In this document: positions 1 to 64,000 of the stretch, piece after piece
How positions within the stretch are numbered: position 1 is the first letter of the stretch
Layout of the letters: each line of letters opens with the position of its first letter
Assembly: GCA_028532855.1 (NCBI GenBank)
Contig: JAQQAL010000051.1
Coordinates: forward strand, 1-64,000
Length of the DNA stretch: 64,000 nt
Direction of reading: 5' to 3'
From: Candidatus Thalassospirochaeta sargassi
GTDB lineage: Bacteria > Spirochaetota > Spirochaetia > UBA9216
Program-made: the position numbers and the translations under genes
Notes under the pieces: generated by a model
The model's database searches: none
Seen by the model: only the letters and a program-made list of their open reading frames with translations
What the model was told of the DNA's origin: nothing

Positions 1-28
1 TGCCAGGCTTTTTTTTATTAATACAACA

Positions 29-69
29 GAGTTTGCAGGAGCGAAGCTTCATAGCAAACTCTTTTTTTT
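29..69 (+). terminator. Rho-independent terminator of an upstream plus-strand gene
   Basis: GAGTTTGC (29-36) is the exact reverse complement of GCAAACTC (54-61), and eight T residues follow directly at 62-69. The 17-base loop contains a further small palindrome (GAAGCTTC). A stem plus U-tract of this kind is a classical intrinsic terminator on the plus strand. The gene it serves lies outside the window. Confidence 0.7.
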
Positions 70-529
70 GCACTAATGGGTTAACTGTTCTCCTGCTAAC
101 GCATAGACTGTTCAAATGCGTGTAGACTGCCTGGTGTTTTATAGAATATACAAGGTTCACAGATGTTTACAGTAATATATATCCGTAGGATATCATTCCT
201 GCAAATAAATCAGTTGCTGTCTTCTTAAAAAAAAATTACAAACAGCAAAGGTTTATATAAAAATTTTTGGAAACATATTGGTTATATTAACAACTCATAT
301 ATCAGTAAACGGAGTAATAACAAATTATCAAAATGGGTTTGAAATATATGCCTTGTCAGGCTTATACCCAGATTCAGGGCCCCAACGGATCAGTTTTTTT
401 ACGAGGTTTTTGAGAGAGATATCGAGTTAGAGACGGTTGAAAACTATTTAGCAGCTTTCAACGTAACTCCTGGCGAGCCCCGGGGCCGGCAAAGATGCTC
501 TAAGGCTCTGAAATACTGAGTTGAATTTA
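70..529. other. Gene-free stretch downstream of the CLC gene
   Basis: I see no supportable gene here. The stretch contains a hyphenated palindrome ATATCC-gta-GGATAT at 179-193 and a GC-rich perfect palindrome GCCCCGGGGC at 477-486. About 48 plus-strand codons are open up to a stop near 520 (a peptide ending in CSKALKY), but they have no start codon, no ribosome site and no family I recognise. It may be a remnant of a decayed gene. The rest is AT-rich. Confidence 0.4.
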
Positions 530-2284
530 TTATAATCTGCCGCGTTTATTTATATATGAGGTGATTATTCTGTTTCTGGTGATAAAGCCTTGAATGGTGT
601 TGTTATCTGTTACTATGAGGATGTTAGTTTTAAGTTCAATCATTCTATCGAGGGTTTCGTAAAGAGTAGTTTGAGGTGAAACTACGATACGATTCGGATT
701 GATGAGCGATTTTATTTTATTATGATTCTCGCCTTCGAAATGATAAAGCTCATTATAGCTGATGGTCCCCTTAACCTTGTTATTTTCAATTACCGGTAAA
801 AGGCCTAAATCTTTTTCATGCATAATTTCAAGTACATCAGTTATACTGTCAGAAGGCGAGCATGATATTAAATCGGTATGCATTATTTCAGATACAAGGA
901 TACTTTTTAGAATTGGAATTCGTTTATCAAGCTGAATTAAAATACCGCGCCGGTTCAGTTTTTTTGTATAGATTGTTTCCTGGTTGAAAAATGCTGTAAC
1001 AAAATGTGAGATAACAACACTAAGCATCAATGGCAGCATTATCTCATAATTACGAGTCATCTCAAATATCATAATAATGGCGGTTATACTTGCTCCTGTA
1101 GTTCCGGATACTACAGCGGCCATCCCGACAATTGCGTAGGCTGAGGGGGAGGCTGTAATGTTTGGAAAAGCATAATTTACAATAATACCTACAGCTGCTC
1201 CGACTGCAGCACCTAAAAATAATGAGGGAGCAAATATTCCACCAGATCCGCCTGATGCCAGAGTGAGTGAGTTTGAGAAGATTTTTAAAACTACAAGTAA
1301 AAGTAGAACCCCCAGGGCCGGTACGGGGGTTGAGAGAACCTCATTGAGAAATGCGTAGCCTACACCGAAAACATAGTACTGTCCAAGGAAGCGATAGGAA
1401 AGATATCCGGTAACACCTAAGAGCAGTCCGCCTGCCAGGGCTTTGATGTTTGAGTTTATTTTAATCTTATTAAATAAATCTTCGGTTGCGTAGAGTGTTC
1501 TGATAAAAAGTATTGAAACAAGTCCTGCGAGAATACCCAGGACAATATAGAATACCACCTCCGTCGATGATACTAATATGTAGTTAGGCAGTATAAATGC
1601 AGGGCTGAATCCTAGAATGGTTGTTGATATCCTGGTTGCTATAGTAGAGGACACTACAAGAGGCATTATTGTCATAATGCTGTATTCAGGCAGTATCAGC
1701 TCCAGTGCAAAGAGTATTCCGCCTATCGGGGCGTTGAATGTCGCACCGATGCTTCCGGCAACACCAGCACTTACGAGGATTATTACCTCACGTGTTTTTA
1801 ACTTGAAAACCTGTCCGAGGGTTGAGCCGAAGCTTGCTCCAATTTGAACTATAGGTCCTTCACGGCCGACAGAGCCGCCTGCTCCTATTGTTACGGCTGA
1901 AGCGAAAGATTTAACAAGGGCGACTATGGGGCGTATTTTGCCGCGGTCTTCCATTACCGCAACCATTACCTCGGGGACACCGTGACCCTTGGCCTCAGGA
2001 GCCCATTTCTCGGTAATGAAGTTTGCAATCATAATACCTGCAGCAGGTACCAGTACTACAAAACGCCCCCATCTAGATATGAATGGAATTTCAGAATTAT
2101 AGATAAAAGATATTTTACCCTCAAAGAAAAGATTATGAAAAAAACCAATTAGATATCTAAAGCCGATTGCTCCGAATCCGGATACAATGCCGACCAGGAT
2201 GCATAGTAATGAAACTATCAATGCTCTTTCAAGATTATATTTTTCATCATGTTTTAATTTTATTTTATCGTATATCTGATTCAT
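530..2284 (-). CDS. CLC-family chloride channel/transporter with C-terminal CBS pair
   Basis: This is an integral membrane anion channel or transporter of the CLC family, about 584 residues. The three selectivity-filter motifs are visible: GHGVPE (about 100-105), GREGP with the gating glutamate (about 140-144) and GGIFAPS (about 348-354). Hydrophobic segments run to about residue 440 and two CBS domains follow (about 460-584), which in this family act as cytoplasmic regulatory modules that often bind adenine nucleotides. At the position of the internal proton glutamate of exchangers (second E of the LFxxEE motif) this protein has LFALEL, so Leu replaces Glu. That suggests a channel rather than a H+/Cl- antiporter (inference). 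His replaces the usual central Ser of GSGIP. An in-frame TTG six codons upstream (2302) is an alternative start; neither start has a clear ribosome site. Confidence 0.9.
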   Translation of the reverse strand: MNQIYDKIKLKHDEKYNLERALIVSLLCILVGIVSGFGAIGFRYLIGFFHNLFFEGKISFIYNSEIPFISRWGRFVVLVPAAGIMIANFITEKWAPEAKGHGVPEVMVAVMEDRGKIRPIVALVKSFASAVTIGAGGSVGREGPIVQIGASFGSTLGQVFKLKTREVIILVSAGVAGSIGATFNAPIGGILFALELILPEYSIMTIMPLVVSSTIATRISTTILGFSPAFILPNYILVSSTEVVFYIVLGILAGLVSILFIRTLYATEDLFNKIKINSNIKALAGGLLLGVTGYLSYRFLGQYYVFGVGYAFLNEVLSTPVPALGVLLLLVVLKIFSNSLTLASGGSGGIFAPSLFLGAAVGAAVGIIVNYAFPNITASPSAYAIVGMAAVVSGTTGASITAIIMIFEMTRNYEIMLPLMLSVVISHFVTAFFNQETIYTKKLNRRGILIQLDKRIPILKSILVSEIMHTDLISCSPSDSITDVLEIMHEKDLGLLPVIENNKVKGTISYNELYHFEGENHNKIKSLINPNRIVVSPQTTLYETLDRMIELKTNILIVTDNNTIQGFITRNRIITSYINKRGRL

Positions 2285-2361
2285 TATAATATAATGTAAC
2301 AAAAATACTGATTTCTTACCAGAAGGAATAAAAATATGTTGGCTGGATTCTATAAGATTAG

Positions 2362-3267
2362 TTAATAAAAAAACTTTTCCATAAATACAAGCGCACGAGT
2401 CTCCTGTTCATACCATAACTCGTCGGACATATCAAGGAAGGCGTGAGTACCCTGTTCATAGATTTCAAGCTCTGCATAGCCACCAGCATTGGTGATTGCA
2501 TCATTCAAACGGTAGGCCTGGTTTACATGAACAATCTTATCAGCATCACCGTGGTATATAAGTACAGGCGCCATGTCGGTGGAAGTATAATTAACGGGGC
2601 TGTATCGCGAAAGATAGCGGGCAGGGAACTTATTCAGCAGATCTGAGGATGCAAAGGCTTCCCCGTCAGCCATCGCGTTAATATCAGTTGGAGCGCATTC
2701 TGCGAGTACAAGAGAGATACAGTGCTGATTTCTAAATTCAGTTTCTGTCATTAAAGCTATATGTCCGCCCGCTGATACTCCATAAAGACCGATATTTTCT
2801 TTATCGAATCCGTAATTATCTGCATTTTTTATGAGCCATTTGACCGCAGCTTGCCCGTTTTTGACCGGACCTTTGAGACCAGAAAAAACAGAACACCTGT
2901 AATTGACGGCTGCTACGAAGTAACCGTTTTCACGCAGTCGGTTTAGAAAACGATCAATTATGCGGATAGTAATTTTGTCGCCATGAACCCAGGACCCGCC
3001 GTGAAAGAACACAACTAAAGGGGCTTCCCCCGGAGTATAGATTTTTAGGGGTGCATATATATCCAGCTGAGCATCAGGATGTAGTATCCCGCGATATTTC
3101 AGGTCTAGATGCACTGTGCCGGGAGCTGGCGGCTTTTGCTGTGATTCAAGAATCATCTCTGAAACTTCTGTAGACTCCGGAATCAGCATCTTTCCTGCAT
3201 ATAAGATTATTGCAGTCAAAATAAAAAATATTATCAGTATTGTCGTCAGTATTCTAATTCTAATCAT
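2362..3267 (-). CDS. Membrane-anchored alpha/beta-hydrolase (esterase/lipase, BD-FAE/carboxylesterase type)
   Basis: A 301-residue serine hydrolase of the alpha/beta fold. An N-terminal hydrophobic segment (about 4-24) should act as a signal anchor, placing the catalytic domain outside the cytoplasm. The oxyanion-hole motif HGGSW lies at 89-93, the nucleophile elbow GVSAGG at 163-168 (Ser165), an acid residue in HGDAD (Asp241 or 243), and the catalytic His in GTHAF (His275), so the triad looks complete. The natural substrate cannot be read from the sequence; short-chain esters or acetylated sugars are typical of relatives. The gene lies 23 bp downstream of the thioesterase gene on the same strand and is probably co-transcribed with it. 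Confidence 0.85.
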   Translation of the reverse strand: MIRIRILTTILIIFFILTAIILYAGKMLIPESTEVSEMILESQQKPPAPGTVHLDLKYRGILHPDAQLDIYAPLKIYTPGEAPLVVFFHGGSWVHGDKITIRIIDRFLNRLRENGYFVAAVNYRCSVFSGLKGPVKNGQAAVKWLIKNADNYGFDKENIGLYGVSAGGHIALMTETEFRNQHCISLVLAECAPTDINAMADGEAFASSDLLNKFPARYLSRYSPVNYTSTDMAPVLIYHGDADKIVHVNQAYRLNDAITNAGGYAELEIYEQGTHAFLDMSDELWYEQETRALVFMEKFFY

Positions 3268-3290
3268 TTTTAAACAGGTTCCATTGAGTA

Positions 3291-3719
3291 CTACTTATTA
3301 ATAAAGCAATTCAGTTTTTCTATTGCGAAATCATTCAGCGGCTTTGATTTTCGAGTTTTGTTATTCATTTGAACAATGACAGTCTCAGCCTGAGCTATAT
3401 ACTTAGCGTGCTGAAAAAGACCTTGTTCGAGAGTTATGGAACTTCGGCCTATTTTTTTTACTACAGTTCCGATTTCTATTTCTCCCGGCCAGTTTATCTC
3501 GTTTAAGAAATCCAGTTTAAGGCTGGCAATTACAAAACTGCTTCCCGGTGATGTAAGATGTTCCCCTGAATTATAAAGCAGTTCAACCCTTCCTGCCTCG
3601 AGGAAGGTTGAGAAAACTGCATTATTAACATGACCCTGTCTGTCCGTATCGCGATAACGTATCTTCTCTGTAGTTTTTAATGGGAAATCATTTATTGAAG
3701 GTATCGATTTTTCATTCAA
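3291..3719 (-). CDS. 4HBT hotdog-fold acyl-CoA thioesterase (YbgC/FadM-like)
   Basis: A 142-residue single hotdog domain. The N-terminal motif RYRDTDRQGHVNN, followed by FxxFLExxR, is the signature of the YbgC/FadM branch of acyl-CoA thioesterases, in which the Asp of DTD is catalytic. The expected role is cytoplasmic hydrolysis of acyl-CoA thioesters; chain-length preference cannot be told. The ATG at 3719 is preceded by an AGGAG ribosome site about 10 bases upstream. It is the first gene of a probable two-gene unit with the alpha/beta-hydrolase and is divergent from the aminotransferase gene. Confidence 0.85.
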   Translation of the reverse strand: MNEKSIPSINDFPLKTTEKIRYRDTDRQGHVNNAVFSTFLEAGRVELLYNSGEHLTSPGSSFVIASLKLDFLNEINWPGEIEIGTVVKKIGRSSITLEQGLFQHAKYIAQAETVIVQMNNKTRKSKPLNDFAIEKLNCFINK

Positions 3720-3813
3720 ATTATACTCCTGTTTCTACTTTATAATAAATATAAAACAGATTATCAGGATAATCATCCTTGATTCAATTATTTTTTTCGG
3801 TAATAGTTTCAAT

Positions 3814-5085
3814 ATGAATCCATCATTAAATCCATTAGTTACAAGTGTAAAAGAATCAGCAACTCTTGCTATAAACCTGAAGGCAAGAGCGTTGAGAGCA
3901 CAGGGCCGTGATATCGCTCATTTTGGATTCGGGCAGGCGGCTTTTCCTGTCCCCGAATTACTTCAAAATGCAGTGAGAGAGCATGCAGACAGTAATATGT
4001 ATCTACCAACCCAGGGAATGATTGAACTGCGTGAGGCTGTTTCCAGGTATTATAGAGAAGAGTTTTCACTGGATTATTCAACAGAGCAAATTTGTGTTGG
4101 TCCAGGAAGTAAGGAGCTGATATTTCAGACGCTTTATCTGGTGGAGGGTGCTCTGCTCGTTCCTGCACCATCGTGGGTGAGCTATGGTCCTCAGGCTACT
4201 TTGCGTGGAAAAGAGGTTGTTCCTATTGCCACTTCAAGGGAAAACAGCTATAAGCTCACCCCGGACGAGCTGGACCGGGCCTGCTATTCGCTTGGGCAGC
4301 AGCAGAAAATGTTGATTCTGAATAATCCAAATAACCCCACGGGTGCGGTTTATACACAGAATGAGGTTGATGCGTTGTCTGAGATATGCAGGGCTTACCA
4401 GGTTATAGTAATTTCGGATGAAATTTACGCAGGAATTGATTTTACGGGTAAAACGCATGCAAGTATTGCTAAATCCTATCCGGAAGGTACAATTGTAAGC
4501 GGGGGGCTATCAAAGCTGTTTGCGTGCGGAGGTTATAGGCTCGGGGTTATGATGTTTCCTCAATCACTGAACAGTCTGCTTAGGGCAATAAAAGCGATAA
4601 TAAGCGAAACTTTCAGCTGTGTCAGCGCACCGATTCAGTTTGCGGGTCTTGCCGCCTATAATGAATATGATAAATTAAAACCCTTTGTCGAGCGAACCAA
4701 CGATATATATAAATTTGCATCTCTCTATTTGTGGGAAAGATTTATAGATATGGGGCTTAACTGCCCAAAACCCATGGGGGCATTTTATCTCTTTCCGGAT
4801 TTTGATAACTTTAAATTTAAACTTCGCAAGCATGGATTATTCACCGGACTTTCGCTTTCAAAAAAAATATTAGATGAGGCTGATGTTGCCATTCTACCGG
4901 GATCAGATTTTTATTTTATGGCAACCCATCTCGGAGCGAGGGTTGCGTCGGTTGATTTTGACGGCGCGAGGGTGTATAAGGCCTGGCCTGAACGCTCGGA
5001 TAATAATAGCCATGTAGTAGACGAATTTTTTCCGAATCTTAAAAAGGGCTGCGATCAGCTTGAGGGTTTTCTAGGCCGGCTATAG
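3814..5085 (+). CDS. Class I/II pyridoxal-phosphate aminotransferase
   Basis: A 423-residue fold-type I PLP enzyme of the aspartate aminotransferase superfamily. Visible landmarks are NNPNNPTG, the PLP-ring aspartate in SDEIYAG, and the Schiff-base lysine in SGGLSK (Lys234) followed by CGGYRLG. Length and motifs fit a standard amino-acid aminotransferase; the C-terminal third (a GAFYLFPDF stretch, then substrate-binding residues) is not enough to name the substrate. It stands alone: divergent from the thioesterase gene and convergent with the chemoreceptor gene, whose stop is 7 bases away. No strong Shine-Dalgarno precedes the ATG. Confidence 0.88.
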   Translation: MNPSLNPLVTSVKESATLAINLKARALRAQGRDIAHFGFGQAAFPVPELLQNAVREHADSNMYLPTQGMIELREAVSRYYREEFSLDYSTEQICVGPGSKELIFQTLYLVEGALLVPAPSWVSYGPQATLRGKEVVPIATSRENSYKLTPDELDRACYSLGQQQKMLILNNPNNPTGAVYTQNEVDALSEICRAYQVIVISDEIYAGIDFTGKTHASIAKSYPEGTIVSGGLSKLFACGGYRLGVMMFPQSLNSLLRAIKAIISETFSCVSAPIQFAGLAAYNEYDKLKPFVERTNDIYKFASLYLWERFIDMGLNCPKPMGAFYLFPDFDNFKFKLRKHGLFTGLSLSKKILDEADVAILPGSDFYFMATHLGARVASVDFDGARVYKAWPERSDNNSHVVDEFFPNLKKGCDQLEGFLGRL

Positions 5086-5092
5086 CCCGACG

Positions 5093-7933
5093 CTACCATT
5101 GAGGCGGAAGGTATCTTTCTACATTTTTTTTGCTTATTATTCGAAGCGGGAGATACTGTATCGGCTCTACTTTAAGCCCGTTAAAATAACTCATTGCAGT
5201 AACAAGGGGCAGAGCGCCGGTGCTTTCTGCCGATTGCATTGTTTCTATATTCAGTTCCCCGCTCTGTATTCCTTTCATGCCTGTTCCCGAGTTTCCGAAT
5301 GCAACAATTATTTCAGGTTTGTAACCCTGTTTGTTGAATTCTTCGATTATAATTTTATACGACAGATCGTTTCCTAACACAACACCTTTAATTTTCGCTC
5401 CATATTTTGCAGCCCATTCCCGTGCGCAGGTTCTTAACTCTTCCTTATTATCACCGTTGTCAAAGATTTCCAGACAATTCATTTTGGGTGCGACGCGGGA
5501 CAGTTCTGAGATGACTCCGTAGGCTCTTGCATAGAATACCGCAGACCCCGGGGCAATAGATACAAGGCAGTACTCTCCTGTGTTGTTCATAAGATGTGCA
5601 AAGTTACGGGCAAGCAGCCGTGCCTGCCCCCAGTGATCAGGTCCTGTTGCTGACAGGATGTATTTATATCCTTCACGCTCAGGCCATCTGTTACTGACTA
5701 TTACCGGTATGTTTTTATCATAAAGCTTTTTAAGCCATGCAGTGCTTCCTTTTACATCGATTGGAACATAAACGACCATATCCGGCTTTTCTTTGAGAAT
5801 TTCCGAAAGTTGGCTGTTCTGGAGCTCGCCGTTTTTGTCGGCAGATAAGATTTTAACATCAAGGTTGAAATGATCTGCATATTTCTGCATTCCCCGGCAA
5901 TAAGCCTTGAAGTAGGGTTTATTGCTGTCCGGGATGAGAACCACAATTCGTTTTCCTTCAGCGCCGTCAGCTTTTGATTGAGGCATTTTCAGTTTTTCAG
6001 TATCCCACCCGCCGTATTCCATGTCCCACCATCTTAACGGATCTGTTTCAGGAAGCTGCTCCGGATTCTCGGGCCGTGGTGGAATCTTTTTTGTATTTTT
6101 TTCGAGTAATATCAGAGGCTGGCCGTCTTCCGATTTTAGACTTTTCATATCTATTGTCTTGAAAAGTTCAATTTCCTGATCCATGATTTTGAGAAATTCA
6201 GTGTTCCGATTCCCGAGATTCGAAACGGCCGCAACAGAAGTGTTTATTTCATGAATTCCGGCGGAAGTTTCTTCCAGCGCGATGGAATTCCTGCCTGAAA
6301 GGCTGCTTAGGTTTGTCATAGCGCTTTCAATGCTGGAGCTTTTCTCTCTGATATTAACTGAACTGCTGCGGACATCGGAGGTGATATTAACCATAGTATT
6401 AAGTGCCTCCGTAACCTCTACGGTTCCTGCAGCAAGCTCTTGAAGGCCTCCTGTCATCTCGTTCATGCTGGAGGATACATCTCCTATGGTGTCAGTCATA
6501 TTGTTGATTGATTTTCCCATTTCTTCGGTAAGTTCTGCTGAGTTCTTTATATTGGTAATAATGAGAGCAAGATTATTAGAAATGTCTTTTGCATTCAGAG
6601 AAGTTGTTTCGGCAAGTTTTCTTATTTCATCTGCTACAACAGCGAAGCCTTTTCCGGCGTCTCCGGCATGAGCAGCTTCAATTGCAGCGTTCATCGCAAG
6701 CAGGTTAGTCTGGTCTGCAACGTTGTTAATAACTTGAAGGAGGTCGCTTATAAGATCAGCGTTTGATGAAATCCCGGTGATAACCTGGAGCGTTTCCTGC
6801 ATATCAGATTCGCTTTTTCTCGCTGTTTCTTCAAGCTGTACAATTATTCCCTGTTTGGATTCTGCAATGCCGCTTATATTGTTCACGCTTGCGATCATTT
6901 CTTCAACTGCGGCGGATGATTCATTAACTGCAGCAGCCTGTTCTTCAATCCTGTTCACTATATTTGCAAGCAGATGCTGTATTTCTTTCACATCGTCGTT
7001 TGCGCTTTGGACGTCTTCATCGAGAAGTAAACCATTATTTTTAAGATTTTCCATTGCAGATTCCATCTGCGCAACAACGGCCCCAATGTCTGAGCTTTTC
7101 CCTTCGAGTTTTTCTCCTATGGATCTGCTTTCAGAGGAAACCTCTTTCATCCTGTAGACAATGTCGTGTATTTTACCGATGAAACTGTTAACGTTTCGGC
7201 CGAGCTGACCTATTTCATTTTGTGAAGTCAGTTTAATGCGTTTTGTCAGATCGCCTTCACCGCTTGCAATTGCGGATACGTTTTTAATAAGAGTTCCGAT
7301 TGGCCGCAAAATAGCCCTTGTTGTTATTACTGCAATTATTACTCCAACTATTATAAGTATCAAAAAGGCTGTAACCAGTGTAATCAGCATTGCATTCATC
7401 ATTTTATTCTGCTCGGATGTATTTGCGGTCATCTCTTCGCTGAGTTCGGAATGTGCTGCTTCCACAGCGTTAAAAATACGATTATTTACAAGTGAAAGAT
7501 TCAAAGTTAAAATTTCGTATTCACTGTTCAACTGCATTGTGGCCGCAAAGTCTGTTTCATCAGCTATCTTGTTTTTTAAAATCATTATGCTCTCGACAGT
7601 CTCGGAGTAGTCTGCAATTATGGAGTCAGATGATTTGATTAAATCACTCATGTGCTCAGATGTTGAATCCATCTCGGCAATGGCAGTCCAGAACGCTTCT
7701 TCTTCTGTTTCGAGATCAACAGTAAGCATACTGTTCAGAGCAACCTGTGAGTTTAAATAACTTATGAGGAAATCATTGATATAGTCTTTTTTCTCATCTA
7801 TTACATTGAATTCGGAAAGATTTTTATTCATTTCTGAAATTCCGGCATAAGTTATAAGCACAATAACTCCAGAAAGAATTATGAGAGCGGTGAAACCGGC
7901 AGTGATTGCAATTTTCAACGATAGGTTTTTCAA
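5093..7933 (-). CDS. Methyl-accepting chemotaxis protein fused to a periplasmic-binding-protein-like domain
   Basis: A 946-residue chemoreceptor with an unusual layout: TM1 (about 7-29), an extracytoplasmic helical sensor (30-179), TM2 (181-203), HAMP (about 203-258) and an MCP signalling domain (about 270-585) with the conserved hairpin tip at about 406-442 ([10 protein letters not shown] and [11 protein letters not shown]). After a proline-rich linker (about 610-660) comes an approximately 285-residue domain resembling the sugar-binding Peripla_BP_4/RbsB family, starting [15 protein letters not shown] and containing VVLGNDL and [10 protein letters not shown]. There is no membrane segment between the MCP and this domain, so both should be cytoplasmic. 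It could bind an intracellular sugar-like ligand and feed the CheA-CheW array (inference). The TTG start has an AGGCGG ribosome site 7 bases upstream. Confidence 0.9.
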
Positions 7934-7966
7934 GGATAGTCCGCCTGTATTTAAAAGTATTGTAAG

Positions 7967-7995
7967 ATTATATTACCACTTTTCCATTCACGCAA
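7967..7995 (-). promoter_or_regulatory. Sigma70-type promoter of the chemoreceptor gene
   Basis: Read on the minus strand, TTGCGT (7995-7990), a 17-base spacer and a perfect TATAAT (7972-7967). It lies about 35 bases upstream of the TTG start of the chemoreceptor. The motility gene therefore appears to use a housekeeping-type promoter rather than a sigma28-type one. Confidence 0.6.
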
Positions 7996-8004
7996 TGATT
8001 ATTG

Positions 8005-8039
8005 CAACTAGTTGTAGCATTGTCTTACTGTTGACAATG
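8005..8039. promoter_or_regulatory. Palindromes in the divergent chemoreceptor/decarboxylase control region
   Basis: A perfect 10-base palindrome CAACTAGTTG (8005-8014) is followed by an inverted repeat CATTGTC (8018-8024) / GACAATG (8033-8039) with 8 bases between the arms. The right arm overlaps the -35 hexamer of the plus-strand promoter. The arrangement suits a dimeric repressor or activator site controlling one or both divergent genes; the regulator is unknown. Confidence 0.4.
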
Positions 8040-8059
8040 ATGCAGTTTTTAATTATATC
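8031..8059 (+). promoter_or_regulatory. Candidate promoter of the decarboxylase gene
   Basis: Consensus -35 TTGACA (8031-8036), a 17-base spacer and TATATC (8054-8059, four of six consensus bases). It would give a leader of about 65 bases before the GTG start at 8133. Confidence 0.45.
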
Positions 8060-8132
8060 TGGTTTTTCTCTTATGATTAGGTTAAACTTTTCGAACAGAC
8101 AATAGGGTATCCAAGGAGATAAATTTACCGCT

Positions 8133-9581
8133 GTGAACAAATACACGCCTGTTAAAAACTTTTTAATAGAACATACTAAATTAGCCCCTGTTTCATTTCA
8201 TATGCCCGGACATAAAGGCTCGGCACTGTATAGAAAATTCGGATACAGCGATTTTTTAGAGAATTTTTTTGATTGCGATGTAACCGAGATCACCGGGGCT
8301 GATAATCTTTTTCAGGCTGAGGGTATTTTAAAAGAAGTTCAGGATTCTTATTCAAGGCTATATGACTCCCGCAAATCATATATGCTTATAAACGGTTCAA
8401 GCAGCGGTATCATAGCCGCTGTTCTTGCATCAGTTTCAAAAGGACATAAGTTGATTATGGCCCGAAATTGCCATAAGTCAGTATTTAATGCCCTTTCGCT
8501 CGCCGGAATCAGTCCGGTTTATGCCTACCCGGATATATTAGATGATTTCGGTGTTTCGGGGGCGATACCGCCGAGTGAGATTGAGCTGCATCTAAGCATT
8601 CACCCTGATGCCGATGCGGTAATTCTTCCAAGTCCTAATTATTACGGTATTTGTTCAGATATTGAAGCAATTGCCGACGTAGTACACAAGTACAATAAAA
8701 TCCTGATTGTCGACCAGGCTCATGGTGCGCATCTGAAGATATTCAGTAGATATGGAATAACGGAATTACCGAAATCAGCTGAGGAATCTGGGGCAGATAT
8801 TGTAATTAACAGTACGCATAAAACTCTGGGGTCAATGACTCAAACCGCCGTTCTGAATCTTAATTCTGACAGGGTTTCCTCCTTTGTACTTGAAGATAAG
8901 CTACAGTGCATAGAGAGTACAAGCCCTTCCTATGTACTTATGGCATCACTTGATATCAACGCCGGAATTCTCAAAGAGCATGGGGAAGAATTGATGCATC
9001 AATGGTTTGATAATCTGTATTATTTTTATTCCCGGGCTGGGAAGATTCCTGGTTTGGACCTTATAGACAGGGCGGAACGGCTTGACTGGACCAAAATTAA
9101 TTTCAGTTTCAGAAAGCTGGGACTCTCCGGGTACAACCTGGAGCAGCAGCTGCTTGTCAGGAATATATTTATTGAGTTGTATACCGGAGATCTTGTAATG
9201 GCTATGACAGGGGTTGGAAACACCAGAAGTGATTTTGACGAGCTGTTAAGAGCACTGAACGAAATCAGTAAAGATAATTATTATAAGAATTCGGGCAGTG
9301 GCATAATTGGAAAAGGCTCTGCGTTCAAGAGCAATAGGAGTCACATTACACGGGCAGAAATCTATGATATTCCTGAAAAAGCTGAAAATGTAGCTCTATT
9401 GGAAGCAGAAGGCCTGATTTGCAAATCAAGTATTATACCCTATCCACCGGGCATCCCTCTGGTTTGTCCCGGTGAAAAGTTTGATAAGGAAACACTGCTG
9501 TATATTCGTGATCTTCGTAAACACGGAGAAAAGGTTATTGGAGTTAATTCCGCCGGTGAAGTCCTGGCCGGGATACTTTGA
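8133..9581 (+). CDS. Orn/Lys/Arg decarboxylase family protein (SpeA/LdcC-like, short form)
   Basis: A 482-residue PLP enzyme of the group III (Orn/Lys/Arg major domain) decarboxylases, without the N-terminal wing domain of the long E. coli enzymes. Visible features are HMPGHKG near the N-terminus, DVTEITGADNL, the PLP aspartate in VDQAHGAH, and the Schiff-base lysine in NSTHKTLGSMTQ (Lys230). The C-terminal domain retains PYPPGIPLVCPGE. The reaction should be decarboxylation of arginine, lysine or ornithine to a polyamine precursor; the substrate is not resolved. The GTG start is preceded by AAGGAG (8113-8118) at a rather long 14-base spacing. Confidence 0.88.
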   Translation: MNKYTPVKNFLIEHTKLAPVSFHMPGHKGSALYRKFGYSDFLENFFDCDVTEITGADNLFQAEGILKEVQDSYSRLYDSRKSYMLINGSSSGIIAAVLASVSKGHKLIMARNCHKSVFNALSLAGISPVYAYPDILDDFGVSGAIPPSEIELHLSIHPDADAVILPSPNYYGICSDIEAIADVVHKYNKILIVDQAHGAHLKIFSRYGITELPKSAEESGADIVINSTHKTLGSMTQTAVLNLNSDRVSSFVLEDKLQCIESTSPSYVLMASLDINAGILKEHGEELMHQWFDNLYYFYSRAGKIPGLDLIDRAERLDWTKINFSFRKLGLSGYNLEQQLLVRNIFIELYTGDLVMAMTGVGNTRSDFDELLRALNEISKDNYYKNSGSGIIGKGSAFKSNRSHITRAEIYDIPEKAENVALLEAEGLICKSSIIPYPPGIPLVCPGEKFDKETLLYIRDLRKHGEKVIGVNSAGEVLAGIL

Positions 9582-9603
9582 CGGCAGTTTCCCAATTTGT
9601 CTA

Positions 9604-10035
9604 TTAAACGAGTTCAACAGTGTATTCGGATTCGAAGATTTTTCCCGATTCAAGGATAATTATCCCTTCTTTTTTTATGAATTCTTTTGACTCTACAACA
9701 GCTGGAGGGTACTGCAGCATGGCTTCGGGGCTATCGGTTAAATTAAAAATGATTGCATCATCACGATGAGATTCTACTTTCCATTCGGATTTACGTGCAA
9801 AGCCGTGACTGTTCATTTTATAGCTGCTTCCGTTATGGGTGTATTCTCCATCGGCTAATCCTCCGACAATTGGGAACAGTAGAGGCGCCTGCCCTGTCCA
9901 GTGGTAAGGATGACCCTGCCATAGAGATTCATAGCCGTCGGCAGTCTTCAAGCTGATGAGCTCAGCGCCTAATTCTTTAATTGCAGCAGTCTATGCAGTC
10001 TCCATCATAGCCTCAGGTTCCGGGGATAAAATCAT
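9604..10035 (-). pseudogene. Decayed aldose 1-epimerase-like (LacX/galactose-mutarotase-like) gene
   Basis: The reading frame shows the N-terminal LacX pattern (GAELISLK, ESLWQG, LLFPIVGGLADG, HGFAR) and then jumps after LQYP directly to what looks like the family's C-terminal end (KEGIIILESGKIFES). Roughly 150 residues of the central catalytic region are missing. An in-frame TAG at 9993-9991 separates the likely ATG (10035) from the rest; only a TTG at 9951 could restart. One nonsense codon plus a large internal deletion make a pseudogene. The active protein would have interconverted anomers of an aldose. Confidence 0.75.
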
Positions 10036-10160
10036 ACGGGTACCCGGCTTAAGTATGAAGTCTTAACAGGCTGGTTTGCTCAAGGGTGGTCTCGTTACAG
10101 CGAAATCGGGTTCGGTTGTTTTTTAGGTTGCATTAGGGTTATAAGATTATTACAATAATA

Positions 10161-10188
10161 TTGATGTTTTCGAATAATAATGTATTAT
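10161..10188 (+). promoter_or_regulatory. Candidate promoter of the cheW-nadK-recN unit
   Basis: TTGATG (10161-10166), a 16-base spacer and TATTAT (10183-10188, five of six). An overlapping TATAGT at 10186-10191 is an alternative -10. The cheW start is 30 bases downstream. Confidence 0.5.
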
Positions 10189-10217
10189 AGTATAGTCACA
10201 AATCCCTAGGAGGCGGT

Positions 10218-10691
10218 ATGGCGGATCATGATGAACAACTTCAGCTGGTAACTTTTCAGCTTGGTGAGGAACTCTACGGCATAGATATAATGAATGTCAA
10301 GGAAATACAGAAGGTAAGGGAAATAAGGCCCATTCCCAATGCTCCTATGTATGTTGAAGGAATCTTCAATCTGAGAGGAAACATAATTCCAATTATCAGC
10401 CTTCATAAAAGATTTCATCTTCGGAAAGCCGAATTGAATGATGAAGATGAAATGCTCAGCGGTTTTATGATTATTAATATAAACGACCGGTTCATAGGAG
10501 TTTATATCGATAAGGTTTCAAGGGTAATGACGGTGGAACAAACTGAAATTCAGCCTCCACCGCAGATGATATCCGGTATAGGTACGGAATACATTCAGGG
10601 AGTAGTTAAAGAAGACGACGGTTATCTGATAATTCTTGATATCAGCAGGTTGTTTGATCCAAAAGAACTACAGGCCCTTGGCGATTTTTAA
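10218..10691 (+). CDS. cheW: Chemotaxis coupling protein CheW
   Basis: A 157-residue single CheW (SH3-like) domain that couples chemoreceptors to the histidine kinase CheA in the cytoplasmic array. Landmarks are LVTFQLGEELYGIDI, the conserved EI and RPIPNAP region, and IFNLRGNIIPIISL, all typical of the family. The ATG has an AGGAGG ribosome site (10208-10213) 4 bases upstream. It is the first gene of a plus-strand run that continues with the DegT-like gene, nadK and recN. No cheA, cheR, cheB or cheY lies in the window, so this CheW must work with components encoded elsewhere. Confidence 0.93.
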   Translation: MADHDEQLQLVTFQLGEELYGIDIMNVKEIQKVREIRPIPNAPMYVEGIFNLRGNIIPIISLHKRFHLRKAELNDEDEMLSGFMIININDRFIGVYIDKVSRVMTVEQTEIQPPPQMISGIGTEYIQGVVKEDDGYLIILDISRLFDPKELQALGDF

Positions 10692-10712
10692 TAGGCATCA
10701 GGATTTACAATA

Positions 10713-11735
10713 ATGAACATTTCAGTTTTTAAACCCTCAATCAAGAGAAGGGAAATGGACGCGGTTCTGAACTGTATGGTTTCAGATCGTATAGGTTTCG
10801 GGAAATCAGCTTCCCAGCTTGTAAAGGATCTTTCCGATTTTCTTGGATTGAAGGGCGGTCACGCTTTTAAAGAATATTACAGAGCCATCAAGACAGCTGT
10901 CGAAGCCTTGGGGCTTGAACCAGGAGATTCTGTAATTGTTTCAGCACTTGCGCCCCAGCTTTACATTATGGTTCTGAAAGATCTGGGGCTGGAACCGCTG
11001 ATTGCGGATGTTGATCCGGACAGTTCGCTGATTGATATTGAGCTTGTTGAATCAGCCGCCGAAGACGCAAAGGCCATCATCGTAAATTACGAGATGGGCT
11101 TTGTCCCGGATATTGCACGTATTGCCGAAACGGGGCTTGCTGTAATTGAGGATATCTCAATGGCACTCGGAGCATCAATTGATGAGCAGAAAGCCGGGAG
11201 TTTCGGTAGATTTACAGTAATTAATATGGACGAGGATGGTCTTATTACTACAGGAGGAGGTGCTGCGGTTCTTGCTTCATCCCGTAAAGATGTGAGGGCA
11301 TTAAATGCAGTTGCGGGCAACCTGCATCAGTCTGTATTCCTCCCTGATATGAATGCATCTCTAGGTATTGTCCAGCTGAAAAACATCACTGAATATCTCG
11401 AAAGCAGGCTGGAGATTGCCGATATATTTACAAAATCCCTGATGCGATCCAGGCATAAGAAGCTGACCCAGAAAGGGGACGCGATGAATGTTTATTACAG
11501 TTTTCCTGTTGTTCTTGATACCGGTATCCATGAGGTTTCAGCCTATGCGAGGAAAAAGAATATACTCACAGAAACTTCATTTTCGGGATCAATAGCAGCT
11601 TACTCCGAAGAGGTTCAGGCCAGCTGTCCAAATGCAAAGAAACTTCTTTTGCGATGTATAAATTTCCCGCTGTATCCAATGCTTGGCAAAAGTAATATCT
11701 CTATTATTTCCAGAGTGCTTTCCTCATTGCCTTGA
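10713..11735 (+). CDS. DegT/DnrJ/EryC1/StrS-fold protein lacking the catalytic lysine
   Basis: A 340-residue protein with the layout of the DegT sugar-aminotransferase family: an N-terminal lead-in, a large domain with an EDISMALGA stretch (about 146-154) matching the ED-x-x-x-x-x-GA segment whose Asp contacts the PLP ring, and a GGG turn at 181-183. Where active members carry the Schiff-base lysine (SFxxxK-x(n)-GEGG) this protein reads NMDEDGLITT (171-180), with no lysine. It is therefore probably not a working aminotransferase; some relatives lacking this lysine have other activities or are structural. It lies 21 bases after cheW and 30 before nadK. The function is unknown. Confidence 0.7.
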   Translation: MNISVFKPSIKRREMDAVLNCMVSDRIGFGKSASQLVKDLSDFLGLKGGHAFKEYYRAIKTAVEALGLEPGDSVIVSALAPQLYIMVLKDLGLEPLIADVDPDSSLIDIELVESAAEDAKAIIVNYEMGFVPDIARIAETGLAVIEDISMALGASIDEQKAGSFGRFTVINMDEDGLITTGGGAAVLASSRKDVRALNAVAGNLHQSVFLPDMNASLGIVQLKNITEYLESRLEIADIFTKSLMRSRHKKLTQKGDAMNVYYSFPVVLDTGIHEVSAYARKKNILTETSFSGSIAAYSEEVQASCPNAKKLLLRCINFPLYPMLGKSNISIISRVLSSLP

Positions 11736-11765
11736 TGGTGATTATGGTTTAAGCTGAATTTATCT

Positions 11766-12620
11766 ATGGGAAAAGAAATTAAAAAAGCCGTTATAATTGT
11801 TAATCTGTTAAAACCTGAGGCGGAAGCCCTTGTTGATGATATTACGGCCTATCTTGATGAAAGAAAAATACAGAATGAGGTTTTCGGTTATTCCGGGGCC
11901 CCGATAACCCCTGATATAAAAGAAGCGGATATTGCATTCGCCCTCGGCGGCGACGGAACAGTATTATTCTCCGCCAGAACTCTTGCCTGCTTTGAAATAC
12001 CTGTATTGGCGGTTAATATGGGGAATTTCGGTTTCATCACCGAAGTGTCCAAGGATGAATGGAAAGATACATTCGAAGACTATCATGCTGGTAGGCTGAA
12101 GCTGAGTAAAAGGCTGATGCTGAAGGCTGCGGTAATCAGAAATGGAAAAAAAATTAAAGAACTTCATTCTTTGAATGATTCAGTAATATCTGCCTACGGT
12201 ATTTCAAAGATGATTCGCCTTTCGGTACAGCTGAATGGAACTCATCTTGGAAAGTATCGTGCTGATGGTGTCCTTGTATCTACACCTACAGGTTCAACTG
12301 CATATTCAGCCGCCGCAGGAGGCCCCCTGCTCGAACCCGAGATGGATGCAGTCCTTCTCAATCCTATCTGCCCATTCAGCCTGTCTAATCGGCCGCTTGT
12401 TATTCCGGCTGACAAGAAGATTAAAATTTTTGTAGAACAGGAACAACGGGCTGAGGTTATGCTTACAGTGGATGGGCAGACAGTTTTTCCCCTGGTTCCT
12501 GAAGATGTAGTAGAGTTTGAACGTGCGCCGGAAAAAGCATTGATAATCAGTTCGGATAAAAGAAATTTTTATGAAATATTGAGAACAAAACTCAAATGGT
12601 CTGGAGGACCGGATGCTTGA
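11766..12620 (+). CDS. nadK: NAD kinase
   Basis: A 284-residue ATP-NAD kinase, which phosphorylates NAD to NADP in the cytoplasm. The diagnostic GGDGT motif lies at about 61-65, followed by NMGNFGFITEV and PTGSTAYSAAAGGPLL (NAD-binding segment), in the usual order and length. The stop overlaps the start of recN by 8 bases. The nadK-recN pairing is common in bacteria, so co-transcription is expected. Confidence 0.95.
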   Translation: MGKEIKKAVIIVNLLKPEAEALVDDITAYLDERKIQNEVFGYSGAPITPDIKEADIAFALGGDGTVLFSARTLACFEIPVLAVNMGNFGFITEVSKDEWKDTFEDYHAGRLKLSKRLMLKAAVIRNGKKIKELHSLNDSVISAYGISKMIRLSVQLNGTHLGKYRADGVLVSTPTGSTAYSAAAGGPLLEPEMDAVLLNPICPFSLSNRPLVIPADKKIKIFVEQEQRAEVMLTVDGQTVFPLVPEDVVEFERAPEKALIISSDKRNFYEILRTKLKWSGGPDA

Positions 12621-14313
12621 AGAACTCTTCATTAAGAATTACGCACTTGCGGATCAGCTGACAGTTGAGTTTCAGGAGGGGTTCAATATTCTATCCGGAG
12701 AAACAGGTTCCGGTAAATCTGTCATTATCGGCGCACTCGGTCTGGTCCTTGGAGAAAAAGGAGATGTATCAGCAATCAGAACCGGCGCTTCTGAAACCGA
12801 GGTTTCGGCTGTGATTAATGTCGAGGGTAATGCTGAAGCCCTGAAATGGCTTGAAGAGCACGAAATATCCGCCGATGAGGGGCGTGTTATTATCAGGCGC
12901 ATTATGAAAAATACCGGTCGCGGGAGTATGTTTATTCAGTCCGTACCGTCGGTCAAGGCCGATGTGAGCGAATTCACTTCTTTATTATTCGATATCCACG
13001 GTCAACATGAACATCAGTCGCTGCTCTCAACCGATAATCATCGAAAGCTCCTTGACAGTTTTGCCGGATTGCGGCCTTCTGCGGAGAGGCTTAAGTCTGA
13101 CTTCCTTGAGCTTAACAATATAAAGAAAGAGTATCAGGGGCTCATGTCGGATGAGCGTGAAATGCTGCGGGAAGCCGACCTTGCTGCATTTGCTGTTAAA
13201 GAGATAGAGGATGCCGCTCTCAAGCCCGGTGAAATTGAAGAGCTGGAGACTGAACATAAGCTGCTTACTCAGTCCGAGAAACTTTTTATTCTTTTTGAAG
13301 AACTGCACAGAGCCTTGAGCGAAAGTTCCGGCGGAGCGCTTGACGGCTTACGCAGCGGAATGGAAAACCTGAAAGAGCTCAGTGGAATCGACTCCGCCTT
13401 TGCAGAGGCCAGCAGCCGTCTTGAAAACGCCTTTTATGAGACTGAAGATGTTCTTGACGGAATTGAGCGCTACAAGGTCAATTTTGATTTCAGCCCTGAG
13501 CGTCTTGCAGCATGTGAGGAGCGGCTTTCGGAGCTTTTAAAACTCCGGAAGAAGTATGGTGATTCAGTTGAAGATATATTGACTTTTCAGGAAGAGAGCC
13601 GTAAAAAAGTCAGCAGTATTGAGAACAGGGAAGAGCTTAAAGCTGAATATGCTGAAAAAATCGCAGCACTGGAAAAATCGGTGCTGCAGCAGGCCTCAGA
13701 TCTGTCTGCGAAACGAAAGTCTGCTGCAAGAAAACTTCAGACGGCGATTCAACAGCAGCTTAAGGCTCTCGGAATGCCTAAAGCAGAGTTTCGGGTTCAG
13801 GTTGAGGCCAAGCTCGGTGAGAACGGACGTCCCTCATGCGGAATTAACGGTTTTGACGCAATCGAGTTTCTTATTTCCCCAAATCAGGGAGAACCTCCAA
13901 AGCGTTTACGAAGTATCGCGTCAGGTGGTGAAATTTCAAGGGTAATGCTGGCAATTAAATCCGTGCTTGCTTCAATCGATACAGTCGACACTCTGGTGTT
14001 TGATGAGATAGATGCCGGTATAGGTGGAGAAATTGCAGTCGCCGTAGGTGAACATATGTATAGATTATCCAGATTTAAGCAAATTCTATGTATTACACAC
14101 CTTGCCTCTATAGCAGTTCGTGCCGATAATCATATAAGGGTATGTAAAAAAACTGCCCGGGATCGGACTTTCACAGAAATAGACAATGTTGCTGGTGATG
14201 AACGGAAGATTGAGATAGCAAGAATGCTTTCAGGAGACACAGATACTGATGTTTCGTTGAAGCATGCGGAAGAGCTCCTGGTTAAAGCAGCCGGAGAGCG
14301 GGAGGGAAGCTGA
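12613..14313 (+). CDS. recN: DNA repair protein RecN
   Basis: A 566-residue SMC-like ATPase that acts in double-strand-break repair. The Walker A GETGSGKS lies at 29-36, the DIHGQHEHQSLL segment after it is characteristic of RecN, then a coiled-coil central part (about 150-370). The ABC signature SGGEISR (about 437-443) and Walker B LVFDEIDAGIGG (about 461-472) precede ITHLASIA. Length fits the family (about 550-560). The start overlaps nadK by 8 bases. Confidence 0.95.
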   Translation: MLEELFIKNYALADQLTVEFQEGFNILSGETGSGKSVIIGALGLVLGEKGDVSAIRTGASETEVSAVINVEGNAEALKWLEEHEISADEGRVIIRRIMKNTGRGSMFIQSVPSVKADVSEFTSLLFDIHGQHEHQSLLSTDNHRKLLDSFAGLRPSAERLKSDFLELNNIKKEYQGLMSDEREMLREADLAAFAVKEIEDAALKPGEIEELETEHKLLTQSEKLFILFEELHRALSESSGGALDGLRSGMENLKELSGIDSAFAEASSRLENAFYETEDVLDGIERYKVNFDFSPERLAACEERLSELLKLRKKYGDSVEDILTFQEESRKKVSSIENREELKAEYAEKIAALEKSVLQQASDLSAKRKSAARKLQTAIQQQLKALGMPKAEFRVQVEAKLGENGRPSCGINGFDAIEFLISPNQGEPPKRLRSIASGGEISRVMLAIKSVLASIDTVDTLVFDEIDAGIGGEIAVAVGEHMYRLSRFKQILCITHLASIAVRADNHIRVCKKTARDRTFTEIDNVAGDERKIEIARMLSGDTDTDVSLKHAEELLVKAAGEREGS

Positions 14314-14317
14314 AGCC

Positions 14318-15115
14318 GTGGGAAAAATCAGTGCTCAGGCGAAAGAACAGTACACGGAAAAACTCAAAGAGTTCAAAAGTGTACTGGAGGAGCATAGACA
14401 GAAAGAATCGGATCTTAATGCCGAGCTGAGAAATGACCGGGATAGAATTGGTCTGCTTAGCATTGAAGCAGCTGATGTTAATCTGAATATTGTTTCCTAT
14501 CTTGTGCTGATGAATAATCTCTCGGTGGCTCTGCTTGGTATCAAGAATGATGCGTATTTGAATGAAGCCCGAAAGACTTGTTATAAATCGATAATTAACC
14601 TTGAGAATGCTGTTTCAAATTATATAGATGTTCCTTTTTCTGAATATGAGGGTAAGCTCGAAAAGATTAAGAGTATAGATCAGGCGGCACGATGGAAGCT
14701 TGTATGTAAACTTGGATTTTCAATCAGTTCAGTTAAGGATGCCTTTGGTGAGAATACTAAGTGGAAGTGGTCGTTTGTAGAGATTGAAGGACGCTTTGCC
14801 GTAGTCGCTAAAAACCTGCTGGATCTTAAAACCCTGATGGCCGGTCTTGATCCGAGGGCTGATTTTTATCAGGAAAGATTTGCTCACCTGAAACTTGTTA
14901 AACGTCTTCTTCAGAATTCTGCTGACGGCTACAGAGAAAAGTATGAACTATCAACCCTTCGGATAGATGATTTTAAGCTTGCAATAAACTATCTTGGCGG
15001 GCTAAGAAGGCTTAACGCCCTTGTCGGCGAACCTGAAGAGGCTAATGATCTCAAGAAAAAAATTGATATCTGGAAATCAAAGATGGATCAGGATATCAAA
15101 AAGAAAGAATCATAA
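14318..15115 (+). CDS. Uncharacterised coiled-coil protein following recN
   Basis: A protein of about 265 residues that I do not recognise. The GTG at 14318 is preferred because it lies 4 bases after the recN stop and has GGAGGG (14301-14306) upstream; an ATG at 14264 would overlap recN by 50 bases. The first 45 residues (AQAKEQYTEKLKEFK onward) look like a charged coiled coil, and the rest is mostly helical with no membrane segment or signal peptide, so it should be cytoplasmic. Its place as the last gene of the cheW-nadK-recN run, convergent with cdd, hints at co-expression with recN but not at a function. Confidence 0.75.
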   Translation: MGKISAQAKEQYTEKLKEFKSVLEEHRQKESDLNAELRNDRDRIGLLSIEAADVNLNIVSYLVLMNNLSVALLGIKNDAYLNEARKTCYKSIINLENAVSNYIDVPFSEYEGKLEKIKSIDQAARWKLVCKLGFSISSVKDAFGENTKWKWSFVEIEGRFAVVAKNLLDLKTLMAGLDPRADFYQERFAHLKLVKRLLQNSADGYREKYELSTLRIDDFKLAINYLGGLRRLNALVGEPEEANDLKKKIDIWKSKMDQDIKKKES

Positions 15116-15121
15116 AGCTGA

Positions 15122-15547
15122 TTATTCCTCGTATCTGCCGTTTTTCATTTCTGAGAGGGCGTCGAAGGGAAAAAGTTCCGCAACAGTCGTTTCAACCCTG
15201 TTATTAATATCCACACCGCTGAAATAAACCGGCATTGAACCATCTGCAAATTCCGATATCACCTGTCTGCATGCGCCACAGGGTGAAACCGGATAATCGG
15301 CTTTGCCGCAGTAGATTGCAAGCGCCTTGTAATCGGTTTTTCCCAATGAGATAGCTTTAACTACAGCACTTCGCTCGGCACAGATTGTCAGACCATAGGA
15401 ACGGTTTTCAACATTAGCGGCTGTTACAATTTCTCCGTCAGCACAGAGCAGTGCGGCTCCTACTGTAAAATGTGAATACGGAGAATAGGAATATTCCGAT
15501 GCCTTTTTTGCTTCAATCATTAACTTTTCAACACTTATGTTTTCCAT
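15122..15547 (-). CDS. cdd: Cytidine deaminase
   Basis: A 141-residue homotetrameric-type cytidine deaminase, converting cytidine or deoxycytidine to the uridine form for pyrimidine salvage. Zinc ligands are visible as Cys56 with the catalytic Glu58 in CAERSAVVKA, and Cys90/Cys93 in PCGACRQV. Length is normal for the short Cdd class. It is the only minus-strand gene in this stretch, convergent with the recN-run gene (6 bases between stops) and divergent from the propeller-protein gene. Confidence 0.95.
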   Translation of the reverse strand: MENISVEKLMIEAKKASEYSYSPYSHFTVGAALLCADGEIVTAANVENRSYGLTICAERSAVVKAISLGKTDYKALAIYCGKADYPVSPCGACRQVISEFADGSMPVYFSGVDINNRVETTVAELFPFDALSEMKNGRYEE

Positions 15548-15570
15548 TAATCAGCTCCTGCAATTCGTGT

Positions 15571-15600
15571 TTGACAGTATCGCACGTAATAGTATAGGAT
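15571..15600 (+). promoter_or_regulatory. Promoter of the envelope trio
   Basis: Consensus TTGACA (15571-15576), an 18-base spacer and TAGGAT (15595-15600). The start codon is at 15619, so the leader is very short (about 12 bases). The same TAGGAT -10 recurs at two other candidate promoters in this window. Confidence 0.55.
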
Positions 15601-15604
15601 GCAA
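15576..15604 (-). promoter_or_regulatory. Candidate cdd promoter, overlapping the opposite promoter
   Basis: On the minus strand, TTGCAT (15604-15599), a 17-base spacer and GATACT (15581-15576). It would initiate about 20 bases upstream of the cdd ATG and overlaps the plus-strand promoter almost completely, so the two may exclude each other. Confidence 0.35.
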
Positions 15605-15618
15605 TTGATTGGGGTACT

Positions 15619-16662
15619 ATGAGAAAACTTTTTTTAATACTGTTTTTCGTTATTCTGCTTGTTTACATCATATTTTTTCCTCATCAGCTTCAAAAGGAGC
15701 TGGTCGTTAACCCTTCCTGGGTTGTTGAAACTACTGCAGCTGAGGGCGGGACTGATGACCATCCTGTTCCGTTTAATTTTGACTCTCGTTTCGGTTATTT
15801 TTCGGCATCCGGCAGGGTCCTGTTTTCAGATGATGTAGTGTATAGGGCAGCAGTGTCTTCAGAGCTGTTTATAAACTATTCCAGTGTTTCAGAACAGCTT
15901 GTACTGCAGAATCCTGAAGGCGATATAATCGGTACGATTGATTCGGACGGATATCCGTTTTTTATAGGTGAACGCCTCTTTGTAATAGCACCCGACAGAA
16001 TGACGGTTACAGAATATGATTATGAAGGATTTCCTCTTCTGCATATCTCTCCCGGGGCGGCTGTTACATCTATGGATGCAGGCAGTGAACATTTAATCCT
16101 CGGCATGCTGAATGGTGATGTTTCGCTGTATACCGATAGTCCTGATCCTGTATACACCTATTATTCCACCGACAGTAGATACAGCGTCAGCTATGCATGT
16201 GCGCTTACCGATGATGGAAGTCGCTTTGCCGCGGTTACAGGTCTTTATCCCCAACAGCTGGTTTGTTTCGAGTTTAGAAACGATGAATATATTCCTGTCT
16301 TCAGGATGAATATGAGTGAAGTCTATAGAAGGAATCTTCTTCTGGACTACAGTGATGACGGACGGCTTCTATATCTTGAAACACCCGGCGGTCTTGATGT
16401 CTACAGTACGGCAACCTTTCTGAAGCAGGAAATTGAAACAGCAGGAGAAATCAGGAAGGCTGTTTTCCCGGGAGAAAAAACTATGTCGTTTATTCTTTCT
16501 TCACTGGAAGACAGCAGCCAGCTGAGGTTGTACCGCTCAGATCTCGGTACGATAGCTGATCTTTATTTTCCGTCTGGCGATATTTACTTTTATCTGGCTG
16601 AAGGTTGTTTTTACGTCGGAATTGATGGTCGTATTCTTCGCTATGACATTATTGAGGGATAG
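15619..16662 (+). CDS. Membrane-anchored beta-propeller-like protein
   Basis: A 347-residue protein with an N-terminal hydrophobic anchor (about 3-20) and an otherwise extracytoplasmic, beta-rich sequence. Repeating stretches such as RLFVIAPDRMTVTEYDYEG, LTDDGSRFAAVTG and YSDDGRLLYLETPG have the look of WD40/PQQ-type propeller blades, but no blade motif is strict enough to name a family. The short leader and the 3-base gap to the next gene suggest it starts an operon with the degenerate M23 protein and the methyltransferase. The function is unknown; a scaffold in the periplasm is possible. Confidence 0.75.
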   Translation: MRKLFLILFFVILLVYIIFFPHQLQKELVVNPSWVVETTAAEGGTDDHPVPFNFDSRFGYFSASGRVLFSDDVVYRAAVSSELFINYSSVSEQLVLQNPEGDIIGTIDSDGYPFFIGERLFVIAPDRMTVTEYDYEGFPLLHISPGAAVTSMDAGSEHLILGMLNGDVSLYTDSPDPVYTYYSTDSRYSVSYACALTDDGSRFAAVTGLYPQQLVCFEFRNDEYIPVFRMNMSEVYRRNLLLDYSDDGRLLYLETPGGLDVYSTATFLKQEIETAGEIRKAVFPGEKTMSFILSSLEDSSQLRLYRSDLGTIADLYFPSGDIYFYLAEGCFYVGIDGRILRYDIIEG

Positions 16663-16665
16663 TTT

Positions 16666-17541
16666 ATGAAAAAGCATACTTTATTGTTTGTTCTATCTGC
16701 AGTCCTTTTGTTTGCTCAGCAATTATACGCCTTTAACTGGCCTGTTGATGACCCCCTGGTTGTATCCACTTTCGGTGGAGATAAGTGGGGTAGCTACGCA
16801 AGCGGACTTGAGGTATATGCTGAAAATGCTGAAATCAGACCTTGTGATGACGGTGAAGTTATTTTTTATGAGAATTCGGATCGTCCGGGAACACTTCCCG
16901 GACGCATCGGGCATTTTGTCGTTGTTGAACATGAAAGAAAACTCCGGACCCTGTATGCCGGAATTGAGCCGGCTGAGGATATAAGTGAGATGACGGGAGT
17001 TACAGCATCAGATATCCTAGGTGAGCTCGGGGGGATAAGCAAATCAGCCCGTCTGCATCTGCACTTTGCCGTAATCGACAGTGAATTCGGCCAGTATGTG
17101 AACCCTCTTCTTCTGCTTAATTCGATAGTAGACAATGCTTCGCCTGAGATAAGGAGTATCCGCCTGCTTAATGAAGCCGGCTTTACCTCGGTTGATAAAA
17201 ATGCAGTTATTAAAGCCGGAAAGACGGAGATTCAAGCGGAGATTTTTGATCCGGGGATGAGTGATGATTATTTTACTCTGATGGCACCGTATAAAATACA
17301 ACTATTTCATAACGGGGAAGAGATCTTTTATCTTAATTTTGAATCTCTCAGATATGATGCCGGCAGTGCATTGATCCAGTCCCGGGAGGATATGAAGTAT
17401 GATGATTTTTATCGGGGTGACGGTTACGTTTCCCTCGGTGAGATAAGCTTAGTTCCCGGCGATTCAAGGTTTGAAATTCTTGTAAGCGATTATTCCGAAA
17501 ATGAAACCGGACGCACATTTCAGCTGACGGTAATCGAGTAG
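16666..17541 (+). CDS. Exported M23/LytM-domain protein with incomplete zinc site
   Basis: A 291-residue exported protein with a signal peptide (about 1-22, cleavage after LYA). The body (about 24-150) follows the M23 endopeptidase pattern: WPV, a central beta region, a GHFVVVEH strand and the HLHF motif (131-133) near the end. The first metal-binding motif (HxxxD, usually GxHxGxD) is replaced by YASGLEV, so the His is absent and the Asp is Glu. Like EnvC- or NlpD-type LytM proteins, it may regulate peptidoglycan amidases rather than cut (inference). A C-terminal beta-rich domain of about 140 residues follows. It lies 3 bases after the propeller gene. Confidence 0.8.
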   Translation: MKKHTLLFVLSAVLLFAQQLYAFNWPVDDPLVVSTFGGDKWGSYASGLEVYAENAEIRPCDDGEVIFYENSDRPGTLPGRIGHFVVVEHERKLRTLYAGIEPAEDISEMTGVTASDILGELGGISKSARLHLHFAVIDSEFGQYVNPLLLLNSIVDNASPEIRSIRLLNEAGFTSVDKNAVIKAGKTEIQAEIFDPGMSDDYFTLMAPYKIQLFHNGEEIFYLNFESLRYDAGSALIQSREDMKYDDFYRGDGYVSLGEISLVPGDSRFEILVSDYSENETGRTFQLTVIE

Positions 17542-17544
17542 AAC

Positions 17545-18408
17545 GTGAAAACTTTCTCAAAACAGCCGGATGAGACCATGCTGTTCAATGTCGATTGTGC
17601 ACTGTGCGGGGGCAGGGATTTTTTATTGAAATGGAAGAACTCTGACATACCATTTGTGAGATGCAGAAACTGCGGCCTGGTTTTTCAGAACCCGATGCCC
17701 TCTGCAGAAGAGCTTGCCCTCCGTTATGACGGAGAATACTACGACTATGAAATAGAGAACGAGGAGTCCTTCTACCGGCTGATGATTCTTGGGCTTGAGG
17801 ATCTGGGGTTCTTTGATCGGGAAGCCTGTATTTTTTCCCGCTGTAAAAATGAGGGGCGGCGGCCGAGTTTTGTGGATGTGGGATGTGCAACGGGGAAGCT
17901 CCTCTCAACCATGAAAGATAGGGGCTGGGATGTAAACGGTGCGGAGGTATGCAGGCCGGCAGCACAATACGGTATTGAGAAACGTGGTGTTGATATTCAT
18001 ATCGGGCCGCTTGAAAGTGCCGGCATTCCTGATGCTACGGTTGATGTGCTTCATTGTTCACATTTGATTGAACATCTTACCAGGCCCGACCTGTTTGTAG
18101 CCGAGGTCGCGAGGATATTACGTCCGGGAGGACTTTTTATTGTTGTGACCCCCGATATAAGCGGCTTCCAGGCGAGATTATTCGGTTCTGAATGGCGGTC
18201 AGCAATTGCTGACCATATGTATCTCTTTTCAAAAGAAACGCTTTCGGCTATGTTTGCTGCAAATGGATTTAAAATAATCAAAAAAGCCAGCTGGGGTGGT
18301 CTTGCCGCCGGAACATCGCCGAAATGGCTTAAAATCATAGCCGACAGGGTAGTTAAACCACTTGGAGCCGGCGATGTGATAAGTATAATGGGGATGATTT
18401 CACTCTAA
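17545..18408 (+). CDS. Class I SAM-dependent methyltransferase with N-terminal zinc-binding motif
   Basis: A 287-residue cytoplasmic protein. Near the N-terminus CALC (about 16-19) and CRNC (about 37-40) form a four-cysteine zinc ribbon, followed by GLVFQNPMPS, a layout seen in C-methyltransferases of the sugar-modifying kind and in related methyltransferase families. The SAM-binding motif I reads VDVGCATGKLL, with motif II/III features in LHCSHLIEHL and LRPGGLFIVVTPD. The substrate is not evident; sugar or surface-glycan modification would fit its place after two envelope proteins. GTG start, 3 bases after the M23 gene. Confidence 0.82.
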   Translation: MKTFSKQPDETMLFNVDCALCGGRDFLLKWKNSDIPFVRCRNCGLVFQNPMPSAEELALRYDGEYYDYEIENEESFYRLMILGLEDLGFFDREACIFSRCKNEGRRPSFVDVGCATGKLLSTMKDRGWDVNGAEVCRPAAQYGIEKRGVDIHIGPLESAGIPDATVDVLHCSHLIEHLTRPDLFVAEVARILRPGGLFIVVTPDISGFQARLFGSEWRSAIADHMYLFSKETLSAMFAANGFKIIKKASWGGLAAGTSPKWLKIIADRVVKPLGAGDVISIMGMISL

Positions 18409-18412
18409 CCCA

Positions 18413-18441
18413 TTGACACAATATATTCATTTATCTAGGAT
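18413..18441 (+). promoter_or_regulatory. Strong promoter of the DUF4912-GH57 pair
   Basis: Perfect TTGACA (18413-18418), a 17-base spacer and TAGGAT (18436-18441), starting 4 bases after the methyltransferase stop. The ATG of the DUF4912 gene is at 18464 with GGAGGT just upstream (18456-18461). Confidence 0.65.
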
Positions 18442-18463
18442 CAGAGACTATATCGGAGGTACA

Positions 18464-19192
18464 ATGACGGAAGAACGCCTGCAGCTGCTCCCGGAAGATT
18501 TTCTCAGAGAGATTGCCGTAAAAGAGGGAATCAGCATCAATGAAAATATAGATAAACAGGATTTAATAGATCTTATACTTGAAGCTATTGAGGAAGATCG
18601 AGCTGAAAATGTAATGGCGAATAATCCTGCCATGCAGATAAAGGAAAGGAAATTCGACATCACGTTGAATGAACAGTTTGATTTTGATGAAGATCAGTAT
18701 CCTTTACCGGAAAGTTACAATGAAACTAAGATAGTTATGCTTCTTCGTGATCCTGCATGGGCTTATACATATTGGGATATAAAGGACTCTGAGATAGCAT
18801 CTTTGAAATTCGGGAATCTCAGTGGAAAGCTGAACCTGAGGGTTTATGAGATGGGTAAGGCTGAGTTCAGTAAGGCTAACATTCAGGATTTTTTCGATAT
18901 TCCCGTTCAGATAGAAGACGGAAGCTGGTATATAAACCTGCCCCGAACCGGTATTTATTATTGTGTTGAACTGATCCTCAAGGGGAGTGAATCTGAAAAG
19001 GTTTTATGTAGATCAAATTTCGTCAAGAGTCCTCAGTGGGAGGTCGGAGAATTGGATTTACATAAAGACCTTAAGGGGTCCGGCAATGATCTTCTACTGG
19101 TTGCGGGTGTATATGATTTAAGTGCAGCGGAAGCCGCGGGAAAGATTCCCCAGCGGATTATTTCAATGATAGACAGTGAGTTTTTGGAGTAG
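18464..19192 (+). CDS. DUF4912-domain protein
   Basis: A 242-residue cytoplasmic protein. The N-terminal 50 residues (LPEDFLREIAVKEG onward) look like a small helical SAP/Rho-N-type segment. The C-terminal part has the DUF4912 pattern: VMLLRDPAWAYTYWDI, then LNLRVYEMG, and a beta-rich end with GIYYCVELIL. DUF4912 proteins are often encoded next to GH57 glycoside hydrolases, and that is the case here: the GH57 gene begins 3 bases after the stop. An accessory or carbohydrate-binding role in glucan metabolism is an inference. The ATG at 18464 is preferred over upstream in-frame codons because of the GGAGGT site. Confidence 0.8.
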   Translation: MTEERLQLLPEDFLREIAVKEGISINENIDKQDLIDLILEAIEEDRAENVMANNPAMQIKERKFDITLNEQFDFDEDQYPLPESYNETKIVMLLRDPAWAYTYWDIKDSEIASLKFGNLSGKLNLRVYEMGKAEFSKANIQDFFDIPVQIEDGSWYINLPRTGIYYCVELILKGSESEKVLCRSNFVKSPQWEVGELDLHKDLKGSGNDLLLVAGVYDLSAAEAAGKIPQRIISMIDSEFLE

Positions 19193-19195
19193 AAA

Positions 19196-20794
19196 ATGAG
19201 CAAAAATAAAGGATATCTGGGATTCGTACTTCATTCTCATCTTCCCTATGTTCATCATCCCGAGAAGGAGAAATGCCTGGAAGAAAACTGGTTTTTTGAT
19301 GCACTTGCAGAAACCTACCTTCCGTTAATCGGGCTTATGAACAAGTTATATGCAGAGGATATCGCATATAAACTGACTATCTCATTGTCTCCGACATTGA
19401 CTACGATGCTGATGGATGAGCTTCTTCAGGAGCGCTTTGTCGCCTATCTTGAAGATAAGATAGCACTGGGTGAAAAAGAAATTGTCCGTAATAAAAAAGA
19501 TTCCGACAAACTGAAACTCTCAAAGCTTTATAAAGAGCATTATGAGGATTGTCTGGATAAATATGAAAATCTTTATAAACGAAATATAATAAAAGCCTTC
19601 AAAACACTGGAGAAGGCGGGCTGTATAGAGATAATTACAACTGCTGCCACGCATGCATTTATGCCCCTGTATCAGGAACTGCCACAGGTAATTGAAGCCC
19701 AGATTCATACTGCCGTTATTTCGTACGGTCGTGTGTTCGGTCAGGCCCCTAGGGGGATGTGGATACCGGAGCTGGGCTATTTCCCCGGCCTCGGAAAATA
19801 TATGAAACAGCATGGAATAGATTACAGCTTTATTGCTGCTCACGGTCAGCTGTTTGCATGCAAGAAGTCTAAATATGGAGTATACGCACCGGTTGAAACA
19901 AGCAGTGGTATCCTGGCTTTTTCACGTGATATCCCGGCCTCACGGTCTGTGTGGTCTACTGATGACGGCTACCCGGGAGATCAGGTTTATCGTGATGCCA
20001 GGCAGGATATCGGATACGAACTGCCTTTTGAGTATATTGGCCCGCATATCTTTGATGAAAAAATCAGGATCAATACAGGGTATAAATATTACAGGATCGC
20101 AACCGGAGAGGCAGGGCATCGTTATCAGCCCGAAAAAGCTGAAGCCAAAGCAATCGACCATGCTGATAATTTTATCTATCAGCGGATCAAGCAGGTTAAG
20201 AAGTTGGATAAGCTTATGGACAGGACTCCAATGGTAATCTGTCCTTATGATTCAGAAATCTTCGGTAAATGGTGGTATGAAGGTATTATCTGGCTTGAGC
20301 ATGTGATAAGAAAGGCTGCTCTGTCGGATGATCTCGAAATGATTAGCCCATCACAGTATATCGATGAATATACTGAAAATGAAAAAGTTGAGCCCATCTT
20401 CTCAAGCTGGGGCAACAAGGGGTATGCGTCGGTATGGCTCGGAGGAGCCAATGACTGGATTTACAGACACGTGCACAAGGCCTCGGAGAGAATGCAGGAG
20501 CTTGTTGCAAGGTTTCCTGATGAATCCGGACTTAAAAAGCGGGTTCTGGATCAGGCAGCACGGGAGGTTCTCCTTGCCCAGGCATCAGACTGGCCGTTCA
20601 TTATGAAAACCTGTCTGAATGCTGATTATGCCAAGATGAGGGTGAAACGTCATCTTCATAACTTCAACAAGATATATGACAACCTGTGCCGGAACACCGT
20701 TAATACTGAATGGCTTACAAGAATAGAAAAAGAGAATAAGATTTTTCCTGATCTTGATTATAGAATCTTCGGTGCAGGAAAGGTTAATGAATAG
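19196..20794 (+). CDS. GH57 family 1,4-alpha-glucan branching enzyme (DUF1957 type)
   Basis: A 532-residue glycoside hydrolase family 57 protein. Conserved region 1 is HSHLPYVHH (13-21), the nucleophile region is WIPELGYFPG (Glu192) and the acid region is YDSEIFGKWWYEG (Asp352), matching the GH57 branching-enzyme subgroup; the C-terminal 120 residues correspond to DUF1957. The predicted reaction is transfer of alpha-1,4-glucan segments to alpha-1,6 branches in a glycogen-like polymer, in the cytoplasm. It is the second gene of the promoter-led pair with DUF4912. Its end overlaps the convergent small gene by 11 bases. Confidence 0.87.
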   Translation: MSKNKGYLGFVLHSHLPYVHHPEKEKCLEENWFFDALAETYLPLIGLMNKLYAEDIAYKLTISLSPTLTTMLMDELLQERFVAYLEDKIALGEKEIVRNKKDSDKLKLSKLYKEHYEDCLDKYENLYKRNIIKAFKTLEKAGCIEIITTAATHAFMPLYQELPQVIEAQIHTAVISYGRVFGQAPRGMWIPELGYFPGLGKYMKQHGIDYSFIAAHGQLFACKKSKYGVYAPVETSSGILAFSRDIPASRSVWSTDDGYPGDQVYRDARQDIGYELPFEYIGPHIFDEKIRINTGYKYYRIATGEAGHRYQPEKAEAKAIDHADNFIYQRIKQVKKLDKLMDRTPMVICPYDSEIFGKWWYEGIIWLEHVIRKAALSDDLEMISPSQYIDEYTENEKVEPIFSSWGNKGYASVWLGGANDWIYRHVHKASERMQELVARFPDESGLKKRVLDQAAREVLLAQASDWPFIMKTCLNADYAKMRVKRHLHNFNKIYDNLCRNTVNTEWLTRIEKENKIFPDLDYRIFGAGKVNE

Positions 20795-21029
20795 AAATTG
20801 ATTCCGTCTCGGACAGGCTGAGCTGTTCGAGATAGTATCTGATAACCGGTCCGTTGTTTGTGTCCGATGTTGACTTTCGGTATACCCGGTATACTATCAC
20901 TCTAGGGTCCGGCAGGGGGGGGCGCAATGGATTTCCATTTATGTCCACCAGTTCATTCATTCTTAAATCACGTTCGATTTCGATGAAGTCCCCCTCAGGG
21001 TAGACGATTACCTTTGTGTCCCAGATCAA
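20784..21029 (-). CDS. Small uncharacterised protein (81 aa)
   Basis: An 81-residue soluble protein (MIWDTKVIVYPEG...) rich in beta-type residues and acidic/basic pairs. I do not recognise a family. Support for being real comes from the 4-base ATGA-type overlap with the upstream DUF1820-type gene, which suggests translational coupling. The C-terminus runs 11 bases into the convergent GH57 gene. Confidence 0.65.
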   Translation of the reverse strand: MIWDTKVIVYPEGDFIEIERDLRMNELVDINGNPLRPPLPDPRVIVYRVYRKSTSDTNNGPVIRYYLEQLSLSETESISIH

Positions 21030-21322
21030 TTTTCTGAATCCTCAATCAGTTTGAAGTCCATAACCTTCGAGGGCTGATCCCCAAACGCATCATCCTTAAA
21101 CTCTTCTATTAAAGAGACAGTCTGAAACGGAATCATCAGATGATCAGCTTTGCCGAAAAGTCGACGAACTTCATCCTCGGTGGGGTCAATTATCAGTTTG
21201 GATTCTTTGGCTAGGATTAAATCTTTTATAGAAACAAAATAAGGATGGGTCAGATCGAGACTTTTTGCCTTAAGCTGCAGGTCTTTTTCGTTCCATTTAA
21301 AATGTACTCGGTATATAGGCAT
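21026..21322 (-). CDS. DUF1820-like small protein (98 aa)
   Basis: A 98-residue cytoplasmic protein. MPIYRVHFKWNEKDLQL at the start, then LIIDPTEDEVRRLF and MIPFQTVSLIEE, match the arrangement I associate with DUF1820 (tyrosine/arginine-containing start, DPSEE-type motif, IP-x-x-x-V-x-x-I-x-E). The function of that family is not established. It is the first gene of a two-gene minus-strand unit and is divergent from mraZ. Confidence 0.7.
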   Translation of the reverse strand: MPIYRVHFKWNEKDLQLKAKSLDLTHPYFVSIKDLILAKESKLIIDPTEDEVRRLFGKADHLMIPFQTVSLIEEFKDDAFGDQPSKVMDFKLIEDSEN

Positions 21323-21423
21323 ACAACATATGTACTGCTTTACCCTGAAAAAAGCTACTAAACAAGCGTTAAGTCTTATTATCGGAATAATCTCCTATTT
21401 TCTTTAATTCATTTAAATAAAGG

Positions 21424-21452
21424 TTTAAAAAAGGAATTTGATGGTTTAATAT
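21424..21452 (+). promoter_or_regulatory. Candidate dcw-cluster (mraZ) promoter
   Basis: TTTAAA (21424-21429), a 17-base spacer and TAATAT (21447-21452) in an AT-rich stretch directly upstream of the MraZ-type repeats. The -35 is weak. The placement, promoter just upstream of the repeats, fits autoregulation of mraZ in other bacteria. Confidence 0.35.
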
Positions 21453-21462
21453 ATTAAATAGG

Positions 21463-21497
21463 TGGTAAAAAGTGGGAGAAATTAGGATTAAGTGGGA
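21463..21497 (+). promoter_or_regulatory. MraZ-binding repeats (10-bp phased TGGGA boxes)
   Basis: Four five-base boxes start exactly 10 bases apart: TGGTA (21463), TGGGA (21473), TAGGA (21483) and TGGGA (21493). The known MraZ operator is a set of TGGGN boxes separated by 5 bases, so each box lies on the same face of the helix. The last box ends 7 bases before the GTG start, so bound MraZ would also cover the ribosome site. This predicts autoregulation of the whole dcw cluster. Confidence 0.75.
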
Positions 21498-21504
21498 TTA
21501 AGTA

Positions 21505-21945
21505 GTGATTACCGGTGAGTATCGAAACAATTTAGATGAAAAAGGCAGAATGCTTGTACCATCACGTGTTCGTAATCTTATTCCCGGAAACCAGCTGGTT
21601 CTTACTCGCGGTATTGATAAATGCCTGTGGGTTTATACTCCTGAAGAATGGAACAGAATCGCATCACAGATTCTTGATTCATCCTCGGTCTTTAAATCAA
21701 AGACAAGGCTTCTTCAGCGCAGAATCATTGCCCCCGCACAGGAATGTGAAATTGACAAGTCGGGCCGGATTAATATCCCTCCGACATTGAGAGAGTCCGC
21801 CGGTCTCAGGAAGGAAGTTGTTCTTCTTGCAATGGAAAAGTATATGGAAATCTGGGATGAAGCGGAGTATAACGGTTATCTTAATGAGAGTGAGGAGGAT
21901 TTTCTTGCTGCAGCCGAAGATCTTGGTGATCTTCTGAATATTTAA
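21505..21945 (+). CDS. mraZ: Transcriptional regulator MraZ
   Basis: A 146-residue DNA-binding protein of the AbrB/MraZ fold, with two tandem MraZ domains. The first has GEYRNNLDEKGRMLVPSRVR and the second EIDKSGRINIPPTLRE, both carrying the conserved DxxGR core. It controls the dcw cluster by binding TGGGN repeats, which are present just upstream. The GTG start is chosen because the protein then begins ITGEYRNNLDEKGR, as in the family. It is followed 21 bases later by rsmH, the usual partner. Confidence 0.95.
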   Translation: MITGEYRNNLDEKGRMLVPSRVRNLIPGNQLVLTRGIDKCLWVYTPEEWNRIASQILDSSSVFKSKTRLLQRRIIAPAQECEIDKSGRINIPPTLRESAGLRKEVVLLAMEKYMEIWDEAEYNGYLNESEEDFLAAAEDLGDLLNI

Positions 21946-21966
21946 TAGCGGCAAGGCAGGGCGTTC

Positions 21967-22914
21967 ATGGATATTGTACATTATTCAGTTTTGAAAGAAG
22001 AGGTATACAGCTATCTTAAGCCGTCACAGGACGATAAGCTGATGATTGACTGTACTCTGGGTGAGGGGGGTCACTCGGAACTTTTTCTTTCGAGATGTCC
22101 ATGGTTGAATCTTGTGGGTCTTGATGCGGACAGTAAAATAATGACTGTTGCAGAGAAGAGACTGGAATCATATGGCAGCCGTGTCAGGCTTTTTAACCAG
22201 TGGTTCAACATGTTTTTCAAGCAGTATCCTCTGGGAGATGAACGCCCCGACCTCATTCTTTTTGATCTCGGTATTTCCATTTTTCATTATGAGAAATCCG
22301 GCCGGGGTTTTTCTTTCCTCCGGGATGAACCCCTCGATATGAGGCTTGCGCCTGAACTCGAGATATCGGCTGCGGATATTGTAAATGAATATCCTGAAAG
22401 TGAGATTGCCGATTTGATTTATCAGTTTGGTGAAGAGCGTTATTCAAGGAGATTCGCCAGAGCAATAATTTCTGAGCGAAAGACTGCCCGCATCGAAACT
22501 ACTGATAAGCTTGCGGCCCTGATAAAATCCGCATCACCTCCCGATTACAGAAGGGGCCGGATTCATCCGGCAACCAGAACCTTTCAGGCTCTGCGGATTG
22601 CTGTGAACGGTGAGCTTGCAAGGCTTGATTCGGTTCTTGCGAATGCTCTCCGTATATTGAAGCCGGGCGGAAGGATGGGTGTGATAACATTCCATTCTCT
22701 CGAAGACAGGATGGTTAAGCATTTCTTCAAGGATATGAATAAGGCCTGTATATGTCCTCCTGAACAGCCGATATGTAATTGTAACGGCAGAAAGATTGTT
22801 GAAATTCTGACGAAGAAACCGGTAATACCGACTGAACAGGAAATTTCAATGAATGCGCCTTCAAGGAGTTCAAAACTCCGTGTCGTTAAAAAAATATCTG
22901 ACGAGGAATTTTAG
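21967..22914 (+). CDS. rsmH: 16S rRNA (cytosine(1402)-N4)-methyltransferase
   Basis: A 315-residue SAM-dependent methyltransferase that modifies C1402 of 16S rRNA in the ribosomal P site. The start HYSVLKEEV, the SAM-binding DCTLGEGGHS, the FDLGIS motif and the catalytic-region FHSLEDRMVKHFF are all in place and in family order. Its place after mraZ is the standard dcw arrangement. The stop is directly followed by the GTG of the ftsL-like gene. Confidence 0.96.
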   Translation: MDIVHYSVLKEEVYSYLKPSQDDKLMIDCTLGEGGHSELFLSRCPWLNLVGLDADSKIMTVAEKRLESYGSRVRLFNQWFNMFFKQYPLGDERPDLILFDLGISIFHYEKSGRGFSFLRDEPLDMRLAPELEISAADIVNEYPESEIADLIYQFGEERYSRRFARAIISERKTARIETTDKLAALIKSASPPDYRRGRIHPATRTFQALRIAVNGELARLDSVLANALRILKPGGRMGVITFHSLEDRMVKHFFKDMNKACICPPEQPICNCNGRKIVEILTKKPVIPTEQEISMNAPSRSSKLRVVKKISDEEF

Positions 22915-23205
22915 GTGTTGAAAAGACTGTTTATTGCTTCATTAATACTGCTTATCCCGGCTCTGCTTTTTATTTCCGTATGGCAATCATACCGGTATGA
23001 CATGCTTAGTCGAGAGGTTGCGGAGCTTGAGCAGCAGCAGAAGGATCTTTTTGAACAGAATAAGAAGATTGTTATGGGGATTGAATTTTTGAAATCTCCT
23101 TTCAGGATAAATAAAATTGCTGATGAGGACCTTGAGCTTAAAAAGATTGAACCGGATAAAATTCTCAGAATAGATCTGGGAAGGGATGAGCGTCAGGATG
23201 GTTAA
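22915..23205 (+). CDS. ftsL: FtsL-like cell division protein
   Basis: A 96-residue bitopic membrane protein: a short cytoplasmic start, one membrane segment (about 4-22) and a periplasmic coiled coil with heptad-like LEQQQKDLFEQNKK (about 38-60). Sequence conservation in this family is low; the assignment rests on topology, size and position between rsmH and murF. FtsL forms a complex with FtsQ and FtsB to activate septal wall synthesis. The GTG immediately after the rsmH stop is used; a TTG one codon later is equally possible. Confidence 0.7.
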   Translation: MLKRLFIASLILLIPALLFISVWQSYRYDMLSREVAELEQQQKDLFEQNKKIVMGIEFLKSPFRINKIADEDLELKKIEPDKILRIDLGRDERQDG

Positions 23206-24622
23206 AGCCGGTTATTTATTTACTGCGAAAGAGGCAGCCACATGGTGCGGGGGAGAACTGCTCGGGGCTTCTTCTTCGGAGGTATCCGGCGCCGAGGTTG
23301 ATTCAAGAAGATGTAAAAACGGGGTTCTTTTTTTTGCACTTTCCGGTGAAAGGGTTGATGGTCACAATTATATCGACGCAGCTGTAAAGGCCGGCGCCAT
23401 CGGTGCTGTTGTTTCAACAGAATGGTCGGATACAGAAGATGCTGTAAATGTTTTCAGGCATACGGCAGATGATGTTTTCTTCATTATTGTGGATAATCCG
23501 CTTCGTGCTCTTCAGCGTATTGCTGCTGAGTATCTGAAGGGTATCAGCGGTCCGGTTCGTGTAGGGATTACCGGCAGTAACGGTAAAACTACAACCAAAG
23601 AATTGATTGCATCGGTACTTTCTGAAAAGTATTCGGTTGTAAAAACAGCAGGGAATTATAATTCGGAAATCGGACTGCCGTTGACCGTCTTTAATATCAA
23701 AAATGAGCATGATTATGCCGTTATTGAAATGGGTGTAAACCGTTTGGGTGAAATGGATGTACTCTCTGAAATACTCCGTCCTGATGTAGTTGTCATTACT
23801 AACATAGGGACCGCCCATATCGGTATTTTTGGAAATAAAGATACTATTGCAGAGGAAAAGCGTCATTCGGTTTCCCGTTTCGATGGAGATGGAACACTTT
23901 TTGTCGCGGAAGATGAGCCTTATGCTGGTTTTCTGGCTGAAGGACTTAAGGGCCGGAGTATAGTTTATGGCCGCGAAAGTCTTGAAGCTGATGGCGGGTT
24001 GAATTACAAAAATCTTGGACTCAGGGGCTGGGCGATAGAGATTGACGGGGAGGTAATTGAGTACCCGCTTATAGGTGAGCATAATCTCAAAAATGCATTC
24101 TGTGCATGCGCTGTCGGCAGGTTTGCCGAACTTGGAATTAAAGAGCTCAAAGCCGGGCTTGAATCTGTGAACCCCCTTTTCGGACGCGGTGAGATTATAG
24201 AAGGGGCTGTGACAATAATACAGGATTCATATAATGCGAATGTTGATTCGATGTTTACATCCATGGCGTTTGCAGACAATCTTGACTGGTCCGGCTCGAA
24301 ATATTATGTATTCGGTGATATGAAGGAGCTTGGCTCCGATAGTGAAAAAATGCACCGGCAACTCGGCAGGGAAGCAGCATCCTGCCGGGCTGACAAAGTG
24401 TTTTTTTTCGGTGAAGATTCCGTTTCGGCATTCGAGGAAGCGAAACAGAGAGCAAAAGAGTCCCCGGTATTTTTTCATACAAATGAGTATAAAGCACTTG
24501 AAGATGAGCTTCTTTTGAATCTAAAACCCGACGATCTGCTGCTCTTAAAAGGTTCGCGCTCAATGAATCTTGAAAGACTTATTGAGCCTGTAAATATGAA
24601 ATTCGGGAGGGAGAAATGTTAA
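23186..24622 (+). CDS. murF: UDP-N-acetylmuramoyl-tripeptide:D-Ala-D-Ala ligase
   Basis: A 478-residue Mur ligase that adds D-Ala-D-Ala to the UDP-MurNAc-tripeptide in the cytoplasm. The ATP-binding loop GSNGKTTT lies at 130-137, followed by the Mur-ligase KTAGNYNSEIGLP segment, which is typical of MurF, and DSYNAN further on. The start at 23186 overlaps the ftsL end by 20 bases; an ATG at 23198 (MVKAGYLF...) is an alternative that would overlap by 8. It is followed with overlap by mraY. In this cluster murE and murD are absent. Confidence 0.94.
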   Translation: MSVRMVKAGYLFTAKEAATWCGGELLGASSSEVSGAEVDSRRCKNGVLFFALSGERVDGHNYIDAAVKAGAIGAVVSTEWSDTEDAVNVFRHTADDVFFIIVDNPLRALQRIAAEYLKGISGPVRVGITGSNGKTTTKELIASVLSEKYSVVKTAGNYNSEIGLPLTVFNIKNEHDYAVIEMGVNRLGEMDVLSEILRPDVVVITNIGTAHIGIFGNKDTIAEEKRHSVSRFDGDGTLFVAEDEPYAGFLAEGLKGRSIVYGRESLEADGGLNYKNLGLRGWAIEIDGEVIEYPLIGEHNLKNAFCACAVGRFAELGIKELKAGLESVNPLFGRGEIIEGAVTIIQDSYNANVDSMFTSMAFADNLDWSGSKYYVFGDMKELGSDSEKMHRQLGREAASCRADKVFFFGEDSVSAFEEAKQRAKESPVFFHTNEYKALEDELLLNLKPDDLLLLKGSRSMNLERLIEPVNMKFGREKC

Positions 24623-25695
24623 AGGAATTACTATTCCCTTTAGTGGACTATTTCTCAGCTTTTAATATATTTCAGTACATCACATTCAGGGCGGCCTATG
24701 CCGCTGTAACTGCGCTATTCGTGTCCTTTCTTTTCGGGCCGAAGATAATCCGGGCATTAAGAACGTTCAAGCTTGGTCAGATGGTCAGGACGGACGGGCC
24801 GCAGTCCCATCTGCATAAAAGCGGTACCCCGACTATGGGCGGGCTGATAATGATTCTTGCAATTCTTGTCTCATCACTTCTGTGGCAGGATCTGAGGAAT
24901 CCATATGTCTGGATAGGGTTGATTTCGCTTGTCGGATTCGGTCTGGTAGGGTTTATTGATGATTACCTGAAAATAACCCGCAAAAGCACGGAGGGGCTTC
25001 ATGCCCGTTTCAAGCTTGCCGGTCAGATAGCAATATCCCTGATTATCGTACTTTTTTTGTATTTTAACGGTAATGATCATACGACCCTGCTGTATCTTCC
25101 GTTTTTTAAAAATCCAGTTCTTGATTTGGGCGTTCTGTATATACCCTTTGGTGTATTCATTCTTGTCGCCTGGACAAATGCCGTGAACCTGACCGACGGA
25201 CTCGACGGTCTTGCAACAGGGCTTGTGATTATGGTCGGGATAGCCTTCGTGATTCTTACCTACATAACAGGTCGAGCCGACTTTGCATCATATTTGCAGA
25301 TTCCCTACCTGCCGGAAAGCAGTGAGCTCCCGGTTTTCTGTTTCGGTATTGTCGGAGCTGCAGTCGGGTTTCTGTGGTTTAATTCACACCCGGCGGAAGT
25401 TTTTATGGGTGATACCGGTTCGCTTGCGCTCGGCGGGGTGCTCGGCGTGATTTCATTGATGATAAAGAAAGAAGTGCTGATGGTCATCATCGGGGGCGTC
25501 TTTGTCCTTGAAGCCGTATCGGTAATCATTCAGGTAATATCATTCAAAACAACAGGCAGAAGGGTCTTTAAAATGGCTCCTCTGCATCATCATTTTGAAT
25601 TAAACGGCTGGGCAGAGACCAAGGTCGTGATCAGATTCTGGATAATGGGTGGAATGTTTGCCATTCTGGCCCTGTCAACATTGAAGATACAGTAG
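24616..25695 (+). CDS. mraY: Phospho-N-acetylmuramoyl-pentapeptide transferase
   Basis: A 359-residue polytopic membrane enzyme that transfers phospho-MurNAc-pentapeptide to undecaprenyl phosphate, making lipid I. Characteristic features are GTPTMGG near the N-terminus, GFIDDYLK, NLTDGLDGLA, GDTGSLALGG and the PLHHHFE segment, spread over about ten membrane helices. The length is standard. It overlaps murF by 7 bases and precedes ftsW by 19. Confidence 0.97.
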   Translation: MLKELLFPLVDYFSAFNIFQYITFRAAYAAVTALFVSFLFGPKIIRALRTFKLGQMVRTDGPQSHLHKSGTPTMGGLIMILAILVSSLLWQDLRNPYVWIGLISLVGFGLVGFIDDYLKITRKSTEGLHARFKLAGQIAISLIIVLFLYFNGNDHTTLLYLPFFKNPVLDLGVLYIPFGVFILVAWTNAVNLTDGLDGLATGLVIMVGIAFVILTYITGRADFASYLQIPYLPESSELPVFCFGIVGAAVGFLWFNSHPAEVFMGDTGSLALGGVLGVISLMIKKEVLMVIIGGVFVLEAVSVIIQVISFKTTGRRVFKMAPLHHHFELNGWAETKVVIRFWIMGGMFAILALSTLKIQ

Positions 25696-25714
25696 AAAGG
25701 CGGTATTTAATTTA

Positions 25715-26845
25715 ATGAGAGGACGGTTTGAACTCGAGAGGGTTCCGGGCGGACAGAGTGATTTTATTCTTCTGATGCTGGTTGTATTGCTGGCAGGATG
25801 CGGTATTGCCGCGCTCTTTTCTGCTTCATATTATTATGCTGAAAAATATTTCAGCGATAGTTTTCTCTTTATTCGTAAACAGCTTATTCTTGGCGGAGTT
25901 GGTGCGGTTTTCGGTTTTATAGCGTTTAAGCTGTCCTCTGAATTTTTAAGGCGATGGACGCCGGCACTTCTGCTTGGAAGCCTTGTGCTCATGCTGTTGA
26001 CATTTCTTCCCGGATTGAGTGAGGAGATTCTCGGTGCACGTCGGTGGATATTTCTGTTCGGCTTCTCTTTTCAGCCTTCGGAACTCGTAAAACTGGCAAT
26101 CGTGCTATATCTGGCGAATATATTTGAAAAAAAGCAGGACCGTATGCATGATTTTCTTAATACGGTTCTTCCTTCTTTAATTGTCCTTACAGTAGTGGTT
26201 GGGCTTGTACTGCTGCAGAATGATTTTTCTTCAGCAATCTTTATCCTGATAATAGGTTTGTCAATGTTTTTTATGGCAGGAGTTCCGCTGCTCTATTTTG
26301 TTTATCTCTTACTCGCTGCGGTGCCTACATCCCTGATTTTTCTTTTTACCAAGCCTCACAGGGTTGAGCGCTTGATAGCCTTCATAAGCCCCGAGGCTGA
26401 CCCAGTAGGATCCGGTTATCAGGTTATTGCGGCGCAATCGGCGCTGAAGAACGGCGGATTCATTGGCCAGGGACTCGGGCACGGCATAAAGAAGCTTGGA
26501 GGACTGCCTGAGGTTCATTCGGATTTTATCTTTGCATCAACCGCTGAAGAGGTCGGGTTTATGGGTGTGTTCTGTATTATCCTTCTTTTTCTTGGTTTTG
26601 GAGCAAGGGCAATTTTGCGCGGATACAGAAGCGGTAGTCATTATGATTTTCTTTTAAGCTTCGGTCTTGCAGTCTGTATCCTGTATCAGGCACTTTTTAA
26701 CATGGCGGTTGTTTCCGGTCTGGTGCCGGCAACGGGTATTCCGCTTCCGTTTTTTTCGTCAGGCGGTTCGTCACTTTTTGTAACATTTTTAATGTGCGGG
26801 CTCCTGCTCGGTACCACAAGACGACAGAATGAGGAGAGAATATGA
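25715..26845 (+). CDS. ftsW: Septal peptidoglycan polymerase FtsW (SEDS family)
   Basis: A 376-residue SEDS-family membrane protein with about ten hydrophobic helices. Family landmarks are GARRWI, FQPSELVKLA, GSGYQVIAAQSAL, LGHGIKKLGGLPEVHSD and the ending PATGIPLPFFSSGGSSL. FtsW polymerises septal glycan from lipid II together with a class B PBP. Its usual PBP partner, ftsI, is not in this cluster. The gene overlaps ftsQ by 4 bases (ATGA). FtsW is preferred to RodA or SpoVE because of position. Confidence 0.92.
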   Translation: MRGRFELERVPGGQSDFILLMLVVLLAGCGIAALFSASYYYAEKYFSDSFLFIRKQLILGGVGAVFGFIAFKLSSEFLRRWTPALLLGSLVLMLLTFLPGLSEEILGARRWIFLFGFSFQPSELVKLAIVLYLANIFEKKQDRMHDFLNTVLPSLIVLTVVVGLVLLQNDFSSAIFILIIGLSMFFMAGVPLLYFVYLLLAAVPTSLIFLFTKPHRVERLIAFISPEADPVGSGYQVIAAQSALKNGGFIGQGLGHGIKKLGGLPEVHSDFIFASTAEEVGFMGVFCIILLFLGFGARAILRGYRSGSHYDFLLSFGLAVCILYQALFNMAVVSGLVPATGIPLPFFSSGGSSLFVTFLMCGLLLGTTRRQNEERI

Positions 26846-27744
26846 GTCAGGCATATCATTTTAATAATAAAGAATATAACTATTCCGAACCCCCGTTCTA
26901 CGGCTACAATTCAGTCGAAAACAATATGGTTAACGCTGCTGACAGACTTGAGAAGGATTACCGGCTCAGGAATAAGAGGGAGCGAACTGCAAAAATATTC
27001 AAGGTCATTATTGCGATCCTTCTTTTTGTTGTTTTTGTGCAGGTGTTTTACCACCTTTATTTTGCCAGGAACGTTAAAGTCGATAAGATTCAGATTGAAA
27101 CTGCCGCAGGTTTTTCGGCTTCTGATGAGCAGATCCTGGAAATGGCAGGCATAAGCACTGCGGAGTCGTATTTTACTGTTGATGAGAATCTGATTAAGGC
27201 AAGACTCGAACGGTTTCCTCAGATCTCATCTGCTGTAGTAAACAAGAAATTCCCGGATACGCTTAATATAAGTCTGCAGGGGCGAACTCCTCTTGCCATC
27301 TGTCTTATAGAAAGTGACGGAAGAATTATTCCTGCCGCTGTTGATTCCGGAGGGGTTATTTTTCAACTGGGCAAGGCTGTATCCAATCTCAATTTACCGG
27401 CAGTCTCCGGTATCAGAATAGATGAAGCCCGGATAGGTGTTAAGATGCCCGAGGCTGTTACCGGGTTTTTGGAAGAGCTTGACGGCCTGCGCCGCGAATC
27501 GCCAGCGTTTTTCAACAGTATTTCCGAGATAAAAATTATCAGAAAAAGTAGTGATGATTTTGAAGTCTTGATGTATCCTCAGAATTATAGTATTCCTGTT
27601 AGATTAGGCAGTAAAATCGATAAGGAATTGTTTACGTATGTGCTGCTTGTCCTGGATGTTGTTAAACAGCAGGGAATGTCTGCACAGCTCGAAGAGCTGG
27701 ATTTCAGGACTGATGAAGTTGTATACAGGCTTAGGGAGGAATAA
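26842..27744 (+). CDS. ftsQ: Cell division protein FtsQ/DivIB
   Basis: A 300-residue bitopic protein: a cytoplasmic tail of about 50 residues, one membrane helix (about 52-70) and a periplasmic region. The latter starts with a POTRA domain (NVKVDKIQIE through PQISSAVVNKKFPDTLNISLQGR) and continues with an FtsQ-type beta domain. It recruits and regulates the divisome with FtsL. The 4-base overlap with ftsW and 2-base gap before ftsA fit the dcw order ftsQ-ftsA-ftsZ. Confidence 0.88.
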   Translation: MSQAYHFNNKEYNYSEPPFYGYNSVENNMVNAADRLEKDYRLRNKRERTAKIFKVIIAILLFVVFVQVFYHLYFARNVKVDKIQIETAAGFSASDEQILEMAGISTAESYFTVDENLIKARLERFPQISSAVVNKKFPDTLNISLQGRTPLAICLIESDGRIIPAAVDSGGVIFQLGKAVSNLNLPAVSGIRIDEARIGVKMPEAVTGFLEELDGLRRESPAFFNSISEIKIIRKSSDDFEVLMYPQNYSIPVRLGSKIDKELFTYVLLVLDVVKQQGMSAQLEELDFRTDEVVYRLREE

Positions 27745-27746
27745 TC

Positions 27747-28982
27747 TTGCCGGTTGATGATTTAATAGTCGGATTGGATATAGGCACTACAAAGGTCTGC
27801 GCGGTTATCGGAGAATTGAATGAAACCGGCAGACTCGAGATCGTAGGTATTGGTACAGCTCCGTCTGACGGTCTGCGCAGGGGTGTCGTGATCAATATAG
27901 AATCTACTCTGAAGGCTGTAACAAAGGCTATTGAAGCAGCCGAGATGATGTCGGGCCGGGAGGTCGGTTCTGTTATTACCGGAATTGCCGGTTCTCATGT
28001 TGAGGGTATTAATTCCCGTGGTGTGGTTGCCGTATCTGGACGTGATCGTGAGATAAATGAAGAGGATGTCCGGCGTGTAATTGATGCCGCAAGAGCGGTA
28101 GTTATCCCGATGGATCGTGAAGTGCTTCATGTAATTCCTCAGGAATTTATTGTAGATGATCAGGGCGGTGTAAAGAACCCGCTTGATATGATAGGGATCA
28201 GGCTTGAGGCTGAGGTTCATATTATCACAGGTTCAGTAACCTCTGCACAGAATCTGCTTAAATGCGTGAACCGCGCTGGATTCAGGGTTCAGGATATTGT
28301 CCTTGAGTCTATTGCCTCATCAAAAGCGGTTCTCTCTAATGAGGAGAAGGAGCTTGGTGTTCTGATGATTGACCTCGGCGGCGGAACCACAGATGTTCTC
28401 GTTTATGTAGAGGGTTCGCCTTATCATACCGATGTTGTGGCCGTCGGAGGTGAGCAGGTTACCAGCGACATCTCGATAGTTCTCAAGACCCCGGCAGAGT
28501 TTGCAGAAAAGCTGAAAAAAGAATCAGGGTGTTGTTATATGCCGCTGATTGATCCGGCTGAAGAGATCCTGCTGCCGGGTGTTGGCGGATGGCCTTCAGC
28601 ATCGATTCCCCGAAGCGAATTATGCAAGATTATACAGCCGCGAATGGCGGAGATATTCTCTATGATTAGAGAGAAGATGATGAAGAAGGGGTATCTGAAT
28701 CATCTGCGTGGCGGTGTAGTCCTTACCGGCGGTGGTTCAATGATGCCCGGTGCAGCTGAGCTGGCAAAAGAAATATTCGGAGTGCCTGCAAGAATAGGCT
28801 ACCCTTTTGAACTGGGCGGTCTTGTTCAGGAGTATCGAAACCCGATGTACTCAACAGCTGTTGGACTTGTAATGTACGGTGATGAGCTGTCCATGCAGGA
28901 ATCAGAGGTTAAAAATGTCGGGAAAAGAGCTAAATCCGGTGCCGGAAACCGTTTCAGGAACTGGATGAAGGAATTTTTTTAA
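27747..28982 (+). CDS. ftsA: Cell division protein FtsA
   Basis: A 411-residue actin-like ATPase that tethers FtsZ to the membrane. The N-terminus has the actin-fold phosphate loop [16 protein letters not shown], then the [12 protein letters not shown] 1C-domain stretch, [13 protein letters not shown] and [11 protein letters not shown]. The C-terminal end ([11 protein letters not shown]) is an amphipathic membrane-targeting helix. The TTG start has a GGAGGA ribosome site just upstream. It is followed by a 78-base gap before ftsZ. Confidence 0.96.
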
Positions 28983-29060
28983 AAAAGGTCTGTTTTTCTA
29001 CTGGTAAAAACCATCAGGACCGTTATATTATATTTACAAGCTTCTGGGAGGGGGCGGCTA

Positions 29061-30236
29061 ATGAAAATTGAGCTGGTCGAAGACAAGTTCGGTGGAGACA
29101 TGAATAGTCCTACCGTTATCAAGGTCATCGGGGTTGGCGGTGGTGGTAATAACGCTGTTAACAGGATGATATCAAGCGGATTAAAAAACGTAGAATTTCT
29201 AGCTGTAAACACTGATTTGCAGGCACTCAAACTATCAAGCGCAGAAATGAAAATGCCCATTGGAACAAAGCTTACGGGCGGATTAGGTGCGGGCGGAAAT
29301 CCTGAGATAGGACAGAACGCGGCCATTGAAAGCACCGAAGAGCTGAAGAATTCTCTGCGCGGTGCGGACATGGTTTTTATAACCGCAGGCATGGGCGGAG
29401 GAACCGGAACCGGTGCCGCTGCTGTAGTTGCTCAGATTGCACGCGAACTTGAAGCATTGACGGTTGCAGTAGTTACAAAACCCTTTGCATTTGAAGGCGC
29501 TAAAAAAATGAAACTTGCTGAGCAGGGAATAGAGCGACTGCGTCAGGCTGTTGATACACTTATTATTATCCCGAATCAGTATCTGCTTAAGATTGTCGAA
29601 CGCAAGACTCCAATAAAAGAAGCGTTCAGAATAGCCGATGACGTACTTCGTCAGGGTGTTCAGGGAATATCAGATCTGATAACAGAAGCCGGTGAGATTA
29701 ATATCGATTTTGCTGATGTCAGAACAATCATGAAAGGCAAGGGCGATGCACTTATGGGTATCGGGACCGGCAGCGGAGACAACAGAGCTGTTGATGCCGC
29801 AACCAATGCGATAAATAATCCGCTTCTTGAAGATGCCCGCATAGAGGGTGCTAAGGGTATTCTTGTAAGCGTTACCGGCGGTGAAGATTTCTCACTCTCC
29901 GAATATGAGGAAATACTGAATATCATTACAACCAATGCGGATGAAGACGCAATGATAATATCCGGAACAGCAACTGACGTAACCCTTGATGATGAGGTTA
30001 AAGTCACAGTAATTGCTACAGGTGCTACTGAAGAAGCTGACGACATTGCTCCTGCTGATATATTTGAAACTGAAACTGAAAGACAGGAGGTTGTAGGTTA
30101 TAAGGAATGGATCGAAATGCAGTCGGGCCTTTCCAAAAATAATAATGCCGTTTCTCTCACGAGAAGAAATTCCGCAATGGATGAGGACCTCGGTATTCCT
30201 ACCGTTTTCAGATCAGAGTTCGGCTCCGAAAGCTGA
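29061..30236 (+). CDS. ftsZ: Cell division GTPase FtsZ
   Basis: A 391-residue tubulin-like GTPase that forms the division ring. The GTP-binding signature GGGTGTG lies at 112-118, preceded by [13 protein letters not shown] and followed by PNQYLLKIV and a T7-loop region with NIDFADVRT. The C-terminal peptide near LGIPTVFR is a plausible FtsA-binding tail. GGGAGGGGG lies upstream of the ATG. The 78-base gap before it is AT-rich (TATATT at 29024) and could hold a ftsZ-specific promoter, but I see no good -35. Confidence 0.97.
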
Positions 30237-30252
30237 GAGCTGACGGATCTTT

Positions 30253-31155
30253 GTGATGGATGTAGACAGAATCCTTTCGGATTATGCAGATTATTTAAGA
30301 ATTGACCTCAGGCTGAGCATTAACACGGTTGATGCCTACAGGCGAGGCTGCGCGGATTTCCTGAGTTTTCTGGACGGGAAATGTGATTCTCTGTCATCTA
30401 TTACAGCTTCTGATATTACATCCTACATTACCGAAAGACAAACTGCTGATCCGGATGATGTTCTGAGCAGCAGAACTGTTTCGAGGATACTCAGTTCTCT
30501 TAGATCTTTTTTTAATTATCTTGTCATTGAAAAGGTAAGAGAAGATAACCCTGCCAAGGCTGTTGATATGCCGAAGCTGGACAAGAAGCTTCCGTCGGTA
30601 CTCAGTATTGAAGATGTTGATAAATTCCTGGCTCTTATAGATATTGAGCGCCCCGCCGGATTACGGGACAGGGCGTTGTTTGAGCTTATCTATTCATGCG
30701 GTCTGCGTGTGTCTGAGGCCGTCGGTCTGTCCTTCGGAAGTATATTCCTTGAGGAAGGGCTTATTCGTGTCAGGGGCAAGGGCGAGAAGGATCGCTTTGT
30801 TCCGCTCGGCGGCGAGGTTACTTACTGGCTTGAGCGTTACATCGAAGACGGCCGGCCGGCAATGGTTAAGAAGGCTGATACAAAAGGAATGCTCTTTCTG
30901 AATTATCGTGGACAGCCTCTGACAAGGAAGGGTATGTGGAAGCGGTTCAGGCAGATTGCAGAACGGGCCGGTGTGGATGCAAAAATACATACACTCAGGC
31001 ATTCGTTTGCAACACACCTTTTACAGGGCGGGGCTGATCTCAGATCTGTCCAGGAGCTGCTGGGACATACTGATATTTCGACAACTCAGATTTACACCCA
31101 TCTCAGTCGTGATGATTTGAAAAACAGCCACAGCCGGTATCATCCGAGGGGTTAG
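30253..31155 (+). CDS. Xer-type tyrosine recombinase (first copy)
   Basis: A 300-residue tyrosine recombinase. It has an N-terminal SAM-like core-binding domain (about 1-85) and a catalytic domain with all residues visible: Arg in CGLRVSEA, Lys in GKGEKDR, His/Arg in HTLRHSFATH, His in LLGHTDIS and the nucleophile Tyr in TQIYTHL. The length fits XerC/XerD, which resolve chromosome dimers at dif. A second Xer protein lies at 35013, and which of the two is XerC or XerD cannot be settled here. Its position right after ftsZ suits a division-linked role. The GTG at 30253 is followed at once by an ATG. Confidence 0.88.
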   Translation: MMDVDRILSDYADYLRIDLRLSINTVDAYRRGCADFLSFLDGKCDSLSSITASDITSYITERQTADPDDVLSSRTVSRILSSLRSFFNYLVIEKVREDNPAKAVDMPKLDKKLPSVLSIEDVDKFLALIDIERPAGLRDRALFELIYSCGLRVSEAVGLSFGSIFLEEGLIRVRGKGEKDRFVPLGGEVTYWLERYIEDGRPAMVKKADTKGMLFLNYRGQPLTRKGMWKRFRQIAERAGVDAKIHTLRHSFATHLLQGGADLRSVQELLGHTDISTTQIYTHLSRDDLKNSHSRYHPRG

Positions 31156-31159
31156 AATT

Positions 31160-31879
31160 ATGAAGAGAATCTTATTGATGATGGTTATTTTTTCTGCACT
31201 GTTATTTTCCTCCTGCGACAGTGAAAAGAAATCCTGGCTTGACAGTCTCACAGCTGCTGAGGAGAAAGAGTTCAGTTCAGGAGCAATTCCTGAGGAACGA
31301 ATCGCTAACCTGAAAAAGGGAATCTCATATTATGAGAAAGATGCCGCTCGAACGGTAAAGGCCTCAAAACAGATTGGCATCTATTACAGAATGCTGGCAC
31401 TTGAGTATATGAGCCTTGAAATGTATAACGAAGCATTGAAAAGCATTGAAGCTGCAGTTGATTACTTTCCTACAAGTCCAATGCTGTTTTATTACGGCGC
31501 TGTATGTTCGGCTCAGATGACACAGGCGGTATTTGATGAAGTCCGGGCGGACTCGTATCTTGATACCGCCGAACAGTATTACCTTAGAGCGCTTCAGATT
31601 GATCCCGGCTATACAGAAGCCCTCTACGGGCTATCCGTTTTATACATTTTTGAATTGAACCGGCCTTTAGATGCCGAACCCCTTCTTGAGCGTCTTCTGT
31701 CAGGTGGAAGTGCCAATTTTAACGCGATGTTTCTACTTGCCAGGGTGAAAATACTGCGCGGTGAGACCGATGCCGCAGAGGAGCTGTATTCAACTATAGA
31801 AGAGAAGGCCCCTGATGACGAAACAAAGCAGAAAGCAAAAGATAACAGAATGAGGCTTGTCGGAGGTTACAATGGCTGA
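31160..31879 (+). CDS. TPR-containing lipoprotein
   Basis: A 239-residue protein with a lipoprotein signal (hydrophobic core followed by LLFSSC, Cys at about residue 19), a lipobox of the relaxed kind found in spirochetes. The rest is helical with tetratricopeptide-like repeats, clearest around YYRMLALEYMSLEMYNEALKSI (about 77-98) and the AEQYYLRALQIDPGYTEALYG stretch. It probably sits on the periplasmic face of a membrane as a scaffold. It lies 4 bases after the first xer gene and overlaps dprA by 8 bases. The function is not known. Confidence 0.82.
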   Translation: MKRILLMMVIFSALLFSSCDSEKKSWLDSLTAAEEKEFSSGAIPEERIANLKKGISYYEKDAARTVKASKQIGIYYRMLALEYMSLEMYNEALKSIEAAVDYFPTSPMLFYYGAVCSAQMTQAVFDEVRADSYLDTAEQYYLRALQIDPGYTEALYGLSVLYIFELNRPLDAEPLLERLLSGGSANFNAMFLLARVKILRGETDAAEELYSTIEEKAPDDETKQKAKDNRMRLVGGYNG

Positions 31880-32909
31880 TCTCCTGAATCTGATAATCAG
31901 CCGCTGCCGTTTTCTTGAGCTGGAAGAGAAACTGCTTCTTCGCGATGTCTGTGGAAGTTCTGATGCTTTTTCTCTGCTGGTTAAGGAAGATCTTGAGATG
32001 ATTATAGGGCGAAAGCTTCGTATTGATGAGAATACTGTTAAAAAAACGGTTTTTGAGGCTGTTTCTGCGCATAAGATACTTGCCGCTGGTCATATAAAAT
32101 GTTTATTTTTTGGGGAACAGGATTATCCGCGACTTCTCAGTGAAATTTATAATCCGCCTTTTGCCCTGTTCTGTAGAGGGGACGTTCCTGACTGGAGTAT
32201 CCCGTCAGCCGGAGTTGTTGGAACTCGACTTGCTTCTGGCAGCGGCCTTGATGCTGCGTATCGGCTTGGAGTTGATTTTGCGGAAGCTGGAGTAGCAGTT
32301 ATTTCCGGACTTGCTATGGGTATAGACAGTGCAGCTCATTCAGGCTGCTGTGATGCCGGAGGTAAAACCATTGCTGTCCTGGGATGTGGCGTAGACAGGA
32401 TCTACCCGGCGGTGAACAGGAAGCTCGCCGCACGAATACTTAAGGGCGGCGGCGCAATAGTGAGTGAATATCTGCCGGGAGAAGAGCCCCGGAAGCATCA
32501 TTTCCCCGAGAGAAACCGACTGATATCGGGTCTGTCCTATGCTGTTGCCGTAGTTGATGCGCCAGGTAAATCGGGTGCTCTGATTACCGCAGATTTTGCG
32601 CTTGATCAGGGGCGTGAGCTATTTATTCACAGTGCCGGACTCAAGGCTGAGGGGGACCGGGGAAGGCTTGAGAAAATGGTTTTTGACGGGGCGCCGGTTA
32701 TTGATAATGCTCTTCCAGTTCTTAATGAGCTGGGAGTATCAAAGGCTGAAAAACCCCGGCCAGATAAGACAAGAGATTTGACGTCCGGAATGGCAGGTCG
32801 AATGATGGCGGAAATGTTGTCGGACGAGCTTGAGGGACGAAGCATAAAATTTAATGGAAATTATATCAGGAGAGCATGCTATGAAAGTTCATACTCTATT
32901 AATAGTTGA
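31872..32909 (+). CDS. dprA: DNA processing protein DprA/Smf
   Basis: A 345-residue protein with a Rossmann-type DprA core (SGLAMGIDSAAHSG, TIAVLGCGVDRIYP, SEYLPGEEPRKHHFPERNRLISGLS), which loads RecA onto incoming single-stranded DNA in transformable bacteria. The N-terminal about 90 residues form a helical extension and the C-terminus a short winged-helix-like tail. The ATG at 31872 is chosen because of the CGGAGG upstream; it overlaps the lipoprotein gene by 8 bases. The dprA-topA order is widely conserved. Confidence 0.92.
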   Translation: MADLLNLIISRCRFLELEEKLLLRDVCGSSDAFSLLVKEDLEMIIGRKLRIDENTVKKTVFEAVSAHKILAAGHIKCLFFGEQDYPRLLSEIYNPPFALFCRGDVPDWSIPSAGVVGTRLASGSGLDAAYRLGVDFAEAGVAVISGLAMGIDSAAHSGCCDAGGKTIAVLGCGVDRIYPAVNRKLAARILKGGGAIVSEYLPGEEPRKHHFPERNRLISGLSYAVAVVDAPGKSGALITADFALDQGRELFIHSAGLKAEGDRGRLEKMVFDGAPVIDNALPVLNELGVSKAEKPRPDKTRDLTSGMAGRMMAEMLSDELEGRSIKFNGNYIRRACYESSYSINS

Positions 32910-35016
32910 GTCACCGGCAAAAGCTTCTACGATAGAAAGGTATCTGGGACCCGGATATACGGTTTTGGCATCGATGGGACATCTGATCGATTTGCCAAAA
33001 TCCAGGATCGCAATCGATGAGAAGAATAATTTTGAACCGGAGTATATTACTGTTCGGGGTAAAGCCAAGATACTGAAAGAGCTGCAGACGAATGCCAACA
33101 AGGCCGGACATGTTCTGCTGGCATCGGATAATGACCGTGAAGGTGAGGCTATAGCCTATCATCTCAAGAATTCATTATTGAAGAAAAACGAGAAGCTTGA
33201 GATTGAGAGAATTGTTTTTAATGAAATTACGCCGACAGCCATCAAGGAAGCTGTGGCAAACCCTATGGAGATTAATGAGCCTAAGGTGAATGCCCAGAAA
33301 GCGCGACGTGTTCTTGACAGGCTTGTAGGTTATAATCTTTCTCCTCTTTTGTGGTCAAAGGTCAAAAACGGTCTTTCAGCCGGGCGTGTTCAGTCGGTAG
33401 CGCTGAGGCTTATATGTGAGCGTGAAAAACTTGTTGAAAGTTTTATACCTGAAGAATACTGGACCCTTGATGCTGAATTTAAGAAGGGAAAGACTTCCTT
33501 TGCCGCTCAGATGGTTCAGTATAAGGGTAAAAAGGTAGACATAAAAGATGAAAAAGAGGTTGAGCGGATAATCAATGAGCTTAAGGATGTAAAACCCGAG
33601 ATTACATCAGTGAAGGGTACTGAGAAGCAGATTAAACCAAGAGCTCCGTTTACCACCTCAACCTTGCAGCAAATGTCAGCAAACCGCCTGGGCTTTACAT
33701 CGCGTAAGACAATGCAGATAGCCCAGCAGCTTTACGAAGGAATAAACATTGATTCAAGCCGTGTCGGTTTAATTACATACATGAGAACCGATTCAACAAG
33801 GATCTCAGATCAGGCTATTGAAGAGGTAAGAGACTGGATTAATACCAATCACCCCGACGCACTTCCTGAAAAACCTGCTTCATATTCGGTTAAGAAAAGC
33901 GCACAGGATGCTCATGAAGCGATCAGACCTACCTACATCAGGTATACACCGGATGAAATGAAACAGTATCTGAATAAGGATCAGTTCAAGCTCTATTCAA
34001 TTATATGGGAGCGCTTTGTTGCGTGTCAGATGATAAACGCAAAAACTCTCACAACCTCGGTTGAGATAACAATTAAAGATGCCGTTTTCAGGGTCAGCTC
34101 TACCAAGGCTGTAGTTAAAGGTTTTCAGTCTGTTATCAAGATGCTGAAATCAAAGGAGAAAACTGCAAAGGTTCCGGCTCTTAAAGAGGGGGACAATCTT
34201 GAGGCAAATGATTTTAATGCAAATCAGCATTTTACTACTGGTCCCTCACGTTTTACTGATGCAAGCATCGTTAAAATGCTGGAAGAAAACGGGATAGGGC
34301 GGCCGTCTACATATGCACCTATTATCGGTGTATTGCTTGATCGCTACTATGTCGTGAGACGCAACAAGCAGCTTCAGCCGACAACCCTCGGTAAGATTAT
34401 TTCCGACATGCTCTCTACGCAGTTCCCAAAGGTAGTAAGCCAGGAGTTTACTGTAGAGATGGAGCGTAATCTTGACCGGGTTGAGACGGAGGGACTTGAA
34501 TGGCATGAGATGATAGGTAAGTTCTATGCCCCTTTCAAGAAGCAGGTCGAGCATGTCAATGAAACGATGGAATCTATCAAGGGTGTGCTTGATGAGCCCA
34601 CAGATGAGGTTTGTGAAAAATGCGGAATGCCGATGGTAAAAAAACTCGGCCGGTTCGGATTCTTTCTTGCCTGCTCAGGGTTTCCCGATTGCCGGAATAC
34701 CAAGGCTGTTCCGCTCGCTGATTGTCCGCGGGAGGGCTGTGACGGTAAGATTGTTGCACGCAAAAAAGCCGGAGGCAAGGGTAAGGAATTTTACGGATGT
34801 ACTAATTACCCGGAATGTGACTTTATATCCCACTTTAAACCGACCAGTTCGAAATGTCCCCATTGCGGTTACTTCCTGGTTGAGAAGAGCGATAAGAAGA
34901 CGGGTACGGTTAAAGCATGTATAAATCCCGAATGTGACTTTCTTCATACCCATGAGCAGGAAGAGGCTGAAAAAGCCCGGGTAGAAAAAGAGAAGGAGCC
35001 TGAAGCGGCAAAATGA
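32881..35016 (+). CDS. topA: DNA topoisomerase I
   Basis: A 711-residue type IA topoisomerase that relaxes negative supercoils. TOPRIM comes first (LIVESPAKASTIERYLG, ASDNDREGEA). The catalytic tyrosine lies in LITYMRTDSTR (Tyr300), with GLSAGRVQSVALR before it. The C-terminal 150 residues hold three zinc ribbons with paired cysteines (CEKCGMPM...CSGFPDC; CPREGCDG...CTNYPEC; CPHCGYF...CINPEC). The ATG at 32881 has AGGAG upstream and overlaps dprA by 29 bases. An in-frame ATG 9 codons earlier is less likely. Confidence 0.96.
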   Translation: MKVHTLLIVESPAKASTIERYLGPGYTVLASMGHLIDLPKSRIAIDEKNNFEPEYITVRGKAKILKELQTNANKAGHVLLASDNDREGEAIAYHLKNSLLKKNEKLEIERIVFNEITPTAIKEAVANPMEINEPKVNAQKARRVLDRLVGYNLSPLLWSKVKNGLSAGRVQSVALRLICEREKLVESFIPEEYWTLDAEFKKGKTSFAAQMVQYKGKKVDIKDEKEVERIINELKDVKPEITSVKGTEKQIKPRAPFTTSTLQQMSANRLGFTSRKTMQIAQQLYEGINIDSSRVGLITYMRTDSTRISDQAIEEVRDWINTNHPDALPEKPASYSVKKSAQDAHEAIRPTYIRYTPDEMKQYLNKDQFKLYSIIWERFVACQMINAKTLTTSVEITIKDAVFRVSSTKAVVKGFQSVIKMLKSKEKTAKVPALKEGDNLEANDFNANQHFTTGPSRFTDASIVKMLEENGIGRPSTYAPIIGVLLDRYYVVRRNKQLQPTTLGKIISDMLSTQFPKVVSQEFTVEMERNLDRVETEGLEWHEMIGKFYAPFKKQVEHVNETMESIKGVLDEPTDEVCEKCGMPMVKKLGRFGFFLACSGFPDCRNTKAVPLADCPREGCDGKIVARKKAGGKGKEFYGCTNYPECDFISHFKPTSSKCPHCGYFLVEKSDKKTGTVKACINPECDFLHTHEQEEAEKARVEKEKEPEAAK

Positions 35017-35915
35017 AAACCGAAGACTATCTGAGGTATATAAGAGATATAAAAAACTACTCCGAGCAGACGCTGCGCGCATATGCTGATGATTTGAAAA
35101 AATTTGAAGTATATCTCGCAGACCAACAGCTCGATTACCTCAGTCTTGATTCGGTATGCGCCAGAAGATTTATTGCAGGGCTATCCAGGAAAGGCCTTGC
35201 AAAAAGCAGTGTAAACAGGATCCTGTCGGCCATGAACAGCTATTATTCCTGGTTGCAGGCTAACGCTTTTGTTGAGAGTAACCCCTTTGACAATATCAGA
35301 AGCCTGAAACAGAACCGGGATCTGCCTGACTATATGTTTGAGAACGAAATCGACTTACTTCTCAGTCTGACTGGCAGCGGCTTCGCTGGTATTCGTGACC
35401 GATTTATTCTGGAATTGCTTTATTCAACGGGATGTCGTGTGTCGGAAGCGTCATCGATCAATATTTCAGATATAGATTTCAGGGAACAGAGTATCCGGGT
35501 AACAGGAAAGGGCGGCAAGGAACGGATTGTATACCTCGGAGTTTCAGCAATAGAATGTTTGAACGAATACCTTCCTCTGAAAAATATCAGAACCGACAAA
35601 GATGACGCTGATGCCGCTAATGCACTGCTGATTAATCAGCGGGGGCGTAGGATTACCCAGCGCGGTATAGCAATGATTATCGAAAAATATGTCAGGAAGT
35701 CAGGAATAGCAAAAAAGATTAGTCCGCATACGTTCAGACACAGTTTTGCAACGCATCTCATTGATAACGGCGCGGATATAAGAATTGTACAGGAAATGCT
35801 CGGACATGAGAGTCTGTCGACCACGCAGATATACACCCATATGGGAATCGAAAAACTGCGTGACGTTTACAGCAGCGCTCACCCACATGCCGGGAAACAT
35901 GGAGTCAACAGATGA
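35013..35915 (+). CDS. xerC: Xer-type tyrosine recombinase (second copy, upstream of hslV)
   Basis: A 300-residue tyrosine recombinase with complete catalytic residues: Arg in [10 protein letters not shown], Lys in [25 protein letters not shown] and Tyr in TQIYTHMG. The order topA-xer-hslV-hslU matches the topA-codV-clpQ-clpY run of Bacillus, where the recombinase is the XerC (CodV) member, so XerC is the better guess. It overlaps topA by 4 bases and hslV by 4. Together with the copy at 30253, it may form the XerC-XerD pair for chromosome dimer resolution. Confidence 0.85.
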
Positions 35916-36445
35916 AAATTAGATCAACAACTATTATAGCAATAAAAAAAGGCGACACGGTCGCGATGGCCGGCGATGGACAGGTGACCCTTGGCCAGAC
36001 TGTGATGAAGGGCAACGCACGCAAGGTTAAGACAATGTACGGCGGAAAAATCCTTACGGGTTTTGCAGGCGCTACGGCAGATGCCTTCACACTTTTTGAA
36101 CGTTTTGAAGGAAAGGTTAACGAATACAACGGCGATATAACAAGGGCGGCTGTGGAACTTGCAAAACAATGGCGTACGGATCGCATGCTAAGCAAGCTCG
36201 AAGCCATGCTGCTTGTTGCCGACAAGGATAAAATACTGCTGATTTCAGGAACCGGAGATGTTATCGAGCCTGAGGAGGGTGTACTTGCAATCGGTTCGGG
36301 CGGAAACTATGCCTATGCGGCAGCTCTTGCGTATATGCAGGAATCTGATTTATCAGCAAAAGAAATCGCACTTAAATCAATGGATATAGCATCAAGAATA
36401 TGCATTTACACCAACAGCAGTTTCATAGTGGAGGAAGTTTCATGA
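35912..36445 (+). CDS. hslV: HslV peptidase subunit (ATP-dependent HslUV protease)
   Basis: A 177-residue Ntn-hydrolase of the proteasome-beta type. The active N-terminal threonine would be Thr6 after removal of a short MKIRS propeptide, since TTIIAIKKG is followed by [10 protein letters not shown], as in Hsl[10 protein letters not shown] and [13 protein letters not shown] complete the signature. Two rings of six subunits form the protease chamber capped by HslU. The stop overlaps the hslU start (ATGA). Confidence 0.95.
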
Positions 36446-37968
36446 GTGAAGGACTTGAAAAATTAACACCGAAACAGATCGTAGAGGAACTCGATAAATA
36501 TATAATCGGCCAGGATAACGCAAAAAAGGCAGTAGCAATAGCTCTTCGTAACCGAATGAGGCGCCAGATGCTAGCTCCCGAGATGAGAGAAGAAATATCA
36601 CCGAAGAACATTGTCATGATAGGACCTACCGGCGTGGGTAAGACAGAGATAGCGCGCAGGCTTTCGAAGCTGGTCAATGCTCCATTTATTAAGGTGGAGG
36701 CTACCAAATACACTGAGGTCGGTTATGTCGGCCGCGATGTTGAATCTATGATTCGCGATCTTATGAGTGTTTCTGTCGGTATGGTAAAAAAAGAGATGGA
36801 AGAGGACGTTAAGACTGAAGCTGAGCTTCGAACCGAAGACGCAATCCTGGACCTTCTTCTTCCGGGGGTAGGCGGCAGGCCGAAACCGGAGGCCGGCGCC
36901 AATGGCGGAATTAATCTAGGAAGTATTTTCAGTGGTCTCACGGGTCAGTCAGGCAGCAACTCTGCTGATGCAGGAGGGACTTCTTCCGCTGATGAAACAC
37001 CCCGGGTAATCAATCTGCCCGGACCGGGTGAAGAACCCGCCGACTCAGGGACAGCGGCTGCAGACGCATCAACGAACACCGGCAGCAAAAAATCGTCCAC
37101 ACGTGAAAAATTCAGGCAGATGCTGCGTGACGGCAAACTTGAAGATAAGGAAGTCGAGGTTACTGTAACCGCTGCGCCGACAGGCGGAATGGATATGTTC
37201 TCCGGGATGAATCTCGAGGACATGGGGATAAATATCGCAGCAATTCCAATGTTTGGCGGCAAAAAGAAGAAACGCAAGGTCACGGTAGGTCGCGCGCGGG
37301 AGATTCTGATGGCAGAAGAGCTTGATAAGCTCATTGACCAGGAGAGGGTAAACGAGATTGCCCGGGACCGCGCTCAGCAGATGGGGATTATATTTATAGA
37401 CGAAATTGACAAGATTGCCGCCAAGGAAGGCCGCGGAGGCAGCGGGGAAGTCAGCCGCGAGGGGGTCCAGCGTGATATCCTGCCGATTGTAGAGGGGTCG
37501 AAAGTCAATACAAAATACGGAATGGTTGATACCTCTCACATACTTTTCATTGCGGCCGGAGCCTTTCACATGAGCAAACCGTCGGATTTGATACCCGAGC
37601 TGCAGGGGCGATTTCCTCTGCGGGTAGAACTTGAAGACCTGACTGCTGAGGATTTTGAAAGGATTCTGACGCAGCCCAAAAACGCACTGGTCGATCAGTA
37701 TACTGCCCTGCTTGATACGGAAGGGGTTGCTCTGGATTTTACACATGAAGCTATTGTCCGGATGTCCGAGATTGCCGGGGATGTAAACAGCAGGACTGAA
37801 AACATCGGCGCACGGCGGCTGCATACGGTTCTAGAGCTTCTGCTTGAGGAAGTATCGTTCAATGCACCGGATCTTAAGGGTCAGACTATCAGTATTACGA
37901 AGGAGTATGTAGATGAAAGACTCCAGAATGTACAGGAGGATCAGGACTTGTCGAGGTATATATTGTAA
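36442..37968 (+). CDS. hslU: HslU ATPase subunit, with extended I domain
   Basis: A 508-residue AAA+ unfoldase that feeds substrates to HslV. Walker A is GPTGVGKT (61-68), the pore loop GYVG lies at 94-97, Walker B is IIFIDEID (316-323), and the C-terminus ends RYIL as in HslU proteins that dock into HslV. The protein is some 50-60 residues longer than usual; the extra length sits in the I domain (about 140-218), a Gly/Ser/Ala/Thr-rich low-complexity stretch. The ATG at 36442 has GGAGG upstream and overlaps hslV by 4 bases. It is the last gene before the flagellar cluster. Confidence 0.95.
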
Positions 37969-38005
37969 CCGGAGGCTGTAAGCCGGGTGGTAAGGGATGC
38001 TGAAT

Positions 38006-38031
38006 GTTGAAAAATACGAAAGTTTTTCAAC
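38006..38031 (+). promoter_or_regulatory. Perfect hairpin between hslU and flgB
   Basis: GTTGAAAAA (38006-38014) and TTTTTCAAC (38023-38031) form a perfect 9-base-pair stem with loop TACGAAAG. It lies in the 128-base gap before flgB. It is AT-rich and not followed by a T-run, so it is unlikely to be a strong terminator; a protein-binding palindrome or mRNA element is possible. I see no convincing promoter in the gap; TTGTCG at 38055 with TAGTGT at 38076 is too closely spaced. Confidence 0.4.
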
Positions 38032-38096
38032 TTCCGCTAAACAGGGAGCGCTATTTGTCGAGAATTAAAACAAAATAGTGTTTTTGGGAGGAACAT

Positions 38097-38513
38097 ATGT
38101 TTTTGGACAACAGTTTTGGTAAAGATATGGAGTTGCTGCACCGTACGATGGATGCAAACCTTTACAGAAGGTCGGTAATCTCCGATAACCTCGCTAATGC
38201 AGATACGCCGAATTTTAAGCGATCGGTTGTTAACTTTGAATCGGAGCTCAAAAGAGCGCTTGATTCGGAGAATCAGAGCGGAATGGAAGCTGCCATGACT
38301 GATTCAAAGCATATATCTTTCAATAAGGTTCAGGACTGGCGAGAGGTTCAACCCAGAAAGGTTCTTGATTATCTGACGAAGTCGGATAATAACGGAAATA
38401 ATGTTGATGCGGAAGAAGAACTGATGCTTGCAATGCAGAATCAATTGCAGTACAACCTGCTTACTACATCAATTTCAAATCAGTTTTATCAGATTTCCAA
38501 GGTAACGAGTTAA
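38097..38513 (+). CDS. flgB: Flagellar basal-body rod protein FlgB
   Basis: A 138-residue proximal rod subunit. The N-terminal rod motif appears as ANLYRRSVISDNLANADTPNFKR, the conserved site that begins most flagellar axial proteins, and the C-terminal helix (ELMLAMQNQLQYNLLTTSIS) packs in the rod core. It is secreted without a cleaved signal through the flagellar export apparatus. GGGAGG lies just upstream of the ATG. It is the first gene of the flagellar run, with flgC 11 bases downstream. Confidence 0.95.
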   Translation: MFLDNSFGKDMELLHRTMDANLYRRSVISDNLANADTPNFKRSVVNFESELKRALDSENQSGMEAAMTDSKHISFNKVQDWREVQPRKVLDYLTKSDNNGNNVDAEEELMLAMQNQLQYNLLTTSISNQFYQISKVTS

Positions 38514-38524
38514 GGAGGCCGTAG

Positions 38525-38986
38525 ATGGGATTATTTACCAGCATTAATACAGCGGCATCAGGCATGAGTGCTCAGAGACTGAGACTCGACGTAATATCGG
38601 ATAATATCGCGAATGCCGAAACAACAAGAACAACTGAGGGCGGCGCATTCAGACGGAGCCGGGTTATTTTAAAACCTGAAGTCTCACAGCCCTATTGGAG
38701 ATCACCATTTCTACCGGAAAAACTTCAAAACCAGGTCGGCAAGGGAGTAGAAGTGTCGGAAATAGAAAAGGACATGGACAGCGAGATGAGACTGGTGTAT
38801 GATCCTACTCATCCGGATGCAATGAAAACCGGGCCCAAAGCCGGTTATGTTGAGATGCCGAATGTGAATATAGTGGATGAAATGGTCGACATGATCTCGG
38901 CTTCACGTTCGTATGAAGCGAATGTGTCAGTAGTCGAAGGATCAAAGGCGATGTTTCTAAAAGCTCTTGAAATCGGGAGGGGTTAA
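38525..38986 (+). CDS. flgC: Flagellar basal-body rod protein FlgC
   Basis: A 153-residue rod subunit. It starts LFTSINTAASGMSAQRLRLDVISDNIANAETT, the axial-protein signature (Asn/Ile/Ala-rich ANAET), and ends with the conserved helix MISASRSYEANVSVVEGSKAM. It builds the proximal rod with FlgB and FliE. AAGGAGG stands upstream, and the gene is followed 3 bases later by fliE. Confidence 0.95.
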   Translation: MGLFTSINTAASGMSAQRLRLDVISDNIANAETTRTTEGGAFRRSRVILKPEVSQPYWRSPFLPEKLQNQVGKGVEVSEIEKDMDSEMRLVYDPTHPDAMKTGPKAGYVEMPNVNIVDEMVDMISASRSYEANVSVVEGSKAMFLKALEIGRG

Positions 38987-38989
38987 TAG

Positions 38990-39322
38990 ATGAGCAGTTT
39001 ATTCGGGCCTGGAGAGGTCTCGGGCGATCAGGTAGCACTGAAAGCAACTCATAAGAATCATTTCAATTTTCAGGGGCCTGCAAAGGGTGAAGAAACGCCC
39101 TCACAGGAGTTTTCAGCTGCGCTTAAAGACGCGCTTGGAGAAACCAACAACCTGCAGCAGGATGTCAGCGATCTGACAAGGGCTTATCTGACCGATCCTG
39201 AGAGTGTTGATGCACATGATGTTACTATTGCCATAAGCAAGGCTAATATGGCGCTTGATATTACGAAAGCAGTGGTTGACGGAGCGGTGAAAGCGTATAA
39301 CAATATAATTAATATAAGATAA
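38990..39322 (+). CDS. fliE: Flagellar hook-basal body protein FliE
   Basis: A 110-residue adapter between the MS ring and the rod. The C-terminal half (FSAALKDALGETNNLQ through DVTIAISKANMALDITKAVVDGAVKAYNNIINIR) is the FliE helix pair; the N-terminus is variable as usual. The gene is directly after flgC and 57 bases before fliF. Confidence 0.93.
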   Translation: MSSLFGPGEVSGDQVALKATHKNHFNFQGPAKGEETPSQEFSAALKDALGETNNLQQDVSDLTRAYLTDPESVDAHDVTIAISKANMALDITKAVVDGAVKAYNNIINIR

Positions 39323-39379
39323 AAGAAACAGCTTAGTTTTACTGTAAAATCCAGGTTCTTTTTTTCAATGGGAGGGGAA

Positions 39380-41089
39380 ATGAACGAATGGTTTAAGAAG
39401 ATGATTGAGCGGATCCGTAACGCCTGGGAAAGGATTTCGGTTCTGCAGAAGATCATTCTTATCGGAATAGTGGTCGCGGTCATAGCGGGTATAGTCATCG
39501 TAGCATCGGTGAGTTCAACCCCGAATCAGGTTGCGCTTTTCACATCACCTGTTACCGATCAGGATACACTTTATAAAATCTCAATGAGACTCGACGAGGA
39601 AAATACCCCCCACAGGATAACCGAGGGCGGTTTGATCTATGTTGACGACAGTGTCACTGCGCAGCGCATGATCTCCATCCTGATGCGGGAGGATTTAATT
39701 CCTTCCGAAATATCTGTCTGGGACGCGTTTAAAATGGATCGCTGGACAGTTACTGATTTTGAACGCGAGGTAAACTTGCAGAGAGCGGTTACAGAAAGCC
39801 TGGAACAGCATATAGAGGCCCTTGAGGACGTCGACAGCGCCCAGGTGACCCTTGTAATGCCCGAGACCGAACTTTTCGCTGAGGATCAGGATCCGGTTAC
39901 AGCGTCGGTTATTGTTACCCCGAAACCCGGCAGCGATATCATTACCTCAAGAAACAAGATTGAGGGTATAGAGAAGCTTGTTTTGTTTGCGGTTCAGGGG
40001 CTACAGGAAGAAAATATCGTTATTACCGATTATCGCGGAACCGTACTGAATGATTTTGAGGATATGGCAGAATTTGATCGTCTGGAACTCACAAAGAGAC
40101 AGATGGATCAGAAGGCAAAGCTTGAAAATAAATACAAGAATGAGATTCTAAGCGAACTGCGGGGAATCTTTGGCGAAGACAGGGTAAGGATTCTGAGAGT
40201 TGATGTCGATCTCGACATGAGCAAAAAGACGGTTGAAACCGATGAGTTCTTTCCCATTACCCTTAAGGCTGACAATCCCGCTACTCCTTTTGATGAAACC
40301 GAGGTTATCAAGAATGTTCCCCGTTCTGAACAGCTGATCGATGAGAGCTACAGGGGAACAGGTTTTAATCCTGAGGGACCTGCCGGGCAGGAAGGTCAGA
40401 CCCCGCCGGCTTATAAGGATCTTGAAGGTTTGGTCGGTGAATATGAAAATAATTCCAATACAATTAACTATGAAGTGAACGAACGTAAGATATATGAAGA
40501 AAAGAATCCCTGGGAAATCCAGCGAATTACCGTCGGTGTTGCTATAGACGGCGTGTGGACCAGGGTTTACACCGATAAGGGTACATTGTCCATTACTCCT
40601 GAGGGATCTATTGAACGAAACTACAAGAATGTAGAAGACGAGGAGCTTGCTAAGGCCCGGACCCTTATTGAACACTCAATAGGCTATGATCCGCTCAGAG
40701 GTGATTCGGTTACTGTTCAGCATCTGACCTTCGATCGCACAGCCCAGTTTGAACTTGAGGATCAGAAATACCGCAACCAGAAAAGATTGCAGCAGGCTAT
40801 AATCTACTCTCTGATTGGTATAGCTGTTATAATAGCAGCATTCATAATTTTCAGATTTATTTCACGTGAACTTGAACGCAGGCGCCGTCTGCGTGAAGAA
40901 GAACTGGCAAGACAGCATCAGGCTATGCGTGAAGCGGCTCTCCGGTCTGCTGAAGAAGAGAGCATGGATGTTGAGATGTCGGTTGAGGAGCGCGCCAGAA
41001 TGGAAATGCAGGAGCATGCCATGAACATGGCGCGGGAACATCCGGAGGATGTAGCTCAGTTAATCAGAACATGGCTGGTGGAGGAATAA
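39380..41089 (+). CDS. fliF: Flagellar MS-ring protein FliF
   Basis: A 569-residue inner-membrane ring protein. A hydrophobic helix lies near residues 23-45 and a second near 470-490; between them lie the ring-building motifs, including EREVNLQRAVTESLEQHIEAL and VTASVIVTPKPGS. The cytoplasmic C-terminus (EDVAQLIRTWL) is the FliG-binding tail. The ATG at 39380 has GGGAGGGG directly upstream; an earlier ATG (39368) overlaps that ribosome site and is less likely. fliG follows after 3 bases. Confidence 0.95.
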   Translation: MNEWFKKMIERIRNAWERISVLQKIILIGIVVAVIAGIVIVASVSSTPNQVALFTSPVTDQDTLYKISMRLDEENTPHRITEGGLIYVDDSVTAQRMISILMREDLIPSEISVWDAFKMDRWTVTDFEREVNLQRAVTESLEQHIEALEDVDSAQVTLVMPETELFAEDQDPVTASVIVTPKPGSDIITSRNKIEGIEKLVLFAVQGLQEENIVITDYRGTVLNDFEDMAEFDRLELTKRQMDQKAKLENKYKNEILSELRGIFGEDRVRILRVDVDLDMSKKTVETDEFFPITLKADNPATPFDETEVIKNVPRSEQLIDESYRGTGFNPEGPAGQEGQTPPAYKDLEGLVGEYENNSNTINYEVNERKIYEEKNPWEIQRITVGVAIDGVWTRVYTDKGTLSITPEGSIERNYKNVEDEELAKARTLIEHSIGYDPLRGDSVTVQHLTFDRTAQFELEDQKYRNQKRLQQAIIYSLIGIAVIIAAFIIFRFISRELERRRRLREEELARQHQAMREAALRSAEEESMDVEMSVEERARMEMQEHAMNMAREHPEDVAQLIRTWLVEE

Positions 41090-41092
41090 GAT

Positions 41093-42142
41093 ATGGCAAA
41101 AGCACAGGCACCCGCTGCAGGCGGCGGAAAAGCTAAAATCAAGAAGGACCTTACCGGCCGTCAGAAGGCTGCAATTTTTCTTGTAACCCTGGGATCCGAG
41201 ATTTCATCCGAGATCTTCAAGCATTTGAGGGATGATGAGATTGAGGCTCTTACCTTTGAGATAGCCCGTCTGGACAGTGTAGAGCCGGAAGAGCGCGACA
41301 GGGTTCTGATGGAGTTTAAAGAGCTGATGATGGCTCAGGATTTCATCACCTCCGGGGGTATCGAGTATGCACGCGAGCTTCTTGAAAAATCGCTTGGTTC
41401 ACAGAAGGCTGTTGATATTATAAACAGGCTGACAAGTTCGCTTCAGGTCAGGCCGTTTGACTTCATCAGAAGGACAGACCCGGCACATCTGCTGAACTTC
41501 ATTCAGCAGGAGCATCCGCAGACAATAGCTCTTATTCTTGCCTATCTTGAACCTCAGAAGGCTTCGGTTATTCTAGGCGCATTACAGCATGAGGTTCAAT
41601 CGGATGTTGCCAGGCGTATAGCTACTATGGACCGGACCTCTCCGGAGGTGCTGCGCGAGGTTGAGCGAGTTCTTGAGAAGAAACTCTCAACACTGTCCTC
41701 TGAAGACTATACGGCAGCCGGTGGAGTCGAAAACATTGTTGAAATTCTAAACCTTGTAGACCGATCCACTGAAAAAATCATTATCGAGGCTCTTGAAGAG
41801 GATGATCCTGAACTTGCCGAAGAAATCAAGAAGAGGATGTTTGTATTTGAGGATATCGTCCTGCTTGACGACAGGGCTATACAGAAGGTGCTTAGAGAGG
41901 TTGATACCTCAGAGCTCGGAAAGGCGCTTCGCGGCGTAGAGGCTGAGGTTCAGGACAAGATTTTCAGGAATATGTCCAAGCGTGCGTCACAGCTGCTTAA
42001 GGAAGAAATGGATTATATGGGTCCCGTACGACTCAAAGATGTTGAAGAAACCCAGCAGAAGATTGTTTCGATAATCAGAAAACTTGAAGACCAGGGTGAA
42101 ATAGTTGTAGCACGCTCCGGTGAAGATGAGATGGTAGTATAA
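41093..42142 (+). CDS. fliG: Flagellar motor switch protein FliG
   Basis: A 349-residue cytoplasmic switch protein that transmits stator force to the rotor. LTGRQKAAIFLVTLGSE starts the N-domain, EHPQTIALILAYL is the middle-domain EHPQT motif, and the C-terminal domain holds the charged helix (LLDDRAIQKVLREVD and RAIQ/EVQDKIFRNMSKRA) that contacts MotA. It sits between fliF and fliH as usual. Some spirochetes have a second, divergent FliG elsewhere; this one lies in the canonical cluster and looks complete. Confidence 0.96.
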   Translation: MAKAQAPAAGGGKAKIKKDLTGRQKAAIFLVTLGSEISSEIFKHLRDDEIEALTFEIARLDSVEPEERDRVLMEFKELMMAQDFITSGGIEYARELLEKSLGSQKAVDIINRLTSSLQVRPFDFIRRTDPAHLLNFIQQEHPQTIALILAYLEPQKASVILGALQHEVQSDVARRIATMDRTSPEVLREVERVLEKKLSTLSSEDYTAAGGVENIVEILNLVDRSTEKIIIEALEEDDPELAEEIKKRMFVFEDIVLLDDRAIQKVLREVDTSELGKALRGVEAEVQDKIFRNMSKRASQLLKEEMDYMGPVRLKDVEETQQKIVSIIRKLEDQGEIVVARSGEDEMVV

Positions 42143-42155
42143 CGGAGGTCATGCT

Positions 42156-43064
42156 TTGGCAAAGAATGTTTTTAAACCTGCAGAGATTGTAGCGCTGACA
42201 AAACAGATAAAACTCGAAACGCCCTTCGAGGCGGTTGTAGAGCCTGAAGAGATCCTTCCTGCGGAAGAGTATCTGGGCCCGACAGCCGATGATCTCAGGC
42301 GTGAAGCCGAGGCCTTCAAGGTTAGCTGGGAGGCTGAAAAAGAGATGATGATCTCGCAGGCTCGTGCTGAAGCGGATAGAATTGTCAAGGAAGCCGAGCA
42401 GACAGCCTTTAATCAGGTGAAAGAAAAAAATGATGAGGCCCAGCATGTAAAGCAGACTGCAGAAAATGAAGCCTCCGACCTGCTTGAAAATGCACGAACC
42501 CAGGCGCAGTCAATGATAGACGATGCTCAGCGCAAGGTTGATGAGGTCCTTGAATCCTCACGTAAAGAGGGTTTTGACGCGGGTCGCGAAGAGGGCTACA
42601 GCGATGGTAAGGCTGAGGTTGAAAGGCTTATTGATCATCTTAGAACTATAATTTCCAAGGCCATAGAGAAGCGGAATCAGATAATTGATCAGTCGGAGAC
42701 CCAGATAATTGATTTGGTGCTATTAATCAGTCAAAAGGTTATAAAGGTCATTTCGGAGAATCAGAAAAATGTTGTTATCAATAATGTTATTCAGGCTTTG
42801 CGTAAGCTGAAGAGCCGCGGTGATGTTGTTATCAGGGTAAATCTTGAAGACGTTAAGCTTACAAGTGATCATGTGAAGGATTTTATGCGAATGGTCGAGA
42901 ATGTTCGATCAATTACAGTGATGGAAGACTCTTCCGTCGACAGAGGCGGTTGTATAATTGAAACTGATTTCGGCCGGATTGATGCAAGAATATCATCTCA
43001 GTTCAAAGAGATTGAAGAAAAAATCCTTGAGCTGGTTCCGATAAAGACCGGGGGAGAAGAATAA
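42156..43064 (+). CDS. fliH: Flagellar assembly protein FliH
   Basis: A 302-residue peripheral component of the export ATPase complex. It has a spirochete-type start (AKNVFKPAEIV), a long charged coiled coil (about 45-165), the FliH/YscL C-domain (about 170-300) with RGDVVIRVNLEDV and GGCIIETDFGRIDARI. It binds FliI and the C ring. The TTG start is used because GGAGGT lies 6 bases upstream; a nearby ATG (42151) is in another frame. The gene is followed by an unusual 240-base structured gap. Confidence 0.92.
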   Translation: MAKNVFKPAEIVALTKQIKLETPFEAVVEPEEILPAEEYLGPTADDLRREAEAFKVSWEAEKEMMISQARAEADRIVKEAEQTAFNQVKEKNDEAQHVKQTAENEASDLLENARTQAQSMIDDAQRKVDEVLESSRKEGFDAGREEGYSDGKAEVERLIDHLRTIISKAIEKRNQIIDQSETQIIDLVLLISQKVIKVISENQKNVVINNVIQALRKLKSRGDVVIRVNLEDVKLTSDHVKDFMRMVENVRSITVMEDSSVDRGGCIIETDFGRIDARISSQFKEIEEKILELVPIKTGGEE

Positions 43065-43304
43065 AAAAGTACGCCTTTTTAATTCTTTTCCGGGAGTTAC
43101 AATTTCCTATTATGAGAAAATTGTAACGTCCAGAGGGGAGGAATAAAATATCGAAGACTATATTTTATTCCTCAGGAGTTTAGATTTACTTTGGAGGAAA
43201 TCTAAGCATCCACGGCGGAAAAATCGTCGAGAGGTGAAAATCAGTGGACGACTGAGGTTGTCCTCATAGCATAGAAATCATTTTCTGACGGGGAGGGGAA
43301 GAAA
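43065..43304 (+). promoter_or_regulatory. Tandem hairpin array between fliH and fliI
   Basis: This 240-base gap has no open reading frame of note but at least five consecutive stem-loops. A: GTTACAATTT (43096-43105)/AAATTGTAAC (43118-43127). B: a perfect 14-bp stem, 43138-43151 with 43160-43173, loop CGAAGACT. C: TTAGATTT (43180-43187)/AAATCTAA (43198-43205). D: alternative short stems at 43224-43251 (TCGTC/GACGA, or TCAGT/ACTGA). E: TGAGG (43253)/CCTCA (43262). F: AGAAA (43273)/TTTCT (43282), just before the fliI ribosome site. GGAGG occurs in the left arm of B and the loop of C. TTGTAA (43121-43126) and TAAAAT (43144-43149), 17 bases apart, could be an internal promoter. The role may be mRNA processing, stability or a regulatory RNA. 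Confidence 0.6.
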
Positions 43305-44669
43305 GTGAAGTTATTTGAAAAATATAATATGATCCTCAGCAGGACCGACCCAATCAAGTATACCGGGGTTGTAACAAGGGTTATGGGACTGCTTATTGAA
43401 AGCAGCGGCCCGCAGGTTGTCCTGGGTGAGATTTGTCAAATTCTCATTCCCGGCGCCCCGGAGCCTGTTAAGGCTGAGGTTGTCGGATTTCGCGATAGTA
43501 TAGTTCAACTCATGCCTTACGGTGAAATAGACGGTATAGAACCGGGCTGTGTGGTTGTAGCATCGGGGAAAACTCTTGAAGTGCCCGTTTCAAAGAAAAT
43601 GCTCGGCCGGGTTGTTGACAGTCTCGGTCAGCCCTTTGACGGTCTCGGCTCATACGGGGCCGATTTGTGGTACTCCGTTTCAGCTCCATCACCGGACGCG
43701 CTCAAGCGCGAAGTAATTCGCGAAAGGATAACAACCGGCGTCCGCGCAATCGACTTCCTGACTACGGCAGGCAAGGGCCAGCGCCTAGGTATTTTTTCTG
43801 GAAGCGGCGTTGGTAAATCGACACTTCTGGGCATGATTGCCCGTAACACCAATGCCGACGTCAATGTTATAGCCCTGATCGGCGAGCGCGGACGTGAAGT
43901 CCGAGAATTCATTGAACGTGACCTGGGTCCCGAGGGGATGAAAAAATCGGTAATTATTGTATCAACATCGGATACCCCGCCGCTTGCGCGCCTGCGCGGA
44001 GCATACGTGGCTACAGCTGTTGCTGAATATTTTCGCGATCAGGGAAATGATGTGATGCTGCTGTTCGACTCGATTACCCGCTTCGCAAGGGCGCAGCGCG
44101 AAATAGGGCTTGCAGCAGGTGAACCGCCCGCCAACCGCGGTTATCCGCCGTCGGTATTCGAGAAACTGCCGAAGCTGCTTGAACGCTGCGGCACGAACGA
44201 TAAGGGAACCATCACCGGATTCTATACAATCCTCGTTGAAGGCGATGATATGGACGAACCCATTTCTGATAATGTCAGGGGTATTCTCGACGGTCATATC
44301 GTTCTGGACCGTAAACTGGCGCAGCGCTACCACTATCCGTCGATAAACGTGCTGAATTCTTTATCTAGGCTCTCAACAGTAGTTACTGAACGGGATGAAC
44401 AGCGAGCGGCGGGTAAATTCAGACGTTTGCTGTCGGCATACACAGAGGCTGAAGACCTTATTAATGTTGGAGCCTACGCGGCCGGCAGTAATCCTGACAT
44501 AGACGAAGCTATAAGTAAGATAGAATCAATAAACGGATTTCTGAGGCAGGAGGTTGATGATCCTGCGCCCCTTTCGGAAACCCTGAGCGAGGCATCCGGG
44601 ATAGTCGAGATGCCTATAGCCGCAGCTTCAGCAAATTCTTCTATTACGAAGGACGGGGTTGAGGCATAA
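43305..44669 (+). CDS. fliI: Flagellum-specific ATPase FliI
   Basis: A 454-residue F1-beta-like ATPase that energises flagellar protein export in the cytoplasm. The Walker A GSGVGKST lies at 166-173, IGERGREVREF follows, and Walker B is in VMLLFDSITRFARAQREIGLAAGEPP, the last part being typical of FliI/YscN. The GTG start is preceded by GGGGAGGGG. The stop overlaps fliJ by 1 base. The hairpin-rich gap upstream is the longest in the flagellar run. Confidence 0.96.
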   Translation: MKLFEKYNMILSRTDPIKYTGVVTRVMGLLIESSGPQVVLGEICQILIPGAPEPVKAEVVGFRDSIVQLMPYGEIDGIEPGCVVVASGKTLEVPVSKKMLGRVVDSLGQPFDGLGSYGADLWYSVSAPSPDALKREVIRERITTGVRAIDFLTTAGKGQRLGIFSGSGVGKSTLLGMIARNTNADVNVIALIGERGREVREFIERDLGPEGMKKSVIIVSTSDTPPLARLRGAYVATAVAEYFRDQGNDVMLLFDSITRFARAQREIGLAAGEPPANRGYPPSVFEKLPKLLERCGTNDKGTITGFYTILVEGDDMDEPISDNVRGILDGHIVLDRKLAQRYHYPSINVLNSLSRLSTVVTERDEQRAAGKFRRLLSAYTEAEDLINVGAYAAGSNPDIDEAISKIESINGFLRQEVDDPAPLSETLSEASGIVEMPIAAASANSSITKDGVEA

Positions 44670-45109
44670 TGAAAAAGTTTCAATTTAATCTGCAGAGACT
44701 GCTGAATCTCAGAGAGCATGAAGAACATGAGTGGGAAATAAAACTCGGTCAGGCTGTCACGGAATGTGTCAGAATTGAGGGGGAGATTAAAAACAGAACC
44801 TCGGAGATTGACAGGGTACTGAGGACACGCGGTGCTGTTGATGGCCGTGAAGATCAGCTTCTTGCAATGGAGCTGTATAAGCGCAGAATGAAATTTGAGC
44901 TTATTGAACTCGGCGATGAACTTAAACGTGCCGAATCAAAACGAGATGAAATTCGCGGCGATTTTCTAGAGGTTTCCAGAAACAGGAAGGTCCTTTCCAG
45001 GCTGAAGGAAAAACGTGAAGCGGAATATTATAAAGATCAGCTTAAAAAAGAGCATGATCAGATTGATGAAATAAACAATGCACGTGCCGCTGGTCGGTCG
45101 ATGTTATAG
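44669..45109 (+). CDS. fliJ: Flagellar export protein FliJ
   Basis: A 146-residue all-helical coiled-coil protein (FNLQRLLNLREHEEHEWEIKLGQAV at the start, charged heptads throughout), the stalk-like partner of FliI. The family is poorly conserved; the call rests on the FQFNLQRLLNLRE start, length and position after fliI. It overlaps fliI by 1 base. It is the homologue of the gene named flbA in Borrelia. Confidence 0.9.
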   Translation: MKKFQFNLQRLLNLREHEEHEWEIKLGQAVTECVRIEGEIKNRTSEIDRVLRTRGAVDGREDQLLAMELYKRRMKFELIELGDELKRAESKRDEIRGDFLEVSRNRKVLSRLKEKREAEYYKDQLKKEHDQIDEINNARAAGRSML

Positions 45110-45118
45110 GAGGATGAA

Positions 45119-45760
45119 GTGCCGCGAATTACCGCTGTGAGATCCGGAGCAAGGGTTTTCGCCCTGATCCTTTTGATATTAATCCTTATTCTCGGAGGAT
45201 TTGTCTGGTTCGATTACCTGGGTATTATCAATGTAAAGGAGATGTTTTCACCTGTAGTAACGCCTGTCGCCACAAGACTTGGTCTTAATTTCGGTCTACC
45301 CGAACCAATTGAAAATGTTGAGGATTTAAATCTTCTCGAGAAAGAACGATTAAATAAGCGTGGACAGGCCCTGGAAATGCTTGAATCAGAGCTTAATATA
45401 AGGCAGGCCGAGATAGAATCAAGAGAAGCGGAGATACAGCAAATGCTCGATTCTCTTGCAGAAAGAGAGGCTGCCTTCGAAGAACAGGAAAAATCATTTA
45501 ACGATCGATTAAAAGAGTACGACAATAGAAGTACGAACCTAAGACAGGCAGCGGTGTATTTTGTTGGAATGCCGCCGGAAGATGCCGTAGCAATGTTTAT
45601 TGAGATGGATGATCAGGATGTAATTGACATCATGAGAGCTCATCAGAAGATAAGCGACGAAGAGGGCAGTGCTTCCATGGTTTCCTACTGGCTTTCACTG
45701 ATGCCGCCTGAAAGGTCCGCGACTCTCAATCGGAAGATGTTAAAGAAACCGGAGAGTTAA
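45119..45760 (+). CDS. flbB: Periplasmic flagellar collar protein FlbB (MotE-like)
   Basis: A 213-residue protein with one membrane segment (about 12-32), a long coiled coil (about 65-140, LNKRGQALEMLESELNIRQ onward) and a C-terminal domain (about 145-213) beginning MPPEDAVAMFIEMDDQDVIDIM, similar to MotE/MgtE-N chaperone-like domains. In Borrelia, FlbB sits between the fliJ and fliK homologues, as here, and forms a ring at the base of the collar structure of periplasmic flagella. In Bacillus the equivalent slot is ylxF. The GTG start has AGGAGG upstream. Confidence 0.85.
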   Translation: MPRITAVRSGARVFALILLILILILGGFVWFDYLGIINVKEMFSPVVTPVATRLGLNFGLPEPIENVEDLNLLEKERLNKRGQALEMLESELNIRQAEIESREAEIQQMLDSLAEREAAFEEQEKSFNDRLKEYDNRSTNLRQAAVYFVGMPPEDAVAMFIEMDDQDVIDIMRAHQKISDEEGSASMVSYWLSLMPPERSATLNRKMLKKPES

Positions 45761-45780
45761 TAATCTATTGGAGGTTGAGG

Positions 45781-47190
45781 TTGAACTCAGCACTTGTACA
45801 AATACTGCCTGCATCGACGGGTGGCGGGTACAATAATACTTCACAGCCTGCGGAGGCGTTTCCTGAGAAGGGGAATCGTTTCAATGATGCTTTTGAACAT
45901 GCGTCAACTGGAGAAGTGCAGCAGAAAGCCGCAGACCAGGAAGTAAAAAAGACTGTTAAGTCTGAAAAAGGCTCCAACGGGAAAAAGTCTGAAAAAGATG
46001 AAGTCTGTAAATCGGAAAAACCCGGAAACACCGAGTCTGAATCAGCTGTTGGAGCAGCAGCTGCAGAAGAAAGCCCGAAAGCAGTCGAAACACTTAAGAA
46101 GGGGCTCGGTGGGGAGAAAAAGACTTTAGATACGGATGAAAATTCTGATACTGTTCTGAAAGCCGGTCTAAAGAAAAGTGATTCTGTCAAGCTTGCCGTA
46201 GTTAATGCATCTAAAAATGCTAAAAAAGGAGCCGGAAAAACCGCGTCTCTGAGTTCTGCAGCCGGCATGCTGAATGGTGAGGGATCCCGAAAAAAGGTTT
46301 CCGGAGCCGGTTCGAAGGCTGATATATTCAGGCTGGACCGAAACAGCCTTGCGGGGAAACCTGCTGAAGCTGATGCTGAAACTGCTAAGGACATTTCCGA
46401 GGCTTTAAAAACTAAAAACGCAGGGATAGAGATTACCGGTAATAACGCTGAAAAAGCAGCTGATGCAGCTGGCGTTACAGGCCGGACGGCAGCTGCACTT
46501 CGGGCTGAGGTTGCAGAGGATGCCGGAGAAGGCGGAAATAAAAAAACAAAGCTACGCGTGTCCGACCACCGCACAGTTGCTTCAGCATCAGATAAGAATG
46601 CCAAAACATTAATCCAGCAGGCAGCACAGTCGGCTTCGAATCCGCCATCATCTGTTTCGGGAAATGAGCAGGACGCATCAGCAAAGATTTTTAATCTTGC
46701 TTCAGAAGGTGCCGGTGATACACCACGCGCGGATGCAGCAAAAGCCGATACCAGGATCTTTCAGTCTAACGTACTGTCTCAGCTGAAGGATGATGTTAAC
46801 AGCCAGATTGTAAAACAGGCCGGAATAGTCGTTAAGGGTAATGGAACAGGTGAAATTAAGCTTGTAATGAAGCCGGAAAGTCTCGGAAAGGTAAGAATCC
46901 AGCTTTCTCTGAACGATAATCATATAGCCGGCCGCATAATTGTCGAAAATAATATAGTAAGGGAGATTTTTGAGAGTAATCTTGAAAACCTTTACAAGGC
47001 TTTCGGGTCCGAGGGTTTTGAGAACGGTGGACTAGAGGTCAGCGTTCAGGGGCAGGGGCACAATGCCGGAGCAAATGGTCGCAGGCAAGGCCGGGGCCCA
47101 GGCGTGCGGGCAGCGAAGGTTCTTGAAGCGGCGGTACCCGAAGTTGTTAATTCAGAATGGCAGAACAATGCCGTCAACATGGTAGTTTGA
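45781..47190 (+). CDS. fliK: Flagellar hook-length control protein FliK
   Basis: About 469 residues. The N-terminal two thirds are low complexity, rich in Lys, Ala, Glu and Ser, as in FliK molecular rulers. The C-terminal domain (about 345-440) has the FliK core: GEIKLVMKPESLGKVRIQLSL and REIFESNLENLYKAF. It measures hook length and switches export specificity together with FlhB. The TTG at 45781 is preferred since GGAGG (45770-45774) is 6 bases upstream; a TTG at 45775 is too close. Confidence 0.88.
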   Translation: MNSALVQILPASTGGGYNNTSQPAEAFPEKGNRFNDAFEHASTGEVQQKAADQEVKKTVKSEKGSNGKKSEKDEVCKSEKPGNTESESAVGAAAAEESPKAVETLKKGLGGEKKTLDTDENSDTVLKAGLKKSDSVKLAVVNASKNAKKGAGKTASLSSAAGMLNGEGSRKKVSGAGSKADIFRLDRNSLAGKPAEADAETAKDISEALKTKNAGIEITGNNAEKAADAAGVTGRTAAALRAEVAEDAGEGGNKKTKLRVSDHRTVASASDKNAKTLIQQAAQSASNPPSSVSGNEQDASAKIFNLASEGAGDTPRADAAKADTRIFQSNVLSQLKDDVNSQIVKQAGIVVKGNGTGEIKLVMKPESLGKVRIQLSLNDNHIAGRIIVENNIVREIFESNLENLYKAFGSEGFENGGLEVSVQGQGHNAGANGRRQGRGPGVRAAKVLEAAVPEVVNSEWQNNAVNMVV

Positions 47191-47206
47191 GGGGAAAGGA
47201 GAACAG

Positions 47207-47638
47207 ATGGATTTTTCAGCAACAATGTCCGGACAGGACAAAGCTGTTTCACAGGCGCAGGTTGACAGCCTGAACGCGATACTTAAACAGGACGGGGTAA
47301 AGCAGAACGCTCTCGGTCAGGATGATTTTCTTAAGATTCTGATCACCCAGCTTTCATATCAGGATCCCACGGCTCCGATGGAAGACAAGGAATTTATCGC
47401 ACAGATGGCCCAGTTCTCAAGCCTTGAACAGATGAACCAGATGAGTACCAATTTCTCCAAGCTTTCGGGAACAATGAATCTTAACAGCGCAATCGGCATG
47501 ATTGGAAAGAATGTAACCATTGCTTCAGGTGAACGGGTGGTAAACGGTCTTGTTGAAGAGGTTACGGGCACAGAGAATCCACAGGTGCTGGTAAATGGAA
47601 AGTTTTATGATTTTAATGATATTCAGAGTGTAAGGTAA
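47207..47638 (+). CDS. flgD: Flagellar hook capping protein FlgD
   Basis: A 143-residue hook cap protein, the short form lacking the C-terminal Fn3/Tudor part. LGQDDFLKILITQLSYQDPTAPMEDKEFIAQMAQFSSLEQM is the strong FlgD signature, given here only in part (QDDFLKIL, LSYQDPTAPMED, AQFSSLEQM). The rest (about 80-143) is beta-rich. It templates hook assembly at the tip. It lies between fliK and flgE, as usual. Confidence 0.93.
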   Translation: MDFSATMSGQDKAVSQAQVDSLNAILKQDGVKQNALGQDDFLKILITQLSYQDPTAPMEDKEFIAQMAQFSSLEQMNQMSTNFSKLSGTMNLNSAIGMIGKNVTIASGERVVNGLVEEVTGTENPQVLVNGKFYDFNDIQSVR

Positions 47639-47653
47639 GGGGGTAACTGCTTT

Positions 47654-49042
47654 ATGATGCGATCACTATATGCCGGAGTATCCGGACTTCAGAACCATCA
47701 GGTTAGAATGGACGTAATTGGAAATAATATTTCCAACATAAATACAACAGGCTTCAAGAAGGGCCGTGTAAATTTTCAGGATATGATTTCACAGTCTATG
47801 CAGGGAGCCTCAAGCCCGACTGAAGAATTGGGCGGAGTTAACCCGAAGCAGGTTGGTCTTGGAATGACAATAGCTTCCATCGACACCATACACACACAGG
47901 GTTCAATGCAGTCAACCGGCGTTACAACCGACCTTGCAGTTCAGGGAAACGGCTTTTTCATCATGGCCGGAGGCGACAAACAGTATTATACACGTGCCGG
48001 AGCATTCGGTATCGATGAAGACGGCACCCTTGTTAATCCTTCCAACGGAATGAAGGTTCAGGGCTGGATGGCTGAAACTATCGACGGAGCAGCCTTCATT
48101 AATACTGCTTCTGATGTCGGAGATCTTGTAATTCCGGTCGGCGGAAAAGACCCCGCATCGGCAACAACCCAGGTTGATCTCGCATGTAACCTCGACAAGA
48201 GGCTCGAGGTGATTCCTGAAGGCGCCGGCGAAGGCACTGTAAGAGAAAATACATGGACAATAGACAAGGATATATACGATAACTTTGGAAATGTTCACAA
48301 GATGCGCGTTAGTTTTACCAAACTTGAAGGCACACAGAATAGCTGGTCCGCGGATGTTGTAATTGATCCGGATGATGAACTTGGAACAAATACCATTGCT
48401 GAAGTAGGAGCCGAAAATAACGGAAATAATAATTTCATTGTTAATTTCAATAATCTCGGTACCCTTCAGTCGGTTACCGACGCGCAGGGAGACATTCTTG
48501 ATACCGGTGATATCCAGGTTCAGGTTGCATTCGATGTACGTGAAGCAACACCCGGTGAAGACGGAGCCCTTATCAGACAGACCTTTAATCTGAACATTGG
48601 TGAAGCTGGCAGCGTAGTAAATACAGTGACCCAGTTTGCCGAAACCAGTTCAACAAAGGCTTTCAGACAGAACGGATACGGGATGGGATATCTTGAAAAT
48701 TTCAAGATTGATCAGAGCGGTGTGATTACCGGTGTTTACTCAAACGGTACTAACCGAACCCTGGGGCAGGTTGCTTTGGCTACCTTTACAAACCAGAATG
48801 GTCTTGAAAAGGCCGGTGAGACTACATTTGTTGTAACGAATAACTCAGGTGATCCTAATATCGGACCTACCGGTGTAGCCGGCAAGGGGAAGATAATTGC
48901 CGGAGCTCTTGAGATGTCGAACGTAGATCTGGCAGAACAGTTCACCGACATGATTGTGACCCAGAGAGGATTTCAGGCGAACTCGAAGACTATAACAACC
49001 TCTGACACAATGCTGCAGGAGCTGCTGAGCCTGAAGAGGTAA
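47654..49042 (+). CDS. flgE: Flagellar hook protein FlgE
   Basis: A 462-residue hook subunit. The N-terminus ([31 protein letters not shown]) is the axial-protein signature, and the C-terminus has [34 protein letters not shown]. The variable middle domains D1/D2 lie between. In spirochetes, FlgE molecules are cross-linked by lysinoalanine bonds, a known feature of the group; this protein has several Lys and Cys candidates including Cys in [13 protein letters not shown] lies upstream of the ATG pair. Confidence 0.95.
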
Positions 49043-49074
49043 GGCTGAACATATGATAACGGGAAGCGCAGGTA

Positions 49075-49272
49075 ATGATTGAGTTGACAAAGCTGAACGG
49101 TGAGATCTTCTATGTTAATCCGCATCAGATTGAGTATATAACCGCTCAGCCTGATGTAACACTTGTGATGCTTTCCGGAAAAAGACTGGTAGTCAGAGAG
49201 GACTACCAGTCTGTATTAGATCGTATCGTAGAATATAGAAGCCTGATTGGGGCTTTTAAGAACGAGGAGTAG
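49075..49272 (+). CDS. flbD: Flagellar protein FlbD (SwrD-like)
   Basis: A 65-residue protein: MIELTKLNGEIFYVNPHQIEYI followed by TPDV-type and VVREDYQSVLDRIVEYRS segments, the compact FlbD family pattern. Homologues (SwrD in Bacillus) affect motor power through the stator, and the gene usually lies between flgE and motA, as here. It is 32 bases after flgE and 5 before motA. The exact function in spirochetes is not established. Confidence 0.9.
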   Translation: MIELTKLNGEIFYVNPHQIEYITAQPDVTLVMLSGKRLVVREDYQSVLDRIVEYRSLIGAFKNEE

Positions 49273-49277
49273 TTTTA

Positions 49278-50060
49278 ATGGATATTTCCACAATAGCAGG
49301 CCTGGGCCTCGGAATGGGAATGATTATTTACTCGATACTTGGCACTGGTGTAGCTGTATCGAATTATGTCGATATTGGATCTCTTGCAATGGTCCTCGGC
49401 GGATCGCTCGCAGCAGTTATGATTTCAAATCCGCTTCAGCGAATGATGAAACTCGGCAACTATTTCCGGATTATCATTAATGTGAACAATTTTGAGGTAG
49501 AGAAGATTATTACAACCCTCGTTAGATTTTCTGAAAAAGCAAGACGCGACGGTCTTCTTGCACTCGAAGATGACCTTGAAGAGGTTGAGGACGAGTTTAT
49601 GAAAAAGGGTATTCAGTTTGTTGTCGACGGAACCGACCCGGAAATTATAAGCACAATGCTGTACAGCGATTTAAATCAACAGCAGGAGCGGCATGCCGAC
49701 GGTATAAAGGTTTTTGAAGATTGGGGTACTCTTGCTCCGGCATTTGGAATGATTGGTACTCTTGCCGGTCTTATAGGTATGTTAGCTAACCTGGATGATC
49801 CAGATTCAATCGGTTCAGGTATGGCTCTTGCCCTTATTACCACAATGTATGGTTCAATCTTTGCAAACCTTTTCTTTATTCCTATCAAGAATAAGCTGCA
49901 GGATCGTGATAAAGAAGAGACTCTTGTGAAAGAAATACTAATAGAGGGAATTCTCTCGATACAGTCGGGAGATAATCCGAGAATCCTGGAATCAAAGCTT
50001 GTATCATTTCTACCGCCTGATAAGCGTGAAGCGGTACTTGCTGAAATAAACGCGGAGTAA
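49278..50060 (+). CDS. motA: Flagellar motor stator protein MotA
   Basis: A 260-residue inner-membrane stator subunit with four membrane segments (about 5-25, 33-53, 150-170, 180-200). The loop contains the charged region near LLALEDDLEEVEDEFMKKG that touches FliG, and the last two helices carry APAFGMIGTLAGLIGML and GSGMALALITTMYGSI, with the Thr/Pro/Ala residues typical of the proton path. It forms a 5:2 complex with MotB, whose gene begins 5 bases later. Confidence 0.96.
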   Translation: MDISTIAGLGLGMGMIIYSILGTGVAVSNYVDIGSLAMVLGGSLAAVMISNPLQRMMKLGNYFRIIINVNNFEVEKIITTLVRFSEKARRDGLLALEDDLEEVEDEFMKKGIQFVVDGTDPEIISTMLYSDLNQQQERHADGIKVFEDWGTLAPAFGMIGTLAGLIGMLANLDDPDSIGSGMALALITTMYGSIFANLFFIPIKNKLQDRDKEETLVKEILIEGILSIQSGDNPRILESKLVSFLPPDKREAVLAEINAE

Positions 50061-50065
50061 AAGCT

Positions 50066-50794
50066 ATGGCCAGACCTCCCAAAAAGGTAAAGTGTCCTCC
50101 GGGCGGAGCCCCGGAGTGGATGAACACATACGGCGACATGGTAACGCTGTTATTATGTTTTTTCGTTATGCTGTTTACAACAGCAACAGTTGACGGGCAC
50201 GAAATGAAGCTCGTCATTGCCGCATTCAGCGGTTTGGGTCTTTTAGAGGGCGGTAATACCCTTGAATCGGGGCATCTTGCTGAGCTGGGTAACACCATTG
50301 AAGCACTTCCGTCAATGCAGATGGGGCGTGCGCTTGATCAGGCAAGAAAAAAAGCCGTAAGCCAGTTTCAGTCCGAGATCAGATCTAACAAGGTAAGGGT
50401 TACCATTGATGAAAGGGGGCTGATAATCAGTCTTGCAGCGGATTCATTTTTCCGGCCGGCGACGGCAGAGGTTGATATCGAAGCAGCGCGGGAAACCCTG
50501 CGTAATGTTTCAAGTCTTGTGAATTCTCTAGACGATGAGAGAAGGTTCAGGGTTGAAGGCCATACCGATTCGCTGCCCACGGATCCTGACGGGCCATGGG
50601 AAACGAACTGGGAACTTTCAGCAGAGCGTTCTGCGAATGTTCTTCATTATCTTGTTGATTTCGGTGTTGATGAAACGAGATTTCAGATAGCCGGATGTGC
50701 TGACACAAGGCCGCTTGCTGATAATTCAACAGCAGAGGGCCGGGCGTACAATAGAAGAGTTGATATAGTAATACTGGCCGAAGGGCAGTATTGA
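50066..50794 (+). CDS. motB: Flagellar motor stator protein MotB
   Basis: A 242-residue stator subunit: a short cytoplasmic part, one membrane helix (about 25-45) with the essential proton-binding Asp24 in TYGDMVTLLLCFFVMLF, and a periplasmic OmpA-like peptidoglycan-binding domain (about 110-242) with VEGHTDSLP and LSAERSANVLHYLVD. It anchors the stator to the wall. The motif resembles proton-driven MotB, but the ion cannot be proved by sequence alone. A 180-base gap follows. Confidence 0.95.
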   Translation: MARPPKKVKCPPGGAPEWMNTYGDMVTLLLCFFVMLFTTATVDGHEMKLVIAAFSGLGLLEGGNTLESGHLAELGNTIEALPSMQMGRALDQARKKAVSQFQSEIRSNKVRVTIDERGLIISLAADSFFRPATAEVDIEAARETLRNVSSLVNSLDDERRFRVEGHTDSLPTDPDGPWETNWELSAERSANVLHYLVDFGVDETRFQIAGCADTRPLADNSTAEGRAYNRRVDIVILAEGQY

Positions 50795-50840
50795 TAATTG
50801 AATAGTAACAGCGGATTTTTAATTTGTTGTTCGACGAGTG

Positions 50841-50880
50841 GGGTTTTCGCCGGGGTGCGGAACCCAAAAAGGGTTGTTTT
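50841..50880 (+). promoter_or_regulatory. Mutually exclusive hairpins in the motB-fliL gap
   Basis: AACCC at 50861-50865 can pair upstream with GGGTT (50841-50845; stem extended by CGC/GCG at 50848-50850 and 50857-50859) or downstream with GGGTT (50871-50875), the latter followed by GTTTTG. The two pairings cannot coexist. This is the layout of an attenuator or partial terminator that could set the relative expression of the switch and export genes downstream. No T-run is long enough to call a strong terminator. Confidence 0.4.
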
Positions 50881-50915
50881 GACGGCAAAGGTCAGGCAAA
50901 TCTTTCGGGGAGTCC

Positions 50916-50944
50916 TTTTCACTGCAGAATTTTTCTGTTAGGAT
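50916..50944 (+). promoter_or_regulatory. Candidate internal promoter for fliL onward
   Basis: TTTTCA (50916-50921), a 17-base spacer and TAGGAT (50939-50944), the same -10 seen at 15595 and 18436. The fliL ATG is at 50975. It lies downstream of the hairpin pair in the 180-base gap. Confidence 0.35.
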
Positions 50945-50974
50945 TTCCCGCATATACGTGTTTAGGAGCATGAC

Positions 50975-51523
50975 ATGGGTGATGAAGATATTTATGCTGA
51001 AGAAGAAGTAGGCGGGGGTGATGAGCTTGAAGTTGGTGAACAGTCGTCCGCGATAAAAGAACTGCTTCCTAAAATACTCAGATGGGTAGCTATCATAGTT
51101 GTCGCGGTTATTTTTATCGTTACCGTTGTGTTTTTTACAATGAGGATTATGACTCAGGGGACTACAACCCAGAGTTATGCAGTTCAGTCGCCGGAATATG
51201 CGACTGAGCCCGAGGTTATGTCATGGTATGCCCTTGAAGAGATTAGAACCAGGACTGCGGACAAGAATCCGTCTACCGTGATCATTAAAGCAAAACTTGG
51301 ATACGAATGGGAAAATGCCGACATCCAGACGGATCTGATTCAGCGTTCAGAGATTATTTATGATGCCATGCGTCAGTATCTCAGTTCAAAGACAGCGGCG
51401 GAACTTACTCCGCAGACAGAAATGCAGGTTAAGCAGGAAATGAAAGAAAAAATCAACAGGCTTATTTCTGCAGGTAAGATACAGGAAATCGTTTTTATGG
51501 AGTATAATATATTCCAGTATTAA
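50975..51523 (+). CDS. fliL: Flagellar basal-body-associated protein FliL
   Basis: A 182-residue single-span membrane protein. An acidic cytoplasmic N-terminus (about 1-27), one membrane helix (about 38-60) and a periplasmic domain with SPEYATEPEVMSWYALEEI and, at the end, INRLISAGKIQEIVFMEYNIFQY, typical of FliL. It forms rings around stators and affects motor torque. An AGGAG site lies upstream. The gene starts the second part of the run after the 180-base gap. Confidence 0.93.
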   Translation: MGDEDIYAEEEVGGGDELEVGEQSSAIKELLPKILRWVAIIVVAVIFIVTVVFFTMRIMTQGTTTQSYAVQSPEYATEPEVMSWYALEEIRTRTADKNPSTVIIKAKLGYEWENADIQTDLIQRSEIIYDAMRQYLSSKTAAELTPQTEMQVKQEMKEKINRLISAGKIQEIVFMEYNIFQY

Positions 51524-51545
51524 TATGAGGCGGAATTAGAACAGG

Positions 51546-52571
51546 ATGAATGAAGTTTTATCACAGGACGAAATAGATCAGTTATTATCTGCTATTTCAA
51601 CCGGAGACATTGAAACCGAAGAAGTTACTCAGGCGGCTGACCAGCGAAAGATAAAGATCTATGATTTTAAGCGGCCTGATAAGTTCTCAAAGGATCAGAT
51701 CCGTACTGTTTCGATTATGCATGAAACATTCGCCCGACTAACTACAACCGCCTTGTCGGCACAGCTGCGAAGCCTCGTCCATGTTCATGTGGCTTCGGTA
51801 GATCAGCTTACCTACGAAGAGTTCATTCGATCAATTCCGAACCCGACAACCCTCGGAATTATAAACATGGATCCTCTGAAAGGTTCAGCAGTACTGGAAA
51901 TAGACCCGGCAATTACATATTCGATTATAGATCGTCAGTTTGGAGGACAGGGGGAAGGAAGTAAAATTTCCAGGGATCTCTCGGATATCGAACAGGCTGT
52001 AATGGAAGGAATAATCGTAAGAATTCTCGGCAACCTCAGGGAAGCCTGGAGTCAGGTTATTGATCTCCGTCCGAGACTCGGTCAGATAGAGACCAACCCC
52101 CAGTTTGCCCAGATTGTACCGCCTACTGAAATGGTTATTCTCGTAACGCTTGAGACAAAAGTCGGTGAGGTTGAAGGTATGATGAACTTCTGTATACCCT
52201 ACCTGACAATCGAGCCTATTATTTCTAAACTCTCGGCGCAGTATATGTATTCATCAGTACGAAGCGGAGCTACGACCGAAAATCTTAATATTCTTAAAGA
52301 CAGGCTTGCCGCCATTGAAATACCTATTAAAGCTGAAATTGGCGTTATGGAGCTGACAATGCGGGATGTTCTCTCGCTTACACCCGGCGACCTTGTGCGT
52401 CTGCCGAATACCAGAATATCTGATGAAATGATTTTGAAGGTCGGCAACAAGGAAAAATTCCTGTGCAAACCGGGTGTTGTCGGAAAAAAAGTAGCTGTTC
52501 AGGTTACTACGAAACTGGAAGATATAGAAAAGGATGAGTTTGAAGAACTCATTGCTGAAGGAGATGAATAG
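51546..52571 (+). CDS. fliM: Flagellar motor switch protein FliM
   Basis: A 341-residue C-ring protein. The N-terminal LSQDEIDQLLSAI is the CheY-phosphate-binding motif. The middle CheC-like domain runs about 40-240 (FARLTTTALSAQLRSLV, ETNPQFAQIVPPTEMV), and the C-terminal SpoA domain (about 255-340) binds FliN-type subunits. It switches rotation direction. The stop is immediately followed by the fliY start. Confidence 0.96.
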   Translation: MNEVLSQDEIDQLLSAISTGDIETEEVTQAADQRKIKIYDFKRPDKFSKDQIRTVSIMHETFARLTTTALSAQLRSLVHVHVASVDQLTYEEFIRSIPNPTTLGIINMDPLKGSAVLEIDPAITYSIIDRQFGGQGEGSKISRDLSDIEQAVMEGIIVRILGNLREAWSQVIDLRPRLGQIETNPQFAQIVPPTEMVILVTLETKVGEVEGMMNFCIPYLTIEPIISKLSAQYMYSSVRSGATTENLNILKDRLAAIEIPIKAEIGVMELTMRDVLSLTPGDLVRLPNTRISDEMILKVGNKEKFLCKPGVVGKKVAVQVTTKLEDIEKDEFEELIAEGDE

Positions 52572-53723
52572 ATGAGCGACGGATCACTGTCTCAAGACGA
52601 AATTGATGCTTTACTGCAGGGTGGAGATATCGGATCAGCCCCGGCGGCTCCTGCAGCCGGCGGGTCTCAGGGATTGAGCGATCAGGAAATTGCGGATTTC
52701 CGGAATCTGATAGGCGAGCTTCTTCCTTCACAGGCGCAGAATCTTTCTAACATGGTGGGAGATACGGTAGAAATGACACAGCCTGATGTGGCTGTTGTCA
52801 GCCGGGATGAACTTGTTGGGGCCCTGCCTGGAAATGTTGTTGAAATAAGACTGAATTTCCAGGATCAGATAAGCGGAGATCATTCTTATATAATCGGCCC
52901 CGAGCCCGCAATCACAATTGCCGGTCTTATGATGGGGCAGGAAGAGGTTGAGCTTAATGAGGCTGCGCTCTCAGCTATTGAAGAAGCAGCCAATACGCTT
53001 GCAGGGACAGCTGCCACTGTATTCGGTGACAAAAGCGGAAAATCTGCAATGACGACACCAGCGGATACAAAGAATGTTTCGAGTGCGGAAATGTCTTTCA
53101 GCGACAGCAGCCTTGTTAAAGTAAGTTATCAGACTAAAATAGACGGCAAGGAGCCAACAGCATTTATTGAAGCTTTTTCAATCGACCTTGTTAAATCAAT
53201 TGTCGGAGCAGCCCCAGCGGAGCAAGTAAATGGTATGGACTCAATGGCCGGAATGGATCTCGGCAGCCTGGGTGGAGCTCCAGCGGGAGGTCAGCCTGCT
53301 GTAGACCCGATGGCGGCAATGGCCGGAATGGGTTCTATGGGCGGACAGCCTGCAATGGGCGGAGCCATGAACGGAATGGATATGTTCGGCACAGGCCAGC
53401 CGACTCCTAATGTTCAGGGGCTGCAGTTCCCGAGTCTTAATCCGCAGGCGGTTGCCGGCGAACAGGGAAACATCGGGTTACTGATGGACGTCTACATGGA
53501 GATGACTGTTGAGCTCGGCCGTACTAAGAAGCTTATCAAGGAAATTCTCGGAATGGGTGAGGGTACAATTATTGAGCTTGATAAACTTGCCGGTGAACCT
53601 GTAGACATCCTTGTCAACCACAAGCTTATCGCCAAGGGTGAGGTTGTTGTCATTGACGAAAACTTCGGTGTGCGTGTTACGGAAATTGTTTCGCCCATCG
53701 ATCGGGTAGACAGTCTCGGATAG
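52572..53723 (+). CDS. fliY: Flagellar motor switch protein FliY (FliN-domain)
   Basis: A 383-residue switch protein of the FliY type: a FliM-like N-terminal motif (LSQDEIDALLQGG), a CheC-like middle domain (about 30-215, with ALSAIEEAANTLAG), a Met/Gly/Ala-rich low-complexity linker (about 220-282) and a C-terminal SpoA/FliN domain (about 295-383, VYMEMTVELGRTKKLIKEIL). In Bacillus FliY is a CheY-P phosphatase as well as a C-ring subunit; phosphatase activity is possible here. The 80-residue C-terminus replaces a separate FliN, which is absent. Confidence 0.92.
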   Translation: MSDGSLSQDEIDALLQGGDIGSAPAAPAAGGSQGLSDQEIADFRNLIGELLPSQAQNLSNMVGDTVEMTQPDVAVVSRDELVGALPGNVVEIRLNFQDQISGDHSYIIGPEPAITIAGLMMGQEEVELNEAALSAIEEAANTLAGTAATVFGDKSGKSAMTTPADTKNVSSAEMSFSDSSLVKVSYQTKIDGKEPTAFIEAFSIDLVKSIVGAAPAEQVNGMDSMAGMDLGSLGGAPAGGQPAVDPMAAMAGMGSMGGQPAMGGAMNGMDMFGTGQPTPNVQGLQFPSLNPQAVAGEQGNIGLLMDVYMEMTVELGRTKKLIKEILGMGEGTIIELDKLAGEPVDILVNHKLIAKGEVVVIDENFGVRVTEIVSPIDRVDSLG

Positions 53724-53734
53724 ATAAACAGATT

Positions 53735-53764
53735 ATCCGCAGGGGTATGGGAGCCTTTGCGGAT
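53735..53764 (+). promoter_or_regulatory. Hairpin between fliY and fliO
   Basis: ATCCGCA (53735-53741) and TGCGGAT (53758-53764) form a 7-bp stem with a 16-base loop, followed by only TTA. It sits in the 67-base fliY-fliO gap. Too weak a T-tail for a terminator; possibly an mRNA-processing element. Confidence 0.35.
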
Positions 53765-53790
53765 TTAACTAATGGTGTGGGAGGGGAACC

Positions 53791-54393
53791 ATGAAGAAAC
53801 TTATTACAGCGACGGCAATCATTCTGGTAGCGGCCGTAACTATAAATGCTCAGGCAGCTGATGAAAATAGCGACAGAGTTGATTTTACCGATGAAACTAC
53901 GATTATTCTCGAAGATACGGCAGTAGATCCCGCAGCAGAAACGACGGCTGGAGAAGGCTCTTTCTTTACAACCTGGGATTTTGTTAAGGTCATATTAATA
54001 CTTGTTGCTGTAATATTTGTAATTTATGGAATATTTTATGCTCTAAAAAGAAGCGGTGGTCTAAAATTTCAGAATGACGAACTGATAAGGCTTCTCGGCT
54101 CTCAGAGTTTGACGCAAAACGGCTCCGTCCATCTGATAGAGGTGGGAGCTAAGTACTACCTGGTCGGATGCGGTGACGGTTCGGTAAGTCATATTGCCGA
54201 CATCGACGATAAGGAAACTGTCGATGAAATAATCCTGAAAAGACCGCCTGAAGAGGAACATAAAAAATCTTTTATTGACTTTTTTAATCTTAAGATGGGG
54301 CGCAAAGAGAATACAAAAGCTAATATGCAGGACAAAATCACAAATAACAACAAATTTATGCATGATCAGGCAGAAAGATTAAAAAAAATGTAG
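53791..54393 (+). CDS. fliO: Flagellar biosynthetic protein FliO/FliZ
   Basis: A 200-residue protein with a signal-like N-terminus (about 1-22, cleavage after AQA), an acidic periplasmic stretch (about 23-60) and one membrane helix (about 68-88), followed by the FliO cytoplasmic domain (IRLLGSQSLTQNGSVHLIEVGAKYYLVGCGDG in part). It assists assembly of the FliP export gate. The position directly before fliP supports the call; the family is weakly conserved. It corresponds to fliZ in Borrelia. Confidence 0.85.
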   Translation: MKKLITATAIILVAAVTINAQAADENSDRVDFTDETTIILEDTAVDPAAETTAGEGSFFTTWDFVKVILILVAVIFVIYGIFYALKRSGGLKFQNDELIRLLGSQSLTQNGSVHLIEVGAKYYLVGCGDGSVSHIADIDDKETVDEIILKRPPEEEHKKSFIDFFNLKMGRKENTKANMQDKITNNNKFMHDQAERLKKM

Positions 54394-54445
54394 CAAAAAC
54401 ATGCTAAAATGTGATAGAATTTAACTGTCATTTTCTGGGGGGGGA

Positions 54446-55231
54446 ATGAGAAAGTTATTAACTGTTCTGTGTCTGACAGTTTTTCTGTCAGCGGTCGCAG
54501 GCCCGGTTTTTTCACAGGAAGCTGTTGATCCGGATGCCGGTGCCGGCTTACAAATTCCATTTGTTGATCTCACAATTTCTCAACCTGAGAATAATCAGGA
54601 AGTAGCTCTGTCAATTCAGCTCATACTGCTGCTTGCTGTACTTACCCTTGCTCCCTCCATCATTATTTTGACGACAAGTTTTCTTAGAATCTCAATAATT
54701 TTTGATTTTATAAGACGATCTCTTTCACTGCAATCGGTTCCCCCCAATAGTGTATTGAACGGGATTGCTTTGTTTCTTACCCTTTTTATAATGTGGCCGA
54801 CTTTTACAACCGCATACGAAAACGGATTCAGGCCATTTGCCGACGGCGATATAGGGCTTGAAGAACTGTATGAGGAAACAGAAAAACCTTTACGCCTTTT
54901 CATGTATAAGCAGATGGATGGAAAATACGATAATATTCAGCTCTTTATGAAGATGGCTGATATGGATAAACCCCAGACTGCCGCTGATGTTCCTACATAT
55001 ATTCTGATCCCTGCTTTTATTCTTAACGAACTGACTGTTGCTTTCAAGATTGGTATATTTCTTTTTATACCATTCATAATTATAGATATGGTAGTTGCCT
55101 CTACACTGATGTCAATGGGTATGATCATGCTCCCCCCTGCTATGATCTCTCTGCCCTTCAAATTGATACTGTTTATTCTTGTAGATGGCTGGAGTCTGAT
55201 AACTCAGCAGGTTGTGCTGAGTTTCATGTGA
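54446..55231 (+). CDS. fliP: Flagellar export gate protein FliP
   Basis: A 261-residue export gate subunit with a cleavable signal peptide (about 1-23) and four membrane helices. TSFLRISIIFDFIRRSL, PPNSVLNGIALFLTLF, and the FKIGIFLFIPFIIIDMVVASTLMSMGM region are hallmarks. It forms the 5:4:1 FliP-FliQ-FliR core of the export channel. The ATG follows a GGGGGGG run 52 bases after fliO; the gap contains TAGAAT (54415), which alone does not support a promoter. Confidence 0.96.
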   Translation: MRKLLTVLCLTVFLSAVAGPVFSQEAVDPDAGAGLQIPFVDLTISQPENNQEVALSIQLILLLAVLTLAPSIIILTTSFLRISIIFDFIRRSLSLQSVPPNSVLNGIALFLTLFIMWPTFTTAYENGFRPFADGDIGLEELYEETEKPLRLFMYKQMDGKYDNIQLFMKMADMDKPQTAADVPTYILIPAFILNELTVAFKIGIFLFIPFIIIDMVVASTLMSMGMIMLPPAMISLPFKLILFILVDGWSLITQQVVLSFM

Positions 55232-55242
55232 GGTAGGTTTGG

Positions 55243-55512
55243 ATGAGTACAGGTTTTATTGTTGAAATGATCAGATCAGCGGTTTTTCTCGTTCTACAGC
55301 TTGCAGCACCAATGCTGCTGGCAGGTTTGCTTGTTGGTTTGCTTGTTTCTATTTTTCAGGCAACAACATCAATCCAGGAACAGACTTTGACCTTTGTTCC
55401 CAAGATTGCGGCCATACTTATCGTCCTTGTTTTTTCAGCTGAATGGATATTTACGTCGCTGCGTGAATATACTGTCAACCTTTTTCAGCTGATACCGTCG
55501 ATATCGGGTTAG
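55243..55512 (+). CDS. fliQ: Flagellar export gate protein FliQ
   Basis: An 89-residue protein with two membrane helices (about 14-37 and 52-73). The LVSIFQATTSIQEQTLTFVPKI segment between them is the FliQ signature. Four copies wrap the FliP-FliR core. It lies between fliP and fliR with gaps of 11 and 7 bases. Confidence 0.95.
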   Translation: MSTGFIVEMIRSAVFLVLQLAAPMLLAGLLVGLLVSIFQATTSIQEQTLTFVPKIAAILIVLVFSAEWIFTSLREYTVNLFQLIPSISG

Positions 55513-55519
55513 GGTTCTG

Positions 55520-56317
55520 ATGACGCTTGATTTTCTGGTTGCGGAAGCACAGATTTTTCTTCTCGTTCTTACCAGGATATTGGTATTTATTGAGATTGCT
55601 CCGTTACTTAATTCCGGGGCAATCCCGCAGATAGGGAAAATTGGTCTTGCTTTTTTTGCTTCAACGGCTGTTCTTCCCTGGGTTGTCACAAGCGGTGTGT
55701 ATACCATACCTGATACAGGTCTTAATTTTGTTTTCATCATGATTGGCGAGGCTCTGATAGGCGTTATCATGGGTTTTTTCATCGTTATAATTATGGCTGT
55801 ATTCCAGCTTGCTGGACAGTTTTTCTCCACTCAGATGGGGTTTGCCTCCTCGCAGGTCTATGACCCGCTTGCACAGATTCAGATACCCTTGATGGGGCAA
55901 TTTCTGAACCTTACTGCTATGCTGATTTTTCTTACAATCGGCGGTTTTCAGAAACTGTTTTTAGGCGGTATTTATCAGAGTTTCAGAGCGGTTACAGTCT
56001 CTCAGGTAATGGAGAACCGGGATACGATAATTCCCATGCTTTTGTCCAGTATGAGCGGATTATTCGGTCAGGCGCTTATCATTGCGCTTCCGATTATGGG
56101 CGTACTGCTTTTAATGCAGATTACAATGGGACTGCTGGCAAAGGCTGCACCACAGATGAACCTGCTGATGCTGTCGTTTCCTCTGAATATTTTTATGGCT
56201 TTTCTTGTGCTGGTAGCGGTTATGCCAATGATGATCCAGAGCTTTGAACACGTTCTGGATAACGGGTTCGAGGGGCTGAATCATCTTATTAAAGCTATGG
56301 CGGGGAGGCTGAATTAA
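55520..56317 (+). CDS. fliR: Flagellar export gate protein FliR
   Basis: A 265-residue export gate subunit with about six membrane helices. The N-terminal VLTRILVFIEIAPLLNSGAIP, AGQFFSTQMGFASSQVYDP and APQMNLLMLSFPLNI segments match the family. It completes the FliP-FliQ-FliR core. Its stop shares one base with the flhB start. Confidence 0.94.
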   Translation: MTLDFLVAEAQIFLLVLTRILVFIEIAPLLNSGAIPQIGKIGLAFFASTAVLPWVVTSGVYTIPDTGLNFVFIMIGEALIGVIMGFFIVIIMAVFQLAGQFFSTQMGFASSQVYDPLAQIQIPLMGQFLNLTAMLIFLTIGGFQKLFLGGIYQSFRAVTVSQVMENRDTIIPMLLSSMSGLFGQALIIALPIMGVLLLMQITMGLLAKAAPQMNLLMLSFPLNIFMAFLVLVAVMPMMIQSFEHVLDNGFEGLNHLIKAMAGRLN

Positions 56318-57504
56318 TGAAATGCTTATCAGATGATCTGCGCCGCCCGGTATGCAGTTATTCGCTTAAGAATGAGTATGCACAGCGTTTTTTCAGCGAT
56401 GAGTCCATCGCAATCGATCTTCAGTGGTTTGCTCCCGAAGATGAGGGACGCACTGAAGATCCGACGGAATACAAACTGCGTAAAGCCCGGGAAGAAGGCA
56501 AGGTTGCAAAATCAGCTGATCTTACCTCAGCAATAGTATTGATTTTCTGTATTACAGCACTTGCCGCGTTCGGATCATCTATGGTAGAGGGTATGCGTGA
56601 CATGATGGTTTTTTTCTTTTCAAACGCAACCAAGCTTGACCCAGTAGACTCTCCGGAGGCGGGCGTAATGGCACTGTCATATTTTGTGCGGATTGCCCTG
56701 CCTATAGCTTCCGTCGCATTTGTGGCGGCCTTTGCCGGAAATGTATTCCAGGTCGGTGTAAAATTTTCAACCAAACCTATTACACCCGACCCGAGCAAGA
56801 TAATTCCCCGCTTTGGTAAATGGTTTCAGCGATCATTCATGTCGGCGGAGGCAGGATTCAACCTTATGAAGTCTATTGTGAAGGTTCTGATAATAGGTGG
56901 AATTGCTTTTCTGAATATCAGATTGGAATTTGATCGTATTGTAGGTTTTATTCAGCTGACTTTTCTTGAGGCTTTTTCAACGCTTTCCGGCATAGCATTC
57001 CGGATCATGCTTGAAGCTGCAATCGCCATGCTGATATTTGCCATTGCCGATTATCGTTTTCAGAAAAAGCAGCATATAGATTCTCTCAAAATGTCGAAGC
57101 AGGAAGTCAAGGAAGAACGAAAGATGACCGAGGGCGATCCTCTTATAAAGAGCCGCCTGAGGGAACGGATGCGTGAAATAATGACCCGCGACATGATTCG
57201 AAAAATTCCTGAAGCCGATGTTGTTATAACCAACCCGACCCATTTTGCAGTTGTAATGCAGTGGGATCGCGAAAAGATGCAGGCCCCTATGGTAACAGCC
57301 AAGGGGCAGGATAACATGGCCTTCAGAATCAGAGGGATTGCTACTGAAAATAATGTTCCGATTATGGAAAACAAGCCGCTTGCGCGAGCCCTCTATGCTG
57401 AGGTTGAGATAGGTGATTATATTCCGGAGCAGTATTATCAGGCAATGGCTGTAATTCTTGCAGAGGTTTACAGGATGCGCGGTGAAACCATGGAGGCCGT
57501 ATAA
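56317..57504 (+). CDS. flhB: Flagellar export switch protein FlhB
   Basis: A 395-residue export gate protein. After an unusually long N-terminus (about 40 residues) come EGRTEDPTEYKLRKAREEG, four membrane helices and a cytoplasmic domain (about 255-395). The autocleavage site is NPTH (Asn306-His309), used to switch export from hook to filament proteins with FliK. GGGGAGG lies 9 bases upstream, and the ATG overlaps the fliR stop by 1 base. The flhA start overlaps its stop by 1 base. Confidence 0.96.
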   Translation: MKCLSDDLRRPVCSYSLKNEYAQRFFSDESIAIDLQWFAPEDEGRTEDPTEYKLRKAREEGKVAKSADLTSAIVLIFCITALAAFGSSMVEGMRDMMVFFFSNATKLDPVDSPEAGVMALSYFVRIALPIASVAFVAAFAGNVFQVGVKFSTKPITPDPSKIIPRFGKWFQRSFMSAEAGFNLMKSIVKVLIIGGIAFLNIRLEFDRIVGFIQLTFLEAFSTLSGIAFRIMLEAAIAMLIFAIADYRFQKKQHIDSLKMSKQEVKEERKMTEGDPLIKSRLRERMREIMTRDMIRKIPEADVVITNPTHFAVVMQWDREKMQAPMVTAKGQDNMAFRIRGIATENNVPIMENKPLARALYAEVEIGDYIPEQYYQAMAVILAEVYRMRGETMEAV

Positions 57505-59636
57505 TGTCAGATAACCAGAACGGTACAATAATAGACAGGGTTCTGCTGTCTTTTAAAAGCGGAAGAACTGATATATTTGTAGCCATAGGTGTTATAGCGG
57601 TAATTATGATGCTGCTTATTCCGCTGCCTACGGTGATTCTAGATATGCTGATGTCGGTCAACCTCGTCATGAGTGTTATGATTATTCTTATAACCCTGTA
57701 CACAAGACGAGCACTTGATTTTTCTATTTTCCCGACCCTGCTGCTTGTAACAACCCTATTCAGTCTTGCCCTTAACGTAAGTTCGACAAGGCTTATTCTC
57801 TCAAAGGGTGCTCAGTTTGACGGCCGGATAGTAACCGGTTTTGCTACCTTTGTTGTCGGTACCACCGGCAGTGAAGGCCTGGTAATAGGTCTTATTATCT
57901 TTATAGTTTTAATTGCCGTACAGTTCATAGTTATCACCAAGGGTGCCACAAGAGTTGCCGAGGTAGCCGCAAGGTTCACCCTCGATTCTTTGCCGGGTAA
58001 ACAGATGGCGATTGAAGCAGAATATAATTCCGGAGCTATCACCGAGGAAGAGGCTACCCGGAAAAAATCGGACCTTCAGAAGGAAGCTGACTTTTACGGA
58101 GCCATGGACGGAGCCTCGAAGTTTGTTTCCGGTAATGTAAAGATAGGTATTCTGATAACCGTTATCAACATAGTCGGCGGACTCGTAGTTGGAATGGTAA
58201 TACATGGTGAACCAGCCGGTATGGCATTATCTACCTATATTACTTTTGCAATTGGTGACGGACTTGTGAGTCAGATACCGTCATTGTTCATTTCAACAGC
58301 AACAGGTTTTATTGTTACGCGAGCGATATCGGATGGAACTTTCGGAGAGGACGTTACAACTCAATTTTCCGCCCAGGGTCAGATTTACTGGGTTGGCGCC
58401 GGATTCCTTTTTCTTCTAGGTATTCTTCCCGGTTTTCCATGGTATGTACTTTTTCCGCTTGCAATTCTGCTTGTCTATATAGGTTTCAGACTGAAGCGGC
58501 GCTCACAGAAGGAAAAATCATTTGAAGCGATGGAATCCGAGGCTGAACAGCAGGCCGGAACGGAGCCTGCAGAGATGGCGCCAATTGTACCGCTTGATCA
58601 GCTCTCCATTGAACTTGGTTACGGTTTGATTCCCCTTGTAGATAAGGATCATGGTGCGGAGCTGCTTGACAGAATAACCAGAATACGCCGTGAATCCGCT
58701 CTTGAATTGGGGCTTGTTGTTCCAAAAATAAGAATTGTAGACAATATGAGGCTTGAGCCGGCAGAGTATTGCATAAAGATTAAGGGTGTCGAGGTAGGCA
58801 AGGCTGTTATTAGAACAGGTCTCTACATGGCAATCAATCCCGGTCATGCGGATGATGAGATAGATGGCGAAACAACCTTTGATCCTACCTTCGGACTGCC
58901 TGCAAAGTGGATCACCGAGGACGACAGGGACAGGGCAGAGCGTCTCGGGTATACGGTTGTTGATTCACCCTCAATAATTGCAACTCATCTGACGGAGATT
59001 ATAAAGAAGCATGCTCACGAAATGATAGGCCGTCAGGAGGTTCAGAAAATCCTCGACAGCCTGCGTTCAGATTATTCTGCCGTTGTAGATGAGGTTACAA
59101 AGGCGATGAGTACCGGTGAAATACAGAAGGTACTTCAGGGCCTGCTTGTTGAACAGGTATCTATAAGAAATATGATCCCCATTCTCGAAACACTGGCTGA
59201 CTACATAACAATTACGAAGGATACTACCTTCCTTATTGAAAAGGTTCGCCAGGCCCTGTCAAGGCAGATATGTCTGCAATATTCGGATGACGACAAGGTG
59301 ATAAGGGTTCTGACAATAAAACCCGAGCTTGAACAGATTATAGGAGATTCTAAGATTGAAACCGCAAACGGTGTGATGGCGGCGCTTGAACCTAATACTC
59401 ATCGCAGGTGGATCACAGCGGTTGCGAACAGTGTCAGAGCGGTTGAGCAGGCAGGTGTATTCCCAATTATCTTATGCTCGGAGGCTGTCCGGGCCCTTGT
59501 ACGTGCAAGTGTAAAACGAGATTTCCCTTCGATAGTAGTTCTGTCGGTACCGGAAGTCGTTTCAAATGTAAATGTAGAAACTTTGGGAGAAATCTCACTT
59601 GAAGAAAGTAATATAGAACAAGAGGTTAATTTGTAA
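57504..59636 (+). CDS. flhA: Flagellar export apparatus protein FlhA
   Basis: A 710-residue protein with eight membrane helices (about 20-320) and a large cytoplasmic domain (about 350-710). The FHIPEP-family features include LLLVTTLFSLALNVSSTRLIL, FVVGTTGSEGLVIGLIIF, the conserved ARFTLDSLPGKQMAIEAE loop and GDGLVSQIPSLFIS. It forms a nonameric ring that couples export to the proton gradient. flhF follows with no gap. Confidence 0.97.
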   Translation: MSDNQNGTIIDRVLLSFKSGRTDIFVAIGVIAVIMMLLIPLPTVILDMLMSVNLVMSVMIILITLYTRRALDFSIFPTLLLVTTLFSLALNVSSTRLILSKGAQFDGRIVTGFATFVVGTTGSEGLVIGLIIFIVLIAVQFIVITKGATRVAEVAARFTLDSLPGKQMAIEAEYNSGAITEEEATRKKSDLQKEADFYGAMDGASKFVSGNVKIGILITVINIVGGLVVGMVIHGEPAGMALSTYITFAIGDGLVSQIPSLFISTATGFIVTRAISDGTFGEDVTTQFSAQGQIYWVGAGFLFLLGILPGFPWYVLFPLAILLVYIGFRLKRRSQKEKSFEAMESEAEQQAGTEPAEMAPIVPLDQLSIELGYGLIPLVDKDHGAELLDRITRIRRESALELGLVVPKIRIVDNMRLEPAEYCIKIKGVEVGKAVIRTGLYMAINPGHADDEIDGETTFDPTFGLPAKWITEDDRDRAERLGYTVVDSPSIIATHLTEIIKKHAHEMIGRQEVQKILDSLRSDYSAVVDEVTKAMSTGEIQKVLQGLLVEQVSIRNMIPILETLADYITITKDTTFLIEKVRQALSRQICLQYSDDDKVIRVLTIKPELEQIIGDSKIETANGVMAALEPNTHRRWITAVANSVRAVEQAGVFPIILCSEAVRALVRASVKRDFPSIVVLSVPEVVSNVNVETLGEISLEESNIEQEVNL

Positions 59637-60782
59637 ATGGAATATTTTAAGGAACAGGGGACATCCTATATGGAAGCCGTAACAAAGGTTAAAACTATTT
59701 ACGGTGAAAGCGCGAAGATTCTTAATCATCGCAGTATCAGATATGGTGGATTTCTGGGTATGTTTTCCAAGGAGGGTGTTGAGGTTGAAGGTTATATCAA
59801 CACCGAACCTGTGTCTGTAAAAAATAATTTTGATGCCGAAAAGAAAAAATTGATAGCCGCGGCAGGGGTAAAGCGCGATGATACCCTTACCAGGGTTCTC
59901 GATATGGTCAAGTCGATTGATGAGAAGATAGAATCCGGCGCAGGGGGCGGTGGGCATACTGATCCAGAAACAATCGAAAAAATTGAAGAACTCCTTATTC
60001 TGAACGATTTTTCATACAAGCTGGTTAAAAGTACATGCGCAAGGCTGAGATCGGAGCTGTCACTTGAACAGCTTGGTGATTTTGAGGTAGTAAAACAGAA
60101 GACCCTTGAGTGGATGGCAGAATCGCTTAAGATATACACCGACACTCCGGAACGAAAGGGGAAGATAATAATTCTTGTAGGACCCACCGGTGTTGGTAAG
60201 ACTACTACAATTGCAAAGCTCGCAGCTTTGAATGGTCTGGGTATCAAGGGTGAGGCTCCAAAAAGTGTGAGAATGATTACAATTGATAATTATCGTATAG
60301 GCGCGAAGGGGCAGATTCAGACCTACGGTGATTTAATGAATATACCTGTTTCCTGCGTGGAATCGGTTGATGAACTGAGAAATAAACTGCTTCTATATCA
60401 GGAAGCTGATCTTATTCTTGTAGATACCATGGGCCGATCTCCGCGGGATTATCAGAACCTTGCTCAGATGCGTGAACTTCTTGATACCTGTGGAAAGGAT
60501 GCCGAGATTTTTCTGACAGTCAGTTCAACGACCAAGGCTGGGGATCTTAACGAAATTTTTGAAGAGTTTTCTTCATTTGGATATGATGCAGCAGTCCTGA
60601 CCAAGCTTGATGAAACCCAGAAACTTGGGAATGTAATATCGGTTTTGACTGAACATTCAACGCCTGTAGCATATGTAACCGACGGGCAGGGGGTTCCTCA
60701 GGATATTGAGCGGGCTGAAGTTGATAACCTGCTGAGACGTCTCGAGGGATTCAGGACGAGAGAATCTGCTATTTTTCAGTAG
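59637..60782 (+). CDS. flhF: SRP-type GTPase FlhF
   Basis: A 381-residue signal-recognition-particle-type GTPase that sets flagellar placement and number at the cell pole. The N-terminal B domain (about 1-110) is variable; the NG domain has G1 [10 protein letters not shown] (182-191), DNYRIGAKGQ, VDTMGRSPRD and TKLDETQKLG. In spirochetes FlhF is expected to place flagella at the cell ends. It pairs with FlhG, encoded 24 bases downstream. Confidence 0.96.
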   Translation: MEYFKEQGTSYMEAVTKVKTIYGESAKILNHRSIRYGGFLGMFSKEGVEVEGYINTEPVSVKNNFDAEKKKLIAAAGVKRDDTLTRVLDMVKSIDEKIESGAGGGGHTDPETIEKIEELLILNDFSYKLVKSTCARLRSELSLEQLGDFEVVKQKTLEWMAESLKIYTDTPERKGKIIILVGPTGVGKTTTIAKLAALNGLGIKGEAPKSVRMITIDNYRIGAKGQIQTYGDLMNIPVSCVESVDELRNKLLLYQEADLILVDTMGRSPRDYQNLAQMRELLDTCGKDAEIFLTVSSTTKAGDLNEIFEEFSSFGYDAAVLTKLDETQKLGNVISVLTEHSTPVAYVTDGQGVPQDIERAEVDNLLRRLEGFRTRESAIFQ

Positions 60783-60806
60783 AATGAGGAAAAAACGGAG
60801 TATTAG

Positions 60807-61676
60807 ATGACAGACCAGGCAGAACAGCTAAGAGAAATGATGAAAGGAAGAGATGAATCTTCCGGAAACGATGAAAATAGAACCAGAATTATAGCGGTCT
60901 CAAGCGGTAAGGGTGGTGTTGGAAAAACAAATATTTCCATTAATCTTGCAATCGCCTACGCTCAGCTGGGTAAAAAGGTTATTGTCCTTGATGCGGATCT
61001 AGGGCTGGCTAACGTAAATGTAGCCCTGGGTATTATTCCGAAATATAATCTTTATCACGTTATCAGAAAGCAGAAAACAATGCGTGATATCCTTTTAAAT
61101 ACTAATTACGGTATTCAGATTGTTGCCGGAGCATCAGGATTTTCTAAAATCGCGAACCTGTCCGATGAAGAACGTACGGGTTTTATAAAAGAGATGTCTG
61201 AACTTTCTTCGGCCGATGTCATAATCATTGATACAAGCGCAGGAGTTTCCAACAATGTTCTTTCGTTTATTGCTGCTGCTGATGATGTGATAATTGTTAC
61301 AACGCCTGAGCCCACGGCTATTACAGATGCCTACGGAATAATAAAAATCATAGCTACAGAGATTGATAACATGAATCTTTCTCTGAAGCTCGTAGTGAAC
61401 AGGGTTAAAAGCGTAACTGAAGGCAAGAAGGTCTCAGAACGGGTAATAAGTATAGCTGGACAGTTTTTGAATCTGAAGGTTGATTATCTAGGCTATGTTT
61501 ATGATGATCCGTCTGTTTCTGCTTCTGTGATCAAACAGAGGCCTTTTATGGTAGCTGAACCGGGATGTAAGGCGGCAATCTGCCTGAAGCATATTGCCGG
61601 CAGGCTTGAAAAGGTTGAATATAAAGAGGGAGGAGGCGTCTCCAGGTTTCTTAAGAAGCTTTTCGGCGGGATGTAA
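60807..61676 (+). CDS. flhG: MinD-like ATPase FlhG (YlxH/FleN)
   Basis: A 289-residue ParA/MinD-family ATPase that works with FlhF to control flagellar number. The deviant Walker A SSGKGGVGKT lies at 32-41, followed by VLDADLGLANVNVALG and IDTSAGVSNN. The C-terminal membrane-targeting amphipathic helix is RFLKKLFGG. An N-terminal peptide with Gln-rich DQAEQLREMMK resembles the FlhF-activating helix. GAGG lies upstream of the ATG. Confidence 0.95.
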   Translation: MTDQAEQLREMMKGRDESSGNDENRTRIIAVSSGKGGVGKTNISINLAIAYAQLGKKVIVLDADLGLANVNVALGIIPKYNLYHVIRKQKTMRDILLNTNYGIQIVAGASGFSKIANLSDEERTGFIKEMSELSSADVIIIDTSAGVSNNVLSFIAAADDVIIVTTPEPTAITDAYGIIKIIATEIDNMNLSLKLVVNRVKSVTEGKKVSERVISIAGQFLNLKVDYLGYVYDDPSVSASVIKQRPFMVAEPGCKAAICLKHIAGRLEKVEYKEGGGVSRFLKKLFGGM

Positions 61677-61731
61677 TTTGCCTTGCTGGCCATCCTTGAC
61701 TGTGAAAGTATTTTGAAATAAGCTGAATAAA

Positions 61732-62442
61732 ATGTTTAGTGAAAAAATAGATAATTGGAAACAGATTTCCGCCGGATTTGCAATATTCGGCTTTCTCCTT
61801 TCTATAATTACAGGTTTGATAGGCCGGGTTGGTTTTGGAATAATAATTATCAGGGCTCTGATATTCGCCCTTGTATTTGCCTGCATGGCATTATTGATTA
61901 TGAAGCTGCTTGAATCCTTCATTCCCGAACTGTTTAATACAGGGGATGATGATTTGGATGAAAATCAGGAATCATCTGCTATAATAGAAGATAGCGAAAG
62001 GGATGAGTCCGTTGCGGCTAACGGAAGCAGGCTTGATATTACTATTGAAGACGATGAAGCTGAAGCGGTCGAGGGAATTGAAGAACTCGGGGCTGCAGGA
62101 GATTCACTGGGTGATTCTGTTCAGTACGCAGAACCTTCAGGAGCTTCAGAACCGGAAGAACTTGAGGAAGTTGAAGCTGCTGTACCGGTTGAAGATGCAG
62201 AATCAGAGGCAGGGCCTGTACCTGCCGCTCCTGACACTGCTGGTGATGATGGCGATATGCCTGATATAGGGGTTTTTTCAGACAGCTTTACCCCGACAGA
62301 CTTAGCCGGAAACAGTGAAGGGTTGAGCAGCATAGATGGAATGGGCGGTTCAGGCTCAGCCGAGATTCTCGGTGATATGCATGAAACTCAGGAAATAGTC
62401 AAAGCTGTTAAGACAGTTTTAAAAAAAGACCAGGAAGGTTAA
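61732..62442 (+). CDS. Uncharacterised acidic membrane protein of the flagellar cluster
   Basis: A 236-residue protein that I do not recognise. Two hydrophobic helices (about 15-33 and 38-58) are followed by a strongly acidic, low-complexity domain rich in Glu, Asp, Ala, Ser and Gly (about 68-215) and a basic helical end (TQEIVKAVKTVLKKD). It lies 55 bases after flhG and 3 before fliA, so it is probably transcribed with them. A homologous gene in this slot would be a lineage-specific motility gene; I cannot name one. The start (ATG) has no strong Shine-Dalgarno. TTGACT at 61696 with TAAGCT at 61719 is a weak candidate promoter. Confidence 0.7.
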   Translation: MFSEKIDNWKQISAGFAIFGFLLSIITGLIGRVGFGIIIIRALIFALVFACMALLIMKLLESFIPELFNTGDDDLDENQESSAIIEDSERDESVAANGSRLDITIEDDEAEAVEGIEELGAAGDSLGDSVQYAEPSGASEPEELEEVEAAVPVEDAESEAGPVPAAPDTAGDDGDMPDIGVFSDSFTPTDLAGNSEGLSSIDGMGGSGSAEILGDMHETQEIVKAVKTVLKKDQEG

Positions 62443-62445
62443 TAG

Positions 62446-63234
62446 ATGGATGTAAAACAGCTCCAGAACAAGACGGAAGAAGAATTATGGGCAATGTATA
62501 GCAAGTCCAGAGATCCCGCCATCAGGGATGCCTTTGTTAAGCAGTATGCTCCGCTTGTTAAATATGTGGCCGGAAAGGTCGCGGTTGGAATGCCTCATAA
62601 TATTGAATTTGACGACCTGGTCGGTTACGGTGTTTTTGGATTGTTTGATGCAATTGAAAAATTTGATCCGGATAAACATGTTAAATTTAAAACATATGCA
62701 GTGACAAGGATAAGAGGTGCAATTTTTGATGAGCTCAGATCAATCGACTGGGTCCCGAGATCGGTAAGACAGAAAACCCGTGAGGTTGAGGATGCAGTAC
62801 ACAGGCTTGAGGCATCATTGGGCAGATCAGTTAGCGATAATGAAATTGCCAATGAAATGGGCATGAATATGAAGGATTACCAGAAAACTATTATTAAAAT
62901 CAGCGGAACATCAATTCTTTCGCTTAATGATGTCTGGTATACCGGTGAAGATAACGACAAGGTCTCAATTGTAGACAGTATAGAATCTCCGCAGGGGCTG
63001 AACCCCGATATTATCGTAGAGAAAGATGAAATAAAGAGAGTAATAATTGAAGCTATAAATGAGCTGCCAGAAAAAGAGAAAAAGGTGCTTGTCCTATATT
63101 ATTACGAAGACCTTACCCTGAAGGAGATAGGCAAGGTTCTTGAAGTAACAGAATCAAGGGTTTCACAGCTGCATACCAAGGCCATTATGCGCCTGAGGGC
63201 AAAGCTTACAAATCTGAAGAAAGGTATTTTATAG
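62446..63234 (+). CDS. fliA: Flagellar sigma factor FliA/SigD/WhiG (sigma28)
   Basis: A 262-residue sigma70-family factor of the sigma28 group. Region 2 has [30 protein letters not shown] and [30 protein letters not shown] in parts, then region 3, and the C-terminal region 4 helix-turn-helix ([24 protein letters not shown]). It directs late flagellar genes such as filament genes, which lie elsewhere. It sits at the end of the cluster in the slot occupied by sigD in the Bacillus fla/che region. The anti-sigma factor FlgM is not seen nearby. Confidence 0.95.
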
Positions 63235-63236
63235 GT

Positions 63237-64000
63237 ATGGCACAGCTGTCTGATTTAAGAGAGTTTATGCGCAAACAGGCTCAGGATGATCGTTCCAGGC
63301 GAAGTGTCCAGGTATCCGGCGCCAGCATAGACGAAGCGCTTGAACAGGCATCAATTGAACTTAACATTCCCCTGAAAAAGATAGAATATGAGGTTCTTGA
63401 AAGCCCTTCATCCGGGGTTCTCGGATTCGGGAAAAAAAACTGCATGCTGATTGCCTATGAGCTAGTCACTGAAAAATCATCTGCCTTTGGAGATGATTCG
63501 TTTGATCTCGACTTCGGCGGCGAAGATATGATGAATGATATCCAGAAGGATCGTGATGGCGAGGTTATCATACAGCTGCGGCAGGACGGGGTTTTTCTAA
63601 AGGTTTATGCCCCAGTCGGTAATGGGAAAAAGGTAACCGAGCGCGAAGCCGCAATGAAGCTGAGAGCCCGGGGCATCATAGATTTTGACAAACATCTGAT
63701 GGCCAAGGTTGTAAAAAATGCAGACGGCGAGAAGGTGAGGATAGGTGATTACGCATATAATCCGATGAATGACGCCCTGATGACGGTGGACATCACAGAT
63801 CTTGATATGAAAGCAAATATTGTTGTAAAAGAGCCGGGACCGGGAGGCGCTGATATAACTGCTGACAGTATAATCGGTCTGCTCAAAGCAAACGGTATAA
63901 TCCATGGAATAATGGAAGATGAAGTGGCAGATTTCGAAGATCATCCGGTTTTTGATCAGCCGGTCGTTGTTGCCGAAGGCTCTAAGCCTGTGAATGGCAA
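63237..64000 (+). CDS. Jag_N/FapA-like (DUF342-type) protein, truncated by the window end
   Basis: An open frame starts with ATG at 63237, 2 bases after the fliA stop, and runs out of the window (254 codons seen, no stop). The first part has a Jag_N-type module (about 25-75: VSGASIDEALEQA, SGVLGFGKKNC), followed by an acidic spacer, then a module with REAAMKLRARGI. The end reads VVVAEGSKPVNG, the start of the FapA (DUF342) repeat region. FapA-type proteins often follow fliA in spirochetes and have been linked to polar or membrane-bound structures, but the function here is unknown. Confidence 0.8.
   Translation, partial: MAQLSDLREFMRKQAQDDRSRRSVQVSGASIDEALEQASIELNIPLKKIEYEVLESPSSGVLGFGKKNCMLIAYELVTEKSSAFGDDSFDLDFGGEDMMNDIQKDRDGEVIIQLRQDGVFLKVYAPVGNGKKVTEREAAMKLRARGIIDFDKHLMAKVVKNADGEKVRIGDYAYNPMNDALMTVDITDLDMKANIVVKEPGPGGADITADSIIGLLKANGIIHGIMEDEVADFEDHPVFDQPVVVAEGSKPVNG

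Follow-up and report, generated by a model that had tools for sequence, protein, structure and literature searches.

In classical SBP-dependent chemotaxis (RbsB and MglB with Trg, MalE with Tar), a separate periplasmic substrate-binding protein (SBP) docks on the outer domain of the receptor. The receptor described here is encoded in a 64,000-nucleotide stretch of the genome of Candidatus Thalassospirochaeta sargassi (contig JAQQAL010000051.1, positions 1 to 64,000), hereafter called the window. It brings the same SBP superfamily into taxis, but its SBP is covalently attached, cytoplasmic and C-terminal, whereas RbsB, MglB and MalE are separate and periplasmic. A cytoplasmic SBP-fold sensor is also found in AraC-family regulators of the XylR type. 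The 16 relatives of this kind have an N-terminal SBP domain without signal peptide, and they share with the window receptor both the SBP subfamily and an N-terminal extension of the domain. Their output is a DNA-binding HTH domain (HTH_18), in contrast to the MCP hairpin of the receptor, and no HTH_18 output domain is matched by Pfam in the window protein. The exported CUT2/RbsB-type SBPs of spirochaetes, encoded in operons with URO-D genes, likewise have the subfamily, the extension and a YPPQW end in common with the receptor. However, these proteins work for an ABC transporter and have a signal peptide, which the receptor module lacks.

Chemoreceptors with a C-terminal ligand-binding domain (CZB and other types, 17 in number) have already been described (PMC7390727). 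They resemble the window receptor in that the sensor follows the signalling domain and faces the cytoplasm. The window receptor differs from this general description in carrying a two-lobed SBP with the full mature length of its subfamily. The same order of domains is found here, with Peripla_BP_4 (residues 663-919) placed after MCPsignal (PF00015, residues 368-516, 4e-34). The preliminary description of this DNA had suggested that the arrangement could be an undescribed receptor class. No account of a receptor with a C-terminal Peripla_BP_4 domain was found in a literature search that lay largely outside the subscription journals; C-terminal sensors of MCPs as such are known, if poorly studied.

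The receptor gene and the boundary of its SBP module

The TTG start codon is preceded by AGGCGGA. The encoded protein comprises, in order, TM1, a 150-aa periplasmic domain, TM2, HAMP, the MCP hairpin and a CUT2/RbsB-type SBP module (Table 1). The presence of a transmembrane MCP and a Peripla_BP_4/RbsB-type domain in one open reading frame, proposed from the letters alone, is borne out by Pfam and hydropathy. The HAMP, MCPsignal and Peripla_BP_4 matches all clear their cut-offs by a wide margin, Peripla_BP_4 with 101 bits where 35 are required, and RbsB-type PDB chains match the module, down to 3.7e-16. The periplasmic domain found no match in Pfam or PHROGs. MCPsignal is matched at 22 places of the genome. 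Peripla_BP_4 has 37 matches there, and that of the receptor is the only one in a frame of more than 400 aa. AlphaFold models built from two-row alignments are of low confidence (pLDDT 50.7 and 42.3) and give no direct view of the pocket or of the coupling. Foldseek on the domain model returned SBPs and LacI-type proteins with a probability of 1.00 but a TM of ~0.3, a result no more than consistent with the fold.

Table 1. Features of the receptor gene and of related genes (positions without a locus prefix are those of the window)
Feature	Position	Strand	Details
MCP-SBP fusion receptor gene	5093..7933	-	946 aa, TTG start, stop 5093-5095
TM1	7844..7912	-	residues ~8-30, hydropathy
Periplasmic domain	7394..7843	-	residues ~31-180
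TM2	7319..7393	-	residues ~181-205, hydropathy
HAMP after TM2	7166..7324	-	residues 204-256, PF00672 7.4e-13
MCP cytoplasmic hairpin	6152..7165	-	residues ~257-594, AMNAA tip at residue 413
SBP N-terminal extension (DGQPL...IPPRP...)	5951..6151	-	residues 595-661; common to exported SBPs and AraC-type relatives
Peripla_BP_4 core	5177..5947	-	residues 663-919, 8.3e-29
SBP C-terminal tail	5096..5176	-	residues 920-946, YLPPQW end as in exported SBPs
CheW-like gene near receptor	10218..10691	+	read from translation
Fused receptor without transmembrane segment	L154:9414-11645
AraC-type SBP regulators	L023:17589-19274, L025:17507-19219, L029:1776-3695, L032:8979-10730, L033:9288-11063
Further AraC-type SBP regulators	L097, L100, L124-L140

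A linker followed by a binding domain of approximately 285 residues had been proposed initially. The SBP domain stood, but the separate linker did not, as the module starts at about residue 595 and not at 660. After their signal peptide, the exported relatives have a matching segment (LKAADGQPLL...IPTRPANPEALPDTNPLRWFDMEYAGWD near the start) together with YPPQW at the end, which identifies residues 595-661 as the conserved N-terminal extension of this SBP subfamily. The ordinary MCPs of related genomes end mostly 181-183 residues past the tip motif; the fused receptors switch to SBP sequence at about this same distance, and the C-terminal arm of the window hairpin stops at tip + ~181, the usual MCP end. 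From the shared extension and the YPPQW end it follows that, judged by sequence, the protein couples a complete MCP to a mature SBP that is likewise complete and lacks a signal peptide. A CheR/CheB-tethering pentapeptide of the xWxxF type is not present at the C-terminus; the window receptor ends in LPPQW, a tail common to the exported SBPs.

Fused receptors among spirochaetes

The same MCP-then-Peripla_BP order, for which the preliminary description had proposed a search, recurs in other genomes. In 975 genome searches with the SBP domain, with some genomes repeated and Spirochaetota as the one phylum sampled, 13 such receptors were obtained, counting that of the window, from five spirochaete family codes (f1, f3, f8, f13 and f19). 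Beside the window receptor these are L014, L094/L148, L095/L149, L096/L150, L099/L153, L102/L155 (cut at a contig end), L103, L104/L145, L116/L146, L122/L151, L131/L152 (cut at a contig start) and L133/L154. MCPsignal and Peripla_BP_4 are matched in all 13 and HAMP in 10. The sequence of the hairpin tip is invariant among them, and the distance from the AMNAA tip to the DGQ motif of the SBP is 190 residues in every case.

The 150-residue periplasmic domain occurs in two of the 13 only, the window receptor and L014. Ten others have just a short hydrophobic anchor region and apparently no periplasmic sensor (L131 is cut at the contig start). In L154, no hydrophobic segment is present in the open reading frame and no membrane segment in any frame upstream, and its ATG follows a purine-rich stretch. 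As far as can be recognised, the SBP is the only sensor in the receptors without periplasmic domain.

Trees were calculated from 47 SBP domains and from 47 MCP hairpins. In the SBP tree, the exported forms group together in a single clade (100/100), as do the AraC forms (97/90); the receptor domains lie between them, and a single receptor clade is marginally compatible with the data (p-AU 0.07). In the hairpin tree, 12 of the 13 fused receptors form one clade (97/96) which L133 adjoins, and one clade of all 13 is not rejected (p-AU 0.55). One old fusion event would be the simplest, though unproven, account.

Pocket positions and gene neighbourhoods of the subfamily

Pocket positions were numbered by alignment on the ribose-binding protein 2ioy, in which we take N13, D89, R141, N190 and Q235 to be the ribose-site positions. 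Mostly, the three SBP forms have H, N, R, D and Q at these places, respectively. The R141 position is R in 46 of 47 sequences and the Q235 position is Q in 43 of 47, across transporter, regulator and receptor forms. In the window receptor, R803 and Q900 occupy sugar-site positions while N855 is found where most relatives have D. The window receptor and L014 both keep R/K and Q, with K/N at the first position and N at the fourth; R803 is replaced by K in L014. At E<1e-20, neither an exported SBP nor an AraC regulator belonging to the subfamily was found in the genome of the window. Because of this and of the diverging pocket positions, the window receptor may bind a different ligand, or little.

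The exported SBPs of the subfamily share their operons with genes for a CUT2-type ATPase and two permeases as well as with URO-D family genes. In one genome (G402), two URO-D genes, the ATPase, two permeases, the exported SBP and a fused receptor follow each other in this order on one strand, and in another (G408) the fused receptor is immediately preceded by the exported SBP gene. Two further genomes (G397 and G393) have an AraC-type regulator with a subfamily SBP domain ~10 kb from the exported-SBP operon. No ABC transporter genes were seen beside the window receptor when the translations were read. A cluster of a CUT2-type ABC transporter, an extended SBP and several URO-D genes recurs in spirochaetes (L023:5978-17472, L025, L027, L030, L031 and L145); its 439-aa member at L023:16156-17472 has no Pfam match. 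Since the URO-D superfamily takes in corrinoid methyltransferases (PMC10418091), a methylated sugar-like ligand may be guessed at, and a literature search on URO-D/corrinoid clusters yielded no paper tying them to this SBP. A tblastn search of plasmids returned generic SBPs only (~24% identity), in alignments starting after the N-terminal extension.

Proposed working of the receptor and alternatives

We consider it probable, at roughly 70%, that the window protein acts as a chemoreceptor anchored in the membrane, with the cytoplasmic SBP module at the end of the C-terminal arm of the hairpin as its main or second sensor. A cytoplasmic sensor is supported by the service of the same subfamily in cytoplasmic AraC-type regulators, and the sensing of an internal ligand is the best inference. 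MCP hairpins fold back on themselves, which brings the end of the C-terminal arm close to HAMP. The two lobes of the module would shut on a small molecule, imported or internal and probably sugar-like. With the arm returning towards HAMP and the membrane, this closure would presumably act on the membrane-proximal HAMP/methylation end, and a clamshell held in constant register at the end of the arm could bias the membrane-proximal bundle. CheA activity would change as a result and the cell would follow what was taken up. In the window receptor, the periplasmic domain may add a second, external input.

The adjacency of the receptor gene to the SBP gene of the transporter in G402 and G408, as well as the diverging pocket positions of the window receptor and L014, would also fit a module that docks or dimerises instead of sensing a ligand, for example by holding the receptor near the transporter or other SBP-fold proteins. 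We regard this as unlikely, since R141 and Q235 are largely kept in all three forms and the receptors without periplasmic domain would be left with no other recognisable sensor. Somewhat less likely again is that the periplasmic domain is the sensor of the window receptor and the C-terminal module a neutral or decaying passenger. The restriction of the 150-residue domain to the window receptor and L014, its absence from the other 11 and the divergent pocket residues could be read in this way. An unused passenger should drift faster, however, whereas the module is 65% identical between these two proteins, without gaps, compared with 64% for the whole protein.

The preliminary description had assigned the module to the cytoplasm on the grounds that no membrane segment separates it from the signalling domain. 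This holds: the protein has two transmembrane segments only, and a hidden segment before the module was sought and none was seen after residue 230, where no window of 19 residues exceeds a mean hydropathy of 1.28. The location is well supported by the lack of a third transmembrane segment, by the ten homologues apparently without periplasmic domain and by L154, whose SBP, to go by the predicted protein, must be cytoplasmic as there is no transmembrane segment at all. Although other SBPs of the subfamily are exported, we reject a periplasmic module, reached by an unseen membrane crossing or an inverted topology, as very improbable: no hydrophobic segment is available for it, the CheA/CheW-binding hairpin runs straight into the module, L154 has neither a transmembrane segment nor a signal peptide, and the AraC-type relatives are cytoplasmic by function. 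Where the CUT2 SBPs have the signal peptide by which they are exported, the module follows the MCP hairpin without any hydrophobic stretch.

That an MCP gene and an adjacent SBP gene were merged artificially, by misassembly or a frameshift, a thought suggested by the adjoining exported SBP and receptor genes of two genomes, is hardly conceivable and is rejected: no join was detected at residues ~590-660, the receptor L014 (a Spirochaetales MAG, SZUA-414, the sole return of a scan of genome contigs for relatives) excludes one by aligning over 946 columns without a gap at 64% identity, and independent full-length homologues refute the artefact with a single reading frame and the constant 190-residue spacing in 13 receptors from 12 different genomes.

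The wider proposal is that of a monophyletic and unreported spirochaete class which arose when the binding module of a transporter was attached, in one fusion, behind a complete MCP, and in which a module reused for uptake, transcription and taxis lets cells steer by their imports; we see it as evenly balanced. If true, one recognition module would work in three places: outside in uptake, inside in transcription (AraC type) and inside in taxis. In the textbook view SBPs are outside sensors, so that a conserved class with the SBP inside would permit a direct test of steering by the internal concentration of an imported compound (metabolism-dependent taxis), and likewise of the way in which signals could reach an MCP through its C-terminal end. 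The 190-residue register and the variants with a periplasmic domain, without it and without a membrane anchor offer ready-made comparisons. Elsewhere in the window, a long run of flagellar genes was read from the translations at 38079-63998.
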